Source: a virus. From it: 43,079 nt of DNA. The stretch is taken from positions 1-43,079 of IMG/VR virus record IMGVR_UViG_3300027675_000013; one strand, given 5' to 3'. Under the pieces are notes generated by a model. That model ran no database searches. It was not told the origin of the DNA and saw only the letters and a program-made list of their open reading frames with translations. Positions 1 to 43,079 of this stretch are shown one piece after another. The stretch's first letter is position 1; each line of letters starts with the position of its first letter. Both the position numbers and the translations under genes were made by a program.

Positions 1-127
1 CTGTAAATGTCTTATTTGACCGGGAATATAAATATACTTTGGTCGAATTAAAAAGAAATGTAAAAAATTGTATTGATGAAATGATAAAAATATATAACGA
101 GTTTGATAAATATACAAAAGGTTATAC
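1..127. repeat. Terminal overlap, left copy
   Basis: These 127 bases are identical to the last 127 bases of the window (42953-43079). A reading frame that starts at 42847 continues in frame through the repeat and stops at 165-167, so joining the ends restores an intact gene. A 127-base overlap equals a common assembler k-mer, which suggests a circular contig rather than a biological terminal repeat. The unique genome is then 42,952 bp. Confidence 0.95.
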
Positions 128-167
128 CAGGGAAGGAGAGAAAAATAATGAACAAAAAAGGCCATAG
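1..167 (+). CDS. 3' part of seam-spanning hypothetical protein
   Basis: This is the C-terminal part of a 90-residue protein whose start lies at 42847 near the other end of the window. The frame reads through the overlap without a break and ends at TAG 165-167. The last residues are very polar (many E, K, N). The 3' end overlaps the next gene (ATG 148) by 20 bases, as in a tightly packed operon. No family is recognised. The protein is charged and probably helical, with several Lys/Glu-rich segments. Confidence 0.75.
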   Translation, partial: VNVLFDREYKYTLVELKRNVKNCIDEMIKIYNEFDKYTKGYTREGEKNNEQKRP

Positions 168-567
168 TGTAGGCGCGGCAATAGCCTCCGGAATTACATT
201 GTATTATCTAAAAGATACTATAATAGTTGAAACTATAACTATTGGCGGAGTTATTGTTGGTTCGTTCTGGTCGGACCTTGATGCCGAATATAGTTTTATT
301 AAATCAAAGTTACCAATTATTCCAAACATAATAGAATTTATTCAAAAAGTTTTACCAGAAAATAATATTACTTGCCATCGTGGCGCGTTATTCCATTCAA
401 TTTGGACCTTAATTCCCTTTGCTATATTTTATAAAGTCCCATTTGTTTTAGGTATGGGAATAGGTATTCTGGGGCATCATATTTTAGATATGACAACGCC
501 TGCCGGGCTAAGATGGCTTTATCCATACAAAGTAAAATTACATGTTTGGAGGAAAATAAAGAAATGA
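148..567 (+). CDS. YdjM-like membrane metal-dependent hydrolase
   Basis: A 139-residue integral membrane protein resembling the YdjM family (LexA-regulated inner-membrane hydrolase-like proteins). Family-type motifs are visible: an early His (H6), an acidic WSDLD stretch at 41-45, HRG-x3-H at 77-83, a GHH-x2-D motif at 109-114, TP at 117-118 and WLYP at 123-126. The His/Asp pattern suggests a metal centre beside the membrane. Hydrophobic segments lie near 8-38 and 84-113. ATG 148 is preferred over an upstream TTG because GGAAGGAG lies just before it. The stop overlaps the next start (ATGA). The substrate is unknown; related proteins occur on phages and plasmids. Confidence 0.75.
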   Translation: MNKKGHSVGAAIASGITLYYLKDTIIVETITIGGVIVGSFWSDLDAEYSFIKSKLPIIPNIIEFIQKVLPENNITCHRGALFHSIWTLIPFAIFYKVPFVLGMGIGILGHHILDMTTPAGLRWLYPYKVKLHVWRKIKK

Positions 568-698
568 TTGATTTAATGAGTAATGAAGGTTTAATTAAGA
601 TCATATTAGGTTATACCGGAATAGTAATTTTTATTACTATTTGTGTAAACATCCTAAGGAAGCTAAGAAATAAATTTAAAGTTGGTGATAGAAGATGA
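564..698 (+). CDS. Small single-pass membrane protein, 44 aa
   Basis: A short frame starting with an ATGA overlap on the previous gene and ending with another ATGA overlap on the next, so translational coupling is likely. GGAGG at 549-553 serves as the ribosome site. A hydrophobic helix of about 20 residues is followed by a basic tail (RKLRNK), giving a predicted N-out/C-in single-pass topology. The tail is encoded by one copy of the dispersed GGAAGCTAAGAAA word (658-670) in a different frame from most other copies. Function unknown. Confidence 0.65.
   Translation: MIDLMSNEGLIKIILGYTGIVIFITICVNILRKLRNKFKVGDRR
658..670 (+). repeat. Dispersed 13-mer GGAAGCTAAGAAA, first of nine copies
   Basis: Copies of the 12-base core GAAGCTAAGAAA are at 659-670, 6999-7010, 12956-12967, 16927-16938, 19208-19219, 32061-32072, 38561-38572 and 39874-39885 on the plus strand, and at 8849-8860 on the minus strand. 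Six of them (659, 6999, 8849, 12956, 16927, 38561) extend to the 15-mer AAGGAAGCTAAGAAA. They occur in two frames of plus-strand genes, antisense to a minus-strand gene, and in a non-coding hairpin loop. Protein coding alone does not explain this. Confidence 0.85.
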
Positions 699-952
699 AT
701 ATTAATTTTTATGAATTACTTCTTAAAGAAAATGCGGAAAACAAAAAAGATATAATAATGTTTCAGGCCCTAACTGGTATAAATTTGTTTGATTTTATGG
801 AACTTTACAAGGCCGGCATGATTGAAATTAAAAACATAGAATCATTAAGAGGTATGTTAAATAGAATTGGATTAAATAACACAATTAATGTCTTAAGAAC
901 TATTGTTAATGATACAAATGATATTTTAAGGGATTTTAAACATGATAAATAA
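695..952 (+). CDS. Hypothetical protein, 85 aa
   Basis: An 85-residue soluble, mostly helical protein. It starts within an ATGA overlap and its 3' end overlaps the next gene by 11 bases, so it belongs to the operon that crosses the seam. It has no membrane segment, no Cys and no recognisable motif. Alternating hydrophobic residues (FMELY, LRGML, NVLRTIV) suggest a small helical bundle. Function unknown. Confidence 0.6.
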   Translation: MNINFYELLLKENAENKKDIIMFQALTGINLFDFMELYKAGMIEIKNIESLRGMLNRIGLNNTINVLRTIVNDTNDILRDFKHDK

Positions 953-1214
953 AAATGGCCCTAATGATGATATAGGGTGGGTAATTGGTGGAATATTTAA
1001 ATGTTTATATTTTTCATTAGTCGGAATAATAAAAATCATTATTAACCCCATAAAATGTGTTTTAAATCTCATAATTTTAGTTATAATTGGCTTCATCATC
1101 TATAAAAGAATTTCAAATCATTGTATTGTTGGCTGGCCTGATGTAATCTTATTAATAGGATTCTTTAAAATATTAGGATATACAGGGGAAAAGGGGAGTT
1201 TAGTTAAAAACTAA
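942..1214 (+). CDS. Small multi-pass membrane protein, 90 aa
   Basis: The last gene of the seam-spanning operon. It starts inside the previous gene. After a polar N-terminus there are hydrophobic segments near 13-34 and 36-55 and a weaker one near 64-78, so two or three membrane passes are likely. The stop lies inside the bidirectional terminator (1189-1226). No family recognised. Confidence 0.6.
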   Translation: MINKNGPNDDIGWVIGGIFKCLYFSLVGIIKIIINPIKCVLNLIILVIIGFIIYKRISNHCIVGWPDVILLIGFFKILGYTGEKGSLVKN

Positions 1215-1226
1215 TTCTCCCCTTTT
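1189..1226. terminator. Bidirectional intrinsic terminator
   Basis: AAAAGGGGAG (1189-1198) pairs with CTCCCCTTTT (1217-1226), with further TAGTT/AACTA pairing inside. The arms supply an A-run on one side and a T-run on the other, so it can stop the plus-strand operon ending at 1214 and the minus-strand operon ending at 1211. Confidence 0.85.
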
Positions 1227-1450
1227 GATTGTTTGAGTTCCAACGCCAAGGACATAGCATCTTTACTCTCCCCATATATTACATTATTCATTTCTAAAAG
1301 TAAATATTCGTAATCTACATCATATAAATTTGCAATATATTTTATTTTTTTGATGATTTCAGGTCCATTTCTTGGATAATCATTTAAAATTCTGTTTTCC
1401 AAGTTGTAAATAAAAGTAAATGGTAATTCATTAAAAATCTTCTCCTCCAT
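1211..1450 (-). CDS. Hypothetical protein, 79 aa
   Basis: The last gene of the minus-strand helicase operon, beginning inside the previous gene (20-base overlap) with a GGAGGG-type site upstream. The protein is acidic and helical with no membrane segment. A run of charged helices such as PEIIKKIKYIANLYDVDYEYLL vaguely recalls the start of an HTH protein, but I cannot place a helix-turn-helix. Function unknown. Confidence 0.6.
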   Translation of the reverse strand: MEEKIFNELPFTFIYNLENRILNDYPRNGPEIIKKIKYIANLYDVDYEYLLLEMNNVIYGESKDAMSLALELKQSKGEN

Positions 1451-1781
1451 AAGATAAGCCCTCCGCCTTTTTATATAAAATTTCCCAACATGCCGCTAGT
1501 AATTCCATGTCTTGACAACTAGTGACTTTAGTAACTTTTAAATTAGTTTTTACCCATTCGATCATTCCCTTTCTGTCGTTCACAAAAACCCATTTTAAAA
1601 GGTCAATAATATCATTCTGTATATTTTCTAAAGGGTTATATAAAACATGTCTTTTATGGGCCAATTTATCGCAATCTGAACAAAAAAACTCAATGATTGC
1701 ATCTTTGTAATTATATAAACAAATCATTTTTCGGCAACCACATTCACAGCGAATATAATTGTAAGTTGGTGTCTTAACCAT
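1431..1781 (-). CDS. Zinc-ribbon protein, 116 aa
   Basis: The N-terminal 45 residues contain two Cys clusters: C-E-C-G-C near 12-16 and CSDC near 33-36. This is typical of a small zinc ribbon that binds nucleic acid or protein. The remainder is helical and Trp-rich with no motif I know. It overlaps the upstream primase-type gene by 8 bases, and its ribosome site (GGCGGTGGG) lies inside that gene. Co-transcription with a helicase and a CHC2-type protein suggests a DNA replication accessory role, which is inference. Confidence 0.65.
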   Translation of the reverse strand: MVKTPTYNYIRCECGCRKMICLYNYKDAIIEFFCSDCDKLAHKRHVLYNPLENIQNDIIDLLKWVFVNDRKGMIEWVKTNLKVTKVTSCQDMELLAACWEILYKKAEGLSYGGEDF

Positions 1782-2289
1782 AATAACCCACCGCCTTTAA
1801 ATTTAATATATAACTATACAGTCTATTTTCATCGTCTAAAAGGCTTTCTATTTTTAAATTTAATTGTTCATTATTTTTTTTACAAGCCCAGCCAAGAAAA
1901 TCATTAATTTCCTGGTTAATTCTTTGGTTTTCCTTAAATTCAAGTATTGACAATATTTGGCTTTCATGTTTACATGCAAAGGTTTCTACACTTTGAGTTA
2001 TATTAAATCGTTCTCCTAAGTATTTACATGCTTCATTAAAATTACAGTGATTCATTTCCATGTAAAAATCTATTACCGATCCACCTTTACAGCAACGAGA
2101 ATGAGACATATATAAATTAAGTTTAGTATTGATTTGAAAGTGATTTTTGTGTTGGCAAAAGGGGCAATATTCGTATACATAACCCACGTCAACGCGAGTT
2201 TTATTAGTATTTACCATGTAATTATTTATCAAGTCGAGTATCTTAACTCTCGACTTGATTTCACCGGCGTTATAAGTTTTATATTTCAT
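1774..2289 (-). CDS. CHC2-type zinc finger, primase-like protein, 171 aa
   Basis: Residues about 35-85 match the zinc-binding domain at the N-terminus of bacterial and phage DnaG-type primases: CPFC, then about 20 residues later the RCCKGG-SVIDFYM block, then the helix that ends NEACKYLGERF. The second metal ligand is Cys where DnaG usually has His. No TOPRIM catalytic domain follows and I find none in the neighbouring genes. The protein therefore looks like an orphan primase zinc domain that may recognise template sites or help a host primase. ATG 2289 is chosen over an upstream TTG because GGAGG lies 8 bases before it. The start overlaps the helicase gene by 11 bases. Confidence 0.75.
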   Translation of the reverse strand: MKYKTYNAGEIKSRVKILDLINNYMVNTNKTRVDVGYVYEYCPFCQHKNHFQINTKLNLYMSHSRCCKGGSVIDFYMEMNHCNFNEACKYLGERFNITQSVETFACKHESQILSILEFKENQRINQEINDFLGWACKKNNEQLNLKIESLLDDENRLYSYILNLKAVGYYG

Positions 2290-4504
2290 GGGCAACCTCC
2301 ATCTTTTCAACTAGTAATGTTTTCCTTTTGCTTGAAAGTTTATTTCTAACTATCTTGTCTATGGTATCTTTAGTATTTGAAATTAATACAAACATCTTTT
2401 TGGCTCTTGTGACGGCCGTATATAATAAGCGGCTATCAGTTATCATATTAAATTCGCTTAGATCACAAACAACTGTCTGAAACTCTGAACCCTGTAATTT
2501 ATGAATAGTACAACAATAGGCCAGCTGTAAATTTTCTAATTCATCCCAATTCAAATCATATCTTACATGTCTTTCAAGGCCAAAATAATATATAACTATT
2601 TGAATATCTTTCTTTTTATCAGAACTTTTATTCAAAAATTCCAGTGCTTCATTTGTTCTTACTCTTTGAAGCATCTCATATCTGTCTATATATTCAATGC
2701 AGTCTATACGGCCAAATTCGCCGTTATAAACATCATTCATATAATCATTTTTCGTATTCATAACCTTATCATTAAGGCAAAAATTAGTTTCTTTGGTCCC
2801 AATAAAGATCCTGGTATTTTTATTTTTATCTGAGATTTCTTTATTAATTTCATTACAACGCCTGCGGCTACTAGTGCAAATTTGAAATTCATTATATAAA
2901 GTGTCTAAGCTTCCTTTATTTGTAAGATCGATTTCTTTTGTTTTTGCGGCCCAGCACTTTAAAATATAATCAGTTGGATTTTTTTGTAATGTGCTGAAAA
3001 AATCTTTTGTTTTGATCATATCAAAGCTTTTATTTTCCCTGACTAAGTTTGCCACGTTTAAAATGTTGCTATCTCCTGATTGTCTAAAAGTATTTGTCAA
3101 TGTGATTACGTTAATTTTCCCGGACTCGATTAAATCTGATTGAACAGCCCCGGCGCCAACACTTGGTAATTGTCCAGGGTCCCCAACTAAAATCAATTTT
3201 ACATAACTTGTAACACTATTATCCATGGCTTTTAAAACTTTATAAAACAATGTTGTGTCAACCATGGAAAACTCATCAATTATCATACAGTGAGGCCCTT
3301 TTTGAAATGATTCATCCTGGCCGGATTCTTCACTATAATAATATCTATGACATGTGATTGCAGTGTGATTAGTTGCCTCTGACATGCGGCGCGCGGCTTT
3401 ACCCGTTGGGGCAATGCATGTCATTTTATAATTTAATTTTTCCAAGATATAGATAATTGCTTTTATAATTGTAGTTTTGCCAGTGCCAGCGCCGCCGCAA
3501 ATCATAATTACATTATCAGTAACACCGGAAATAATTGCTTCTTTTTGTTTATCATGTAACCTTATCTTGTTTTTTTGCTCATATTCTCTGAGTAAAATAT
3601 CAATGTTTCTTTTTTCATATTCTGAAATTTTATCTAAATTGGAAATAAGTTTTAAATAAGTTGGGATATTTTTCTCAGCTTCATTCATTAATTTAGTTTG
3701 GATTTTGCCATTTTCGTTTATAACCTTGGCATCATCACAATTGATAAAATCATTAACATTTTCAATTCCTAAGTTATAGCCGCTAATTTCATTGATAAAT
3801 GTGTCAAGTTGAACATAAGTTGAACCAAAACCAGTGATTTTATTTGTTATTTGTTCAGTTAGGTATAAAATTCTTGATCTTAAATTTTTTGGACATTTAA
3901 ATTTTTCCTGAGCCAAAAAATCAACTTTTTTAAAATTCATTTCTAAATCTTCGATCAAAGTTTCATAAGGATCGGCTTTAAATTGATCGACTGTTATGTT
4001 TTTTTCTGTTAAAAATCCTACTAATTTATGGATTTTTTTATTAGAAATACTTTGCCCAGCCAAAGAAATTACTTGACGTAAAATTTCATTATTTTTCAAG
4101 AAGTTTAGGCCCTCGAATATTTTTTCTATTGTGGCCGGTCCTACTCCCTTTATTTTTGGGCAATTTTTTGAATAGAAAATTTTTAAATCATGATTAGGTA
4201 TTCCGTCCAATACTTTTTTTGCTGTATTGTCTTTTATTCCCTTAATTGAACATAAAAGATTTAATTTACTATCATATGATTCAGTGTCAAACTTTTCATA
4301 TGAAGCTTTAAATGATTGTTTTCCACGATATGAACCCATAACGCCGACTAATGTAGTAACGCCGGGCCTTAAAAAGAATCCATTACAATTGATTGTAATT
4401 TCCTGGCCGGCTAATTCACCGACATAAACAGTATAATCATCCTTTGAGTAAATTTCTTTCCAGATATCAATTTTAATTTCCATTTCCTTATAAGTATTAT
4501 TCAT
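2279..4504 (-). CDS. RecD-like superfamily 1B DNA helicase
   Basis: A 741-residue helicase resembling RecD2/TraA-type SF1B enzymes, which move 5'-3' on single-stranded DNA. Motifs in order: a helix-hairpin-helix region near 88-130 (IKGVGPATIEKI), Walker A CGGAGTGKTT near 332-341, Walker B IIDEFSMVD near 405-413, GDPGQLPSVG near 442-451 (motif III), FRQSGDSN near 470 (motif IV), TIHKLQGSE near 667-675 (motif V) and AVTRAKK near 695-701 (motif VI). All catalytic motifs look intact. GGGGAGG precedes ATG 4504. It is the first gene of a four-gene minus-strand operon with a primase-like zinc protein, so a role in phage replication is likely. Confidence 0.9.
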   Translation of the reverse strand: MNNTYKEMEIKIDIWKEIYSKDDYTVYVGELAGQEITINCNGFFLRPGVTTLVGVMGSYRGKQSFKASYEKFDTESYDSKLNLLCSIKGIKDNTAKKVLDGIPNHDLKIFYSKNCPKIKGVGPATIEKIFEGLNFLKNNEILRQVISLAGQSISNKKIHKLVGFLTEKNITVDQFKADPYETLIEDLEMNFKKVDFLAQEKFKCPKNLRSRILYLTEQITNKITGFGSTYVQLDTFINEISGYNLGIENVNDFINCDDAKVINENGKIQTKLMNEAEKNIPTYLKLISNLDKISEYEKRNIDILLREYEQKNKIRLHDKQKEAIISGVTDNVIMICGGAGTGKTTIIKAIIYILEKLNYKMTCIAPTGKAARRMSEATNHTAITCHRYYYSEESGQDESFQKGPHCMIIDEFSMVDTTLFYKVLKAMDNSVTSYVKLILVGDPGQLPSVGAGAVQSDLIESGKINVITLTNTFRQSGDSNILNVANLVRENKSFDMIKTKDFFSTLQKNPTDYILKCWAAKTKEIDLTNKGSLDTLYNEFQICTSSRRRCNEINKEISDKNKNTRIFIGTKETNFCLNDKVMNTKNDYMNDVYNGEFGRIDCIEYIDRYEMLQRVRTNEALEFLNKSSDKKKDIQIVIYYFGLERHVRYDLNWDELENLQLAYCCTIHKLQGSEFQTVVCDLSEFNMITDSRLLYTAVTRAKKMFVLISNTKDTIDKIVRNKLSSKRKTLLVEKMEVAHEI

Positions 4505-4538
4505 ATTGGCCTCCCCAAAAATTTTATTTAAATTTGTC

Positions 4539-4567
4539 TTGCTTATGTATATAGTATATTATATAAT
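4539..4567 (+). promoter_or_regulatory. Promoter for AbrB-like gene
   Basis: TTGCTT (4539-4544) and TATAAT (4562-4567) are 17 bases apart, about 50 bases before ATG 4617. The element overlaps the divergent promoter of the helicase operon and the palindrome at 4545-4575, so both directions can be controlled together. Confidence 0.7.
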
Positions 4568-4575
4568 ATGTACAT
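4545..4575. promoter_or_regulatory. Palindromic operator between divergent promoters
   Basis: An imperfect 31-base palindrome: the arms ATGTATATAGTATAT and ATGTACATATTATAT (read on opposite strands) agree at 12 of 15 positions. It covers the spacer of the plus-strand promoter and the spacer and -10 region of the minus-strand promoter. The AbrB-like product of 4617-4799 is the obvious candidate ligand, by position only. Confidence 0.55.
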
Positions 4576-4581
4576 AGTCAA
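4553..4581 (-). promoter_or_regulatory. Promoter for helicase operon
   Basis: On the minus strand, TTGACT (4581-4576) and TATACT (4558-4553) are separated by 17 bases. The start codon at 4504 lies about 50 bases downstream. It overlaps the divergent plus-strand promoter. Confidence 0.7.
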
Positions 4582-4616
4582 TAGTTAATTAATTATTTTT
4601 TAAGGAGGTAACTTAT

Positions 4617-4799
4617 ATGTTAATTAAAAAAATAGTAAAAAGAGGAACAAGCAATTTTATTTTATTGCCGTCTGACATAATGGATATGCTAAATTTAACT
4701 TTAGGTGATGAAGTAAGTATTAATGTTGAAAATGGTAAAATAATACTGACACCAATTGAAAAAAATGTCAATTTGCCTGTGGAAAAAGATGTGGATTAA
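4617..4799 (+). CDS. AbrB/MazE-like transcription regulator, 60 aa
   Basis: The first 48 residues follow the swapped-hairpin AbrB/SpoVT pattern: a basic strand (KKIVKRGTSNFILLPSDI), a small helix (MDMLNLTLGDEV) and a final pair of strands (SINVENGKIILTPI). Such proteins bind DNA as dimers and commonly autoregulate. A strong AAGGAGGT site precedes ATG 4617. The gene is divergent from the helicase operon across a palindrome. The C-terminal tail is encoded by DNA carrying three DnaA-box-like sequences, so coding and origin functions may overlap. A second AbrB-like protein is at 42527-42691. Confidence 0.75.
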   Translation: MLIKKIVKRGTSNFILLPSDIMDMLNLTLGDEVSINVENGKIILTPIEKNVNLPVEKDVD

Positions 4800-4850
4800 T
4801 CTGTGGATAATGTTGATTAAATATTTGTAAAAAAAGAATTATAATAAAAA
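4778..4850 (+). other. Possible replication origin: three DnaA-box-like 9-mers and AT-rich tract
   Basis: TGTGGAAAA (4778-4786), TGTGGATTA (4790-4798) and TGTGGATAA (4802-4810) are spaced exactly 12 bases apart. The last is the complement of the consensus DnaA box TTATCCACA; the others differ from it at one position each. An A/T-only-like tract follows to about 4850 and could unwind. DnaA boxes of this kind mark many bacterial and plasmid origins. The flanking genes are helicases and a primase-like protein. Origin activity is inferred. Confidence 0.5.
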
Positions 4851-4904
4851 AATAGCTCGTCATAAAAAAATGACTTGCTAAATTTACTTCTTAGGGGGGA
4901 TTAT

Positions 4905-7073
4905 ATGCCAAAATTAACAAAAAATCAAGACTGGTTTTTGGAGGTGAAAAATAACATCAGGCTTGAAAATAATGAAAGTTTTTTCAAGGGCGAAATTCCC
5001 GCTCCTGATGGGACTAAAAAAGCCATGCGTTATGGAACAGGCGAGGGTAAAACCTATAACGCCGCCTATTTTGCTTTGTATAATCTATTTTATACAGATA
5101 AAAAAATAGTTATTTCCACAACGAAAAATGAAAATGTTGAGGATCTTCTTACTGAAATCTTTGACATTTTAAAGGCCAATACTTCAAAAACTGAACCACT
5201 GGCCCAATTTTTAGGTGATGGAATTAAAAAAAGTGTTGGCAAACAGTTGTTAAAAAAGTTAGGTATCAATAAAATGGTTAGTTACAATCAAATAGCTAAG
5301 GATTTACTTGAATCTGCACGGGTAATTATTACAAATCATTCTTATTTTTACCCAAATGGCCATAGTTCATATTATTTTAAGAACATCTTAAAGTTAATGG
5401 AAGTCATCCGGGCCGATGATATCTTTATTATTGACGAGGCCGACGAGTTTGAAAAAATGGCAGAAACTAGCATACAATTAAACGACTTTTTGAAAACTGT
5501 AAAAAGTAGCACAGACAATATTTTAAGACCAGCTAAAAACTGCTTTTCGAGCCGGGATAAAGATGTTTACATTAAAAACGCTGATGAATATCGTTATGAA
5601 TTACCAGTTGAAAATTCAAACATTCGCTTTACTAAAGAAGGGGATTTTGATACTCCGACATATGTATTAGACCAAACAAGTAATAATTTAAATCTGGACC
5701 AGCTAATAAATGAGTTCTATTTTGAAAAACATACCTTTGAAGATATTGGCCGCCGGATAGGTTTTATGATTGATGCTTATGACAATAAATACAAGTTGCT
5801 AAGAGTTTACAAAGGCGAATACCTGGTTGGAAATAATATTAACCACTATAACATTGAAACTAATGATATTTTAAGGTTAATTCAAAATTCAATCGGAGCA
5901 ACTAAAGTTGAGCAAGTTATCCGGTTATTAGATCCGGTCAGTGAAGAATCAATCATTGATTTTGATACCAGAGAAGAATTTGTAAAGTGGTGTCAAAAAA
6001 ATATGACTATCCAGCAATATGATAAAATGCTGAAAAAGTTAATGAATGAGGCTCAGTTACTTTATAAGAGATTTTTAACAGTTAAAAGAAAATCAATCTT
6101 AGATACTTCCAAATGTAGCAATGTGTATTATATCACGGCAACGCCATATAACTTAACTCAATTAGACTATATAGTAGAAAATGGAAAATCAAAGAAGGTT
6201 AACACAATCGAAAATATTGATATGTTCTTTATAAATAGGGATATATCAGTTGACAACTTAGTTATCAACTTGGCGACTGAATGTTTGCTTAATTATAAAG
6301 ATGATATCAATTGTTTGGCCTTTGCGGCTGAGAAAAGAAATGTTGAGAAATTAATTAAATCCAAAAAATATCTTTACAAAGATAAGAAGTATTCTGGTAT
6401 AAAGGTAAAAACTTCGATTAATGATGATTCACTGGTTGACTATAAAGGAATAACCGCAGTATTAGGCGAGGCCGATAACTATGAATATATCAAAGATTAT
6501 TCGTATATAACATATTTAAATAGTCCAGAGGCCACCGGGAAAAATTACAAAGTAAGTAACTTATGTTTAATTAATACCCAGCCGGAAATTAACGCTTTAG
6601 GCCGTCAATTGATTACAAAAGAATATGCCAAATTTATTGACATTGAAGATTCAAGTTTTAGGACCATTCTGCAAGCTTGTGGCCGTATAGAAAGAGCCGA
6701 CAAGGAAAAATATAAGGCAATTATATTTATTGGGAAAAATGAAAGTATTATAGAGAAATACATTATAGAAAAAAAAGGAAATGGCATTAACTATAATTTT
6801 ATGAGTGACAAGACCATTGCACTTGGTGAAAAACACCTTAAAAATAAAATTATAAAAGTTTTTGACCATATCAGGGTTAATCTTACCAGTGATTTTGAGG
6901 AAATTCAACTAAGTTTTGAAGATAACCGAAAAAAACACAATAAATCCGAAATAATTCAATACTTTAATAATTTGATAGCTAATGAAATAGATTCCAAGGA
7001 AGCTAAGAAACAAACTATTTATAAATTCGGTGTTGCTAGAAATTTATTAAATCAATATATTAAGGGCCAATAA
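4905..7073 (+). CDS. DinG/XPD-like superfamily 2 helicase
   Basis: A 722-residue SF2 helicase. Motifs: GTGEGKT at 44-50 (Walker A), TNHSYF near 143 (the TNH motif typical of DinG/XPD enzymes), IIDEADEF near 177-184 (DEAD box), TATP near 411 (motif III) and QACGRIERAD near 590 (motif VI, Q-x2-GR-x2-R). I see no cluster of four Cys for an iron-sulphur domain, so it differs from classical DinG/XPD. ATG 4905 is chosen because AGGGGGG stands before it; an upstream TTG lacks a site. A TATAAT at 4840-4845 may be part of its promoter. One copy of the dispersed 13-mer encodes KEAKK near the C-terminus. The terminator overlaps the stop codon. Confidence 0.85.
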   Translation: MPKLTKNQDWFLEVKNNIRLENNESFFKGEIPAPDGTKKAMRYGTGEGKTYNAAYFALYNLFYTDKKIVISTTKNENVEDLLTEIFDILKANTSKTEPLAQFLGDGIKKSVGKQLLKKLGINKMVSYNQIAKDLLESARVIITNHSYFYPNGHSSYYFKNILKLMEVIRADDIFIIDEADEFEKMAETSIQLNDFLKTVKSSTDNILRPAKNCFSSRDKDVYIKNADEYRYELPVENSNIRFTKEGDFDTPTYVLDQTSNNLNLDQLINEFYFEKHTFEDIGRRIGFMIDAYDNKYKLLRVYKGEYLVGNNINHYNIETNDILRLIQNSIGATKVEQVIRLLDPVSEESIIDFDTREEFVKWCQKNMTIQQYDKMLKKLMNEAQLLYKRFLTVKRKSILDTSKCSNVYYITATPYNLTQLDYIVENGKSKKVNTIENIDMFFINRDISVDNLVINLATECLLNYKDDINCLAFAAEKRNVEKLIKSKKYLYKDKKYSGIKVKTSINDDSLVDYKGITAVLGEADNYEYIKDYSYITYLNSPEATGKNYKVSNLCLINTQPEINALGRQLITKEYAKFIDIEDSSFRTILQACGRIERADKEKYKAIIFIGKNESIIEKYIIEKKGNGINYNFMSDKTIALGEKHLKNKIIKVFDHIRVNLTSDFEEIQLSFEDNRKKHNKSEIIQYFNNLIANEIDSKEAKKQTIYKFGVARNLLNQYIKGQ

Positions 7074-7088
7074 TAAGGCCCTTTTTTT
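7062..7088 (+). terminator. Intrinsic terminator overlapping helicase stop codon
   Basis: AAGGGCC pairs with GGCCCTT around a short AT loop and is followed by seven Ts. The stem contains the last codons and stop of the helicase gene. Confidence 0.85.
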
Positions 7089-7140
7089 ATAGTGATCTTT
7101 TAGTGTCCAAAAGTGTCCAAAATTTTTAAATTGGGAAAAA

Positions 7141-7202
7141 TTGAGAGCAGTAATTGAGAGAGTCTAATATATATATGGAACTCTCTCAATTACTGCTCTC
7201 AA
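7141..7202. repeat. Perfect 23-bp inverted repeat
   Basis: Arms 7141-7163 and 7180-7202 are exact reverse complements around a 16-base AT-rich centre. Each arm contains TGAGAGC and TGAGAGAGT, giving four TGAGAG words in 62 bases. There is no T-run, so it is not a simple terminator. It could be a protein-binding site or origin element. Confidence 0.85.
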
Positions 7203-7242
7203 ATATTACCAAATAAATGTAAATATAAATGGAAGTTATTTA

Positions 7243-7275
7243 TGAGAGAGTTCCATTACTCATGGAGGTCTCTCA
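7243..7275. repeat. Second GAGAGA palindrome
   Basis: TGAGAGA (7243-7249) and TCTCTCA (7269-7275) flank CCAT/ATGG (7253-7256 and 7262-7265), forming an interrupted palindrome. It reuses the TGAGAGAGT word of the 23-bp repeat upstream, including the GAGAGAGTTCC/GGAACTCTCTC extension. Confidence 0.7.
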
Positions 7276-7347
7276 CGTTTTATTAACATTTGTATACTTT
7301 TTTCTTCCAGTATAATTTCCAATTTTTTATTAAAATTTAGGTGTTAG

Positions 7348-7394
7348 ATCCAACCAGAAAGAAATGATCAAAAATGTTATCTTTCTGGTTGGAT
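7348..7394. repeat. 14-bp stem-loop
   Basis: ATCCAACCAGAAAG (7348-7361) is perfectly complementary to 7381-7394 across a 19-base loop. A weak T-rich tail (TTTCTT) follows. It may be a terminator or a structural DNA/RNA site. Confidence 0.7.
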
Positions 7395-7476
7395 TTCTTG
7401 CTAAATTAAAGGGTTTATAATAAAATATCGTTGATGATGTTAAAGGTTCTTTTTTAAATATGATTTTGGGTATAAG

Positions 7477-7510
7477 AAAAATAAAAGGTTACCACTTACC
7501 TTTTATTTTT
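7477..7510. terminator. Intrinsic terminator, A-run and T-run both sides
   Basis: A 13-bp stem (7477-7489 with 7498-7510) with core AAAAGGT/ACCTTTT, 8-base loop and flanking A/T runs. It can function in either direction and insulates the promoter at 7511 from upstream transcription. Confidence 0.75.
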
Positions 7511-7519
7511 TGTTATAAT
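7511..7519 (+). promoter_or_regulatory. Extended -10 promoter (TGTTATAAT)
   Basis: TGT directly before TATAAT (7514-7519) is the extended -10 form that can work without a good -35. No clear TTGACA lies 17 bases upstream. Transcription would begin near 7526 and enter the possible small RNA. Confidence 0.45.
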
Positions 7520-7525
7520 GACAGT

Positions 7526-7658
7526 AGGTAGATACCTTATGGATTATAGGTTGTATTTGGAAAACTTTGGGAAATTCTAAGAATAAACTTCCTAAAAAAA
7601 TTAATTGTTTTGAGAAGATATAAAGCATTTAGGCCGCCCGACGCCTAGATGTTTTATG
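7526..7658 (+). ncRNA. Possible small RNA ending in a 13-bp hairpin
   Basis: The unit lies between the extended -10 and a strong hairpin: 7622-7634 pairs with 7643-7655 (13 pairs including two G-U) around the GC-rich loop CGCCCGAC, followed by TTTT and another T-rich stretch. Internal short stems (GGTA/TACC at 7527-7536; GGAA/TTCC near 7570-7592) are possible. It has no good reading frame and matches no riboswitch class I know. The loop is complementary to GTCGGGCG, found at 12346-12353 and 26665-26672, which is weak support for an antisense role. Confidence 0.35.
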
Positions 7659-7746
7659 TTATAATCAAATTGTTGATTCTTTTTTTATTCATGTACGTAA
7701 AATCGGAAAATCTTTTGTGTACATTTTTTATATACATATTGTTACA

Positions 7747-7790
7747 TAATTCCCTAATATTGTTTATTAATAGGGAGTTATTTTTTATAT
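7747..7790 (+). terminator. Terminator-like hairpin before LPXTG gene
   Basis: AATTCCCTA pairs with TAGGGAGTT (one G-U pair) and is followed by A then six Ts. It lies about 60 bases before the LPXTG gene and would block read-through from upstream. Confidence 0.5.
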
Positions 7791-7849
7791 GTCATTTTGG
7801 CATATTGTGTTATATAATTAGGCTAAAATGATAAAAGGGGAGTAAATAG

Positions 7850-8407
7850 ATGATAAAGAAAATATTAGTAGTAACTTTAATTTTATGTGTAATTTTCTTG
7901 ATGGGAAGTGTTGTATTGGCCGGCGGTTCCGGTAGCGGTAGTTTAGATGAGTATGGCGGCCATTTTATCAAGGCCGATGGCTTAGCTGTGGCCTATCATT
8001 ACTATAAAGGGGATTATGTTGGCTATGAAATTAGTTTTACTAATCCGGTAAAATGGGAATGTAGATTGAAAATTAAAAGACCTTTAGATCCTAATGATAA
8101 CACTTTAGGAACATGGACCAAAAATGGTTGTAGTTTGTCGCCAAGTGCAAGTATATCACCAAGTGCAAGTATATCACCAAGCGCAAGCACTTCACCGGAA
8201 GAAAGCAATTCTCCGGAAGTTTCAAGCAGTCCGGAAAATACGCCAGGGCAAAATTCGCCGGAGGCCACTGTTAACCCTACATCTACAAATCAAAATACAT
8301 TGCCAAAAACTGGGGAATCTAGCAGCGCTTTAATTTATTTAGGAATTGCTGTTTTACTGGCTGGAGTGACTTTCGCAATTATATTTAGAAAAAAATTATT
8401 TAACTAG
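7850..8407 (+). CDS. LPXTG cell-wall-anchored surface protein
   Basis: A 185-residue secreted protein. Residues 1-24 form a signal peptide (basic start, hydrophobic core, VLA cleavage site). About 75 residues of mature domain with two Cys follow, then a Ser/Pro-rich stalk near 98-145 with SPSASI repeats (18-bp DNA unit three times at 8141-8194). The end is a classical sortase signal: LPKTG at 151-155, a hydrophobic helix, and a basic tail (RKK). It would be covalently fixed to Gram-positive peptidoglycan by host sortase. This is unusual for a virion gene and suggests alteration of the infected cell surface. AAAGGGGAG precedes the ATG. The gene stands between a control region and a second accessory gene. 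Confidence 0.9.
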   Translation: MIKKILVVTLILCVIFLMGSVVLAGGSGSGSLDEYGGHFIKADGLAVAYHYYKGDYVGYEISFTNPVKWECRLKIKRPLDPNDNTLGTWTKNGCSLSPSASISPSASISPSASTSPEESNSPEVSSSPENTPGQNSPEATVNPTSTNQNTLPKTGESSSALIYLGIAVLLAGVTFAIIFRKKLFN

Positions 8408-8418
8408 GAGATTGATAA

Positions 8419-8673
8419 ATGAAAAATTATATAGGTAGTAAGATTATACAGGCAGAATTATCAACATTAGATTGCTATAAGCGAATGAAATATGGTCCTT
8501 TAGCCGTTGTTAATTTAGATGATACATCAATTGAGGGATATATAGTAAACTACCCACCAATTGGTGGCGACTTTAAACCTTATATATCATGGAGCCCAAA
8601 AGATGTATTCGAAAAATGTTATAGGGAAATTGAAGATGCTGAAAAATCTCTAATTAATGGATTTTGGGGCTAA
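8419..8673 (+). CDS. Small phage protein with SWSPKDVFEKCYR signature, 84 aa
   Basis: The C-terminal half carries ISWSPKDVFEKCYREIE, which I recognise as the recurrent ending of a small protein family frequent in phages and prophages, usually preceded by a GY-x-V-x-YP segment; here GYIVNYPP at about 47-54. The N-terminus (YIGSKIIQAE) also fits. I do not know a proven function and give no symbol. It follows the LPXTG gene by 11 bases with AGGAG upstream and is closed by a terminator. Confidence 0.65.
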   Translation: MKNYIGSKIIQAELSTLDCYKRMKYGPLAVVNLDDTSIEGYIVNYPPIGGDFKPYISWSPKDVFEKCYREIEDAEKSLINGFWG

Positions 8674-8685
8674 GAAATCACCCTT

Positions 8686-8731
8686 AAAAATAAAGGCTTT
8701 TAACCCAGTAAAACAGGGCCTTTATTTTTTT
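8686..8731 (+). terminator. Intrinsic terminator
   Basis: AAAAATAAAGGC (8686-8697) pairs with GCCTTTATTTTT from 8718 on, ending in a run of Ts. It closes the LPXTG and SWSPK gene pair. Confidence 0.85.
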
Positions 8732-8828
8732 ACGCTCATTTCTAGACAATAGAAAAATTCTTATGAATAAATGGTTGTTAAACTAAAATAAAATGTCTGT
8801 AAAACATCGTAGTCAAAAAATACCTCTC

Positions 8829-8887
8829 AAAGCCGCGTTATTAGCGGATTTCTTAGCTTCCTTCTAGCCCAGTAATAACGCGGCTTT
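8829..8887. repeat. Perfect 15-bp stem with 29-base loop carrying antisense 13-mer
   Basis: AAAGCCGCGTTATTA (8829-8843) is exactly complementary to 8873-8887. The loop 8844-8872 contains TTTCTTAGCTTCC, the reverse complement of the word repeated through the genome. If transcribed on the plus strand, the loop could pair over 12-16 bases with seven phage mRNAs. There is no T-run after the stem, so a simple terminator is unlikely. It may instead be a DNA site. No clear promoter was found for it. Confidence 0.8.
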
Positions 8888-8960
8888 CAGATTTAACTAA
8901 AAAATGATTTCAAAATAGGTATAAAATTTCGAGGCTGAAAATAAATACTTAAAAAATAAG

Positions 8961-8989
8961 TTGACAACTTATAAAATAAGTTATATAAT
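8961..8989 (+). promoter_or_regulatory. Early promoter P1 (TTGACA-17-TATAAT)
   Basis: Perfect -35 (8961-8966) and -10 (8984-8989) with a 17-base spacer, about 45 bases before ATG 9034. ATAAGTTG and CAACTTAT form a palindrome over the -35 and a further ATAAGT lies before the -10. These elements recur at P2-P4. Confidence 0.85.
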
Positions 8990-9033
8990 TAGAATGTAAG
9001 TTAAATAATTAATTTTTTGGGGAGGCCAATAAT

Positions 9034-9726
9034 ATGAAAAAAGTAACATTTAGTAAATTAATCGAAAAGAAGTTTGTAAGAGATTGTTTGACCAATGAAA
9101 GAGAATTAAATTATCCTTTGGGATATAGGGGCGTTGTTATAACTGTTAAAAATTCCGATGATGGCAAAGGGTTATTGTTAAGCCTAGAAAGATATTTAAA
9201 TGAATATGATCTAATTGATTTTACAGAGTATGATGCTAGTTTATCAACATGGGACAATAAAGCGGAAATAACTTTCGTGGTTAATGAAGATCATTTAGAT
9301 GTTTTTTTTGAAGTTTATGACGAGTTCAAAATAAATCACAAATCAATAATTGAAAGATTCATCAAAGAAAATGAAGATTGCCAAGACGATACCGAAATAA
9401 AATTGACTCCAGTAATTAGAGTTAACACCCATAAAGAATATGAAGCGGCTAAAAGGGAATTAAAGGCCGAATTTGATAAAGTGATTATTAATAACCATGA
9501 TTACCAAAGGGAAATTTTAGAAGTATCAAAAAAATATAATGAAATGATTTCCGATATACATAATGTTTTGTTCCTTGCCCATATAAATCAATTATCTCCT
9601 GAGTGGGTTCAATGTTGGATACATCACAAAGAAAAATGGGATTATTCGGACCTAATTATCAAATGGGCAAGAATGGCCGAAACTGGTAAATATATGTTGT
9701 CTAAAATGTTGATATTTGAATATTGA
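9034..9726 (+). CDS. Hypothetical protein, 230 aa
   Basis: A soluble acidic protein directly behind promoter P1 with GGGGAGG before the ATG. The N-terminal half looks alpha/beta with many acidic residues. A charged helical segment lies around 130-185 (KEYEAAKRELKAEFDK) and a Trp-rich C-terminus (PEWVQCWIHHKEKWDYSD) follows. No catalytic motif or known family is recognised. It stands alone between two members of the early promoter family, so it is probably an early gene. Its leader closely resembles that of the helicase at 4504. Confidence 0.7.
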   Translation: MKKVTFSKLIEKKFVRDCLTNERELNYPLGYRGVVITVKNSDDGKGLLLSLERYLNEYDLIDFTEYDASLSTWDNKAEITFVVNEDHLDVFFEVYDEFKINHKSIIERFIKENEDCQDDTEIKLTPVIRVNTHKEYEAAKRELKAEFDKVIINNHDYQREILEVSKKYNEMISDIHNVLFLAHINQLSPEWVQCWIHHKEKWDYSDLIIKWARMAETGKYMLSKMLIFEY

Positions 9727-9774
9727 GGCGGCCTGAGGGCCTCTCAAAAAAATAATAAATACTTAAAAAATAAG

Positions 9775-9803
9775 TTGACAAATTATAAAATAAGTGCTAT
9801 ACT
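9775..9803 (+). promoter_or_regulatory. Early promoter P2 (TTGACA-17-TATACT)
   Basis: TTGACA (9775-9780) and TATACT (9798-9803), 17-base spacer, followed by TATATTATA. The block is nearly identical to P4 over about 40 bases. ATAAGT half-sites flank both boxes and the -10 itself contains the inverse, ACTTAT. Confidence 0.85.
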
Positions 9804-9848
9804 TATATTATAGTCAATAAACAATATTTTAAGCGGGAGGCGCGTATA

Positions 9849-10157
9849 ATGGCTAAAATGATGACAGTGAAACAAGCTCAGTTATTAAAGGAAATGTATG
9901 AGGTTATGGATTTTGGAATGGATTTTGGTAAAATAGGCAAAAAATCCAAATATTACGCTTGGGAAGCAAGTCAATTAATCAGTTTAAATCAAGACATTTA
10001 TTATTTAATCACAAGTGAGGGGCAATGTACATTTAGGCAATATCGCAAATTATGGGTTTTAGCTGGTAGACAACCAAAATTAGAAAGACATATGATTACT
10101 TACAGGCAAGCACAAAAATGGATTGAAGAGTATTCTAAAAAAAAATTAGCGGTGTAA
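9849..10157 (+). CDS. Hypothetical early protein, 102 aa
   Basis: A basic 102-residue protein behind P2 with GGGAGG upstream. Two similar helical phrases, MTVKQAQLLKEMYE near the start and ITYRQAQKWIEEYSK near the end, suggest an internal duplication of a small helix unit that may pack as a pair. Many aromatic residues lie in between. No known family. A basic early phage protein of this size may bind nucleic acid or a host protein, which is speculation. Confidence 0.65.
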   Translation: MAKMMTVKQAQLLKEMYEVMDFGMDFGKIGKKSKYYAWEASQLISLNQDIYYLITSEGQCTFRQYRKLWVLAGRQPKLERHMITYRQAQKWIEEYSKKKLAV

Positions 10158-10203
10158 AATCCGCTTGACATAAATATTACTTACAGGAAGGAGAATTTCC
10201 CAA

Positions 10204-10323
10204 ATGGCAAAAAGAGACGAAAACATCAGAACATCAGACGGTAAGAAAGACACCAACGACAACAAAAGACTAGACAACCAAAGTAAAAAAGAAAAACCGG
10301 AAAATGGCTCTAAATGGACCTAA
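10204..10323 (+). CDS. Tiny polar protein with atypical codon use, 39 aa
   Basis: An ORF of 39 codons with a good GAAGGAG site, 46 bases after the previous gene. The product is extremely polar (K, D, N, E, S, G) and should be disordered. Codon choice is unlike its neighbours: all five Asp codons are GAC and four of five Asn are AAC, whereas the genome strongly prefers GAT and AAT. The gene is followed by two hairpins, the second a terminator. No function recognised. Confidence 0.55.
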   Translation: MAKRDENIRTSDGKKDTNDNKRLDNQSKKEKPENGSKWT

Positions 10324-10345
10324 TTAACAAGACATAAAAAGGCTG

Positions 10346-10364
10346 GCGACTTGCCTAAAGTCGC
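10346..10364 (+). other. Short hairpin after tiny gene
   Basis: GCGACTT (10346-10352) pairs perfectly with AAGTCGC (10358-10364) around GCCTA. No T-run follows, so it may be an mRNA-stabilising or processing stem ahead of the terminator at 10399. Confidence 0.6.
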
Positions 10365-10398
10365 AACTATCTATATCTAAAAAGTATCTACTAGGCCG

Positions 10399-10430
10399 GC
10401 GGCCACCTTAACGGCCGCAATTATTTTTTT
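10399..10430 (+). terminator. Intrinsic terminator or attenuator
   Basis: GCGGCC (10399-10404) pairs with GGCCGC (10413-10418) and is followed by AATTATTTTTTT. It ends 15 bases before the next ATG (10446). The ribosome site CAGGAGG follows immediately, so the next gene may depend on read-through. Confidence 0.75.
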
Positions 10431-10445
10431 CAGGAGGATTTTACA

Positions 10446-10706
10446 ATGGTTATACATTTGGAACTTAATGACAAGGATTTAGAAAATTTAAACAGCCAAG
10501 AAGTTAAGTATTTTTTGGGAGTAATAGATAAAGACAATATAAAAACTACTGAGGACGTGACTATGAGGGTAACTAATATCATTAAAAAAGTTTGGGAATT
10601 GGCCGACGCTAAAAATCAATTAGATCATTTGGAATATGGTGGGGTTGATAATTGGTCTAATTATAGCCAATATGATCCTTATGAAGATTACGACGACGAC
10701 GATTAA
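10446..10706 (+). CDS. Acidic hypothetical protein, 86 aa
   Basis: The protein is strongly acidic and ends in YEDYDDDD. The first 60 residues are likely helical (LNDKDLENLNSQEVKYFL, VTNIIKKVWELADAKNQLD). An acidic tail of this kind could mimic DNA or bind a basic partner, as in some phage inhibitors, but that is only an idea. CAGGAGG precedes the ATG. The gene follows an attenuator-like hairpin and precedes promoter P3. Confidence 0.65.
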   Translation: MVIHLELNDKDLENLNSQEVKYFLGVIDKDNIKTTEDVTMRVTNIIKKVWELADAKNQLDHLEYGGVDNWSNYSQYDPYEDYDDDD

Positions 10707-10720
10707 ATATAAAAACAATA

Positions 10721-10763
10721 TACCACTTAAAAAATAAGTTGACATATTATTTTTTAAGTGGTA
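10721..10763. promoter_or_regulatory. Perfect 17-bp inverted repeat around P3 -35
   Basis: 10721-10737 and 10747-10763 are exact reverse complements around a 9-base centre holding most of TTGACA. The arms contain CCACTTAAAAAATAA. The symmetry places identical half-sites just before the -35 and just before the -10, as expected for a repressor operator. Confidence 0.8.
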
Positions 10764-10767
10764 TACT
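10739..10767 (+). promoter_or_regulatory. Early promoter P3 (TTGACA-17-TATACT)
   Basis: TTGACA (10739-10744) and TATACT (10762-10767) with a 17-base spacer, followed by TATATTATA as in P2 and P4. It lies inside the 17-bp inverted repeat and drives the Cys-rich and HTH gene cluster from 10807. Confidence 0.85.
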
Positions 10768-10806
10768 TATATTATAAACAGTTAATTTATGGAGGAGGAA
10801 AAAATA

Positions 10807-11346
10807 ATGGGGTGTAGATTTTATAATTATAACTACAAAGGAAATAACGTAAAACTGAAAAGGCAATATATGTGTAATAGTTGTCCTCATGTTGATAATT
10901 ACAAGGGTTATTGTAATTACTTTGAAAAGGCTTTAGATTTGTTTTTTTACATGGGCCAAGAACTAAAAGTATTTGAATTAATATTGAATGACAAAGTTGT
11001 TGATACTGGCTTATTCCTTAATATGGAACAAGCTAAATATTGTTTAACAAATGAATACCCGGATTTATCTGATGGCTTTTATACATTGGTTAATAAAGAA
11101 ACCGGCGAGCAGTCTTCCTTGCAAATAAAACAATTTGATTTTGAATTGCTAGAAGGTGACGAATTAGTTGATTTTGATAATTTAGATATGGCTATGTTAG
11201 AGGTAAAAATTGAGCCACAAAAATCATGTTATATGTGTAAGAGCAATGTTAAAGGTTTTTGCTTTTATTTTGGTGGCAGGCCATTAACTGAGGCTAAAAA
11301 ATTATGTTTTAAGGGGTGTGGAAAAAATGAAAAGAATAAAACTTAA
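10807..11346 (+). CDS. Cys-rich putative metal-binding protein, 179 aa
   Basis: Two Cys clusters bracket a central acidic domain. The N-terminal one has C3, then CNSC-x8-C near 22-35. The C-terminal one is CYMC, then two or three Cys within GFCFYF and KLCFKGC at about 141-172. These could hold zinc or iron-sulphur. The middle (FELILNDKVVDTGLFLN) looks like a beta-rich domain. ATG 10807 is preferred because GGAGGAGG lies 8 bases before it; an in-frame ATG at 10789 overlaps that site. The gene is first behind P3 and overlaps the following HTH gene by 20 bases. Function unknown. Confidence 0.7.
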   Translation: MGCRFYNYNYKGNNVKLKRQYMCNSCPHVDNYKGYCNYFEKALDLFFYMGQELKVFELILNDKVVDTGLFLNMEQAKYCLTNEYPDLSDGFYTLVNKETGEQSSLQIKQFDFELLEGDELVDFDNLDMAMLEVKIEPQKSCYMCKSNVKGFCFYFGGRPLTEAKKLCFKGCGKNEKNKT

Positions 11347-11575
11347 ACTTGATAGTGAATATTTTAGGCACTTAATGAAAGGGGCTCCATTTACAGGCAA
11401 AGAAACAAACATAAAATTAAAAACTGAGGACTTGGCCAAGATACTTGGAGTTAGTAGGCCCCAAATGGATAGCAAAATAAAAAAAGGCTCATTCGATATT
11501 TATGATGCTAAAGTTCTTGAGGACGTTTTTAAAAGGCCATTTGATGAAATATTTAAATTTATTAAGGAGGATTAA
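11327..11575 (+). CDS. Small HTH DNA-binding protein, 82 aa
   Basis: A helix-turn-helix is visible at about 33-56 (TEDLAKILGVSRPQMDSKIKKG), with the A-x3-G-V-S pattern of Cro/CI-type or excisionase-like domains. Preceding residues are basic. GGGGTG provides the ribosome site inside the upstream gene. It is followed after 4 bases by a second HTH gene. The pair resembles a regulatory cassette and could act on the ATAAGT-bearing early promoters. Confidence 0.7.
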   Translation: MKRIKLKLDSEYFRHLMKGAPFTGKETNIKLKTEDLAKILGVSRPQMDSKIKKGSFDIYDAKVLEDVFKRPFDEIFKFIKED

Positions 11576-11579
11576 TGGG

Positions 11580-11840
11580 ATGAAACTCAGTAATAAAGTT
11601 GATTGTCTAAATAATTTAAGAAGATATAGAATTTTCGCAAATGAAACCCAGGAACATGTAGCTGATATATTAAAAATATCAGTGAACAACTATCGAAAAA
11701 TCGAAGTAAACCATAGATATCCTAGGGCCGATATAAGGCGAAGAATTACAGAACATTTTAATGTGAGTGAATATCAAATGTTTTATCAAATAATAGAACG
11801 GCCGAATAACTTAGTTAGTTCTGGCCGGGCGGAGGTATAA
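11580..11840 (+). CDS. Cro/CI-type HTH regulator, 86 aa
   Basis: Residues about 8-62 fit an HTH_3 (XRE) domain: LNNLRRYRIFANETQEHVADILKIS, then NNYRKIEVNHRYPR and RRRITEHFNVSEYQMF. In this family the protein binds operators as a dimer. AAGGAGG lies before the ATG. The C-terminal 25 residues are polar, with no oligomerisation or protease domain, so it resembles Cro or a small repressor more than full-length CI. By position it may control the early promoters. Confidence 0.8.
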   Translation: MKLSNKVDCLNNLRRYRIFANETQEHVADILKISVNNYRKIEVNHRYPRADIRRRITEHFNVSEYQMFYQIIERPNNLVSSGRAEV

Positions 11841-11841
11841 G

Positions 11842-12204
11842 ATGGGACGATTATTTACAGTCGTGGGATTGCCTTATTATGATTACAATGATAATAAGGA
11901 CCATATTAAAAAAGGTGATTATATCACCTTGAAAAAGGACCCGGAAAATAAATTCGATAAAAATGCGGTAATGGCTTATTACAAAAATCTACCAATTAAA
12001 ATTGGATATATTAGCCAGCAAGAAAACGAATATTTGTTTGATAACTTTGACGATTTAAATCATATTACATATACAATATATTCCTTTTATAAAAATGTAA
12101 TACTTATTGAAGAACATATAAGAACTAAAGAATTAATTGATTTTCCTGAGTATAAATTTTTTAGTTATGTAAAGAGCCTATTATTTAAATTGATTAGAAA
12201 ATAA
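11842..12204 (+). CDS. Stand-alone HIRAN-domain protein, 120 aa
   Basis: The first 80 residues fit the HIRAN domain: a FTVVGLPYYDY start, GDYITLKKDPENKFDKNAVMAYY in the middle and KIGYISQQENEYL after it. HIRAN domains in HLTF-type enzymes bind the 3' end of single-stranded DNA; small phage versions are found near replication and recombination genes. The C-terminal 40 residues are basic. It starts one base after the previous stop, and promoter P4 overlaps its own stop codon. Confidence 0.75.
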   Translation: MGRLFTVVGLPYYDYNDNKDHIKKGDYITLKKDPENKFDKNAVMAYYKNLPIKIGYISQQENEYLFDNFDDLNHITYTIYSFYKNVILIEEHIRTKELIDFPEYKFFSYVKSLLFKLIRK

Positions 12205-12205
12205 G

Positions 12206-12234
12206 TTGACAAATTATAAAATAAGTGATATACT
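12206..12234 (+). promoter_or_regulatory. Early promoter P4 (TTGACA-17-TATACT)
   Basis: TTGACA (12206-12211) and TATACT (12229-12234), 17-base spacer, followed by TATATTATAAT. Nearly identical to P2 from AATAAGT to TATATTATA. It begins at the stop codon of the HIRAN gene and drives the recombination gene at 12275. Confidence 0.85.
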
Positions 12235-12274
12235 TATATTATAATTAATTTTTATTACGGGAGGCGTAAACACT

Positions 12275-13012
12275 ATGGCAGAAAATTTAGGATTTAATAA
12301 GAGAATACAATTATGTAAGAAAGAAGTATTTACTAATGTTACTGAGTCGGGCGAGTTAGACAATATAAAAGGCACTGATAAAACAGGATTTTATAATTTA
12401 GCAACTATCTATAAGTTTTTACATCCAGCTTTAGATAAGTATGATTTAGATTTAGAAATGGAAATGGAACCCGGTCAAATGAGGGCCGCATGGATTGATT
12501 GCAATGGCGATACGGAAAAAAAGAGAATAATCGGCATTGACTTTCATGGGGTTAAAGATGTTGAAAGACTTCCATTGATGGCTAATATAGTACAATCGGA
12601 GGGGGCTGTTAAAACATATTTGAGGCGTTATGCTTTGACTTTTGTTCTTGGTTTACCATCAACCGACATGATAGATACTCAGGACCAAAAACAACCAGGT
12701 AAAAATAATAATCAGTCCGGGCAAAACTCACAAAACAAAACCCAGTCACCAAGCCAACAAGAAAAGCCGTCGGTTTTAGCTAATGATAAACAATTAAAGG
12801 CCATGTTTACATTGATGAATATCAAGGGTGTAACTAAGGAAAAAATGAAGGCAAGTATTAAAAAGCAATATGGAATTGACTCAAGTAAGCAATTGAATAT
12901 TAAACAATATAATGACATAATGAAGTATTTTAAAGGGTTACCAGATAAGCCAAAGGAAGCTAAGAAAGGCGAAACTACAACACAATCAGAGTCTGAAAAA
13001 ATTCAAAGGTAG
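12275..13012 (+). CDS. erf: ERF-family single-strand annealing protein
   Basis: A 245-residue protein with the hallmarks of the ERF/Sak recombinase group: YNLATIYKFLHPALDKYDLDLE at about 41-62 and GAVKTYLRRYALTFVLGLPSTD at about 109-130, where the T-Y-x2-RYA-L motif is characteristic. These proteins anneal complementary single strands in phage recombination and repair. Residues 138-165 form a Gln/Asn/Ser linker, followed by a helical C-terminal domain and a Lys-rich end with KEAKK encoded by one dispersed 13-mer. GGGAGG precedes the ATG. It is the first gene behind P4; nuclease and methylase genes follow. Confidence 0.85.
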   Translation: MAENLGFNKRIQLCKKEVFTNVTESGELDNIKGTDKTGFYNLATIYKFLHPALDKYDLDLEMEMEPGQMRAAWIDCNGDTEKKRIIGIDFHGVKDVERLPLMANIVQSEGAVKTYLRRYALTFVLGLPSTDMIDTQDQKQPGKNNNQSGQNSQNKTQSPSQQEKPSVLANDKQLKAMFTLMNIKGVTKEKMKASIKKQYGIDSSKQLNIKQYNDIMKYFKGLPDKPKEAKKGETTTQSESEKIQR

Positions 13013-13045
13013 CCCATTCGGGCGCCCTTTGATCTTGTTTATTTT
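13004..13045 (+). terminator. Hairpin terminator after ERF gene
   Basis: CAAAGG and GCCC pair with GGGC and CCTTTG, with a 2x2 internal mismatch and loop ATTC; a T-rich tail (GATCTTGTTTATTTT) follows. It is probably a partial terminator, since no obvious promoter precedes the next gene. Confidence 0.65.
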
Positions 13046-13092
13046 AGAACATTAAAACAAATGACAAATAAATACTATTGGAGGATAGTTTT

Positions 13093-13404
13093 ATGGTAGT
13101 TATTGATTTAGAAAAAGATGAAGTTAGTAAATTTTTGAAAGCAAGTGAAGCCCAGGAACTAGAAGACTTAATAAAAGATGAAACAAATATTTTATTAAGT
13201 AAAATGTTTTTTATCAATGAAAAAGACATTAATGTAAGCGCAAAAGTTTTTAAAAATGATGATAGTTGTAATTTTGATTCTTTCGAAGTTTTTGCAACAA
13301 CCGCAAAAGTATCATTAAATGACTACAAGGCCCAATTAAGAAAAGAACTAAACAAACATGTTAAACTACCAGCAAAGGAGATTGAAAACAATGAGAAAGT
13401 TTAA
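13093..13404 (+). CDS. Hypothetical protein, 103 aa
   Basis: An acidic soluble protein. The start ATG 13093 follows TTGGAGGAT. The first half has charged helices (DLEKDEVSKFLKASEAQELEDLIKDE); the second contains FEVFATTAKVSLNDYKAQLRKELNKHVK. No family recognised. It lies between the annealing protein and a zinc-ribbon protein and overlaps the latter by 14 bases, so a DNA-metabolism accessory role is plausible. Confidence 0.6.
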   Translation: MVVIDLEKDEVSKFLKASEAQELEDLIKDETNILLSKMFFINEKDINVSAKVFKNDDSCNFDSFEVFATTAKVSLNDYKAQLRKELNKHVKLPAKEIENNEKV

Positions 13405-13735
13405 ATTTAGACATTTAGAGGCTTTTTGCCTGATGATTTACAAGTGTGAGAGTTGTAACGCTATAGAAATCTTATGGAATTCTAGGGATGGGGTTACGCC
13501 TTTTACAATTAGTTGCCGTCAATGTCGTGGAATGGCAAGCCATAATTATTGGGCAATGGATATCAGAATCCCAGAATACAAGCCATTTGAGGGGCAGAGA
13601 ATTTTTGTTGACAGTGAGCATGAAATTCCAACAATGTTTGACTCATCAATAACCGACACAATTAACCCGGCGGATCTAATAGTTGAGTATGAACCAAAGA
13701 CGATTATTTTTAAAGAGGAGATTAAAAAAGAATGA
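13391..13735 (+). CDS. Zinc-ribbon hypothetical protein, 114 aa
   Basis: Two CxxC pairs are visible: CESC at about 19-22 and CRQC at about 42-45, typical of a zinc ribbon. The rest is beta-rich and acidic with no motif I know. AAAGGAG lies before ATG 13391 within the previous gene, and the stop overlaps the next ATG (ATGA). Function unknown. Confidence 0.65.
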   Translation: MRKFKFRHLEAFCLMIYKCESCNAIEILWNSRDGVTPFTISCRQCRGMASHNYWAMDIRIPEYKPFEGQRIFVDSEHEIPTMFDSSITDTINPADLIVEYEPKTIIFKEEIKKE

Positions 13736-13887
13736 TACTATTTATGATTTTAATTGTGTATATTTTGGTTGGGATAATAATTGAGACTAAATTTAGTTTT
13801 AGTGATAGATTTTGGTTATTGTATGTCTGGCTATTAGTTGTAATTAGTATTATGACGGTGATTGATTGGTTAAGTATAGTATTTTAG
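13732..13887 (+). CDS. Small membrane protein, 51 aa
   Basis: A 51-residue, very hydrophobic product with two likely membrane helices (about 1-17 and 28-46) joined by the polar turn ETKFSFSDR. It starts within an ATGA overlap and is followed by the ERCC4 gene. Small hydrophobic proteins of this kind in phage early operons are often unassigned. No family recognised. Confidence 0.6.
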   Translation: MILFMILIVYILVGIIIETKFSFSDRFWLLYVWLLVVISIMTVIDWLSIVF

Positions 13888-13901
13888 GAGGTGTTTAGGG
13901 A

Positions 13902-14453
13902 ATGGCGAATATTTTAAGATTTGAAGAATGGCTTAAAAAAATTACTATAATTATAGATACCAGAGAAAAGAAAAATGACCATATTGTAAAAGTTTTTAAT
14001 AAAATGAATATCAAGTATGAAAATAAAAAGTTAGAGTCTTGCGATTATGCATTTAAGTATAATTACTATGATTCTAATGAAATATCCAAATGTATTATTG
14101 AGCGGAAAAATTCACTTGATGAATTGTCCCAAAATTTTACTAAAAATCGGGCAAGATTTAAAAAAGAATTTGAAAAACTTTCTGAGGATAATTGTATTCA
14201 CTTAGTAATTGAAAATAATACCCTCGATGATCTAATAAAGGGTAATTATTCAAGCAGTATAAATCGAAATAGCTTTATAGCCAGTTTATTGTCATTTGAA
14301 TTACGCTATAATATAAAAGTCCACTTTATATCAAGTAATTATACTGCTTTTTGGATAGCTAAATTGTTTTATTATTATTATTACGCAAGTAAAAAAAGGC
14401 TTGAATATAAAAGTAATGACTTTCTAGTTTATTGTATGGCTGAGGGCCAATAA
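13902..14453 (+). CDS. ERCC4-type (XPF-like) nuclease, 183 aa
   Basis: The ERCC4 nuclease pattern is visible: IIIDTREKK at 16-24, DY within SCDYAF near 46-51 in place of the usual GDY, and IIERKNSLDEL near 65-75, which is the ERK-x3-D catalytic core. Then come an Arg/Lys-rich helix (KNRARFKKEFEKL) and HLVIEN. Phage enzymes of this type cut branched or flap DNA. AGGAGG precedes the ATG. The group ERF protein, zinc ribbon, nuclease and methylase forms a recombination/modification module. Confidence 0.8.
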   Translation: MANILRFEEWLKKITIIIDTREKKNDHIVKVFNKMNIKYENKKLESCDYAFKYNYYDSNEISKCIIERKNSLDELSQNFTKNRARFKKEFEKLSEDNCIHLVIENNTLDDLIKGNYSSSINRNSFIASLLSFELRYNIKVHFISSNYTAFWIAKLFYYYYYASKKRLEYKSNDFLVYCMAEGQ

Positions 14454-14460
14454 ATAATTT

Positions 14461-14494
14461 GGTCTTAATCTCTTATTTTAGGGGGGTTAAGACC
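14461..14494 (+). other. 8-bp stem-loop between genes
   Basis: GGTCTTAA (14461-14468) pairs exactly with TTAAGACC (14487-14494) across an 18-base loop ending in GGGGGG. Only a weak T-rich tail follows. It could be a weak terminator or an mRNA structure before the 14519 gene. Confidence 0.5.
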
Positions 14495-14518
14495 TTGTTA
14501 TTAAGTAAGGAGGATTTT

Positions 14519-14782
14519 ATGGAGGATGAATTTAAACCAAGAATAATGACATTAGATGATTATCATTTTAATTTAGAACGTATTTTAAATATTTCAATCT
14601 ATGATCCAGAAACCAAGGAATTTATTTTTGAAAAAAATGATCATGATTTTGATACTGTTATAAAGCAATTTGATTTTGTTGATGCCGTTTTTAAGGGTAT
14701 TGGTGATTTACATATTGAATTAGAAACTCAACATTATTATGTACACTGTGAAAAAATAAAAGTAATCTTATTTGAAAGTTAA
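14519..14782 (+). CDS. Hypothetical protein, 87 aa
   Basis: An acidic 87-residue protein with many Asp, Glu, His and aromatic residues. TAAGGAGG before ATG 14519 decides the start. A likely beta-rich C-terminal half (LHIELETQHYYVHCEKIKVILF) is preceded by helices. No family recognised. It sits between the ERCC4 nuclease and the methylase. Confidence 0.6.
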   Translation: MEDEFKPRIMTLDDYHFNLERILNISIYDPETKEFIFEKNDHDFDTVIKQFDFVDAVFKGIGDLHIELETQHYYVHCEKIKVILFES

Positions 14783-14804
14783 AATTGAAAGGGGAAAAAT
14801 AAAA

Positions 14805-16121
14805 ATGGAAATTAGTTGCAAATCAATTGAATTAAAAATTGATGAAGAATTTAAGAAATTAATACCACCATTAACTGCAGAGGAAAAGACACAATTAGAA
14901 AACAATATTTTAGATAATGGGTTATTGGCCCCAATATTATTATGGAATGGAATTATAATTGATGGGCATAATAGATATGAGATACTTCAAAAAAATTCTA
15001 TTGAATTAACTGAAAAAGATATATTTGATATGAAAGATATCTTGAAAGATCGGGAGGCCGTTGTTGAGTGGATTCTTAAGAATCAAATGGGCCGCCGTAA
15101 TTTGAATAATGACCAAATGGCTATTATTAGAGGAAAATTGTATTTACTTTATAAGAGACAAGGCCGCCGGACTGACTTAGAAAATGAGACTTCTAATCAA
15201 ACCGAGGGAAAGTCTGAAACTAAGAAGGAAAAACAAGAAACGGCCGTAAAAATAGGGGAGCAGTTTGGCGTATCTAAGGCTACTATTGAAAGAAATGCTA
15301 AATTTGTTAAAGAGGCGCCACCGGAAATAATACAAAAAGTTCAGGACGGCGAATTGTCTATGTTAAAAGCCAAAAATGAAATCAGGACCCAAAAACAAAA
15401 TGAAAAAATCGAAGAGGCCCAAAAAATAGACTTACCAAGTGATATAAAAATATTGGCCGGTGATGTAATGGAACAATTGACAACAATTGAAAATGAATCA
15501 ATTGACATGTTATTAACCGATCCACCATATTATATTTTAGGGGATCAGGAGTGGGATCAATTTGTCGATAAGCAATCTTATTTTAGATTTATTTCTTCCT
15601 GGTTGGAATTGGTCACCAAGAAAATAAAAAGAACCGGCCGCATATATATATCATTCGCTCATGATTATATGTTTGATATTTATCAAATTTTCAAAGAGAA
15701 TAATTTTTATGGATTTACATTTGGAAATGTTCTCATATGGAATATGAAAAACAATGTAAAACCATTTGACAAAAAGCGTTATAGGATAAGTTATGAACCA
15801 ATATTTTATTTATATGGACCAGAGGCCAGCGAAATGAATTTTGATGATAACCCAAAAGTATTACCTTTTGGCGTTCATGACATTGCGGTTCCTCAAAGCA
15901 ACTTTGAGGAGGGTAAATTCCATCCATGCCAAAAACCTTTGGAACTTTATAGGCGTCTTATTCAATCGGGATCTGAATCTGGTGATTTAATAATTGATTG
16001 TTTTGCCGGTTCCGGGACAACTGGCGTTGCTTGTAAAGAATTGAATAGATCGGCAATACTTATTGAAAAAAGTGAAGATTATATAAAGATTGCTAAAGGT
16101 CGTATAAATTCCGTTATATAA
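14805..16121 (+). CDS. ParB-like domain fused to DNA methyltransferase
   Basis: A 438-residue two-domain protein. The N-terminal 95 residues are ParB/sulfiredoxin-like, with IIDGHNRYEIL near 57-67. A helical region with an HTH (KIGEQFGVSKATIERNAKFV) near 148-167 follows. The C-terminal half is an N6-adenine/N4-cytosine methylase: DPPYYI near 237-242 (catalytic motif IV) and DCFAGSGTTG near 398-407 (AdoMet motif I). Motif IV before motif I gives the beta-type order. Such ParB-methylase fusions are common in phages of Gram-positive bacteria and may protect phage DNA from restriction. The target sequence is unknown. No restriction partner is seen. AAAGGGG precedes ATG 14805. Confidence 0.9.
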   Translation: MEISCKSIELKIDEEFKKLIPPLTAEEKTQLENNILDNGLLAPILLWNGIIIDGHNRYEILQKNSIELTEKDIFDMKDILKDREAVVEWILKNQMGRRNLNNDQMAIIRGKLYLLYKRQGRRTDLENETSNQTEGKSETKKEKQETAVKIGEQFGVSKATIERNAKFVKEAPPEIIQKVQDGELSMLKAKNEIRTQKQNEKIEEAQKIDLPSDIKILAGDVMEQLTTIENESIDMLLTDPPYYILGDQEWDQFVDKQSYFRFISSWLELVTKKIKRTGRIYISFAHDYMFDIYQIFKENNFYGFTFGNVLIWNMKNNVKPFDKKRYRISYEPIFYLYGPEASEMNFDDNPKVLPFGVHDIAVPQSNFEEGKFHPCQKPLELYRRLIQSGSESGDLIIDCFAGSGTTGVACKELNRSAILIEKSEDYIKIAKGRINSVI

Positions 16122-16124
16122 CAA

Positions 16125-16153
16125 TTGTAAAATATGCCTTTGTAACATATAAT
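16125..16153 (+). promoter_or_regulatory. Promoter for RHH gene and possibly the late operon
   Basis: TTGTAA (16125-16130) and TATAAT (16148-16153) with a 17-base spacer. The -10 lies between the two arms of a 12-bp inverted repeat, so a repressor bound there would block it. Transcription would start near 16160. Confidence 0.7.
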
Positions 16154-16182
16154 TTAAATATATTGTTACAAAGGCGGTTTTT
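16136..16182. terminator. 12-bp inverted repeat: terminator and likely operator
   Basis: GCCTTTGTAACA (16136-16147) is exactly complementary to 16164-16175 and is followed by GGTTTTTTA, so read-through RNA from the methylase gene would form a terminator. The same repeat brackets the -10 of the promoter at 16125-16153 and holds the only ribosome-site-like sequence (AAGGCGG) of the RHH gene. It suits autoregulation by that protein. Confidence 0.75.
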
Positions 16183-16183
16183 T

Positions 16184-16330
16184 ATGATTGAAGATAAACG
16201 TTATAGTATGATTTTAACTAAAGAAATGATTTTAAAATTAGAAAAAATCAAAAAAGAAAAAGGGTTTAAACATAGGTCTGATGCGATATTGTATTTAATA
16301 AATATTGCTTTAGATTTTTTAATAAAATAA
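16184..16330 (+). CDS. Ribbon-helix-helix regulator, 48 aa
   Basis: The layout is that of an Arc/CopG-type ribbon-helix-helix protein: a short strand (RYSMILTKEMI), helix (LKLEKIKKEKG) and second helix after HRSDAILYLINIALDFL. Proteins of this kind bind DNA as dimers with the strand in the major groove, and frequently repress their own promoter. The AAGGCGG site lies in the arm of the upstream inverted repeat. The gene is first in the long late operon, so it may time late expression. Confidence 0.75.
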   Translation: MIEDKRYSMILTKEMILKLEKIKKEKGFKHRSDAILYLINIALDFLIK

Positions 16331-16357
16331 TAATTAATTTTTGAAAGGATGATTTAA

Positions 16358-16867
16358 ATGAAGTATAGTGAATTGAGGGACATTATTAACAATCTAAGCG
16401 GACTTTATAATGATAAAAGAGTCGGGCCAATGATAAAAATGTCTTTGTTAAAGTATATGAGGGAGCTAACTAAAGAGTCTCAAGATTTGGCAATAGTTAT
16501 AAATAAGATTTATCTTGAATATGCTTTAAAAGATGAACAGGGTAATGTAATAACCCACCCATTTAAAATGGATTACGCTATTGAACACACATTCAAAGAT
16601 GAAGAAAAGACTATTATTCTTATTCCTGTAACTAATCATAAAGAACAGTATGCAATTGAAATGAATTTTAATGATTATCAAGTTGCTCATTCTAGCGCTT
16701 GTAATTTTATGGAAAATGAATTTCAACCAGTAAATCAATTTAAGCTGAATATTGACGATGCTATTAAATATAATTTGTCGGCGAAAGAAATTGATTATTT
16801 AGAGACAGTTAATATAATTTACGATAGTGATAACAAAAAAATTATTATGCCTAAAATAATAAAATAA
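16358..16867 (+). CDS. Hypothetical protein, 169 aa
   Basis: A soluble protein with a helical N-terminus (SELRDIINNLSGLYNDKR, PMIKMSLLKYMRELTKES) and a more beta-like second half (EKTIILIPVTNHKEQYAIEMNF). A good GAAAGGATG site precedes ATG 16358. No motif or family recognised. It lies between the RHH regulator and small late genes. Confidence 0.6.
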   Translation: MKYSELRDIINNLSGLYNDKRVGPMIKMSLLKYMRELTKESQDLAIVINKIYLEYALKDEQGNVITHPFKMDYAIEHTFKDEEKTIILIPVTNHKEQYAIEMNFNDYQVAHSSACNFMENEFQPVNQFKLNIDDAIKYNLSAKEIDYLETVNIIYDSDNKKIIMPKIIK

Positions 16868-16890
16868 CGAATTAAGAAAGGGGTTTGATT

Positions 16891-17220
16891 ATGTCTAAGG
16901 AAGAAATTAAGGAAATCGAAGTTAAGGAAGCTAAGAAACCAACTAGAATTATAAATTTAGGGTATGTTAATGCTGAGGAAACTATAATTGTGAATACAGA
17001 TGATTCAAGAATAAGCAAAGTTGTTATAAATGGGGCGGCTTTTGAAATTGAAGTTATCTATGACGAGGGCCGCGGAATGTATAGGGCCGCTTTTATTCAA
17101 GAAGGTTCCCGGACTAGCTTATCATTCTTCAATAATAAATTAGTTGCTTATAAATCGGCGTTACTCTCTGTTTGTTCTATGGTCGGGCTTACATTGAAAA
17201 ATATAAATGTTACTTTGTAA
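16891..17220 (+). CDS. Hypothetical protein, 109 aa
   Basis: A Lys/Glu-rich N-terminus of about 17 residues (EEIKEIEVKEAKKP) precedes a beta-rich domain (KVVINGAAFEIEVIYDEGRGMYRAAF). The KEAKK stretch is encoded by one copy of the dispersed 15-mer. GAAAGGGG before ATG 16891 supports the start over an upstream TTG. No known family. It stands directly before the holin gene. Confidence 0.6.
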   Translation: MSKEEIKEIEVKEAKKPTRIINLGYVNAEETIIVNTDDSRISKVVINGAAFEIEVIYDEGRGMYRAAFIQEGSRTSLSFFNNKLVAYKSALLSVCSMVGLTLKNINVTL

Positions 17221-17232
17221 GAAGGTGATTTA

Positions 17233-17415
17233 GTGAAGTATGTAAAAAGGTTAAAAAACAAAATTGTTTTATTCTCTACACTTGGAAACATCATTGCAAT
17301 TTTAACTTTGTTAGGTGTAATTGATAACGTTAAGGCCGATACATGGACCAAGGTTATTGGTCTAGCTATTTCGATTTTAATTCAAGTGGGAATAGTCAAT
17401 GATTCGGGGGAATAG
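17233..17415 (+). CDS. Phi-LC3-type holin, 60 aa
   Basis: The N-terminal RLKNK-x2-LF pattern, the length and the hydrophobic layout fit the phage LC3 holin family: two membrane segments (about 12-28 and 40-55), with KADTWTKVIG between them and ending near IVNDSGE. Holins perforate the membrane at the end of infection and give the endolysin access to the wall. The start is GTG with AAGAAGGTGATT upstream. The amidase lies one gene downstream. In most related phages lysis genes follow the tail genes; here they precede the large terminase. Confidence 0.75.
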   Translation: MKYVKRLKNKIVLFSTLGNIIAILTLLGVIDNVKADTWTKVIGLAISILIQVGIVNDSGE

Positions 17416-17417
17416 TG

Positions 17418-17879
17418 ATGGATAATGTAATTACCCTATATGAGATTACAGCCCAGGAAGAAATTTTTTGTCAATTCTATCTGCAGACTGTATCGGCCGG
17501 GAGAAGCGCTTTTTATGCCGGGTTTCTTAATAATATTAAAGAAAATGTCGATAGTTATGACGATCTTAAATTAAGACAGCAAAAAGATCTTTCTACGATG
17601 GGCAATAAAACATTAAAAAAACCAGCTGTTAAAAGGCGTATATCTGAATTGGCAGAAGAAAAAACTAAGGAATATAAATGCGCCGAATTAGACGAATTAT
17701 TGTTATATCTTACCACTGTAATAAGAAAGAGCAAAGAAAATTTTCAGAATGTAACAATGATTAATTCTGCTCTGAGGGCAATCGAATTAATGTTGAAAAG
17801 GTATCCAGAATTTCAAAAAGGTGTTAATAACGAAGCTGAGAAATATAATTTTTCACGATTTAGCAAGGAGGGAACATAA
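17418..17879 (+). CDS. terS: Terminase small subunit
   Basis: A 153-residue protein with the N-terminal pattern of phage small terminases: LTAQEE-type start (ITAQEEIFCQFYLQTVSAGRSAFYAGF) and KPAVKRRISELAEEK further on, where A-x2-AG and L-x-P-x-V normally define the HTH domain. The C-terminal half is helical and should oligomerise. It recognises the packaging site and loads the large subunit. A GTG at 17415 overlaps the previous stop; ATG 17418 has better spacing from CGGGGGAA. The stop shares a base with the amidase start. The large subunit is 2.2 kb away, which is unusual. Confidence 0.75.
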   Translation: MDNVITLYEITAQEEIFCQFYLQTVSAGRSAFYAGFLNNIKENVDSYDDLKLRQQKDLSTMGNKTLKKPAVKRRISELAEEKTKEYKCAELDELLLYLTTVIRKSKENFQNVTMINSALRAIELMLKRYPEFQKGVNNEAEKYNFSRFSKEGT

Positions 17880-18601
17880 TGTATAGTGTAGGTGTAGATG
17901 ATGGCCATGGATATAATACGCCGGGGAAAAGAACGCCAAATAACTATCCAGAAAATGAATTTAATCATTATACAAAAGAATTTTTAATTAAGGCCTTAAC
18001 AAGATGCGGAATTAAACCAATCGATTGTTCACCAACTAGAGAAGATAACAGCCTATCAGATAGGTGTAAAATTGCTAATTATGCCAGTTGTGATTTATTT
18101 GTATCAATACATTACAATGCTTTAGGTAATACATGGCGTGATGATATCGGTGGAATTGAAACATATTACTGGAGTGGTCCTAATAACGAAGCTGGGAAAA
18201 AGTTTGCGACTTTAATTCACAATAATTTAATTCAAGGAACCCCATTAATAAACCGCGGCGTTAAATCGGCGGATTTTTATGTTTTGAGAGAAACAAACAT
18301 GATAGCCGCTTTATGTGAATGCGGTTTTATGGATAACCCTAAAGAAGCGGCCTTAATGGATTCAGTGGATTATCGTCGGGAATGTTCTGAGGAAATATGC
18401 AAAGGGATATGTCAATATTTAGGGGTTAATTATGTCGCTGAGTTACCACCCCAACCAGTAAAAAGTGATCGTGATGTTGCTATTGAGCGAATGAGACAAG
18501 TTAGTAAATGGGCCGATAAATATATAGTTCATTTTGACCAATTACAAAAAAATAATTTAAATGTTTACGGCCTAATAAATAAATTATGGAATCATAAATG
18601 A
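17879..18601 (+). CDS. N-acetylmuramoyl-L-alanine amidase endolysin
   Basis: A 240-residue zinc amidase of the Amidase_3 type. Visible ligand motifs are DDGHG with H10, an early Glu in PENEF (E25/E27), SIHYNA with His near 78 and CECGF with Glu near 147. It cleaves the bond between N-acetylmuramic acid and L-alanine of the host wall. After about residue 188 (PPQPVK) comes a separate 50-residue helical tail that may target the wall. There is no signal peptide, so exit needs the holin. The gene shares a base with the terminase stop, and its site is AAGGAGG. Confidence 0.9.
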   Translation: MYSVGVDDGHGYNTPGKRTPNNYPENEFNHYTKEFLIKALTRCGIKPIDCSPTREDNSLSDRCKIANYASCDLFVSIHYNALGNTWRDDIGGIETYYWSGPNNEAGKKFATLIHNNLIQGTPLINRGVKSADFYVLRETNMIAALCECGFMDNPKEAALMDSVDYRRECSEEICKGICQYLGVNYVAELPPQPVKSDRDVAIERMRQVSKWADKYIVHFDQLQKNNLNVYGLINKLWNHK

Positions 18602-18614
18602 ATGAGGTGAAAAC

Positions 18615-18821
18615 ATGGAGATACCCGATAATTGTTATATGGATAATTCAGAATGTGTCGAACCGGCTAAAATGTCCGAATTAGATAAATATAGAGAGGA
18701 ATTGCATTTAACCAGGAAACAAAATGAAGAATTGCTCCACCAAAACAAATTATTGTCGCAAAGAATAAATGATTTAAACCAAAAATTAGATATACTTAGA
18801 TATGTCTTAAAAATTTATTGA
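18615..18821 (+). CDS. Small coiled-coil protein, 68 aa
   Basis: The residues from about 20 on have a continuous heptad pattern (LDKYREELHLTRKQNEELLHQ, LLSQRINDLNQKLDIL), typical of a coiled coil. The first 18 residues hold two Cys. GAGGTGA precedes the ATG. No family known. It sits after the endolysin. Confidence 0.6.
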   Translation: MEIPDNCYMDNSECVEPAKMSELDKYREELHLTRKQNEELLHQNKLLSQRINDLNQKLDILRYVLKIY

Positions 18822-18828
18822 GGTAAAG

Positions 18829-18915
18829 ATGAAATATTATTATGATTGTACTAATGGTGTAGATACTGACTGGGGCGAATATATCCCTAATCATGTAATT
18901 TATGACGAGGTGTAA
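18829..18915 (+). CDS. Very small ORF, 28 aa
   Basis: ATG 18829 is preceded by TTGAGGTAA with good spacing. It encodes 28 acidic and aromatic residues (DTDWGEYIPNHVIYDEV) and ends one base before the next ATG. The tight spacing supports translation, but it may be only a leader. Function unknown. Confidence 0.4.
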   Translation: MKYYYDCTNGVDTDWGEYIPNHVIYDEV

Positions 18916-18916
18916 A

Positions 18917-19018
18917 ATGAATAATTTTACTATAGGAGATATGTATACAATTATTGTAAGTTCTATAGCCATAATTCTTGGCATTGTATCTCTTATAAAA
19001 ATGACTAATAAAAAATGA
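18917..19018 (+). CDS. Very small membrane protein, 33 aa
   Basis: One hydrophobic helix (YTIIVSSIAIILGIVSLI) ending in KMTNKK. GACGAGGTGT gives a ribosome site. The next gene follows after 9 bases with GAGGTAATG. Single-helix proteins near lysis genes can be holin or spanin accessories, but nothing more can be said. Confidence 0.45.
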   Translation: MNNFTIGDMYTIIVSSIAIILGIVSLIKMTNKK

Positions 19019-19027
19019 GGTAATGAA

Positions 19028-19636
19028 ATGCAGGCTAATATAATAAATTACTATAAAAAAATTACAGACTTAGCAATTAAAAATATTGCTCAGGAGAAGC
19101 AATTTAGATTTAGATCGAAATTAAATAGTTCGGTCCTAATTTTGCAATCTGAGGATTTCTTAATTAAGCAATTTAAAAAGGCGTCCGGTGGTGGCCCTTT
19201 GTCTGATGAAGCTAAGAAATTAATAGCTGATTACAAAACATCTATAAAACGAATAAATATATTAGCCTCAAAATCTTATGATAGTACGCTGGCAAAACTT
19301 AAAAAGGCCAAGACTGATGACGAAAAGTTAAAAATATTGCATAATCTGGCTGGGAAAGGTTTTGCCGGCTTTAAAACCAAGGACGGTAAAATTTGGAACA
19401 TAGAAACTTATACCAATATGTTATTTACATATATGTCAAATGAAATGGTTAGGCAGGGTGTAATGAGTCTTATTAATAATGATAAGTATAAAATATCTGA
19501 TGGCCACACAATATGCGATATATGTAAATTGTATGAAGGTAAAACATTAACCAGGGAAGAATTAGAAAGGGCCAAATCAAATGGTCTATTTCATCCTAAT
19601 TGTGTTCATTTTATAATCGAGGTGAAAGATGAATAA
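19028..19636 (+). CDS. Minor capsid / head morphogenesis protein (MuF-like)
   Basis: A 202-residue protein whose C-terminal 45 residues carry the signature of phage minor head proteins: a CDICKLYEGK segment and GLFHPNCVHFIIE, with His, Cys and Asn at the positions conserved in the SPP1 gp7/Mu gpF group. The N-terminal 140 residues are helical and basic. Such proteins sit inside the head near the portal. In most phages the gene follows the portal; here it precedes the large terminase and the protein is shorter than usual. The 12-base form of the dispersed word encodes DEAKK near 62-66. Confidence 0.7.
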   Translation: MQANIINYYKKITDLAIKNIAQEKQFRFRSKLNSSVLILQSEDFLIKQFKKASGGGPLSDEAKKLIADYKTSIKRINILASKSYDSTLAKLKKAKTDDEKLKILHNLAGKGFAGFKTKDGKIWNIETYTNMLFTYMSNEMVRQGVMSLINNDKYKISDGHTICDICKLYEGKTLTREELERAKSNGLFHPNCVHFIIEVKDE

Positions 19637-19742
19637 TATAAAAAAATTAATGGTTGCTCCTATTAGGACCGAAACCGAAACAAGGAAGTTAAAAAGAAAA
19701 AAAATCGTAGACAAATATTTTAAGAAGGAGAAAAAGAAATGA
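19629..19742 (+). CDS. Small basic ORF, 37 aa
   Basis: Starts inside the previous gene, with GAGGTGAAAG upstream, and ends by ATGA overlap with the next. The product is highly basic (over a third Lys/Arg) and Thr/Glu-rich in the middle. It could bind nucleic acid or be only a coupling leader whose 3' end carries the AAGGAG site for the next gene. Function unknown. Confidence 0.4.
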   Translation: MNNIKKLMVAPIRTETETRKLKRKKIVDKYFKKEKKK

Positions 19743-20065
19743 TTATACCTGATGATGATAGTAATATAATTATTGAATATCCAAATGGTTCAAAGGCAAT
19801 TTTAGGGAAAGTAACTTCAAAAAATGAATTTGGTCAAGATTATCCAAGTGAAGCAATCTCAGGAAAATTATTTTTAGTTAATGAATTTGCTGAGGCTTTT
19901 AAAGTTATAGCTAATGAATTTAGAAATAATCAGGACCCTGGGAGCGTTTTTTATGTTTGGCAATCAATGTTGTCATGTGTTATTTATGACATGTCTAAAT
20001 GTAAAATTGATATGGAATTATGTAATGAAATGGCAATAAAATTTTTAAAGAGGTTAGCAGAATAA
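19739..20065 (+). CDS. Hypothetical protein before large terminase, 108 aa
   Basis: A mixed alpha/beta protein beginning with a very acidic segment (MIIPDDDSNIIIEYPNG) and a helical rest with two Cys. AAGAAGGAG precedes the ATG. The stop is directly followed by the large terminase ATG, so translational coupling is likely. No family recognised. Confidence 0.6.
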   Translation: MIIPDDDSNIIIEYPNGSKAILGKVTSKNEFGQDYPSEAISGKLFLVNEFAEAFKVIANEFRNNQDPGSVFYVWQSMLSCVIYDMSKCKIDMELCNEMAIKFLKRLAE

Positions 20066-21337
20066 ATGCCTGATGTTTGCTTAGAAAAAGTAATTTCCCC
20101 TTCTTTTGTTCCTTTAATTAATCCTATTCTTGATTGTCAGGTTGACGAGGTAGTTTTAACCGGTGGCCGTGGCTCTACAAAATCGTCGTTTTACTCTGAA
20201 ATAGTTTTATATGGTATGTTAGAAGATTGGAAAGTTAGGGGGGAAATTACTCACGCCGTATGTATTAGAAAAGTCGCTAATACGCTCCACAATTCTATTT
20301 ATAATCAATTTAAATGGGGGCAATATATATTGGGAATAGACAAAGATTTCCATAATACCGCGTCGCCAATGAAAATGACTTTCAAACCATCCGGCCAAGA
20401 AATACTATATTTTGGTTGTGATGACCCTCTAAAGATTAAATCGACAATATTACCACAAGGCTATATTAAATATATCATTTTTGAAGAATTTGACCAGTTC
20501 GACGGAATGAGGGAAATTAGGAGCGTTATCCAATCATTGGCTAGAGGTGAAAAATCATTAATCTTTTTTATTTTTAATCCACCCCCAGAACATGACCATT
20601 GGGCAAATATTGAGGCCGATGCTGTAAAGGAGGGGCGGTTAAGATTACATACAGATTATACAAAAGTTGATCCAAAATGGTTAGGTCCTAAATTTATGAA
20701 AGAAGCTGAATATTTAAAAACCGCTAATTTTATAGCTTATCAAAACGAATATATGGGAATTGTTACCGGGGTAGGTGGTAATATATTCAAAAATGTTATT
20801 AATAAGCCTTTTTCAGATTTGGAATGTATGGAGTTTGAAAAAGTCAGACAAGGTCTTGATTTTGGTTTTGCCCTCCATCCTGCGGCTTGGGTAAAACTTA
20901 ATTACAATGGGGCCAGAAATTCAATAGATATCTTCGATCAAGTGTTTGGAATTGGAATTTCTAATATTAAACTGGCTGAGGAAATTAATAATCGGGCTAA
21001 TTTATTCGTGGCGACTAAGGCCGATTGTGAGGAACCGCGCGCAATTGATGCCCTTATAAATACATATGGCTGTAATTTAATTAAATGTAAAAAAGGCAAA
21101 GATTCGGTTCATTGGGGGATAAGATATCTTCAAGATATGTCTGCCATAAATATTGACAAATCTCGATGCCCTGATGTTTATAGACAATTTAAATTTTACA
21201 ATTATAAGAAAAATAAACAAGGTGATTTTATTAAAGAATACCCAGACATTGAAGATGATTCAATTGATGCAACAAGATATAGTTTAGATGATATAATTAT
21301 GGCTAAAGGTTGGAGAGTTCCAAAAAAGAAAGTATAA
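20066..21337 (+). CDS. terL: Terminase large subunit
   Basis: A 423-residue packaging ATPase and nuclease of the PBSX/SPP1 (Terminase_3) group. Walker A is GGRGSTKSS at 33-41; the Walker B and catalytic Glu lie in YIIFEEFDQF near 134-143. The coupling motif is near FNPP (about 170). The RNase H-like nuclease part shows GLDFGF near 263, a second acidic cluster ADCEEPRAID near 315 and DSIDATRY near 399. The enzyme packs DNA into the prohead and cuts it. SPP1-like relatives package headfuls, which fits a circularly permuted genome. The portal follows after 21 bases. Confidence 0.92.
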   Translation: MPDVCLEKVISPSFVPLINPILDCQVDEVVLTGGRGSTKSSFYSEIVLYGMLEDWKVRGEITHAVCIRKVANTLHNSIYNQFKWGQYILGIDKDFHNTASPMKMTFKPSGQEILYFGCDDPLKIKSTILPQGYIKYIIFEEFDQFDGMREIRSVIQSLARGEKSLIFFIFNPPPEHDHWANIEADAVKEGRLRLHTDYTKVDPKWLGPKFMKEAEYLKTANFIAYQNEYMGIVTGVGGNIFKNVINKPFSDLECMEFEKVRQGLDFGFALHPAAWVKLNYNGARNSIDIFDQVFGIGISNIKLAEEINNRANLFVATKADCEEPRAIDALINTYGCNLIKCKKGKDSVHWGIRYLQDMSAINIDKSRCPDVYRQFKFYNYKKNKQGDFIKEYPDIEDDSIDATRYSLDDIIMAKGWRVPKKKV

Positions 21338-21358
21338 TATAAAAAAGGGGTGATATTT

Positions 21359-22675
21359 TTGACAGGTGATGAAATATTTAAAATAATTACTAATTGGACC
21401 AGTTCAGATTTATATAAAAGAATGGCCGATGGCCTAAGATATTATAAATGCGGAAATGATGTTTTGAAAAGGAAATTTTATTATTATAAATATGGTGAAA
21501 AAGTCATTGATACCTATAGGGCAAATGTAAAAATAGTTGATGATTTCTTAAAGATCATTATTGATCAAAAAGTAAGTTATTGTTTGGCCAAAGATGTAAT
21601 AATTGATAATGTTAAGGATCTTCCATTCGATATCAACGACGAGATTGATTACGTGGCAGAAGATGCCAGCCAGAAAAGCCGCAGTTGGTGTTTTGTTTGG
21701 ATTGATGAGGCTGGATTATTTAGGCAAAAACAAATAAATTCAGAAATAGTTATACCCCTTTACGATGGAAGTATAGAGGAAAAAATGACTGGTTTAATTC
21801 GGACCTATTCCCTTAATGATGAAGATTTCGCAGAATATTGGGAAGATAATTATAAAACTTTGTACAAGAAAGACGGCTCCAAGTATATAGAAGTATCTAA
21901 GGTAACCCATCTCGATAATAATGTTGGCTGGGGTAAAATTCCCTTTATTCGTTTATTAAATAACCGTTATGAAATGACAGATTTAGACAATATAAAAAGT
22001 TTGATTGATGCCTATGATTACACTATATCAGACTTTGCAAACAATTTTATTGATTTTCAGGAGGTCATTTACAAGTTAGTTAATTATGCCGAAAGTTTGA
22101 AAGATGAACAATCTTTATCTGAATTAGTTGATTTTCTTAAGAAATATAAAATCGTCAGTGTTGATGAAAACGGCGACTTTGACGTTTTAGTTAATGAAGT
22201 ACCCAGCGAGGCCCGGAGCCTATTTCTTGAAATCTTAAGAAAAAACATTTATCAAATGTCTCATAGTGTCGATACTGAAAAATTATCCGGTGGCGACTTG
22301 ACAAATGTTACCATCAAGGCATATTTCACAAACTTAGATCAAAAATGTAATAAATTTTTAAAAGAGTGTAAAAGATATGTCATGGATATGTTATACTTTT
22401 CTAATAAGTATAAAGAATTTAAAAGTCTTCCTTTGGATGATTTGACGAAAGTTAACATTAAGTTTAATAAATCGCAAATTATAAATGAGACTGAAATAGT
22501 TGAATTATTGGTATCAATGGGAATGAGATTATCTAGGGAAACAATGTTGAAGTTAACGCCCTGGGTTGATGATCCAGAGGAAGAAATGAAAAAACTCGAT
22601 AAGGAAGCCGACACAGAGGCCCAATCAATGGACCCAGACCCCACTAAACAAGCTAATTTTAATAAAATTTTATAA
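21359..22675 (+). CDS. Portal protein (SPP1 gp6-like)
   Basis: A 438-residue protein in the portal position after TerL. Typical features: a helical N-terminus with YYKCGNDVLKRKFYYY, TYRANVKIVDDFLKIIIDQKVSYCL near 45-70 (the gp6-type membrane-binding-like helix), the central VGWGKIPFIRLLNN motif near 185, and a long C-terminal helix. Twelve copies form the channel for DNA. TTG 21359 is preferred, since AAAGGGGTGAT lies 8 bases before it. The acidic C-terminal tail ends just before three RNA hairpins. Confidence 0.85.
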   Translation: MTGDEIFKIITNWTSSDLYKRMADGLRYYKCGNDVLKRKFYYYKYGEKVIDTYRANVKIVDDFLKIIIDQKVSYCLAKDVIIDNVKDLPFDINDEIDYVAEDASQKSRSWCFVWIDEAGLFRQKQINSEIVIPLYDGSIEEKMTGLIRTYSLNDEDFAEYWEDNYKTLYKKDGSKYIEVSKVTHLDNNVGWGKIPFIRLLNNRYEMTDLDNIKSLIDAYDYTISDFANNFIDFQEVIYKLVNYAESLKDEQSLSELVDFLKKYKIVSVDENGDFDVLVNEVPSEARSLFLEILRKNIYQMSHSVDTEKLSGGDLTNVTIKAYFTNLDQKCNKFLKECKRYVMDMLYFSNKYKEFKSLPLDDLTKVNIKFNKSQIINETEIVELLVSMGMRLSRETMLKLTPWVDDPEEEMKKLDKEADTEAQSMDPDPTKQANFNKIL

Positions 22676-22681
22676 TAAATA

Positions 22682-22751
22682 TTTAAGTGATAAAACACTA
22701 TAAAATACATTAAGTGGAAACACTATAAAATTTAAGTCTAAGGACTATAAA
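22682..22751 (+). promoter_or_regulatory. Three tandem bulged-A RNA hairpins before scaffold gene
   Basis: Hairpins at 22682-22704, 22710-22728 and 22731-22751 share one design: TTA or TTTA, then AGTG (AGTC in the third), a 4-6-base loop (ATAAAA, GAAA, TAAG), CACT (GACT in the third), one unpaired A, and TAA or TAAA. The G-C pair at the loop end becomes C-G in the third copy, a compensatory change. The third stem ends directly before the ribosome site CGGAGGA (22752-22758) of the scaffold gene. This looks like a translational operator or RNA-processing array; the ligand is unknown. Confidence 0.75.
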
Positions 22752-22763
22752 CGGAGGATTTAT

Positions 22764-23426
22764 ATGGAATGGCTAAAAAAATTGTTAGGGGAAGATAAAT
22801 ATAAAAAATTGGAAGAATCGGGAATGTTAGAAATTTTAAAAACTTCACTTGGTGAAATTGAATATATTCCTAATGACCCCAAACAAGTAATCCCCAAACA
22901 TGTTTTTAATGAAAAAAATGACAGAGTCAAGCTATTAGAAGGCCAAATCACAGAATACGAAAAGCAAGTAAAGGGTATTTCCGGTATGGTGACAGATAAA
23001 ACCATGCAGGAAGAATTAGCCAAGCAAGAAGCGAAATTTAAATTGGAAATAAAAAACCAAGAAACAATATTTAATAGCCAAATAGAAAAGAAAAACAAAG
23101 AATTTTTGTTAACTAACCTATTGGCTAAAGAAGGGGTAAAACATCCAGAATTGCTTCTTAAAGTTATTGATTTAGACAGTGTAATTTTAGCTGACAATAC
23201 TATAGTAAATCATGAAAAGATACTTACCCCATTAAAAGAAGATTATAAGGTTTTATTTTCGCCGCCGCAAGTTACAGGACAAACGCCACCAAAGGGTGAA
23301 ACTACACCACCGGCAAATAATAAAGATGAATTAATAAAACAATTCAACACTTATCAACAAAATGGCGATCCTCGTATGTTTGCGATTCAGAGGCAAATAA
23401 AGGCTTTAGATGAAACTGAAAAATAA
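22764..23426 (+). CDS. Phage scaffold protein (GP20-like)
   Basis: A 220-residue acidic/helical protein directly before the capsid gene. It starts WLKKLLGED, followed by a long coiled coil near 50-125 (KLLEGQITEYEKQV, EELAKQEAKFKLEIKNQE), LLAKEGVKHPELLLKVIDLDSV near 130-150 and a Pro/Thr-rich linker before a basic C-terminus. This is the usual order in GP20-type scaffolds, which guide capsid assembly and then leave. CGGAGGA lies 6 bases before the ATG, abutting the third RNA hairpin. Confidence 0.85.
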   Translation: MEWLKKLLGEDKYKKLEESGMLEILKTSLGEIEYIPNDPKQVIPKHVFNEKNDRVKLLEGQITEYEKQVKGISGMVTDKTMQEELAKQEAKFKLEIKNQETIFNSQIEKKNKEFLLTNLLAKEGVKHPELLLKVIDLDSVILADNTIVNHEKILTPLKEDYKVLFSPPQVTGQTPPKGETTPPANNKDELIKQFNTYQQNGDPRMFAIQRQIKALDETEK

Positions 23427-23440
23427 GGAGTTGAATTTAA

Positions 23441-24439
23441 ATGGCTTATACAGATTCCGAAGACCTGAATTATTTAGGAACATTATTCGCAACTGGAAAT
23501 AGAAAAACGCCTTTTTTGAATGCAATAGGCGCTCCCATTGATGATATGGGTAATATAAATAGCGCGGCTGTTAAAGTCGTAACATCTTTTGAATTCCCTG
23601 TGGCCGTTCCTTTTGATACCGGTTCCGGCGCAGTCCCTAATATTGACGAAGCGGCCTCCGTAACTGGAATTGATGCCGTAACAATAACCAGGGGCCAAGA
23701 CTTGCAAACTTGTCAAATATTTATGCAAAGAGCAGAGGTTAGTTATAAGAAACTTTCAACTTATGGAACTATGGCAATGGGAACCCCTCCAGAGGGCGCA
23801 CACAATATTGATGGTGTTGCAATGGGTATGTCAACCAATATTCCCGGTAATCCTGTAATGAATGAAATGGATTTCCAAGTAATGGGAAGACTTAGAAAAA
23901 TGGCAACTGATATCGACTATACTATTATTAATGGTGTATATCAGGGAGCCGCCTCTGTAAGTACAGCCGCAAAAATGAGGGGTATAAAATCCGCAATTAC
24001 AACTAATGCAACTGCGGCCGGTTCTGTTTACATCTCTCAAACACTTATTAACGCTACACTCAAAAAAATGGTTGATGCTGGAGCCCCAATGACTAACTTA
24101 ATGATGGTCTGTAATTCGTTCCAACGTCAAAAAGTTGGCGCATTATATGAATTTGTCCCTATGTCACGGACTGAGGGCGGTAGCCAAATTCAAAGAGTAT
24201 ATACAGATTTTTGTGAATTTGGTTTATTATATGACCCTAATTGCCCTGCTGGAGAAGTATACTTCACCGATATGGCACAATTAAGAATAGTAATTTGTCC
24301 TGTAACTGGGAAATACATTATAATTGAAGAAAAAAAGACGGCTGGAGCAAGCTTTAGCAAACAGATATATGCTCAAGTTTCACTGGATTACGGTCCAGAA
24401 GAATACCATGGCAAAATTACCGGATTATTGACTTCATAA
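23441..24439 (+). CDS. Major capsid protein (SU10-like, HK97 fold)
   Basis: A 332-residue protein right after the scaffold. The overall sequence fits the SU10/DUF5309 type of HK97-fold major capsid proteins: FATGNRKTPFLNAIG near 16-30, RGQDLQTCQIFMQRAEVSY near 84-102, RLRKMATDIDYTIINGVYQG near 150-170 and VYFTDMAQLRIVICPVTGKY near 270-290. No protease gene is seen, and the N-terminus lacks a delta domain, which fits use of a separate scaffold. A strong hairpin terminator follows the gene. Confidence 0.85.
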   Translation: MAYTDSEDLNYLGTLFATGNRKTPFLNAIGAPIDDMGNINSAAVKVVTSFEFPVAVPFDTGSGAVPNIDEAASVTGIDAVTITRGQDLQTCQIFMQRAEVSYKKLSTYGTMAMGTPPEGAHNIDGVAMGMSTNIPGNPVMNEMDFQVMGRLRKMATDIDYTIINGVYQGAASVSTAAKMRGIKSAITTNATAAGSVYISQTLINATLKKMVDAGAPMTNLMMVCNSFQRQKVGALYEFVPMSRTEGGSQIQRVYTDFCEFGLLYDPNCPAGEVYFTDMAQLRIVICPVTGKYIIIEEKKTAGASFSKQIYAQVSLDYGPEEYHGKITGLLTS

Positions 24440-24471
24440 TAAAATTCTCAGTTTAAACTGATTTATATATA

Positions 24472-24505
24472 TGGCTCAGAGTTTGAATTCTCTGAGCCAG
24501 TTTTG
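24472..24505 (+). terminator. Hairpin terminator after capsid gene
   Basis: TGGCTCAGAG (24472-24481) pairs exactly with CTCTGAGCCA (24490-24499), with a short GTTTTG tail. A 12-base palindrome CAGTTTAAACTG (24449-24460) lies just upstream. It probably reduces transcription beyond the abundant capsid mRNA. Confidence 0.7.
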
Positions 24506-24523
24506 AAATAGGGAGTGATTAGA

Positions 24524-24745
24524 TTGGCAAACCAAATTGATATTATTTTACAAATAGTAACTAATACTGAAAGAAAAGTTGATGAAATCTCAAGAAACAT
24601 GGTTACAAAAGAGAATTGCAATGACAAACGCGCCAATTGTATATATTCTAAAAAATTTGAATGGTCCTTAAAAAAGATTACTATTTTGGTCGGATTGATA
24701 GGCGCTTTTTTTACCGGTCTTGTCAGTTTGGCGAAAATATTATAA
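24524..24745 (+). CDS. Small membrane protein, XhlA/holin-like, 73 aa
   Basis: N-terminal 25 residues form a short coiled coil (IILQIVTNTERKVDEISRN), followed by VTKENCNDKRANC with a pair of Cys, and a C-terminal membrane helix (ITILVGLIGAFFTGLVSLAKIL). This matches the layout of small phage haemolysin XhlA-like or holin-accessory proteins, where VTKE-x-C is recurrent. TTG 24524 is chosen, since GGGAGTGAT stands 8 bases before. Its place between capsid and head-fibre genes, away from holin and amidase, is odd. Confidence 0.6.
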   Translation: MANQIDIILQIVTNTERKVDEISRNMVTKENCNDKRANCIYSKKFEWSLKKITILVGLIGAFFTGLVSLAKIL

Positions 24746-24879
24746 TATAGAATTGCAAAGGAACGAATGTAATTTAAAATTACTACTTTGTAGATTAGAA
24801 TGTAATATAGTGAAAGATTCTTGAATCTAAATGTAAATGGTTCCATAAATTTTTAATAAATTGAAGGGAGCTTTTTTAT
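24746..24879 (+). other. Structured 134-base leader before head-fibre gene
   Basis: GGAAC (24760-24764) can pair with GTTCC (24840-24844), enclosing GTAAT/ATTAC (24769-24783) and AGATT/AATCT (24815-24828) stems. GAATGTAAT occurs twice (24765 and 24799). This could be an mRNA leader fold. No promoter is evident and the evidence is weak. Confidence 0.35.
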
Positions 24880-26208
24880 ATGGCTGAAACATCTTTAAAA
24901 AGTCAAATAGAACAATATTGTAAAAATCCACATCTTAGAAATTTATTTCTATTACTATATGAAACTTCATCCGGCCACGATCATGATGGGACTAATTCCA
25001 AGGCTGTAAGTGTTGGGACTGTTAGTGATAGTTCGGTAACTAATGCAAAATTGGCTACTGATGTAAAAATAGGAAGTTTAGCAACTTTAACCACAACTGC
25101 AAAAACATCGGTAGTTGCCGCAATTAATGAACTTGACGGCGAAATAGGGGTATTAAGTTCTTTAACAAGTAGAGTTACAACAAGTGTTGTTAATGCTATT
25201 AATAGCTTAGTTACTGATCGTGGCGATATAACCACCTTAACAACTACTGAAAAAAGTAATTTAGTTGGGGCAATTAATGAAGTTAATGCGGCCAACGCTT
25301 TAATGGTTACTTTAGCCGGGGCGCAAACATTAACCAATAAAATACTTAGCTCGCCAAAATTTTTAACACCTTTGCTCGATGATGGTGATGCCGGGGTTAC
25401 TATTACAAGTGCTGATCAAACTCATGCAAGCCCAGTTGTAACAATCCCAGATATAGCCGATGCGGCAGATACATTTTGTATGATTGACACCGCGCAAACA
25501 TTAACTTTAAAAACCTTAACAACTCCGATTATAGCTAGTTTATATCAAGATGCCGGTAAAACTAAATTGATGACTATCCCTAATGTTGCCAGTGATACCC
25601 TTGCCGTTTTGGCGGCTGAACAGACATTTACTAATAAAACGATTACAACGCCAGTTATAGCAAGTATTTATCAAGATGCCGGTAAAACAAAGTTGATGAC
25701 ATTGCCTGATGTTGCCAGTGATACATTGGCAGTTTTAGCCGGTGAGCAAACATTTACTAATAAAACTTTAACCACGCCAATAATTGCAAGTATATATCAG
25801 GATGCGGGAAAAACTAAATTAATGACTATTCCTGACACTGCAAATGATACATTATGCGCAATTGCCGCAACTCAAACATTAACAAACAAAACATTGACAG
25901 CACCGGCAATTACAAGCCCTAATTTAACTTTTTCGGCTTCAACTCATGATTTTTCTGGAGCTCATGCTGACTGGACATTGTCCGCCAGTGAATTAAAAAG
26001 TTTTATATTAACACCAACTAACGCCGACCAGGCAGTCAATATTATTGCCCCTTTGACTGATGGGAAAATGTATTGTGTTGTAAATGGTTCAGGCTTTAAC
26101 GTAGTTATTGCAGGGTCGTCTGGTAGTTCTGTTACTATTGCTAATACTAAAACAGCTATAGTTAGATGTGACGGCGTAAATTATTATAGGGTTACGGCCG
26201 ATGCTTAA
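24880..26208 (+). CDS. Repeat-containing head or tail fibre protein
   Basis: A 442-residue protein with an N-terminal region including HDHDGTNSK, then Thr/Ala-rich repeats. The clearest unit, about 37 residues, runs LTNKTLTTPIIASIYQDAGK, TKLMTIPDVASDTLAVLAAEQ and occurs three times near 205-325 with degenerate flanking units. LTNKTLT-x-P repeats are typical of phage fibres and head decoration proteins. The C-terminal domain (about 340-442) is beta-rich, suggesting a trimerisation or receptor part. Its place just after the capsid gene suggests a head fibre or decoration protein. GAAGGGAG precedes the ATG. Confidence 0.7.
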   Translation: MAETSLKSQIEQYCKNPHLRNLFLLLYETSSGHDHDGTNSKAVSVGTVSDSSVTNAKLATDVKIGSLATLTTTAKTSVVAAINELDGEIGVLSSLTSRVTTSVVNAINSLVTDRGDITTLTTTEKSNLVGAINEVNAANALMVTLAGAQTLTNKILSSPKFLTPLLDDGDAGVTITSADQTHASPVVTIPDIADAADTFCMIDTAQTLTLKTLTTPIIASLYQDAGKTKLMTIPNVASDTLAVLAAEQTFTNKTITTPVIASIYQDAGKTKLMTLPDVASDTLAVLAGEQTFTNKTLTTPIIASIYQDAGKTKLMTIPDTANDTLCAIAATQTLTNKTLTAPAITSPNLTFSASTHDFSGAHADWTLSASELKSFILTPTNADQAVNIIAPLTDGKMYCVVNGSGFNVVIAGSSGSSVTIANTKTAIVRCDGVNYYRVTADA

Positions 26209-26221
26209 GGGGGTGTTATAA

Positions 26222-26575
26222 ATGTCAAATATAGTTAACCAAACTTTTGACCCAATTTATGTAAGCCCAGATAATCAGGCAACGACTGCCTCTTATGTTG
26301 ATGTAACTGGAAGCAAAATAGATACTTTTTCAAAAACAAAAGTTTGTTATACTTGCAAAAATGCCCATGTGTCAAATAGTATTAATTGGAAGGTATTATG
26401 TTCAAATGATGATTCAAGTTATGTTGAAGCACAGGCGGAGGCAACTTTAGCCGCCGGGGCTATTGGAAGTTATACTAATACTTTGGCGACTTATAGATAT
26501 TATAAAGTACAAGTATTAACAACTAGTAATCCTGATCATGGGACTGCTCAAGTAAGAGGATTTTCCAAAGCTTAA
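26222..26575 (+). CDS. Beta-rich structural protein, 117 aa
   Basis: A Ser/Thr-rich, beta-type protein with VSNSINWKVLCSNDDSSYVEAQAEATLAAGAIG and ATYRYYKVQVL. This resembles jelly-roll-like head or fibre accessory domains of phages. GGGGGTG precedes the ATG and the fibre gene is 13 bases upstream, so it may be a cap or partner of the fibre. No firm family. Confidence 0.55.
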   Translation: MSNIVNQTFDPIYVSPDNQATTASYVDVTGSKIDTFSKTKVCYTCKNAHVSNSINWKVLCSNDDSSYVEAQAEATLAAGAIGSYTNTLATYRYYKVQVLTTSNPDHGTAQVRGFSKA

Positions 26576-26589
26576 GGAGTTGATTAAAT

Positions 26590-26904
26590 ATGATTCAAAT
26601 TGTAAATATGTCTGGTAAATTCATGAGAGAGTTAACCGCAAAATGGGAAGCTGCAAAACATAATGTCGGGCGTTTTTGTGTTGAAAAAATGCGGTATTAT
26701 GTAGCGGTTGATACTGGTTATTTACAATCAAGGTGTGAATATGTAATCAATAGAAATGAACTTTGGCTACAAAACGATGCCCCTTATGCTTTGTTCCAAG
26801 AAAAGGGAACTTCTAAAATGGCCGCTCATCCTTTTATGTACCCAGCTGTTTATAACCATAAAACGGAAATTGAGCTGATCGTAGCTCAAACTCTGAAAAT
26901 GTGA
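26590..26904 (+). CDS. HK97 gp10-like head-tail joining protein, 104 aa
   Basis: The HK97_gp10 pattern is visible: VAVDTGYLQSRCEYVI near 38-53 (D-T-G-x-L), NDAPYALFQEKGTSKMAAHPFMYPA near 62-86. These proteins lie at the connection of head and tail. AAGGAGTTGAT precedes the ATG. A tail-terminator-like gene follows after 10 bases. Confidence 0.8.
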   Translation: MIQIVNMSGKFMRELTAKWEAAKHNVGRFCVEKMRYYVAVDTGYLQSRCEYVINRNELWLQNDAPYALFQEKGTSKMAAHPFMYPAVYNHKTEIELIVAQTLKM

Positions 26905-26914
26905 GGTAATTATT

Positions 26915-27301
26915 ATGATGACTTTTGCAAAATTTAAAGAATATATCGGGGCAAAGATTGATGCGGCCACAACTATAAATGTCTATGGGACAAAGGCCGC
27001 TAAAGATGCGGTTTATCCATATTGTGTTTATAAATTAAAAAATATTGATAATCCAAGTCTTATCAAAGAAATTTGGGCCTGTGAAATAGATTACTGGGAT
27101 AAAGTTGCAAATAATGAGGATGAAATTAGTAGTGATACAATTTTAACCGCAGTTGAAGCTGTGAAAGCCGTGTTTAATGGTGGTTGGCAAGTAGAAACAA
27201 CCGGATTTTTTAAAAGTTATTTAGATTTTGCCGATGAAATACCTGATCCAGTTGACGGAATTTATAGATTTCAACAAAGATATATTATTGAATTAAGATA
27301 G
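26915..27301 (+). CDS. Tail terminator-like protein (DUF3168/gp17 type), 128 aa
   Basis: An alpha/beta protein in the tail-terminator position between gp10-like and tail tube. VYGTKAAKDAVYPYCVYKL near 24-42 is the P-Y-x-V-Y-x-L element of tail-completion proteins, followed by EIDYWDKVANNEDEISSDTI and a C-terminal strand RFQQRYIIELR. Two adjacent ATGs are possible; the first is used, with GAGG 9 bases upstream. Confidence 0.7.
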   Translation: MMTFAKFKEYIGAKIDAATTINVYGTKAAKDAVYPYCVYKLKNIDNPSLIKEIWACEIDYWDKVANNEDEISSDTILTAVEAVKAVFNGGWQVETTGFFKSYLDFADEIPDPVDGIYRFQQRYIIELR

Positions 27302-27319
27302 AAAGGAGTTGTTTTTTAT

Positions 27320-28411
27320 ATGTCTAGTGGTGTAGTAACGCCAGTTGTTCCAGCCGCCGATGATATAGTTCTTGGCGAGGTTTCTTTATATGCTAATTAT
27401 GAATTACCAAATCAATTAGAATTAGGCGCTTTACAAGGTGGAATTAAGTTGCAACTAGCAAGAAAAATCGAAGATATTAAATTTGATGGGGCCTATGGCG
27501 GACAATTAGATGCTAATGGCGTACCATTAAAGAGGTATAGAGAATTTTTAGTTAAGTTAAGTTTAGAATCTTTATGTTTAAAATATATGAACAATAAAAA
27601 TATTTCAAAATGTAATTCGACTGATAGTTGGGAATCTGGAGATTGGAGCGGAACCGGTGGAACGTTTACCGCCGAATCTACAATAGTTCTGGCTGGTGAT
27701 CAGTCTGCTAAGTTTTCCGGTAATACGGATGCTTATGGAATACATGAAGTTTTTTCTGCTTCTAAAGATTTAACAGCTTTTGACAATTCCGAAGTAAGCA
27801 CAACCGCAGATTATATCTGTTTTGCGATTTATATAGCAACCGCCGAAATAGCAAAATTAGGCACGGGAATAAAAATATTGTTACATAATGATGCAGAACT
27901 AACAAAAACAAATTATAAACATTATACAGTTGCTAAAGCAAGCCTAGTAAATGGCTGGAATGTTTTTAAAATTGCTAAATCTTCATTTAGTACAGCAGGC
28001 TCCGGTTTATGGACTGGGGTAACCGGTGTTAGTTTTGAATTGTCTGGAAGTCCGACCGGAACACCGGTGTTTTATGTTGATTGTATTTCTTTGTTGCAAA
28101 ATCAAAGTAAATCGACAATAGTTCCATTAAATGCCGCTTTTTTTAGTATGACGGATGAAGGAGATTATAGAAAAATAGTGGGTAATTTAACGGTTAGTGA
28201 TAACAACTATTTTGAAAATATTGCTGTCGTAGGGAAAAAACATTCCGGCAAAAACTTTATCGTAATTTGTCGCCATGTAAGTAATGATGGGAAAATTGAA
28301 AGAGCTTTAAAAGAGAAAACCGAAGTCGTATCCGGGACCGAATTTTTAGGCCATTACACTTCATATTCTCCTTTAACCGTTCCCGTTACTATTAGAGATT
28401 ATGATGTTTAA
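27320..28411 (+). CDS. Tail tube protein with inserted jelly-roll domain
   Basis: A 363-residue paralogue of the next gene. The N-terminus MSSGVVTPVVPAADDIVLGE and the end VTIRDYDV match the neighbour (TPQVPNANDILLGE and FEIREYDV), and the block TDEGDYRKI to EFLGHY aligns with TDMGDYHQI to DYEGLY. Residues about 92-262 are an extra domain, with DSWESGDWSG and WNVFKIAKSSF, then GTPVFYVDCISLL, a layout typical of carbohydrate-binding or jelly-roll modules. The insertion would project outside the tube and may bind the cell surface. AAAGGAG precedes the ATG. Confidence 0.75.
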   Translation: MSSGVVTPVVPAADDIVLGEVSLYANYELPNQLELGALQGGIKLQLARKIEDIKFDGAYGGQLDANGVPLKRYREFLVKLSLESLCLKYMNNKNISKCNSTDSWESGDWSGTGGTFTAESTIVLAGDQSAKFSGNTDAYGIHEVFSASKDLTAFDNSEVSTTADYICFAIYIATAEIAKLGTGIKILLHNDAELTKTNYKHYTVAKASLVNGWNVFKIAKSSFSTAGSGLWTGVTGVSFELSGSPTGTPVFYVDCISLLQNQSKSTIVPLNAAFFSMTDEGDYRKIVGNLTVSDNNYFENIAVVGKKHSGKNFIVICRHVSNDGKIERALKEKTEVVSGTEFLGHYTSYSPLTVPVTIRDYDV

Positions 28412-28429
28412 TAGAAAGGAAGTGATTAA

Positions 28430-28975
28430 ATGAGCAGTGGCGTTGTTACCCCACAAGTCCCGAATGCTAACGATATATTGTTGGGTGAAGGGACTGTATA
28501 CGCTAATTATGGCGAAGTTGGCGAGGCTATAATTGGAGCCACTCAATCCGGCTCTAAATTTGTAATTGATACTAAAACAATTGATCCCAAAATTGATGGA
28601 GTTTATGGACCAGTTGAAGGCCTTAAAAGAATTGATCAAATGAGGCCCCATCTTATAGTTAATTTTTTAAAACTAACTTATGTCAGTTTAGCTTATGGTG
28701 TACCTTGTACAGTTACGGACATGGGGGATTATCATCAAATAGATTTTAATCTAAATATAGAAGCGGCCGACGTTTTAACCAATGTTGCTTTTATTGGCCA
28801 AAAACATGACGGCAAAGCTTGTAAAATAATTGTAAAAAATAGTTTGAATGTTGGAAATATTGACTTAAATTATAAAGAAAAAGGCGAAGTTACCAGCGAA
28901 ATGGATTACGAAGGACTATATGCCCAAGCAACCCCAACGACTCCGCCTTTTGAAATTAGGGAATATGATGTTTAA
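28430..28975 (+). CDS. Major tail tube protein
   Basis: A 181-residue protein in the tail tube position, before the tail chaperones. It is beta-rich with one helix (DQMRPHLIVNFLKLTYVSL). It shares its start, middle and end with the preceding larger protein, so the two are a tandem duplication. The plain form would build most of the tube and the decorated form a minority of rings. AAAGGAAGTGATT precedes the ATG. A hairpin overlaps the stop. Confidence 0.75.
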   Translation: MSSGVVTPQVPNANDILLGEGTVYANYGEVGEAIIGATQSGSKFVIDTKTIDPKIDGVYGPVEGLKRIDQMRPHLIVNFLKLTYVSLAYGVPCTVTDMGDYHQIDFNLNIEAADVLTNVAFIGQKHDGKACKIIVKNSLNVGNIDLNYKEKGEVTSEMDYEGLYAQATPTTPPFEIREYDV

Positions 28976-28991
28976 TGTTCGGTGAACATTA
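28973..28991 (+). other. 8-bp hairpin over the tail-tube stop codon
   Basis: TAATGTTC (28973-28980) pairs with GAACATTA (28984-28991) around GGT. It includes the TAA stop and ends next to AGAAAGGA, the ribosome site of the chaperone gene. It may limit translational read-on. Confidence 0.5.
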
Positions 28992-29005
28992 GAAAGGACT
29001 AAGAT

Positions 29006-29383
29006 ATGAGGAAAATAAATTTTAAAGAAATTTTGCTGGTTAGTAGAATTTTAAGGGAAATGGGAACCAAATCGTATGCAGAGTATGCGACAAGATTAGT
29101 TGAAAGAGTAAGAAAAGATAAAAATAAATCTAAAGAGGAACAAGACAAGTTAATAGGTACCGATGTAGGAATTTTTATTTTGGAAAACTTAGAAATTGCC
29201 AAAGATGCCCTTTTTGAATTATTCGCAAGTTATAACGAAATTTCTATTGAAGAAGCTCAGAAAATGGACTTTGATCAAGTAGTCGCGACGATACAAAATA
29301 TGATAAGCGCCGGTTTACCTGATGCTATTATAAAATTATTAAAAAAGACTGGTATAAATTTTTTAGCGAAGTCGAATGTTTAG
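29006..29383 (+). CDS. Tail assembly chaperone, short form (gpG-like)
   Basis: A 125-residue helical, charged protein between tail tube and tape measure, the standard place of gpG-like chaperones. Near its end is a perfect slippery heptamer T-TTT-TTA (29359-29365) in the correct frame for a -1 shift into the following frame. The short product ends at TAG shortly after. The chaperone keeps the tape measure soluble and recruits tube subunits. AGAAAGGAC precedes the ATG. Confidence 0.8.
   Translation: MRKINFKEILLVSRILREMGTKSYAEYATRLVERVRKDKNKSKEEQDKLIGTDVGIFILENLEIAKDALFELFASYNEISIEEAQKMDFDQVVATIQNMISAGLPDAIIKLLKKTGINFLAKSNV
29359..29365 (+). other. Programmed -1 frameshift site T-TTT-TTA
   Basis: The zero frame reads AAT TTT TTA GCG. 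The heptamer T-TTT-TTA is the same slippery sequence as in HIV-1 and allows both tRNAs to shift back one base. The -1 frame continues as AGC GAA GTC and stays open to 29757. The second frame has no ribosome site of its own. The fused product would be about 250 residues (gpGT-like). Confidence 0.8.
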
Positions 29384-29757
29384 AAAATTTAATGTATGTT
29401 TATCATGATTATAAATATGTTGAACATATCTTAAATTCTGATGCTGATAAGGGCCTGCTATTATATATTAAATGTATTGATCGTATGAATGAAAAAATAA
29501 TGATTGATGAAGACAATAAATTGTGGCAGGCTTTTATTCATTCAGGAAGCGAGGGCCAGACATTCGATGATTATAAAGCCTCGATTGGTTACAGAAATAA
29601 TGAACCTGGTATAAAAAATAAAAATTCAATGTCTCGATATGAAAAAAATAAAGAAGAAACTAGGATTATAAAAAATTCTAGTGAACTAAGGAAAATAATT
29701 GAAGCCAAAGACAAAGAATTTGAATTAAATAAAATAGCTCAATTAAGTGAGGGGTGA
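29365..29757 (+). CDS. Tail assembly chaperone extension (gpT-like)
   Basis: The second chaperone frame, expressed after the -1 shift at 29359-29365. It encodes about 130 residues beginning SEVECLENL and ending KIAQLSEG; the middle is acidic and helical and the C-terminal half is very charged. An in-frame ATG at 29392 lacks a Shine-Dalgarno sequence, so independent start is unlikely. In lambda-like phages the T domain binds tail tube subunits. Confidence 0.75.
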   Translation, partial: SEVECLENLMYVYHDYKYVEHILNSDADKGLLLYIKCIDRMNEKIMIDEDNKLWQAFIHSGSEGQTFDDYKASIGYRNNEPGIKNKNSMSRYEKNKEETRIIKNSSELRKIIEAKDKEFELNKIAQLSEG

Positions 29758-29763
29758 TAAATT

Positions 29764-30399
29764 TTGATTGCAACATTAACAGAAATCAAGGCCCTTTTAG
29801 GTATTACGGCAACTACATATGACACGCAAATAAAATCTTATATTCCAGTAGTGGAGGAGGCTATTTGTGGCCATTGTAGAAATGACTTTGTAGATTATAA
29901 GGCCAATGTTTACACTGGTATTAATGAAATAGTTGTTTATGCAAGCAAAGCGACTCTTTCATTTGTTAAATCCACAAATAGTATGAATGATTCTGATAGT
30001 GGGCTGGCTGGATTGAATTTTAAGGCTGGCGATTCAGTACGAGTTTATAATAGTATACATAACGACCAAATTTTTACTATTAAAACAGTGGCCGCCGGAT
30101 CTATTGTTTTTGAAGATGTTGACACGGTTAATGATGAAGCGGCCGGGACGTCAATATTAGTTGTTCGCTTGGCTTGGCCTAAAGATTTAAAAGATGTAGT
30201 CGCTAATATGATTAAATTTAAACTTGACAAAAAGGTCAATATGGCTTTAAAGTCAGAGACTTTTAATGATTATAGTTACACAACCGCCGACCAAAAGGAA
30301 TATATTAATGGTTATCCTAGAAGCATAATGGCTGGTTTAAAGAATTATAAGTGTATGATAAAAAAATCATTCCCTTTAGCCGCCTTATATGATAGATAG
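29764..30399 (+). CDS. Head-tail adaptor/connector-like protein, 211 aa
   Basis: The N-terminus IATLTEIKALLGI, then DTQIKSYIPVVEEAICGHCRNDF matches the helical start of gp6/YqbG-type head-tail connectors. A beta-rich insertion (about 55-130) precedes helices with LKDVVANMIKFKLDKKVN, ending with a Tyr-rich tail. Such proteins dock below the portal. TTG 29764 is the start, with GAGGGGTGAT upstream. The place after the tail chaperones is unusual; connectors normally follow the capsid gene. Confidence 0.65.
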   Translation: MIATLTEIKALLGITATTYDTQIKSYIPVVEEAICGHCRNDFVDYKANVYTGINEIVVYASKATLSFVKSTNSMNDSDSGLAGLNFKAGDSVRVYNSIHNDQIFTIKTVAAGSIVFEDVDTVNDEAAGTSILVVRLAWPKDLKDVVANMIKFKLDKKVNMALKSETFNDYSYTTADQKEYINGYPRSIMAGLKNYKCMIKKSFPLAALYDR

Positions 30400-30410
30400 G
30401 GGGAATTTTA

Positions 30411-30734
30411 ATGATAGAAGATTACTATATACCATGTGTTAGGAAAAGGCCCGGGGCTTCAACAAAAAATAGTAAATTTGAGTATCAAACAACTTATACA
30501 AATACCCCAATAAATGGTTATATTGGGAATAGAAACGGACTAGAGCAAGTTATAAGCGAAAAAACCGAAGTAAAAAGCCAGTATAATTTTTATTGTGATG
30601 ATTTTGCCCTGCAGTATGGTGATTTAATTTATTACAATCTCAAAACCTATAAAGTTATAAGTGATCCCCAAAATACAATTAATGCAAATCATCATATAAA
30701 GGCAATAGTTGAGTGGATATCAAATATAAGTTAG
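30411..30734 (+). CDS. Head-closure-like protein, 107 aa
   Basis: A small beta-barrel-like protein; phrases such as SQYNFYCDDFALQYGDLIYYNLKTYKVISDPQN fit SPP1 gp16-like stopper proteins, which close the connector below the adaptor. It follows the adaptor-like gene by 11 bases. The assignment is by pattern and context only. Confidence 0.55.
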   Translation: MIEDYYIPCVRKRPGASTKNSKFEYQTTYTNTPINGYIGNRNGLEQVISEKTEVKSQYNFYCDDFALQYGDLIYYNLKTYKVISDPQNTINANHHIKAIVEWISNIS

Positions 30735-30746
30735 GAGGTGAGAAAA

Positions 30747-32750
30747 TTGAGTTTTCAAATATTTGATGTTTTTGGTGATATCAGATTTGAGGGAATGGAC
30801 CAAGTAATGGGCCAATTATCCAATCTAGGGAGCGGATTATCTTCATTAGGTGGACAAATTACAAGTTTTGGCGGAAAGTTGATTGATGGTATTAGTAAAC
30901 CCATAGTCGGACTTATCGAACAAGGCGTAACATATAATAGCACAATTGAAAATTTACAAAGTTCTTTTGCTGTAATGTTAGGAAGTGAAGAAAAAGCCGT
31001 TCAAATGACGGAAAAATTAAAAGAAGTAGGGAAAGAAACTCCTTTTGAAGTTGTTGGCCTAGCTGAAACAACAAAAACACTTTTAAATTATGGTTATACC
31101 CAGGATAATGTTATTCCCACAATGATGCGGCTTGGTGATGTTTCACTTGGTAACGAAGAAAGATTTAAAGGTTTAGCCCTTGTCATGGGTCAAATTAACG
31201 GTTTAGGTAAATTACAGGCCGGGGATTTTAATCAACTCATTAACCGTGGTTGGAACCCTTACAATGAAATAGCTAAAAGAACAGGCGAAACCATGGCGCA
31301 ATTTAGGGAAAGAATGCGTGATGGAAAAGTATCATCAAAAGAAGTTGAACAGGCTTTAATTGATGCCACAAGCGCCGGCGGTATGTTTTACGGTGGTATG
31401 GAAAAAGGTAGTCAGACATTAAGCGGCAAGATATCAACTTTAAAAGATACCTTTAATGATTTTTTAGGCTCAGCCGTTAAACCAATAAGTGAATGGCTGG
31501 GAAATGTTTTAGTTCCTAAATTGACTCAACTTGGGGAATATCTGGGGGGATTATCGGAACATACAAAAATGATAATTTTAGTTGTTGCTGGCGTAGTTGC
31601 GGCTATTGGTCCATTAATTGCCGGTTTTGGCATTTTAATAACCGTAATTGGTACTGTTATTTCCGCCGCCGGAACTATCGGAGGAGTTTTAGCCGCCTTA
31701 AGTCCAGAAATAATTTTAATTGTTGGGGCTATTGGGGCGATTGTTGCTGTTATGGCCGGAGTAGGTGTTGCAATCGGTTATGTTTTAGAAAGAACTGGGG
31801 CTTTACAAGCAACTTGGTCATTATTAATGGGTATATTCGTTATAGCAAAACCAATAGTTATGGATTTGGTTAACCAGGGGATTGATTTATTAAAACAAGC
31901 CTTTCAATTTTTAAAAGGTGTGTTAGATGATGTTATTCCTGTAGTTAAGCCATTTTTATTAGATACAATATTAAAGGCAAGACCAATAGTAATGGATATT
32001 GTAAGAGCTTTAGGGGAATTTGGCAAAGCCCTTTTAGATAATTTTAGTAAAAAATTGGATGAAGCTAAGAAAACATGGGATGCCGTTTGGCCCGTTTTAA
32101 AACCAATTGTTATAGTTACATTTGATGTTATTAAAACAGTAGTGTTAACTACATTAGACGTGATAAAAAGCATTATAAAAACAGCGACCGCGCTAATTAA
32201 AGGTGATTGGTCGGCTGTTTGGAGCAATATCGGTGATATCTTTTCTAAAATATGGGCTGGTATCTTAGTAGTAGCTAAAAAACAAATAAGTTTCTTGACA
32301 GAAGTTGGCAAAGATATTGTTCAAGGTTTGATTAATGGTATAAAATCCATGGCCGGAAAGGCCGCAGAAGCTATGGGGAAAATTGTTCAGTCATTACCGG
32401 CAACCGTTAAAAAATTATTAGGAATTTCTTCACCTTCTAAGGTATTTGCTTCAATTGGTGAAAATATTATGTTGGGTTTATCGGATGGCTTAAGCAATAC
32501 ATTTCCTGATGTTACAAAAAAAATAAGCGAAATGAGTTTAAAATTAGGATCTCAATTCAAAGTTGATGTTAATGAAAGTAATAACCTGAAAAATGCTATT
32601 ATTAGCGAAGATAAGCCTATTTCAAATAATATAAGCAATGTGACAAATATAAATATAAATATGGACATTAAAGATTTAGAAGATGTTTTGACTTTAGATA
32701 AATTTATAAAAATGATTCAGGTTGAAGCAGTTGCAAGGGGGGCGTATTAA
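30747..32750 (+). CDS. Tape measure protein
   Basis: A 667-residue protein with TP901-type tape measure features: an N-terminal helical part (SNLGSGLSSLGGQI), the conserved block ETTKTLLNYGY, RLGDVSLG and AGDFNQLINRGWNP near 110-180, a hydrophobic membrane region near 270-350, more coiled helices, and the LLGISSPSKVFASIGENIMLGL motif near 558-580. Tail length scales with this protein; about 670 residues predict a tail near 100 nm. TTG 30747 follows AGGAGGTG at the right distance. The 12-base dispersed word encodes DEAKK near residue 440. Confidence 0.9.
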   Translation: MSFQIFDVFGDIRFEGMDQVMGQLSNLGSGLSSLGGQITSFGGKLIDGISKPIVGLIEQGVTYNSTIENLQSSFAVMLGSEEKAVQMTEKLKEVGKETPFEVVGLAETTKTLLNYGYTQDNVIPTMMRLGDVSLGNEERFKGLALVMGQINGLGKLQAGDFNQLINRGWNPYNEIAKRTGETMAQFRERMRDGKVSSKEVEQALIDATSAGGMFYGGMEKGSQTLSGKISTLKDTFNDFLGSAVKPISEWLGNVLVPKLTQLGEYLGGLSEHTKMIILVVAGVVAAIGPLIAGFGILITVIGTVISAAGTIGGVLAALSPEIILIVGAIGAIVAVMAGVGVAIGYVLERTGALQATWSLLMGIFVIAKPIVMDLVNQGIDLLKQAFQFLKGVLDDVIPVVKPFLLDTILKARPIVMDIVRALGEFGKALLDNFSKKLDEAKKTWDAVWPVLKPIVIVTFDVIKTVVLTTLDVIKSIIKTATALIKGDWSAVWSNIGDIFSKIWAGILVVAKKQISFLTEVGKDIVQGLINGIKSMAGKAAEAMGKIVQSLPATVKKLLGISSPSKVFASIGENIMLGLSDGLSNTFPDVTKKISEMSLKLGSQFKVDVNESNNLKNAIISEDKPISNNISNVTNININMDIKDLEDVLTLDKFIKMIQVEAVARGAY

Positions 32751-35063
32751 ATGGGTTGGTATTACAATGTAACAAATAATTCAACGCCACCGACACCAAA
32801 TAATTATTCTTGGTATGGGTTAAATACATTAAATCAAGATACTGCATTAATATGGATAGGTGGAACTTATGCCGTTACTAAAATAAGAGTATTAGTCAAT
32901 GCTAGGTCTTCTAATTGTTTGGCAAGATTAGCTATATGGTTAGAAAGTAATGGTTACGTAGTTGCCCAGACGGACACTTTTGCAATGACTGTGGGTACTG
33001 AGAGTATTGGCGGTCAGGCTTGGCAAGAAATATCCTTACCAAGTCCCGTGGTTGTTAACGCCGCTAATTATTATGTTGGTGTTTACCGTAATCCGTCAGG
33101 AGCGCATATATCGGGAACACATACAAGTTTAGACGGTTATTTAAAAACCAATACAAATGGATTTCCCTCTATTGTTGGTATGGCTGGGTATTCAACTGAT
33201 GGCGACGAAAGTATTTTAGTAGGTGTATTTTTGATTTCCGCACCATTGACACCAAGTAATCTTGTGGCAACTAGAAATAGTGATACAAATATATCATTCA
33301 CATTTACAAATCCTACAACCGCCGATAATCCTTATGATTCGGTAACAGTAAGAAGATGGGACAATGTTACAAATGGCTGGTATACAATAGCTACATTGGG
33401 AGGAAGTGCAACAAGTTACACGGACACTACAGTATCCGCAAACAAAACTTATCGTTATGCGGTTATTGGTTATAATACGCTTGGGTATAGTCCTGATTAT
33501 GCTTATTCAGATTATGTAAACACCACTCCAAGTGCACCAAGTAACGTTGTGGCTATTAGTTCGGGAAGTAGCGTTGTGTTATCATGGGTGGATAACTCAA
33601 CAAATGAGAACGGATTTAAAATACAATCGTCTGAATATTCTGGGGGAACGTGGCAAGCATGGCAAGATGAAACAACTGTAAGTGCTAATACAACAAGTTG
33701 GACCGATACCACACCGCCAAATATAGTTAAATATCAAGTTAGAGCTTACACAAATGTTTATGGTAGTTTAAATAGTTCATATGCTTCTAGCAATGAATTA
33801 ACAATATTGCAAGCACCATCAGCACCAAGCAATTTAAGTCCAGATTCGACATATTTTGATGCAACTGCTGCCAAAGTTTTTACATGGCAACATAACCCAT
33901 TAGATGGTTCAGCTCAAACTAAATATAGTATTCAATATAAAGTTGAAGGTGGAAGTTATCCAGGAACACCGCAAGTAAATCAAACGGTGTCAGGTACTTC
34001 AAGCCATAGTTTTGCCGGTGGGACGTTTACAAATGGAACTACATATAAATACCAAGTAAAAACCTGGGGAGCGTATTCAACCGGATCGGCTTGGAGTACA
34101 GAAAAAACTTTTTATTGTGAAGATATACCAGTTGGAACAATAACAAGTCCAACGACTGTAAGTGATTATGCAACAAGTTTATTAACTATGACATGGAGTT
34201 TTACAGGTAATTTACAAATAGAATTTTTAGCAAAATTATATGATTCAAATGATGTTTTGCTTGAAACCCAATCAATTGCTAGTGATGCCGAAACTGTTAA
34301 TTTTACGACTTTATTGCTAAATACTTCAACATACACAGTAACACTACAAGTCAAGGATTCAACTGGATTATGGAGTGTTGAAACCAGTGTTGAATTTGAT
34401 ACATCTTTTGCAGTGCCACCAACACCAACATTTACATTAACGGCTAATGAATCTAATGGAACGGTTGTTATTGATATTGTAAATCCTTCGCCAGAGGGAG
34501 CAGAGGTGGAAGCTGTAAGTAATAATGTTTATCGGTCAACTGATGGGGCTAATTACTATTTGATTTTAGATGAAGTAGGCCTTAACACATCGGTAACAGA
34601 TTATATACCAGTAATTGGCATAACGTGTTATTATATTGTCGAATCTGTTAGCGCAACGCCTACAGTAGCACAAGCAACCAACCAGATAGTTACATTAACA
34701 TGTTTGGGTTTATATTTTCTAAATTCTGGCGAAAATTATTTAAATTACGTAATATTAAGCCAAAATGTAGAGTTATCCGATAAACCAGAACGGGAAACGG
34801 TATTACAAAAATTTGAAGGAAGAAATTACCCAGTTAAATATCAGTCAGAAACATTGGGCCAAGAAATAAATTTTAGTTGTGATATACTTGTTGCCGATCT
34901 AGAAGATGTTAAGGCAATTGTTCAAAGTTCGGATGATTTATTTTTTAGAGATCATAGTGGTCGATGGTTTGATTGTGCTATTATTTCAGCAAGTTTTACA
35001 AAGCAAGAAAATGGAAGGGTTTATAATTTTAAATGTAATATAATCCAAATAGAAAAGGAGTGA
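32751..35063 (+). CDS. Distal tail protein with fibronectin-like repeats
   Basis: A 770-residue protein starting at the next base after the tape measure. Residues 1-165 form a beta-sandwich resembling a discoidin/jelly-roll unit. Fibronectin type III-like domains follow near 168-260, 262-355 and 358-455 (APSAPSNV and LSWVDNST, WTDTTPP patterns), then two further beta domains to about 665. The last 90 residues (VELSDKPERETVLQKFEG to IIQIEKE) look like a conserved baseplate module. It probably forms the tail tip and may bind surface polymers. Confidence 0.75.
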   Translation: MGWYYNVTNNSTPPTPNNYSWYGLNTLNQDTALIWIGGTYAVTKIRVLVNARSSNCLARLAIWLESNGYVVAQTDTFAMTVGTESIGGQAWQEISLPSPVVVNAANYYVGVYRNPSGAHISGTHTSLDGYLKTNTNGFPSIVGMAGYSTDGDESILVGVFLISAPLTPSNLVATRNSDTNISFTFTNPTTADNPYDSVTVRRWDNVTNGWYTIATLGGSATSYTDTTVSANKTYRYAVIGYNTLGYSPDYAYSDYVNTTPSAPSNVVAISSGSSVVLSWVDNSTNENGFKIQSSEYSGGTWQAWQDETTVSANTTSWTDTTPPNIVKYQVRAYTNVYGSLNSSYASSNELTILQAPSAPSNLSPDSTYFDATAAKVFTWQHNPLDGSAQTKYSIQYKVEGGSYPGTPQVNQTVSGTSSHSFAGGTFTNGTTYKYQVKTWGAYSTGSAWSTEKTFYCEDIPVGTITSPTTVSDYATSLLTMTWSFTGNLQIEFLAKLYDSNDVLLETQSIASDAETVNFTTLLLNTSTYTVTLQVKDSTGLWSVETSVEFDTSFAVPPTPTFTLTANESNGTVVIDIVNPSPEGAEVEAVSNNVYRSTDGANYYLILDEVGLNTSVTDYIPVIGITCYYIVESVSATPTVAQATNQIVTLTCLGLYFLNSGENYLNYVILSQNVELSDKPERETVLQKFEGRNYPVKYQSETLGQEINFSCDILVADLEDVKAIVQSSDDLFFRDHSGRWFDCAIISASFTKQENGRVYNFKCNIIQIEKE

Positions 35064-35068
35064 TTTAA

Positions 35069-35512
35069 ATGGCTGTTAGTGCGAAGCTATACGGTAATTT
35101 TGTAAAACATTTATTAGATAAGAAAATTGATTTTGATACTGATACTATCAAAATGGCGTTATGTACTTCAAGTTATTCAGTTGATCAGGATGCGCATGAC
35201 TTCTTTGATGATATAACTAATGAGGTTAGTAATTCTGGGACTAATTACACATCGGGAGGTAATACAATTTCTAATTGTAGTATCACATATACAGGGGCGA
35301 CAAATATTTGTAAAATTGACGGTGATGACGTTACTTTTTCAGCCGTTACATTAACGGCAAGGTATGCAATTATTTATGATTCAAGTCCAGGGACAGCCGG
35401 AACTAACCCATTAATTGCATATATAGATTTTGGAGCGGATGCAAGTCCTAACGGTGTCGATTTAATTATATCATTTAATTCTGATGGTATAGGCACATTT
35501 ACGGTAGCATAG
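35069..35512 (+). CDS. Conserved phage structural protein, 147 aa
   Basis: This fits a widespread phage virion family with the recurrent phrases KLYGNFVKHLLDKKIDFDTD, TIKMALCTSSYSVDQDAHDFF, NEVSNSGTNYTSGG and ARYAIIYDSSPGTAGTNPLIAY. The domain is beta-rich and often encoded next to head fibre or tail tip genes. The exact role is unknown to me. AAAAGGAGTG precedes the ATG. Confidence 0.75.
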   Translation: MAVSAKLYGNFVKHLLDKKIDFDTDTIKMALCTSSYSVDQDAHDFFDDITNEVSNSGTNYTSGGNTISNCSITYTGATNICKIDGDDVTFSAVTLTARYAIIYDSSPGTAGTNPLIAYIDFGADASPNGVDLIISFNSDGIGTFTVA

Positions 35513-35523
35513 GGGTGATATAG

Positions 35524-37725
35524 ATGCCCGATAAAACTTATGTAATAGCAACCGGGTCCGATGATGGTCATGTTACAAGTGCTGGCGGTTTTAATAATAG
35601 TGATACATGGGTTGAGGTAGGTGGTACTAGTACCACTTATTACCATGGCTTTTTAAGATTTGATAATGTTGATATACCACAAGGGGCAATTATAGACAGT
35701 GCTTATTTTGATTATATAGCATATAGCACTGAAACCGGGTATAGTAGAGTTCGTATATATGGTTGTAACGAGGATGATTCTGCTGCTGTTAGTTCATATA
35801 GTAATTTTAATAGTAAATCATTAACAACGGCTTATACTGATTGGAATATTGAATGTCCTTCTAGCAATGTTGATTTTATAGATGGGCCTTCAATAAAAGA
35901 TATCATTCAGGAAATAATTAATCGTCCTGGTTGGGTTAGTGGAAATGCTATACAATTACTTATTAAATATCGTGTTGACGGTTTAGTTCATGAAAGTTTT
36001 CAGTACGAAGAAGACGGAGACACTGATTGGTTATATATAACATACCACGAAAATATTAATATTTCAGTACCAGTTATTAATACAACTTGTGAAGCTAAAA
36101 CACCAACTGTAAGTTACAATAGAAAAGTAAATGTACCATTAATTAATATTACATGTGAGGCAAAAATCCCAACTGTAAGTTATGCAAGTAATATAACTGT
36201 TAATGTACCGGTAATTAATACAACTTGCGAAGCTAAAACGCCGATTGTAACTTACAATATAAAGATTAATGTTCCGGTTATTAATACAACTTGTGAAGCA
36301 AAAGTTCCAACTGTAAGTTATGGAATTAAAGTAAATGTTCCGTTAATCAATGTTGTTTGTGAAGCAAAAATTCCAACTGTTAATTATAATATTAAAATAG
36401 ATGTACCATTAATGACCGTAACTTGTGAGGCTAAAACACCAACTGTAACACATAATATTAGGATAGATGTTCCCTTAATTAATGTTAATTGTGAAGCTAA
36501 AACACCGACTGTAACTATTGACCAAGATATAGTTATTAATGTTCCATTGATCAATATTCTATGTGAGGCGTTAATTCCAACCGTTAGAATTAGTAACATT
36601 CCTGTTTTTGTATTAAACAATGGAACATATTTTACAAGAAATAGACTTGAATCATTTGAATTTGAATTGTTGTCATTAAATAATGAAAGGTATGAAAACG
36701 CCGGATGGGTGACGGATTATGTTATAAAGAAAAATTCTAGCATTACTATGGATTTTACAAGAAATGTTATAGGGACGGCAAGTTTTAGCATTAGGAATAA
36801 CACTGATATTAATTATTTATCAGATTTAATCCGACCTTGGTATGTATTAAATGATACATATAGATTCCCTTTAGGGACTTATATGCTATCAAGTCCACGT
36901 AAAAAATCTGATGGTAAGATGGTATCAAGACCAATTCAAGGATATGATTTATTACTTGCTTTAGAGCAAGACAAGATGATTACAAGCGTAACATATGAAG
37001 CCGGGGAAAATGTAATTGATATAATTGAGACTTTGTTATATATAGTTGGGGCTAACTTATGGGTTAATGCCGATATTACACCTTCTAGCGAAGTATTGGC
37101 CACAAATGTTAGTTATGAATTAGGCAGGAGTAAATTATTTATCATTAATTCTCTGCTTAATATGATAAACTATTATCCTTTGTGGGCCGACGGTAACGGG
37201 GTATTTAGGTCCATTCCCTGGACAAATGAGCCTAATAAAACATATGAGTTTATAGATGATAATTTAAGTATTTATACTCCAAATATTGATTTAACATTAG
37301 ATTATACTGATATGTATAATAGGGTTGTTATTATTAACAATCAATTGGCACAAGATACAGAGCCGTTATACAAGGTATGGACTTTTGAAGATGAAAGTTT
37401 AGGAAGTCATCCTTTTAGTTATTCAAGTTTAGGGAGATATATAACGAAAATCTTCCAAAGTGATGCAGTTAGTCAAGATTATGTCGATTTGCGAGCAAGA
37501 AGGGAACTATTAAAAATGTTAGAAATAGAGGAAGCCGTAAATTATAACCATGCTTTTATTAGTTCCAGAGAAAACGATGGATTACCATGGCAGGGGGATT
37601 GTTACAGATTTAAAAACACAAAGTTAGATGTGGATAGTATTTATAAATTAGAAGCATTCACATATAAGTTAGAAACTGGAAGTTTGGTAAATAGTAGAAT
37701 TAAGAGGATAAGGAGTACGTATTGA
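35524..37725 (+). CDS. Tail tip protein: jelly-roll, eight-repeat stalk and tail hub
   Basis: A 733-residue three-part protein. Residues 1-175 are a DNRLRE-like beta sandwich (FLRFDNVDIPQGAIIDSAYFDY). About 178-360 contain eight tandem repeats of 22-24 residues of the form VNVPLIN-x2-CEAK-x-PTV, each with one Cys. About 365-733 resemble baseplate hub/tail-associated proteins (FRSIPWTNEP, DYTDMYNRVVII, DGLPWQGDCYRF). The repeats probably form a rigid beta stalk between a receptor-binding head and the hub. The DNA repeats every 66-72 bases. GGGGTGAT precedes the ATG. Confidence 0.7.
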   Translation: MPDKTYVIATGSDDGHVTSAGGFNNSDTWVEVGGTSTTYYHGFLRFDNVDIPQGAIIDSAYFDYIAYSTETGYSRVRIYGCNEDDSAAVSSYSNFNSKSLTTAYTDWNIECPSSNVDFIDGPSIKDIIQEIINRPGWVSGNAIQLLIKYRVDGLVHESFQYEEDGDTDWLYITYHENINISVPVINTTCEAKTPTVSYNRKVNVPLINITCEAKIPTVSYASNITVNVPVINTTCEAKTPIVTYNIKINVPVINTTCEAKVPTVSYGIKVNVPLINVVCEAKIPTVNYNIKIDVPLMTVTCEAKTPTVTHNIRIDVPLINVNCEAKTPTVTIDQDIVINVPLINILCEALIPTVRISNIPVFVLNNGTYFTRNRLESFEFELLSLNNERYENAGWVTDYVIKKNSSITMDFTRNVIGTASFSIRNNTDINYLSDLIRPWYVLNDTYRFPLGTYMLSSPRKKSDGKMVSRPIQGYDLLLALEQDKMITSVTYEAGENVIDIIETLLYIVGANLWVNADITPSSEVLATNVSYELGRSKLFIINSLLNMINYYPLWADGNGVFRSIPWTNEPNKTYEFIDDNLSIYTPNIDLTLDYTDMYNRVVIINNQLAQDTEPLYKVWTFEDESLGSHPFSYSSLGRYITKIFQSDAVSQDYVDLRARRELLKMLEIEEAVNYNHAFISSRENDGLPWQGDCYRFKNTKLDVDSIYKLEAFTYKLETGSLVNSRIKRIRSTY
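36055..36600 (+). repeat. Eight 66-72-bp tandem coding repeats
   Basis: Each unit contains a TGTGAAGC-like core (TGTGAAGCTAAA in several) encoding CEAK and a start such as AATGTTCC encoding NVP. Units diverge at silent and replacement sites, so the array is not a recent expansion. It lies wholly within the tail tip gene. Confidence 0.85.
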
Positions 37726-37726
37726 T

Positions 37727-38386
37727 ATGGATAATTATCTTAGTTTTATTTTAAATAAAAATCATGATAATAAATTTTTTACCGGTATTGTTTATGATTT
37801 AGATCCGCTCCAGGTTTTAATTTATCCAGCTGATGACCCTATCAATTGTAAAGCTACTAGTGGTCTATTGGGTTTAAGTGTAGGATCTAATGTCATCATG
37901 ATGAAAATTGGCAATCAGTTTATTATCACCAATATAATTGGTAATCCTTTTAATGATAATATCATTTTAAATAGAAATAGCACTCAAACCGTGACAACCA
38001 CTGATCAAACCAAAATTGAATTTAATAGTCAAAAAATATTAATTGGTAGTAGATTGAGTTATGATAGTACTAACAAGGGCGTTAAAATCGGTAAAGGTGT
38101 AAATTATGTTGATGTGAATACTGATTTATGGATTGAAAGAACTGTAGGAAGTTATTCAAGTATTCATATTTATAAAAATAGTACTCAATTAACATATGCA
38201 ATTGCACCGGCAAAATTAACAGGTCAAGAAGGATGGTTTATTCAACATAGTCAAAGTAAGGTGGCAGTTGTAGAAAACGATTTGATTTATGTATATGTTA
38301 GATTTAGTGTAAGTCATGGGAGTGAAAATGTTATTGGCGGTGGTTATACTGACAGCTGTAATTTATTAGTTAAAGCAATAGGATAA
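37727..38386 (+). CDS. Baseplate / receptor-binding protein, 219 aa
   Basis: The N-terminal 75 residues look like an OB-fold baseplate domain (FFTGIVYDLDPLQVLIYP, SNVIMMKIGNQFIITNI). A linker follows, and residues about 135-219 form a C1q/TNF-like beta sandwich (SSIHIYKNSTQLTYA, GWFIQHSQSKVAVVENDLIYVYV), a fold used by trimeric receptor-binding tips. The start overlaps the previous stop closely. It is the last gene of the long structural operon. Confidence 0.6.
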   Translation: MDNYLSFILNKNHDNKFFTGIVYDLDPLQVLIYPADDPINCKATSGLLGLSVGSNVIMMKIGNQFIITNIIGNPFNDNIILNRNSTQTVTTTDQTKIEFNSQKILIGSRLSYDSTNKGVKIGKGVNYVDVNTDLWIERTVGSYSSIHIYKNSTQLTYAIAPAKLTGQEGWFIQHSQSKVAVVENDLIYVYVRFSVSHGSENVIGGGYTDSCNLLVKAIG

Positions 38387-38403
38387 TATGTCATGTTGAC
38401 ATA
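38387..38403. promoter_or_regulatory. 7-bp inverted repeat overlapping -35
   Basis: TATGTCA (38387-38393) and TGACATA (38397-38403) are separated by TGT. The right arm overlaps TTGACA (38396-38401). It is well placed for a repressor. Confidence 0.55.
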
Positions 38404-38424
38404 AGAAAAAAATAAATATATTAT
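38396..38424 (+). promoter_or_regulatory. Promoter for moron-like gene
   Basis: TTGACA (38396-38401) and TATTAT (38419-38424) with a 17-base spacer, 25 bases before ATG 38450. It would let this gene be transcribed separately from the late operon. Confidence 0.7.
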
Positions 38425-38449
38425 AAAAATTAAAAAAGTGGGTGAAAAT

Positions 38450-38863
38450 ATGAAAAATCTAATTATTGCTTCAATTATTATTTTGTTGCTGGTAATATGG
38501 GCCTTGACACCAAAAGGAGGTGAATCCCGGCCAATGGATAACAAGAAGATCGAAACCAAGGAAGCTAAGAAAGCCATAAATTTTGACGGAAAATATAAAA
38601 ATAAATATGGCGCAATCTGTGAAATTAAAGGCAATAGGGCTTTATTCTATGCCAGCAAAACAGATTTAAAAACCGGCTCATTTATTGAAGACAATTTTAT
38701 TGAGTCTAATCTGGCCGGAGATGGGCAAGCTAAAACCCTTAAATTTCGTTATATTGATGATACTGGCGGATATACAATAGTTATTTCTGAACATGATTTA
38801 AAAATAACCTATGAAAACCCGGAGGAAAATGATTTGATTGCAAATCAATATAAAAAAATATAA
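38450..38863 (+). CDS. Membrane-anchored or secreted accessory protein, 137 aa
   Basis: The first 20 residues are a hydrophobic anchor or uncleaved signal (KNLIIASIIILLLVIWAL). A Lys-rich linker with KEAKK (from a dispersed 15-mer) follows, then a beta-rich domain with AICEIKGNRALFYA and TIVISEHDLKITYENP. Own promoter, terminal position and terminator make it a typical moron. A small lipocalin-like or stress-protein-like outer domain is possible, but no family is recognised. GGGTGAAAAT precedes the ATG. Confidence 0.6.
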   Translation: MKNLIIASIIILLLVIWALTPKGGESRPMDNKKIETKEAKKAINFDGKYKNKYGAICEIKGNRALFYASKTDLKTGSFIEDNFIESNLAGDGQAKTLKFRYIDDTGGYTIVISEHDLKITYENPEENDLIANQYKKI

Positions 38864-38934
38864 AATACTTATAATCTGGTTTTATTTGTGTTTTAGTTTT
38901 CATTTTGTACAATTATCAATTGTTCCTTTTGAAA

Positions 38935-38982
38935 TAATAAAGAAATCGGCCACCGTGAAGAATGGGGCCGATTTCTTTATTA
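38935..38982. terminator. Strong bidirectional terminator
   Basis: A perfect 17-bp stem (38935-38951 with 38966-38982; inner part AAATCGGCC/GGCCGATTT) around a 14-base loop. A/T-rich outer ends supply T-runs in both directions. It separates the late plus-strand genes from the minus-strand FtsK-like operon. Confidence 0.9.
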
Positions 38983-38999
38983 AATTTATAGGTATTTAT

Positions 39000-40043
39000 T
39001 TAAATAGTACTTTCTTTATATTTTAAACTAGTCCCGGAAGATTGAAAACAATCTAATTCATTTTTAATTTTTTTCCATTGGCTTTCTGTTAAGTCAAATA
39101 TTTGTCTAATCTTACCAGTGGGAATTGTATCTCCATTTTTGAAATTTTCTTTTAAGTAAGTTGCAATTTCATCTTTTAAAATAGTTAAGTCCTTTTCTTT
39201 TAATAAGATTACATTCTTAACTTTTCCTAACTCTTGACTTAACTTTTTATTTTCTTGACTTAACTCCGACTTAACTTTTTCTAACTCTTGATTTAGTTCT
39301 TTTCCTAACTCAATCTTAACTGGTTCTAACTTAGGATTATCAATGATTTTGTTACTTGACTCAGTTAAGACATTTTTTTGTCCATCAATTATTTTAAATG
39401 TCTCTTGATTGTCACTTAAGTCAAAAGTTAAGTCTTTCAAATTATTGCTATAATCTCTAATTGTATCCATTCTTAACTTATGCAATTTATTAAATAACAT
39501 CATGCGAAAAATTGAAATTAAGCCAGCCGATTCAATTCTTTTTATTTTATTTTCTTGATAATTTAGAAGCCTGAAATCACCGCCAATCGTAGTTGTTAAT
39601 AATATAGATGCTTCTAAAGCGATTGATAAGGCCAAATTCCATAATGTTTTTTCATTAAAGAATTTATAATTATAATTTATGGAAATTGAAAACAATGTTA
39701 ATTGCAAAATTTTAGCTACAAAATAATATCTGGGAAACTTTTGTTTAATGGTTGACTCTTTGATACATATCCCATAGACTACTAATTGACAAAAAATAAT
39801 ACCAATTACAAACCCTATCAAGCCAAGGGTTGTTTTATGGGTTTTTAAGCCGCCGACAATGGTCATAATTGTGGAAGCTAAGAAACCCATAAACCCAATT
39901 AAACCAAATATATAACCCCATAATTTAGTATTATTATCATATCTAATTTCATTCTTTAAATGGCTAATTGTTCTTTTAACTGAAATAAAATCATAATCAA
40001 CTTTAATTTTTTTTATTTTTTCTCTCATTTTTTGAATATCCAT
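39000..40043 (-). CDS. Membrane protein with coiled coil and winged-helix end, 347 aa
   Basis: Four likely membrane helices near 43-65, 72-92, 108-122 and 132-152 are followed by a long coiled coil near 240-290 (ELGKELNQELEKVKSELSQ) and a C-terminal helix-turn-helix-like region (GKIRQIFDLTESQWKKIKNEL). A membrane-bound protein with a DNA-binding tail could tether DNA at the membrane, matching the FtsK-like gene at the head of the operon. No family recognised. GGGAGG precedes the ATG. One copy of the 13-mer lies antisense in it (39873-39885). Confidence 0.65.
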   Translation of the reverse strand: MDIQKMREKIKKIKVDYDFISVKRTISHLKNEIRYDNNTKLWGYIFGLIGFMGFLASTIMTIVGGLKTHKTTLGLIGFVIGIIFCQLVVYGICIKESTIKQKFPRYYFVAKILQLTLFSISINYNYKFFNEKTLWNLALSIALEASILLTTTIGGDFRLLNYQENKIKRIESAGLISIFRMMLFNKLHKLRMDTIRDYSNNLKDLTFDLSDNQETFKIIDGQKNVLTESSNKIIDNPKLEPVKIELGKELNQELEKVKSELSQENKKLSQELGKVKNVILLKEKDLTILKDEIATYLKENFKNGDTIPTGKIRQIFDLTESQWKKIKNELDCFQSSGTSLKYKESTI

Positions 40044-40046
40044 TGT

Positions 40047-40289
40047 TTAGTTTCCTCCCTTTTCCAATAATAAATAATAATCATTGGTTATTTTTTCTAA
40101 ATCTTCTTTGTTTATTGGATGGCCATACTTTTCGTCAAATACAAACACATATTCGCTTTCCTCTTTTGTTAAATGATTTATAAAGCAATCACTTAATTTA
40201 CCGGAAAAAATTTCTAAAATATCGTCTTTTAATCCATTTAAATCTTTCAAACTCATATTATTATCAATCTTAATTACCAATTTATTCAT
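40047..40289 (-). CDS. Hypothetical acidic protein, 80 aa
   Basis: A small alpha/beta protein beginning with a strand (NKLVIKIDN) and a helix (LKDLNGLKDDILEIFSG). GGGAGGAAA precedes the ATG. It overlaps the 163-aa gene by 8 bases and is 3 bases from the next one, so it belongs to the minus-strand operon. Function unknown. Confidence 0.6.
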   Translation of the reverse strand: MNKLVIKIDNNMSLKDLNGLKDDILEIFSGKLSDCFINHLTKEESEYVFVFDEKYGHPINKEDLEKITNDYYLLLEKGGN

Positions 40290-40773
40290 TTGATTTTTCC
40301 TCCCTTAATAATTTATATTTGCGGTTCATTTCCACAATTTCACTTATCCAGCCAATAGACAATAATTCATTAAATCTCTCAGATATAAGATCCTTACCAC
40401 AATAAAAATAATTTGAAATCAATCTGTTCCCCTCTTTTGTATATATCCCGTCTATGGCTTTATCTTTCATGTATATATACATCATTTCTAATTGACAATG
40501 CTTAGATAGCTTTTTAAAATTTTGGCGGTTATTTTCGTTAAATTCGGGGTCATTTTCTGGGGAAATAACATCACACTTTCCGCCGCCGCCACCTTGAAAG
40601 TATACTATAGTTGATTTTCCTTCTAAAAAATTCCTTAAATGAGTTTCTGAAAATTTGCTATTGTGTGGCGGCTTTATCGGGTAAAGGGGATTTATTAAGA
40701 TCGGCTTTACCTCTGGTTGGTTTAGCGTAACCAATTTCCTTAATTGCTTCAAAAACTCTATTATGTTTATCAT
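40282..40773 (-). CDS. Putative winged-helix protein, 163 aa
   Basis: The second half is helical and ends with a region resembling a winged helix (LISERFNELLSIGWISEIVEMNRKYKLL), as in replication or transcription regulators. A run of five Gly (QGGGGGK) near 60 is unusual. The first 39 codons overlap the FtsK-like gene (116 bases) in another frame. Since AAAGGGGGTG lies 10 bases before ATG 40773 and no good internal start exists, the overlap seems real. No family recognised. Confidence 0.6.
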   Translation of the reverse strand: MINIIEFLKQLRKLVTLNQPEVKPILINPLYPIKPPHNSKFSETHLRNFLEGKSTIVYFQGGGGGKCDVISPENDPEFNENNRQNFKKLSKHCQLEMMYIYMKDKAIDGIYTKEGNRLISNYFYCGKDLISERFNELLSIGWISEIVEMNRKYKLLREEKSNE

Positions 40774-42430
40774 CTATATACACCCCCTTTAATTTGTAAA
40801 TAATCCCTTTTTCATCTTTGAAACAAAAATAACCCTGCTCTTGATGCATTGCATAATCATAATAGTCTGGACTTTCTAACATATATTTTATTTCGGATGA
40901 TTCAGCAAATTTATGTATTGCTCTCCCATCAATAGAAACTCTCCACGATTTATAATATTGGTCGTCGGTGGCCTTTTGAATTATGTCTAATATATGGAAT
41001 CCAACCGACCTTGATTTAGTTAGAAAATATGTTCTAATATCTTTGTAATTCATTTCTTGAGTTTCGGTCCCAAAATCAATAGTGTATTCTTTTTTATAAT
41101 TCATTTGGACCGGTGTGTTAATTTCATCACTAACAATTAGGAAATAAGGCAGTGGATTATCTGGGAACATTTTATTATACTGTCCAATGTCCCGACATTC
41201 TATCCCAGTATCAAAAGTAACATCTTCAAATATTTTTAACCTTCTTTTAAATTCAGCAATCAAGTTAATATAAAATTCCATTTGGGCCGATTCTGAGTCC
41301 TCCAGCATATGAATATTTTTAATGCCTCTATATTTATTCATGGCGGACCTTTTGAAATCGGTTATGAATATAACTAACTTATCGTAACTATAATATTCCA
41401 TTCCATCAATCCACGTGTTAGCTGTGCAACTTTTACCGGTGTTAGTCATGCCGCCAACTATAGCGTGGGTTAATTTTGTCATGTCGGAAAATACTACTTT
41501 ACCATTGGTCGGATTAATTCCAACTATAAAAGGTAAGATCATATCTTTTGGCGGTCTTACTGTCTCTATAACTTCATCTAGGTAATAGATTTTATTTTCT
41601 AATTTTTTGATTTTAAATTCATAGTTACCGCCATTAGTTGTAACTTCTAAACTACCCGGTTTAATTCCCAATTTATGAGTAACTTCGTTTAATTCTCTGT
41701 TTAAGAATTTTAGCTTAATTTTGGACTGATAAATATATATGTCCTGATATTTGTCAGTTGTTGCACTTACAAAATTTGGTAACCCCTTCATGTCTTTTAG
41801 TATCTGTTCTAACCGGTCCCGGCTTCCTATTTCCATCTTACTATATCTATCATCGAAACCCTTTTTATACTTAACATAATAAATATTTCTATTGAATATG
41901 TCGTTTTTTATCTTGGTAACGGTAGAATTTGTGATAATATTTAATTGGTTTTTATGTGTTTCTGTTAGTGGGATATTGGATTTTAATGTCAATACGCCCC
42001 TAACATTTTCTATTAAATTTACATCATTTTTAAAACTTTTTTCTAAATTATTTACAATCTTTGTAGTTTTTTTGAAATTCCAAATAATAAATCTTATTAA
42101 GTCTAATGGATAAGCTAATATTAAGGGTAAAAACAATGATTTAAGGGGGAAATTACGTTTTATTATTAGCAATCCAACCAGAACAAACAAAGCAATTAAA
42201 AACCCAATAACCCCTCTAAAATCTAGTTTAAAAAAATATTCATGAGTTAACCGCATCATTGAAAACAGTTTAACCCTTTTTTTTTGCTTTTCCATGGCCA
42301 ATTTTAGCATTTGGGAAAACAAAATAAAAAATAAACTAAATAGTGGGTTTTGGCCGAAATATTCGAGGGCTATTCCGATAACGCAAAATGAAATTATTTC
42401 AAATTTTGTTATTGATATTTTATTATTCAT
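40658..42430 (-). CDS. FtsK/TcpA-like DNA translocase or coupling ATPase
   Basis: A 590-residue protein. Three or four membrane helices lie in the first 125 residues (about 8-45, 74-92, 99-117). Then come a cytoplasmic linker and an FtsK-type ATPase domain with Walker A GGMTNTGKSC near 324-333, a Walker-B-like strand LVIFITDFKRS near 354 and a second IVSDEIN strand near 431. The order resembles coupling proteins of Gram-positive conjugative elements such as Tn916 Orf21 and ICEBs1 ConQ. It may move or segregate phage DNA at the membrane. No relaxase is seen. AAGGAGGT precedes the ATG. Confidence 0.8.
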   Translation of the reverse strand: MNNKISITKFEIISFCVIGIALEYFGQNPLFSLFFILFSQMLKLAMEKQKKRVKLFSMMRLTHEYFFKLDFRGVIGFLIALFVLVGLLIIKRNFPLKSLFLPLILAYPLDLIRFIIWNFKKTTKIVNNLEKSFKNDVNLIENVRGVLTLKSNIPLTETHKNQLNIITNSTVTKIKNDIFNRNIYYVKYKKGFDDRYSKMEIGSRDRLEQILKDMKGLPNFVSATTDKYQDIYIYQSKIKLKFLNRELNEVTHKLGIKPGSLEVTTNGGNYEFKIKKLENKIYYLDEVIETVRPPKDMILPFIVGINPTNGKVVFSDMTKLTHAIVGGMTNTGKSCTANTWIDGMEYYSYDKLVIFITDFKRSAMNKYRGIKNIHMLEDSESAQMEFYINLIAEFKRRLKIFEDVTFDTGIECRDIGQYNKMFPDNPLPYFLIVSDEINTPVQMNYKKEYTIDFGTETQEMNYKDIRTYFLTKSRSVGFHILDIIQKATDDQYYKSWRVSIDGRAIHKFAESSEIKYMLESPDYYDYAMHQEQGYFCFKDEKGIIYKLKGVYIDDKHNRVFEAIKEIGYAKPTRGKADLNKSPLPDKAATQ

Positions 42431-42465
42431 TTCTGTTTACCTCCTTGATTTTTCCTCATACTTAT

Positions 42466-42494
42466 ATTATACTTATATCATAAGTATAAGTCAA
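42466..42494 (-). promoter_or_regulatory. Promoter for FtsK-like operon, with ATAAGT operator
   Basis: On the minus strand, TTGACT (42494-42489) and TATAAT (42471-42466) are 17 bases apart. The region 42467-42489 is a 10-bp inverted repeat (TTATACTTAT/ATAAGTATAA, 3-base centre), and ATAAGT words recur as in P1-P4. Confidence 0.8.
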
Positions 42495-42526
42495 TACAGG
42501 CAAAAGTATAGAAAGGGTGTAATATT

Positions 42527-42691
42527 ATGGAAGTAATCAAAAACTTGCAGAAACATGGTACAAGTAAATGCGTCGTGTTAGATTCATGGATTTTAAAATA
42601 TTTGGGAATAATTAAGCAAATTAAATTAACTATAGAACCAACAAGAATAATTATTGAAAGGATTGATAAAAATGGCAATCAGGAAGTTTAA
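42527..42691 (+). CDS. Second AbrB-like protein, 54 aa
   Basis: A 54-residue protein with the AbrB/SpoVT layout: VIKNLQKHGTSKCVVL, then DSWILKYLGIIKQ and KLTIEPTRIIIERI. It resembles the 4617-4799 protein in length and order but lacks its acidic G-D-E-V turn, so dimerisation may differ. GAAAGGGTG precedes the ATG. It is divergent from the FtsK-like operon across a palindromic promoter that it may regulate. The 3' end overlaps the next gene by 20 bases. Confidence 0.65.
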   Translation: MEVIKNLQKHGTSKCVVLDSWILKYLGIIKQIKLTIEPTRIIIERIDKNGNQEV

Positions 42692-42857
42692 GAAAGAACT
42701 AAGTAAGACTACTAAAATTTTAGAGTTAGTAAGAGCTTTACAAAAAGAGGCCGAAGCATATCAAAATGATTTCGGCGGGGATGAAAGTGTTGACGATTTT
42801 TGTAATACTATTTGTTACTATTGTAGCGAGGTAAGGGATGTGATAAATGATGATTGA
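42672..42857 (+). CDS. Hypothetical protein, 61 aa
   Basis: A small protein with a basic N-terminus (AIRKFKKELSK), a helix and an acidic C-terminal half with three Cys (CNTICYYC). Starts inside the AbrB-like gene with GAAAGGATTG upstream and overlaps the next gene by 11 bases. Function unknown. Confidence 0.55.
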   Translation: MAIRKFKKELSKTTKILELVRALQKEAEAYQNDFGGDESVDDFCNTICYYCSEVRDVINDD

Positions 42858-43079
42858 TTACGAAAAGTTAGATTACTTAAAACACCATGTTGAAAACTAT
42901 TTAGAACAAATAAAAGATATTCGTTTTAAATATAGCTTTGATTTAGAAACGGCTGTAAATGTCTTATTTGACCGGGAATATAAATATACTTTGGTCGAAT
43001 TAAAAAGAAATGTAAAAAATTGTATTGATGAAATGATAAAAATATATAACGAGTTTGATAAATATACAAAAGGTTATAC
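42847..43079 (+). CDS. 5' part of seam-spanning hypothetical protein
   Basis: ATG 42847 opens a frame that continues through the end of the window into 1-167, giving 90 residues in total. The N-terminus is helical (DYEKLDYLKHHVENYLEQIK), and the whole looks like a small alpha-helical protein. GCGAGGTAAGGG lies upstream. Function unknown. Confidence 0.75.
   Translation, partial: MMIDYEKLDYLKHHVENYLEQIKDIRFKYSFDLETAVNVLFDREYKYTLVELKRNVKNCIDEMIKIYNEFDKYTKGY
42953..43079. repeat. Terminal overlap, right copy
   Basis: Identical to 1-127; see the left copy. It should be counted once in the circular genome. Confidence 0.95.

Follow-up and report, generated by a model that had tools for sequence, protein, structure and literature searches.

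A word of 13-14 bases, RAGGAAGCTRAGA(W), in which W stands for the A or T that comes next in the eight related phages used to define it, is scattered in many exact copies over phage genomes, including that of a phage unrelated to the others. Somewhat tentatively, it may be a host-read DNA signal shared by the phages of a single unrecognised bacterial lineage of low G+C, one that overrides codon choice and protein sequence in unrelated phages; such a signal would be longer than any known Chi site and, in hosts that are probably Gram-positive, would have no precedent of its length among uptake-like or recombination-control words. The broader proposition, that the word is read on DNA by a host factor of some kind, we regard as probable. 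An override of codon choice across unrelated viruses would point to a strong and general interaction with the host. The word, searchable as RAGGAAGCTRAGAW, provides a sharp tag for finding that host and sister phages, and its mechanism is directly testable.

The word in the window

The window, meaning the whole 43,079-base stretch that was analysed, contains nine copies of GAAGCTAAGAAA, its most over-represented 12-mer, against 0.02 expected, and none of 100 shuffled sequences reached nine, which bears out the rarity asserted in a preliminary description of this DNA. Every position and strand given there for the nine copies is exact, as is the statement that six of them share the 15-mer AAGGAAGCTAAGAAA (Table 1). 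Under a third-order Markov model of the window, GGAAGCTAAGAAA reaches log10 p ~ -22. That description is corrected in one respect: the nine copies are unequal, and it is the six 15-mers that represent the true element. Of these, four (656, 6996, 8849 and 12953) are kept base for base in the nearest relative, G001 (portal protein 75% identical; five exact 12-mers), despite differing flanks. The other three copies (19205, 32058 and 39871; GATGAAGC.., GTGGAAGC..) are missing the leading AAG, and none is intact in G001, whose sequence is altered opposite 19205 and 39871 and gives no alignment for 32058. Since exact copies occupy the place of 19205 in G002, G012 and G079, this copy may be a decayed site.

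Table 1. Features of the window, with copies of the word and their context
Feature	Position	Strand	Context
Phage genome window	1-43,079		Whole of IMG/VR record IMGVR_UViG_3300027675_000013
AAGGAAGCTAAGAAA	656-670	+	Small ORF 513-698, off the K-E-A-K frame (sense, frame 2); kept in G001 at 36974
AAGGAAGCTAAGAAA	6996-7010	+	Close to 3' end of ORF 4875-7073; kept in G001 at 43579, flanks diverged, 3-base gap adjoining
Gene for small secreted protein	7850-8407		C-terminal LPXTG-type sortase anchor
Gene for 84-aa protein	8419-8673		50-66% identity across most relatives
Inverted repeat with 29-base loop	8829-8887		Predicted RNA fold -25.2 kcal/mol
AAGGAAGCTAAGAAA, inverted, intergenic	8849-8863	-	Kept with flank GGATTTCTTAGCTTCCTTNTAGCCCAGTA in G001
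Sigma-70-type promoters, four near-identical	8953-8966, 9767-9780, 10731-10744, 12198-12211		AAAATAAGTTGACA ... TATAAT
AAGGAAGCTAAGAAA	12953-12967	+	C-terminal tail of Erf-like annealing protein gene 12275-13012; also in G001; Erf of G002 stops short of the site
DNA methyltransferase gene	14772-16121		Fused ParB-like N-terminal domain
AAGGAAGCTAAGAAA	16924-16938	+	Close to 5' end of ORF 16885-17220; not in G001 or G002 homologues
GATGAAGCTAAGAAA, degenerate	19205-19219	+	Minor capsid-like gene 19028-19636
Terminase large subunit gene	20066-21337	+	Reference point for copy clustering
GATGAAGCTAAGAAA	32058-32072	+	Tape-measure gene; probably chance
AAGGAAGCTAAGAAA	38558-38572	+	In ORF 38438-38863; not in G001 or G002 homologues
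GTGGAAGCTAAGAAA	39871-39885	+	Antisense to ORF 39000-40043; altered in G001; probably chance
FtsK/SpoIIIE-like ATPase gene	40658-42430	-	590 aa; in minus-strand gene block kept in G001 and G002
Block ATACTTATATTATA	42459-42490		Between the minus-strand gene block and the record's right end

Distribution among phages

A search with the portal protein led to nine related loci (G001 and the like are labels of related or carrier viral contigs), and G011, G012 and G013, whose structural genes are 30-45% identical to their counterparts in the window, were first found by a blind 15-mer scan. In G001, G002, G005, G009, G011 and G012, the top or near-top 12-mer is the word itself or differs from it by one base, and the reversed pattern, used as a control, is absent from all 13 records. 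In the eight related phages, 61 exact copies of RAGGAAGCTRAGA were counted against 0.05 expected in third-order Markov sequences, and no single-base variant has more than five; 13 positions are nearly invariant, and positions 1 and 10 of the word tolerate A or G.

Exact copies number 80 in ten viral genomes, nine related and one unrelated, at a density of ~0.18 per kb; these carriers are not independent, as the window and G001 are close kin, and so are G005, G008 and G009. A further 149 contigs, which came to light only because they hold a copy, were counted whole, and G079, a 37.8-kb relative of the window with four copies, and G080 are the only two of them with more than two copies. The low counts in these ~150 contigs exclude chance or a contig artefact as the source of the word. 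The unrelated phage G080 (88,665 bases) carries fifteen copies, and the word is its top 13-mer; its DNA polymerase, DnaB helicase, sliding clamp, terminase and portal are its own, and what it has in common with the window group is mainly tail genes, plus a few small genes. The 79 newly fetched terminase-relative loci yielded no copy, save one on the carrier contig G008. Additionally, G067, whose tail and terminase genes are shared with the window, has a single copy, and the exact word is absent from G003, a close relative. The word is neither general to such phages nor confined to one phage family.

A common host is the simplest link among the carriers, and G003 may have a different one. In favour of a word read by the host, no non-structural phage protein was found in common among all carriers, although a fast-diverging one could be missed. 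A host-read DNA word would explain the sharing between unrelated phages, the absence from G003, the sharpness of the word and its placement where proteins tolerate it.

Selection on the bases

The notion that the word merely echoes a repeated K-E-A-K-K peptide written in favoured codons is barely credible: 45 of the 54 coding copies do read (K/E)EAK, but the minor lysine codon AAG is used every time, copies are also intergenic, in frame 2 or antisense, and one site in the terminase gene is maintained in two frames. All four KEAK peptides of the window are spelt AAG-GAA-GCT-AAG (AAGGAAGCTAAG) against 0.05 expected, as are those of G001 (2/2), G005 (5/5) and G012 (5/5), with AAG supplying 22% of lysine codons in the window and 14-22% across these phages. 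At the same aligned place in the terminase gene, the word stands in frame 0 (NKEAKK) in G012 and in another frame (ESRKLRI) in G079. This site and the spelling of KEAK refute codon or peptide bias as the sole cause. The codon usage first noticed for EAKK was confirmed, six of its seven occurrences being written in this exact codon series where codon usage predicts 0.33, and the copies reported off the EAKK frame (656), antisense to a gene (39871) and in non-coding sequence (8849) are as described. Between the window and G001, the weaker copies have been changed by substitutions and not by insertions. These comparisons show that selection acts on the nucleotides and not on the encoded protein, and that new copies of the word arise through substitution.

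Arrangement of the copies

The copies cluster around the terminase gene. When each genome is divided into quarters, the one just upstream of terminase holds 43 of the 80 exact copies and the one just downstream holds 20, with 13 and 4 in the two quarters between. Near matches with three mismatches serve as an even control, at 110/105/84/75 for the upstream, two intermediate and downstream quarters (chi-square p = 8e-6). The same holds for G080, in which 13 of the 15 copies are located between the replication genes (54-80 kb) and terminase (16-17.6 kb). Intergenic sequence holds 21 of the 80 copies, compared with 26 of the 374 near matches, and 47% of the coding copies lie within 60 nt of a gene end, compared with 21% of near matches (p = 1.5e-4). 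Copies in genes favour one reading frame, and many are deep inside genes.

Orientation is less telling. Copies in genes are sense rather than antisense by 55:2, but near matches share this bias (299:34), which is then due mostly to the purine richness of coding strands. Relative to the direction of the terminase gene, 69 copies are co-oriented and 11 are not, which is not clearly in excess of the near-match background (301:73).

Inverted pairs of the word between genes occur in G002 and twice in G011, with a further pair carrying one mismatch in G003. Both pairs of G011 lie in one intergenic region (6154-6702, L135), immediately before a small gene (6763) whose product resembles a helix-turn-helix regulator. 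A scan of all viral contigs for such hairpin pairs returned two more, L152 and L153, in phages with no enrichment of the word; both were judged to be chance. A separate hairpin, GGGAAGCTCTCTTAGCTTCCC, has a variant of the word in its arms and loop and is kept in both G005 (11503, L141) and G009 (5750, L143).

Comparison with recombination signals

The preliminary description had offered two readings of the word. The one that makes it a signal in the DNA, serving replication, recombination or packaging, fits in outline, given the selection at base level, the sharing between unrelated phages and the clustering at terminase; a phage antisense RNA is unsupported. Among host-read words, Chi fits the map of copies best, and on that map a Chi-like role is put forward as the likeliest of the readings, though still tentatively. 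Chi sites are recognised by RecBCD or AddAB of the host and are over-represented in its genome. Chi sites of lambdoid phages are over-represented, occur at ~0.2 per kb and are concentrated between the replication genes and terminase (PMC3784561). The word resembles them in its over-representation in different phages, its density, its position between replication genes and packaging site, and its largely single orientation. It differs in its length (13-14 bases, compared with 8), in forming inverted pairs and in being known here from phage genomes alone.

If the word is Chi-like, a host factor would read RAGGAAGCTRAGA(W) as a sequence-specific signal on double-stranded DNA, and the phages of that host would have accumulated it through point mutation. 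At the word, an end-processing helicase-nuclease of the host would stop degrading and switch to recombination, and the copies between the replication genes and terminase would safeguard the DNA end that packaging leaves behind and allow its repair. By the polarity of lambda and RecBCD, the copies co-oriented with the terminase gene (69 of 80) would be active for an enzyme that enters at the packaging cut. The word would then be the longest such signal, and its phages would be tuned to the nuclease of a host other than the model species.

Several observations count against a Chi-like role. Known Chi sites have 5-8 bases, and a site of 13 would be exceptional. The inverted pairs of G002, G011 and G003 are unexplained by Chi and rather recall uptake sequences, the orientation bias does not clearly exceed its background, and the clustering at terminase could partly reflect the tolerant small genes there. 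Additionally, the window encodes an Erf-type annealing protein of its own, and G067 has its one copy despite the tail and terminase genes that it has in common with the window.

Comparison with uptake sequences

It is possible, though unlikely, that the word works in the manner of the Neisseria DUS or the Haemophilus USS: a naturally competent host would prefer DNA bearing it, and biased uptake followed by recombination would have spread copies in the host and its phages. Uptake words number hundreds to thousands of copies in the genome of such a host. Uptake sequences show biases in reading frame and toward gene termini (PMC2346458), form inverted pairs (PMC2397512) and occur in dialects (PMC3630211). 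The word shows each of the first three, its inverted pairs being closely spaced, and its A/G variant in G002 resembles a dialect; like the uptake sequences of Neisseriaceae and Pasteurellaceae, which have 10-12 bases, it is sharp and enriched between genes. It is unlike them in being known here from phages, in its low-G+C, probably Gram-positive setting, and in clustering round terminase, which uptake does not predict. Furthermore, G080 looks virulent and would have little cause to hold 15 uptake words. To our knowledge, no uptake word has been recorded for Gram-positive bacteria, and if the word is uptake-like, it would be the first for such a host.

Comparison with stoperators and start-associated sequences

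A third explanation, which we hold to be quite unlikely, takes mycobacteriophage L5 as its model: the word would be an asymmetric 13-bp repressor site, blocking transcription at its many locations. The stoperators of cluster A mycobacteriophages, L5 among them, are asymmetric 13-mers scattered over the phage genome in the direction of transcription (PMC9283540), and the word agrees with them in length, asymmetry, dispersal and mostly co-directional orientation, with copies near gene boundaries. In L5, however, operators and stoperators are one sequence, whereas the four promoters of the window (8953, 9767, 10731 and 12198) lack the word and carry another dyad. The word lies mainly in genes, often deep within them, and off promoters, recurs in an unrelated phage, and is accompanied by no regulator gene common to all carriers, although a fast-diverging repressor could be missed.

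The four early-type promoters share the block ACTTAAAAAATAAGTTGACA or a close variant, containing the dyad ACTTA-TAAGT. This dyad likely marks a phage repressor regulon separate from the word. In three of the four, an operator-like dyad, ACTTAAAAAATAAGT, covers the -35 box, and ATACTTATATTATA overlaps the -10 region of three. The latter block appears again near the right end of the record (Table 1), beside another ACTTA...TAAGT dyad.

The start-associated sequences of cluster K mycobacteriophages (SAS/ESAS) are 13-mers placed before start codons, mostly in one orientation and partly as inverted repeats (PMC3203893). The word is like them in being an asymmetric 13-bp repeat of mostly one orientation, with some inverted copies and a Shine-Dalgarno-like AGGA. 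It is unlike them in that only a minority of its copies precede a start codon, while SAS sit just before them.

The hairpin and RNA-level readings

The inverted copy at 8849 does lie, as first described, in the 29-base loop (8844-8872) of a perfect 15-bp stem, in which 8829-8843 pairs with 8873-8887. Identity to G001 over the surrounding region (8686-9104) is 78%, and the retention there of the inverted word with its flank indicates that this intergenic copy matters. The perfect stem is not conserved in G001: the counterpart folds into a weaker, imperfect hairpin (-13.9 vs -25.2 kcal/mol in the window).

These results bear on a reading at the RNA level, in which the mRNA copy of the word is the target either of an antisense RNA, supplied by the host or by the 8829-8887 hairpin, or of an RNA-binding protein; in the hairpin version the transcript would carry UUUCUUAGCUUCCUU. 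We consider such a reading, taken as a whole, quite unlikely. The inverted copy and flank kept in both genomes are consistent with it, either base tolerated at positions 1 and 10, A or G, could pair with U, and several copies overlap a ribosome-binding site (GAGGAAGCTAAGAAATG in G005 and G080). The sense orientation in genes, which also agrees, was dropped as proof, near matches being nearly equal in bias. Against it, five many-copy carriers (G005, G009, G013, G079 and G080) have no exact antisense intergenic copy, and G001 keeps the word and flank without the perfect stem. The sites are no more accessible in predicted RNA than controls, with a predicted single-strandedness of 0.544 for 55 coding sites and 0.545 for 330 control placements (p = 0.95). 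Moreover, no Rfam family matches. The proposal of a trans-acting antisense RNA of the phage thus found no support. A likeness of GGAAGCTAAG to what we take to be a conserved part of 5S rRNA was also dropped, as the 5S sequence would not account for the A/G at position 10 or the following A.

The genome, its host and other features

The record carries an exact direct repeat of 127 bases at its ends (1-127 and 42953-43079). It therefore closes on itself, as a circularly mapping phage genome of ~42,952 bases. The host is probably a low-G+C, Gram-positive bacterium. The protein with an LPXTG-type anchor (7850-8407), odd for a phage, suggests a Gram-positive host. Phage relatives of the window in GenBank are distant only, and the sole prophage-like match from a single scan of genome collections is a Desulfovibrio MAG of 69% G+C without the word. 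The word is also missing from three records of human-gut phages whose terminase or capsid genes are related, plasmid searches returned weak FtsK and DUF2829 matches only, and no tRNA or Rfam RNA was found in those phages that were searched. The FtsK/SpoIIIE-like ATPase is distantly similar to plasmid proteins of Paenibacillus, Bacillus and haloarchaea.

G080 contains a second repeated block, CCTTGACATGTGTAA (L373-L377), which is probably its own promoter family. In the window, the 84-aa protein has no Pfam match at E 0.01. It resembles DUF2829 proteins of enterobacterial plasmids and phage proteins annotated as anti-CRISPR, and DUF2829 is a family that we take to be the anti-Thoeris protein Tad2.

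Follow-up and report, generated by a model that had tools for sequence, protein, structure and literature searches.

Tandem RNA hairpins ahead of a phage scaffold gene and comparable arrays in the scaffold leaders of other phages

Three short hairpins stand in tandem between the portal and scaffold protein genes of IMG/VR virus record IMGVR_UViG_3300027675_000013, whose full stretch of 43,079 bases is referred to here as the window, and the array is kept at the same place, in two or three copies, in the relatives L001 to L004. Judged by this conservation, by its position and by the covariation found in a related family of arrays, it is probably a conserved RNA element that acts in cis within the scaffold-capsid message. 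A first-pass annotation of the window had read the hairpins as a translational or processing control element before the scaffold gene, which is still the best reading and is partly supported by the comparisons reported below.

The hairpin array of the window and its closest relatives

The portal protein gene (441 aa, + strand, 21350-22675; phrog_64 portal, E 1.6e-86) is followed by the gene of a 220-aa scaffold protein (+ strand, 22764-23426), which matches phrog_194 (E 5e-21) as well as Pfam PF06810 Phage_scaffold (73.8 bits, cut-off 35). Between the scaffold stop and the start of the major capsid protein gene (332 aa, + strand, 23441-24439; phrog_1328 major head protein, E 5.8e-26) lie 14 nt, and the two genes presumably share one message. 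The whole element is located inside the 88-nt gap from the portal stop to the scaffold start (22676-22763, + strand), which has a G+C content of 23%. Elsewhere in the window, a 732-aa open frame on the + strand (4875-7073) has no match in PHROGs or Pfam, an N6/N4 DNA methyltransferase with a ParB-like N-terminal part is encoded at 14772-16121 (+ strand), and an FtsK/SpoIIIE-like protein (phrog_1358, Pfam PF01580) at 40658-42430 on the - strand, near the record end.

Hairpin 1 (22686-22699) has the form AGUG-AUAAAA-CACU, hairpin 2 (22713-22724) the form AGUG-GAAA-CACU and hairpin 3 (22735-22746) the form AGUC-UAAG-GACU, all on the + strand and with the inner stems and loops given in the first-pass annotation. 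Each is directly followed by AUAAA, as part of the tails AUAAAA (22700-22705), AUAAAA (22725-22730) and AUAAA (22747-22751, all + strand). The pair closing the loop, G-C in the first two hairpins, is switched to C-G in the third, and this compensatory change, already noticed in the first pass, is kept in L001, L002 and L003/L004. Hairpin 3 ends 6 nt before the Shine-Dalgarno sequence GGAGG (22753-22757, + strand), in agreement with the closeness described earlier, and its foot is 17 nt away from the scaffold ATG. The Shine-Dalgarno sequence itself is single-stranded in the predicted MFE and centroid structures.

The tandem arrangement is real. A search with the pattern TTAAGTN..ACTATAA gave three matches in the window, all of them in the scaffold leader (22683-22703, 22710-22728 and 22732-22750 with the outer parts included), against 0.03 expected from dinucleotide shuffles. 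For counting, a strict unit was defined by at least 4 Watson-Crick pairs, at least 2 of them G-C, a loop of 4-8 and AAA within 4 nt, while the loose definition is without the G-C demand. The window leader contains three strict units, and at least two were reached in 0 of 2000 shuffles; the corresponding numbers for L001, L002 and L004 are 3, 3 and 2 units, with at least two in 0, 3 and 2 of 2000 shuffles, respectively. Among 120-nt segments taken every 20 nt on both strands of the window, three units occur only in the three segments covering this leader, and the 54 leaders of other genes in the window, L001, L002 and L004 include one with two units and seven with one. By the loose definition at least two units are reached in 38% of the shuffles of the clade's four leaders; this count is uninformative because the leader is A+T-rich, and only the strict count is telling. 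The folding energy of the window leader is only moderately unusual (MFE -10.1 versus -5.95 +/- 2.01 for shuffles, z -2.06, with 9 of 200 shuffles as good), and for the L001 leader z is -2.64.

The relatives L001 to L004 originate from the first capsid search of viral contigs, with capsid identities to the window of 83% (L001), 77% (L002) and 58% (L003 and L004); the leader of L003 equals that of L004, and L003 was left out of the clade counts. Stem and loop of hairpin 1 are the same in all four relatives despite an identity of 32-48% at the 4-fold degenerate sites of the portal, scaffold and capsid genes (112 of 235 sites or 48% in L001, 86 of 211 or 41% in L002, 52 of 162 or 32% in L004), and its tail is identical in L001, L002 and L004. 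Hairpin 2 is present in L001 and L002, where its tail reads AUAAAU in the latter, and absent in L003/L004. All clade members have the stem AGUC/GACU in the last hairpin, with UAAG, UAUU or AUCCU as its loop. The loops had been thought to differ freely, whereas in fact AUAAAA is found in copy 1 of all four leaders counted and GAAA wherever copy 2 exists, so that both are constant across the clade and only the last loop varies.

The same comparison concerns the outer UUA/UAA helix with one bulged A, which had been proposed as part of the common design. It can be drawn in all three copies of the window, but no more than 5 of the 11 units in the window, L001, L002 and L004 have all its three pairs, whereas AUAAA after the stem is invariant (11 of 11). 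For the first and last copies of both L001 and L004, a U immediately upstream of the stem gives a fifth pair that leaves no bulge. Some copies have the bulged-A outer helix, but it does not characterise the element as a whole.

Neither within 22600-22850, where only weak plant-virus pseudoknot matches on the other strand were obtained, nor in the rest of the window was an Rfam family found, and a riboswitch or other Rfam family was rejected for want of a match. Two further nucleotide matches look like chance, namely an exact 19-mer in L146, where no scaffold gene is recognisable nearby, and the top blastn match of the leader against phages, in Lactococcus phage Q33, which is far from the head genes. 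Capsid-profile scans of the genome collection found no relative.

Comparable arrays in other scaffold leaders

When sequences were scanned for GGAGG preceded by two ACTATAAA tails, 33 stretches were obtained, comprising four of the window clade, the locus L168 and 28 others, which were judged from their context lines and taken for chance. L168 contains two perfect copies of AGUUC-AGAGAA-GAACU-AUAAAAACGC, after which come a gene taken for the scaffold gene by its place and length and then one whose product is distantly homologous to the capsid protein (39% identical where aligned). This locus bridges the design of the window and that of arrays with AGNGAA loops. With the capsids of L168 and of the gut phage MT835537.1 as queries, 80 loci were collected, the best 80 of 152. 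L200, L247 and L250 (no usable scaffold or start) and L201, L225, L235 and L249 (evidently wrong starts) were dropped, and the remaining 73 loci were reduced to 50 leaders by removing leaders at least 80% identical without gaps; starts were chosen by script from the best Shine-Dalgarno sequence.

In these 50 leaders from the best 80 of 152 loci, hairpins of 3 or more pairs around an AGNNAA-type loop occur two or three times in 45, once in 4 and not at all in one. The loops of the 119 hairpins are mostly AGGGAA (48), AGAGAA (28), AGUGAA (18) and AGACAA (16), the tail AAA(N)CGC is present in 49 of the 50 leaders, and the last AGNNAA-type hairpin is placed 19-29 nt from the start codon in 47 of 49. 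Under the loose definition 40 of the 50 leaders reach at least two units, as do 4.0% of shuffles; under the strict definition 27 do, compared with 0.9% of shuffles and with 5 of the 317 leaders that precede other genes of these loci, and 5 of the 50 lack any strict unit. The motif is also concentrated in place: in the same loci, at least 4 flanking pairs surround 102 of 192 AGNNAA motifs in the leaders versus 14 of 3426 elsewhere, and tandem motif pairs are found in 40 of the 50 leaders versus one in 305,417 nt elsewhere.

For an analysis of covariation, the last hairpins of 47 leaders were aligned (A8), leaving out one leader without such a hairpin and two in which the last hairpin lies 62-63 nt from the start. 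Changes on both sides of a pair are seen in 78 of 188 cells, compared to a shuffle mean of 25.6, and none of 500 shuffles reaches 78; the covariation score is 1.113 versus 0.233 in shuffles, and 98.9% of the cells pair versus 51% after shuffling. The three inner pairs were a selection criterion and are part of this signal by construction, whereas the fourth pair, which was not selected for, is formed in 45 of the 47. A fifth pair is down to 41 over all 119 hairpins of the best 80 of 152 loci. That 4 of 4 pairs show a double change somewhere is uninformative, as shuffles do the same. Since the folding energies are not unusual (z -1.12 and -0.61 for two gut leaders, 0.03 for L168), the signal of this wider family is covariation and repetition, not stability.

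A model built from the AGNGAA-loop hairpins (R1) was searched against 38 sources and finds three records outside its building set: MT835537.1 in two places (E 2.9e-11 and 1.3e-10) and MT836094.1 (E 1e-9), in both records just before the scaffold start, and MT835477.1 (E 5.3e-6 and 2.4e-3), where the scaffold start was inferred; the remaining matches have E above 0.4. No Rfam 15 family falls on the AGNGAA-type hairpins at E up to 1 in nine loci. With a 47-sequence alignment, its covariation and model R1, the AGNGAA-loop array is a well-supported candidate RNA family. As a separate observation, gut-2 RNA (RF02990) matches just below its threshold of 39.8 at L168 1851-1898 (34.5 bits) and L197 2240-2287 (38.2 bits), a little upstream of the scaffold leader in both, and gut-2 may belong to phage head operons.

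A second collection (set N) consists of the leaders of 17 named phages, chosen by portal and scaffold similarity lists and annotation and not by hairpins, together with those of the gut phage records MT835537.1 and MT836094.1. Left out after fetching were L192 (Dulem 32), L193 (Eggerthella EL753P1), L195 (Mendokysei) and L283 (EG103P3), in which no clear array was seen by eye, L277, in which no scaffold gene was identified, and L281, which was found by model R1. Of the 19 leaders, 14 have at least one strict unit (14.6% of shuffles) and five have two (0.7% of shuffles); the unit is missing in the other five, those of PLE3, VD13, Sfi11, CDKH02 and, as annotated, phi11. Typical units read CGUG-GCGUUG-CACG-UAAAACUCG in phiMR11, CGCC-AAGACAA-GGCG-UUAAAC and CGUG-GUCGUCU-CACG-UAAAAAUGAC in Javan215, CGUG-AGGUGUGA-CACG-UAAAAAAAC in 000TH010 and CGUGG-CCGUAA-CCACG-UAAAAAAACG in phiOH2. 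The nearest look-alike of window hairpin 3, AGUC-GACA-GACU-AUAA, stands right before the annotated start of phi11 and was not counted, as the leader ends at the annotated start. In this Staphylococcus phage (L279) the AGTC-GACA-GACT hairpin at 1700-1716 ends 4 nt before the annotated scaffold start, and, provided this annotation is correct, the GGAGG after it would belong to the coding sequence. Hairpin elements thus located precede scaffolds of PF06810, the scaffold of L251 without a Pfam match and, by eye, PF14265 in phi11, and phages of Bacillus, Lactococcus, Streptococcus and Staphylococcus hosts are among those that carry them.

One sub-type of these pre-scaffold hairpins is already on record as a candidate cis-regulatory RNA, namely GP20-b (RF03003, type Cis-reg, gathering threshold 36.2 bits). 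It matches phiOH2 (48.0 bits) and Jimmer2 (40.3 bits) before the scaffold gene, and Lactococcus phage 58502 (40.4 bits) across the annotated scaffold start. In 58502 (L292) the match at 2410-2468 overlaps a GTG start annotated at 2442, which may have been placed too far upstream. Matches below the threshold in scaffold leaders of Lactobacillus phage S16 (26.2 bits), Javan215 (21.9) and phiMR11 (11), and in two of 11 gut-family records (L254 with 17.1 and 14.3 bits, L251 with 11.9), count little because 9 of 14 control genomes also match below threshold. The first-pass remark that such hairpins are not a standard element of dsDNA phages does not hold in view of this Rfam entry and of the wide occurrence of pre-scaffold hairpins with A-rich tails.

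The window array shares its place with GP20-b, which, going by its name, we take to be defined upstream of a GP20/PF06810 scaffold gene: it is directly upstream of a PF06810 scaffold gene. Both have small tandem hairpins, two in GP20-b, the second of which is followed by a UAAAA-type tail, but the stems of the window are AGUS/SACU, its loops AUAAAA, GAAA and UAAG, and its final tail AUAAAC-GGAGG has the A-rich part without the GCGUA of the GP20-b consensus. GP20-b has no match at gathering in the window and none at E up to 10 in either 22600-22850 or the whole record, nor at E up to 10 in L002 and L004; its one match in the L001 record (7.8 bits, contig 30040-30115) is outside the scaffold leader. 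Likewise, the AGNGAA arrays resemble the window in having two or three tandem hairpins with short stems (three strict units within 120 nt of the scaffold start in the window), an A-rich tail, the last hairpin just before the Shine-Dalgarno sequence, and scaffold and capsid genes downstream, and differ in the loop AGNGAA/AGACAA and the tail AAAACGC, which are not in the window. Model R1 gives no match at 22676-22763 at E up to 10 with filters off, and none in the search of the 38 sources with default filters. When the hairpins of the window are ranked by a tail profile, the three of the array come 10th, 54th and 105th of 368 after training on the larger family and 18th, 30th and 77th of 371 after training on set N; with these ranks, sequence homology of the window hairpins to the wider set is not supported, the 23% G+C of the leader leaving little homology signal. 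The window array can be called a variant on the grounds of position and architecture, but its membership in the GP20-b or AGNGAA families is not proven, and common descent with them is plausible from position and architecture only.

Pairing at the same position was also proposed in the first pass as a test among related phages. It is conserved in L001-L004, and not in the more distant L136-L141 and L150-L159, which have other or no structures there. At least two strict units were found in none of 4 leaders of L136-L141 (one unit in 3; at least two loose units in 2) and in none of 8 leaders of L150-L159 (one unit in 1), the near-duplicates L139 and L140 (close to L138 and L137) and L152 and L155 (close to L151 and L154) being uncounted; L142 ends before its scaffold gene. 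The gene upstream of the scaffold is a different one in L137-L141, and tRNA-like or pseudoknot-like structures are found at the junction in L136-L141.

Several of these junctions carry structures of their own. tRNA-like elements with an acceptor stem and a T arm are seen by eye at about 4180-4240 in L138 and L139, at about 4205-4255 in L141 and, in a longer form, at about 180-270 in L136; ARAGORN detects no tRNA at these four elements, and Rfam yields no more than a weak match to the T arm in L141. In L137-L140, ACTCT-TAGCT-AGAGT-ATAAAAA-AGCTA, located about 20-50 nt upstream of the scaffold start, could form an H-type pseudoknot just ahead of the Shine-Dalgarno sequence, which an alternative pairing CTCCT/AGGAG would hide. 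The idea of a preQ1-like pseudoknot arose from these loci, not from the window, and was rejected, Rfam giving no match in L137-L139. In Streptococcus phage Javan215 (L282) a tRNA gene (2347-2417, Rfam 64.8 bits) occupies the pre-scaffold gap upstream of the hairpins, in Streptococcus phage IPP31 (L290) a skipping-rope RNA (RF02924; 1768-1853, 50.0 bits, threshold 36.7) sits between the head morphogenesis and scaffold genes, and the junction of phiCDKH02 has a 12-bp terminator-like hairpin.

Possible roles of the array

We tentatively favour, with somewhat less than even confidence, a multi-site RNA operator for scaffold and capsid dosage that would be filled by unassembled head protein. The hairpins would serve as copies of a single type of binding site, with loop, stem base and A-rich tail as the features that the protein recognises. 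Without bound protein the Shine-Dalgarno sequence would be single-stranded and the scaffold gene, unlike the upstream portal gene, translated at a high rate; by analogy with the P22 scaffold gene, excess unassembled scaffold or capsid protein would load the array cooperatively. Judged by the footprint of the 30S subunit, a distance to the start of 17 nt in the window, and mostly of 19-29 nt in the larger family, would bring the last site to the upstream 30S edge, and this site, once filled, would block initiation of the scaffold gene and of the capsid gene downstream. A head protein as the binder is the weakest step of this model. The lineage-specific loops (AUAAAA/GAAA, AGNGAA and others) suggest a lineage-specific phage protein, while the common A-rich tail suggests a contact shared by all hosts.

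The operator is favoured because of the compensated stems together with conserved loops, the two or three copies and the short distance to the start, and also because scaffold dosage is subject to feedback in P22. Wyckoff and Casjens reportedly described in 1985 that the P22 scaffold gene is under its own posttranscriptional feedback, and we know of no such hairpin array in P22. The likeness lies in the scaffold gene as the regulated gene, the phage type and host being different. P22 scaffold autoregulation is cited in the accessible part of PMC5744158, and the accessible part of PMC8040213 holds nothing on scaffold genes. The first-pass comparison with MS2 fares less well. Like the MS2-type coat-protein operator, a bulged-A hairpin present in a single copy before a phage gene, the array places short hairpins, candidate sites for a structural protein, just ahead of a phage gene; yet the window clade has two or three copies instead of one and another loop, and belongs to a dsDNA phage. 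The likeness depends on the bulged A; since this is not conserved, with the full outer helix in 5 of 11 units, a bulged-A operator design of the MS2 kind was rejected. Against the operator in general, several scaffold families follow the element, which a single mode of scaffold-RNA recognition would not predict, and the Shine-Dalgarno sequence free in both MFE and centroid means that there is no built-in switch. The unremarkable folding energies of two gut leaders and L168, the failure of GP20-b and model R1 to recognise the window, the two units before one other gene of the clade, and the leaders without strict units in set N and the larger family, or without two of them in L136-L141 and L150-L159, also count against it.

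The variety of scaffold families is easier to reconcile with a host factor and thus with mRNA processing, a close rival to the operator that we nevertheless hold to be rather unlikely. A host endoribonuclease would cut within the A/U-rich tails and separate the portal from the scaffold-capsid message, and hairpins at the new 5' end would protect the latter, giving few portals and many scaffolds and capsids with no need for a specific phage protein. This reading is favoured by the A-rich spacers that separate the short stems of the observed sub-types and by the other RNA structures that occupy the junction elsewhere (the tRNA of Javan215, the tRNA-like elements of L136, L138, L139 and L141, the phiCDKH02 hairpin). 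Conserved loops (AGNGAA; AUAAAA and GAAA) are unnecessary for stabilisation, however, stems of 4 bp would be weak protectors, and a position so near the start codon (17 nt; mostly 19-29 nt) points to initiation. Initiation would be the target as well if the A-rich tails and purine-rich loops acted as a ribosome standby site or made S1/30S contacts, while the stems held the region open. The sub-types do have in common an A-rich tail (AUAAA, UAAAA or AAAACGC) a short way before the Shine-Dalgarno sequence, and the Shine-Dalgarno sequence is unpaired in the predicted fold, but such an enhancer leaves the compensated stem changes and the two or three copies unexplained, and we regard it as improbable.

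Still less probable is a role at the level of DNA, as tandem promoters or operators, for instance late promoters read by a single-subunit phage RNA polymerase, or sites where a regulator binds DNA. Inverted-repeat halves and the CACTATA of copies 1 and 2, which we take to resemble T7/SP6-type promoters, would fit this, whereas a loop or spacer of 4, 5 or 6 among copies and phages breaks a fixed promoter spacing, and the larger family conserves loop and tail, not half-sites. Moreover, no RNA polymerase was found among the 30 window proteins compared with PHROGs, out of 98 listed open frames, a negative that the unmatched 732-aa orphan weakens, and no sigma-70-like promoter was found on the + strand at 22500-22900. 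A promoter array was rejected on account of the variable spacing and because these 30 proteins include no recognised polymerase, and an intrinsic terminator because none was found. There is, finally, only a very slight chance that the hairpins are functionless repeats from local duplication: copies 1 and 2 do share stem and tail, but the array is preserved at 32-48% synonymous identity with its closing pair compensated, and arrays occupy the same place in many other scaffold leaders.

Extended beyond the window clade, the operator reading would have the scaffold genes of many Gram-positive-type siphophages under common multi-site RNA operators that are bound by a head protein and shut scaffold and capsid translation, a generalisation that we consider possible but doubtful. 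If true, an operator class would be defined by two or three small hairpins whose loops are specific to the lineage while the A-rich tail is common; the window would be its minimal A+T-rich form, GP20-b one sub-type and the AGNGAA array, unreported by Rfam 15, a second. To our knowledge, how scaffold, portal and capsid are proportioned in tailed phages is little known outside a few models. A recurrent RNA element before the scaffold gene makes this question testable, by finding what binds the array.
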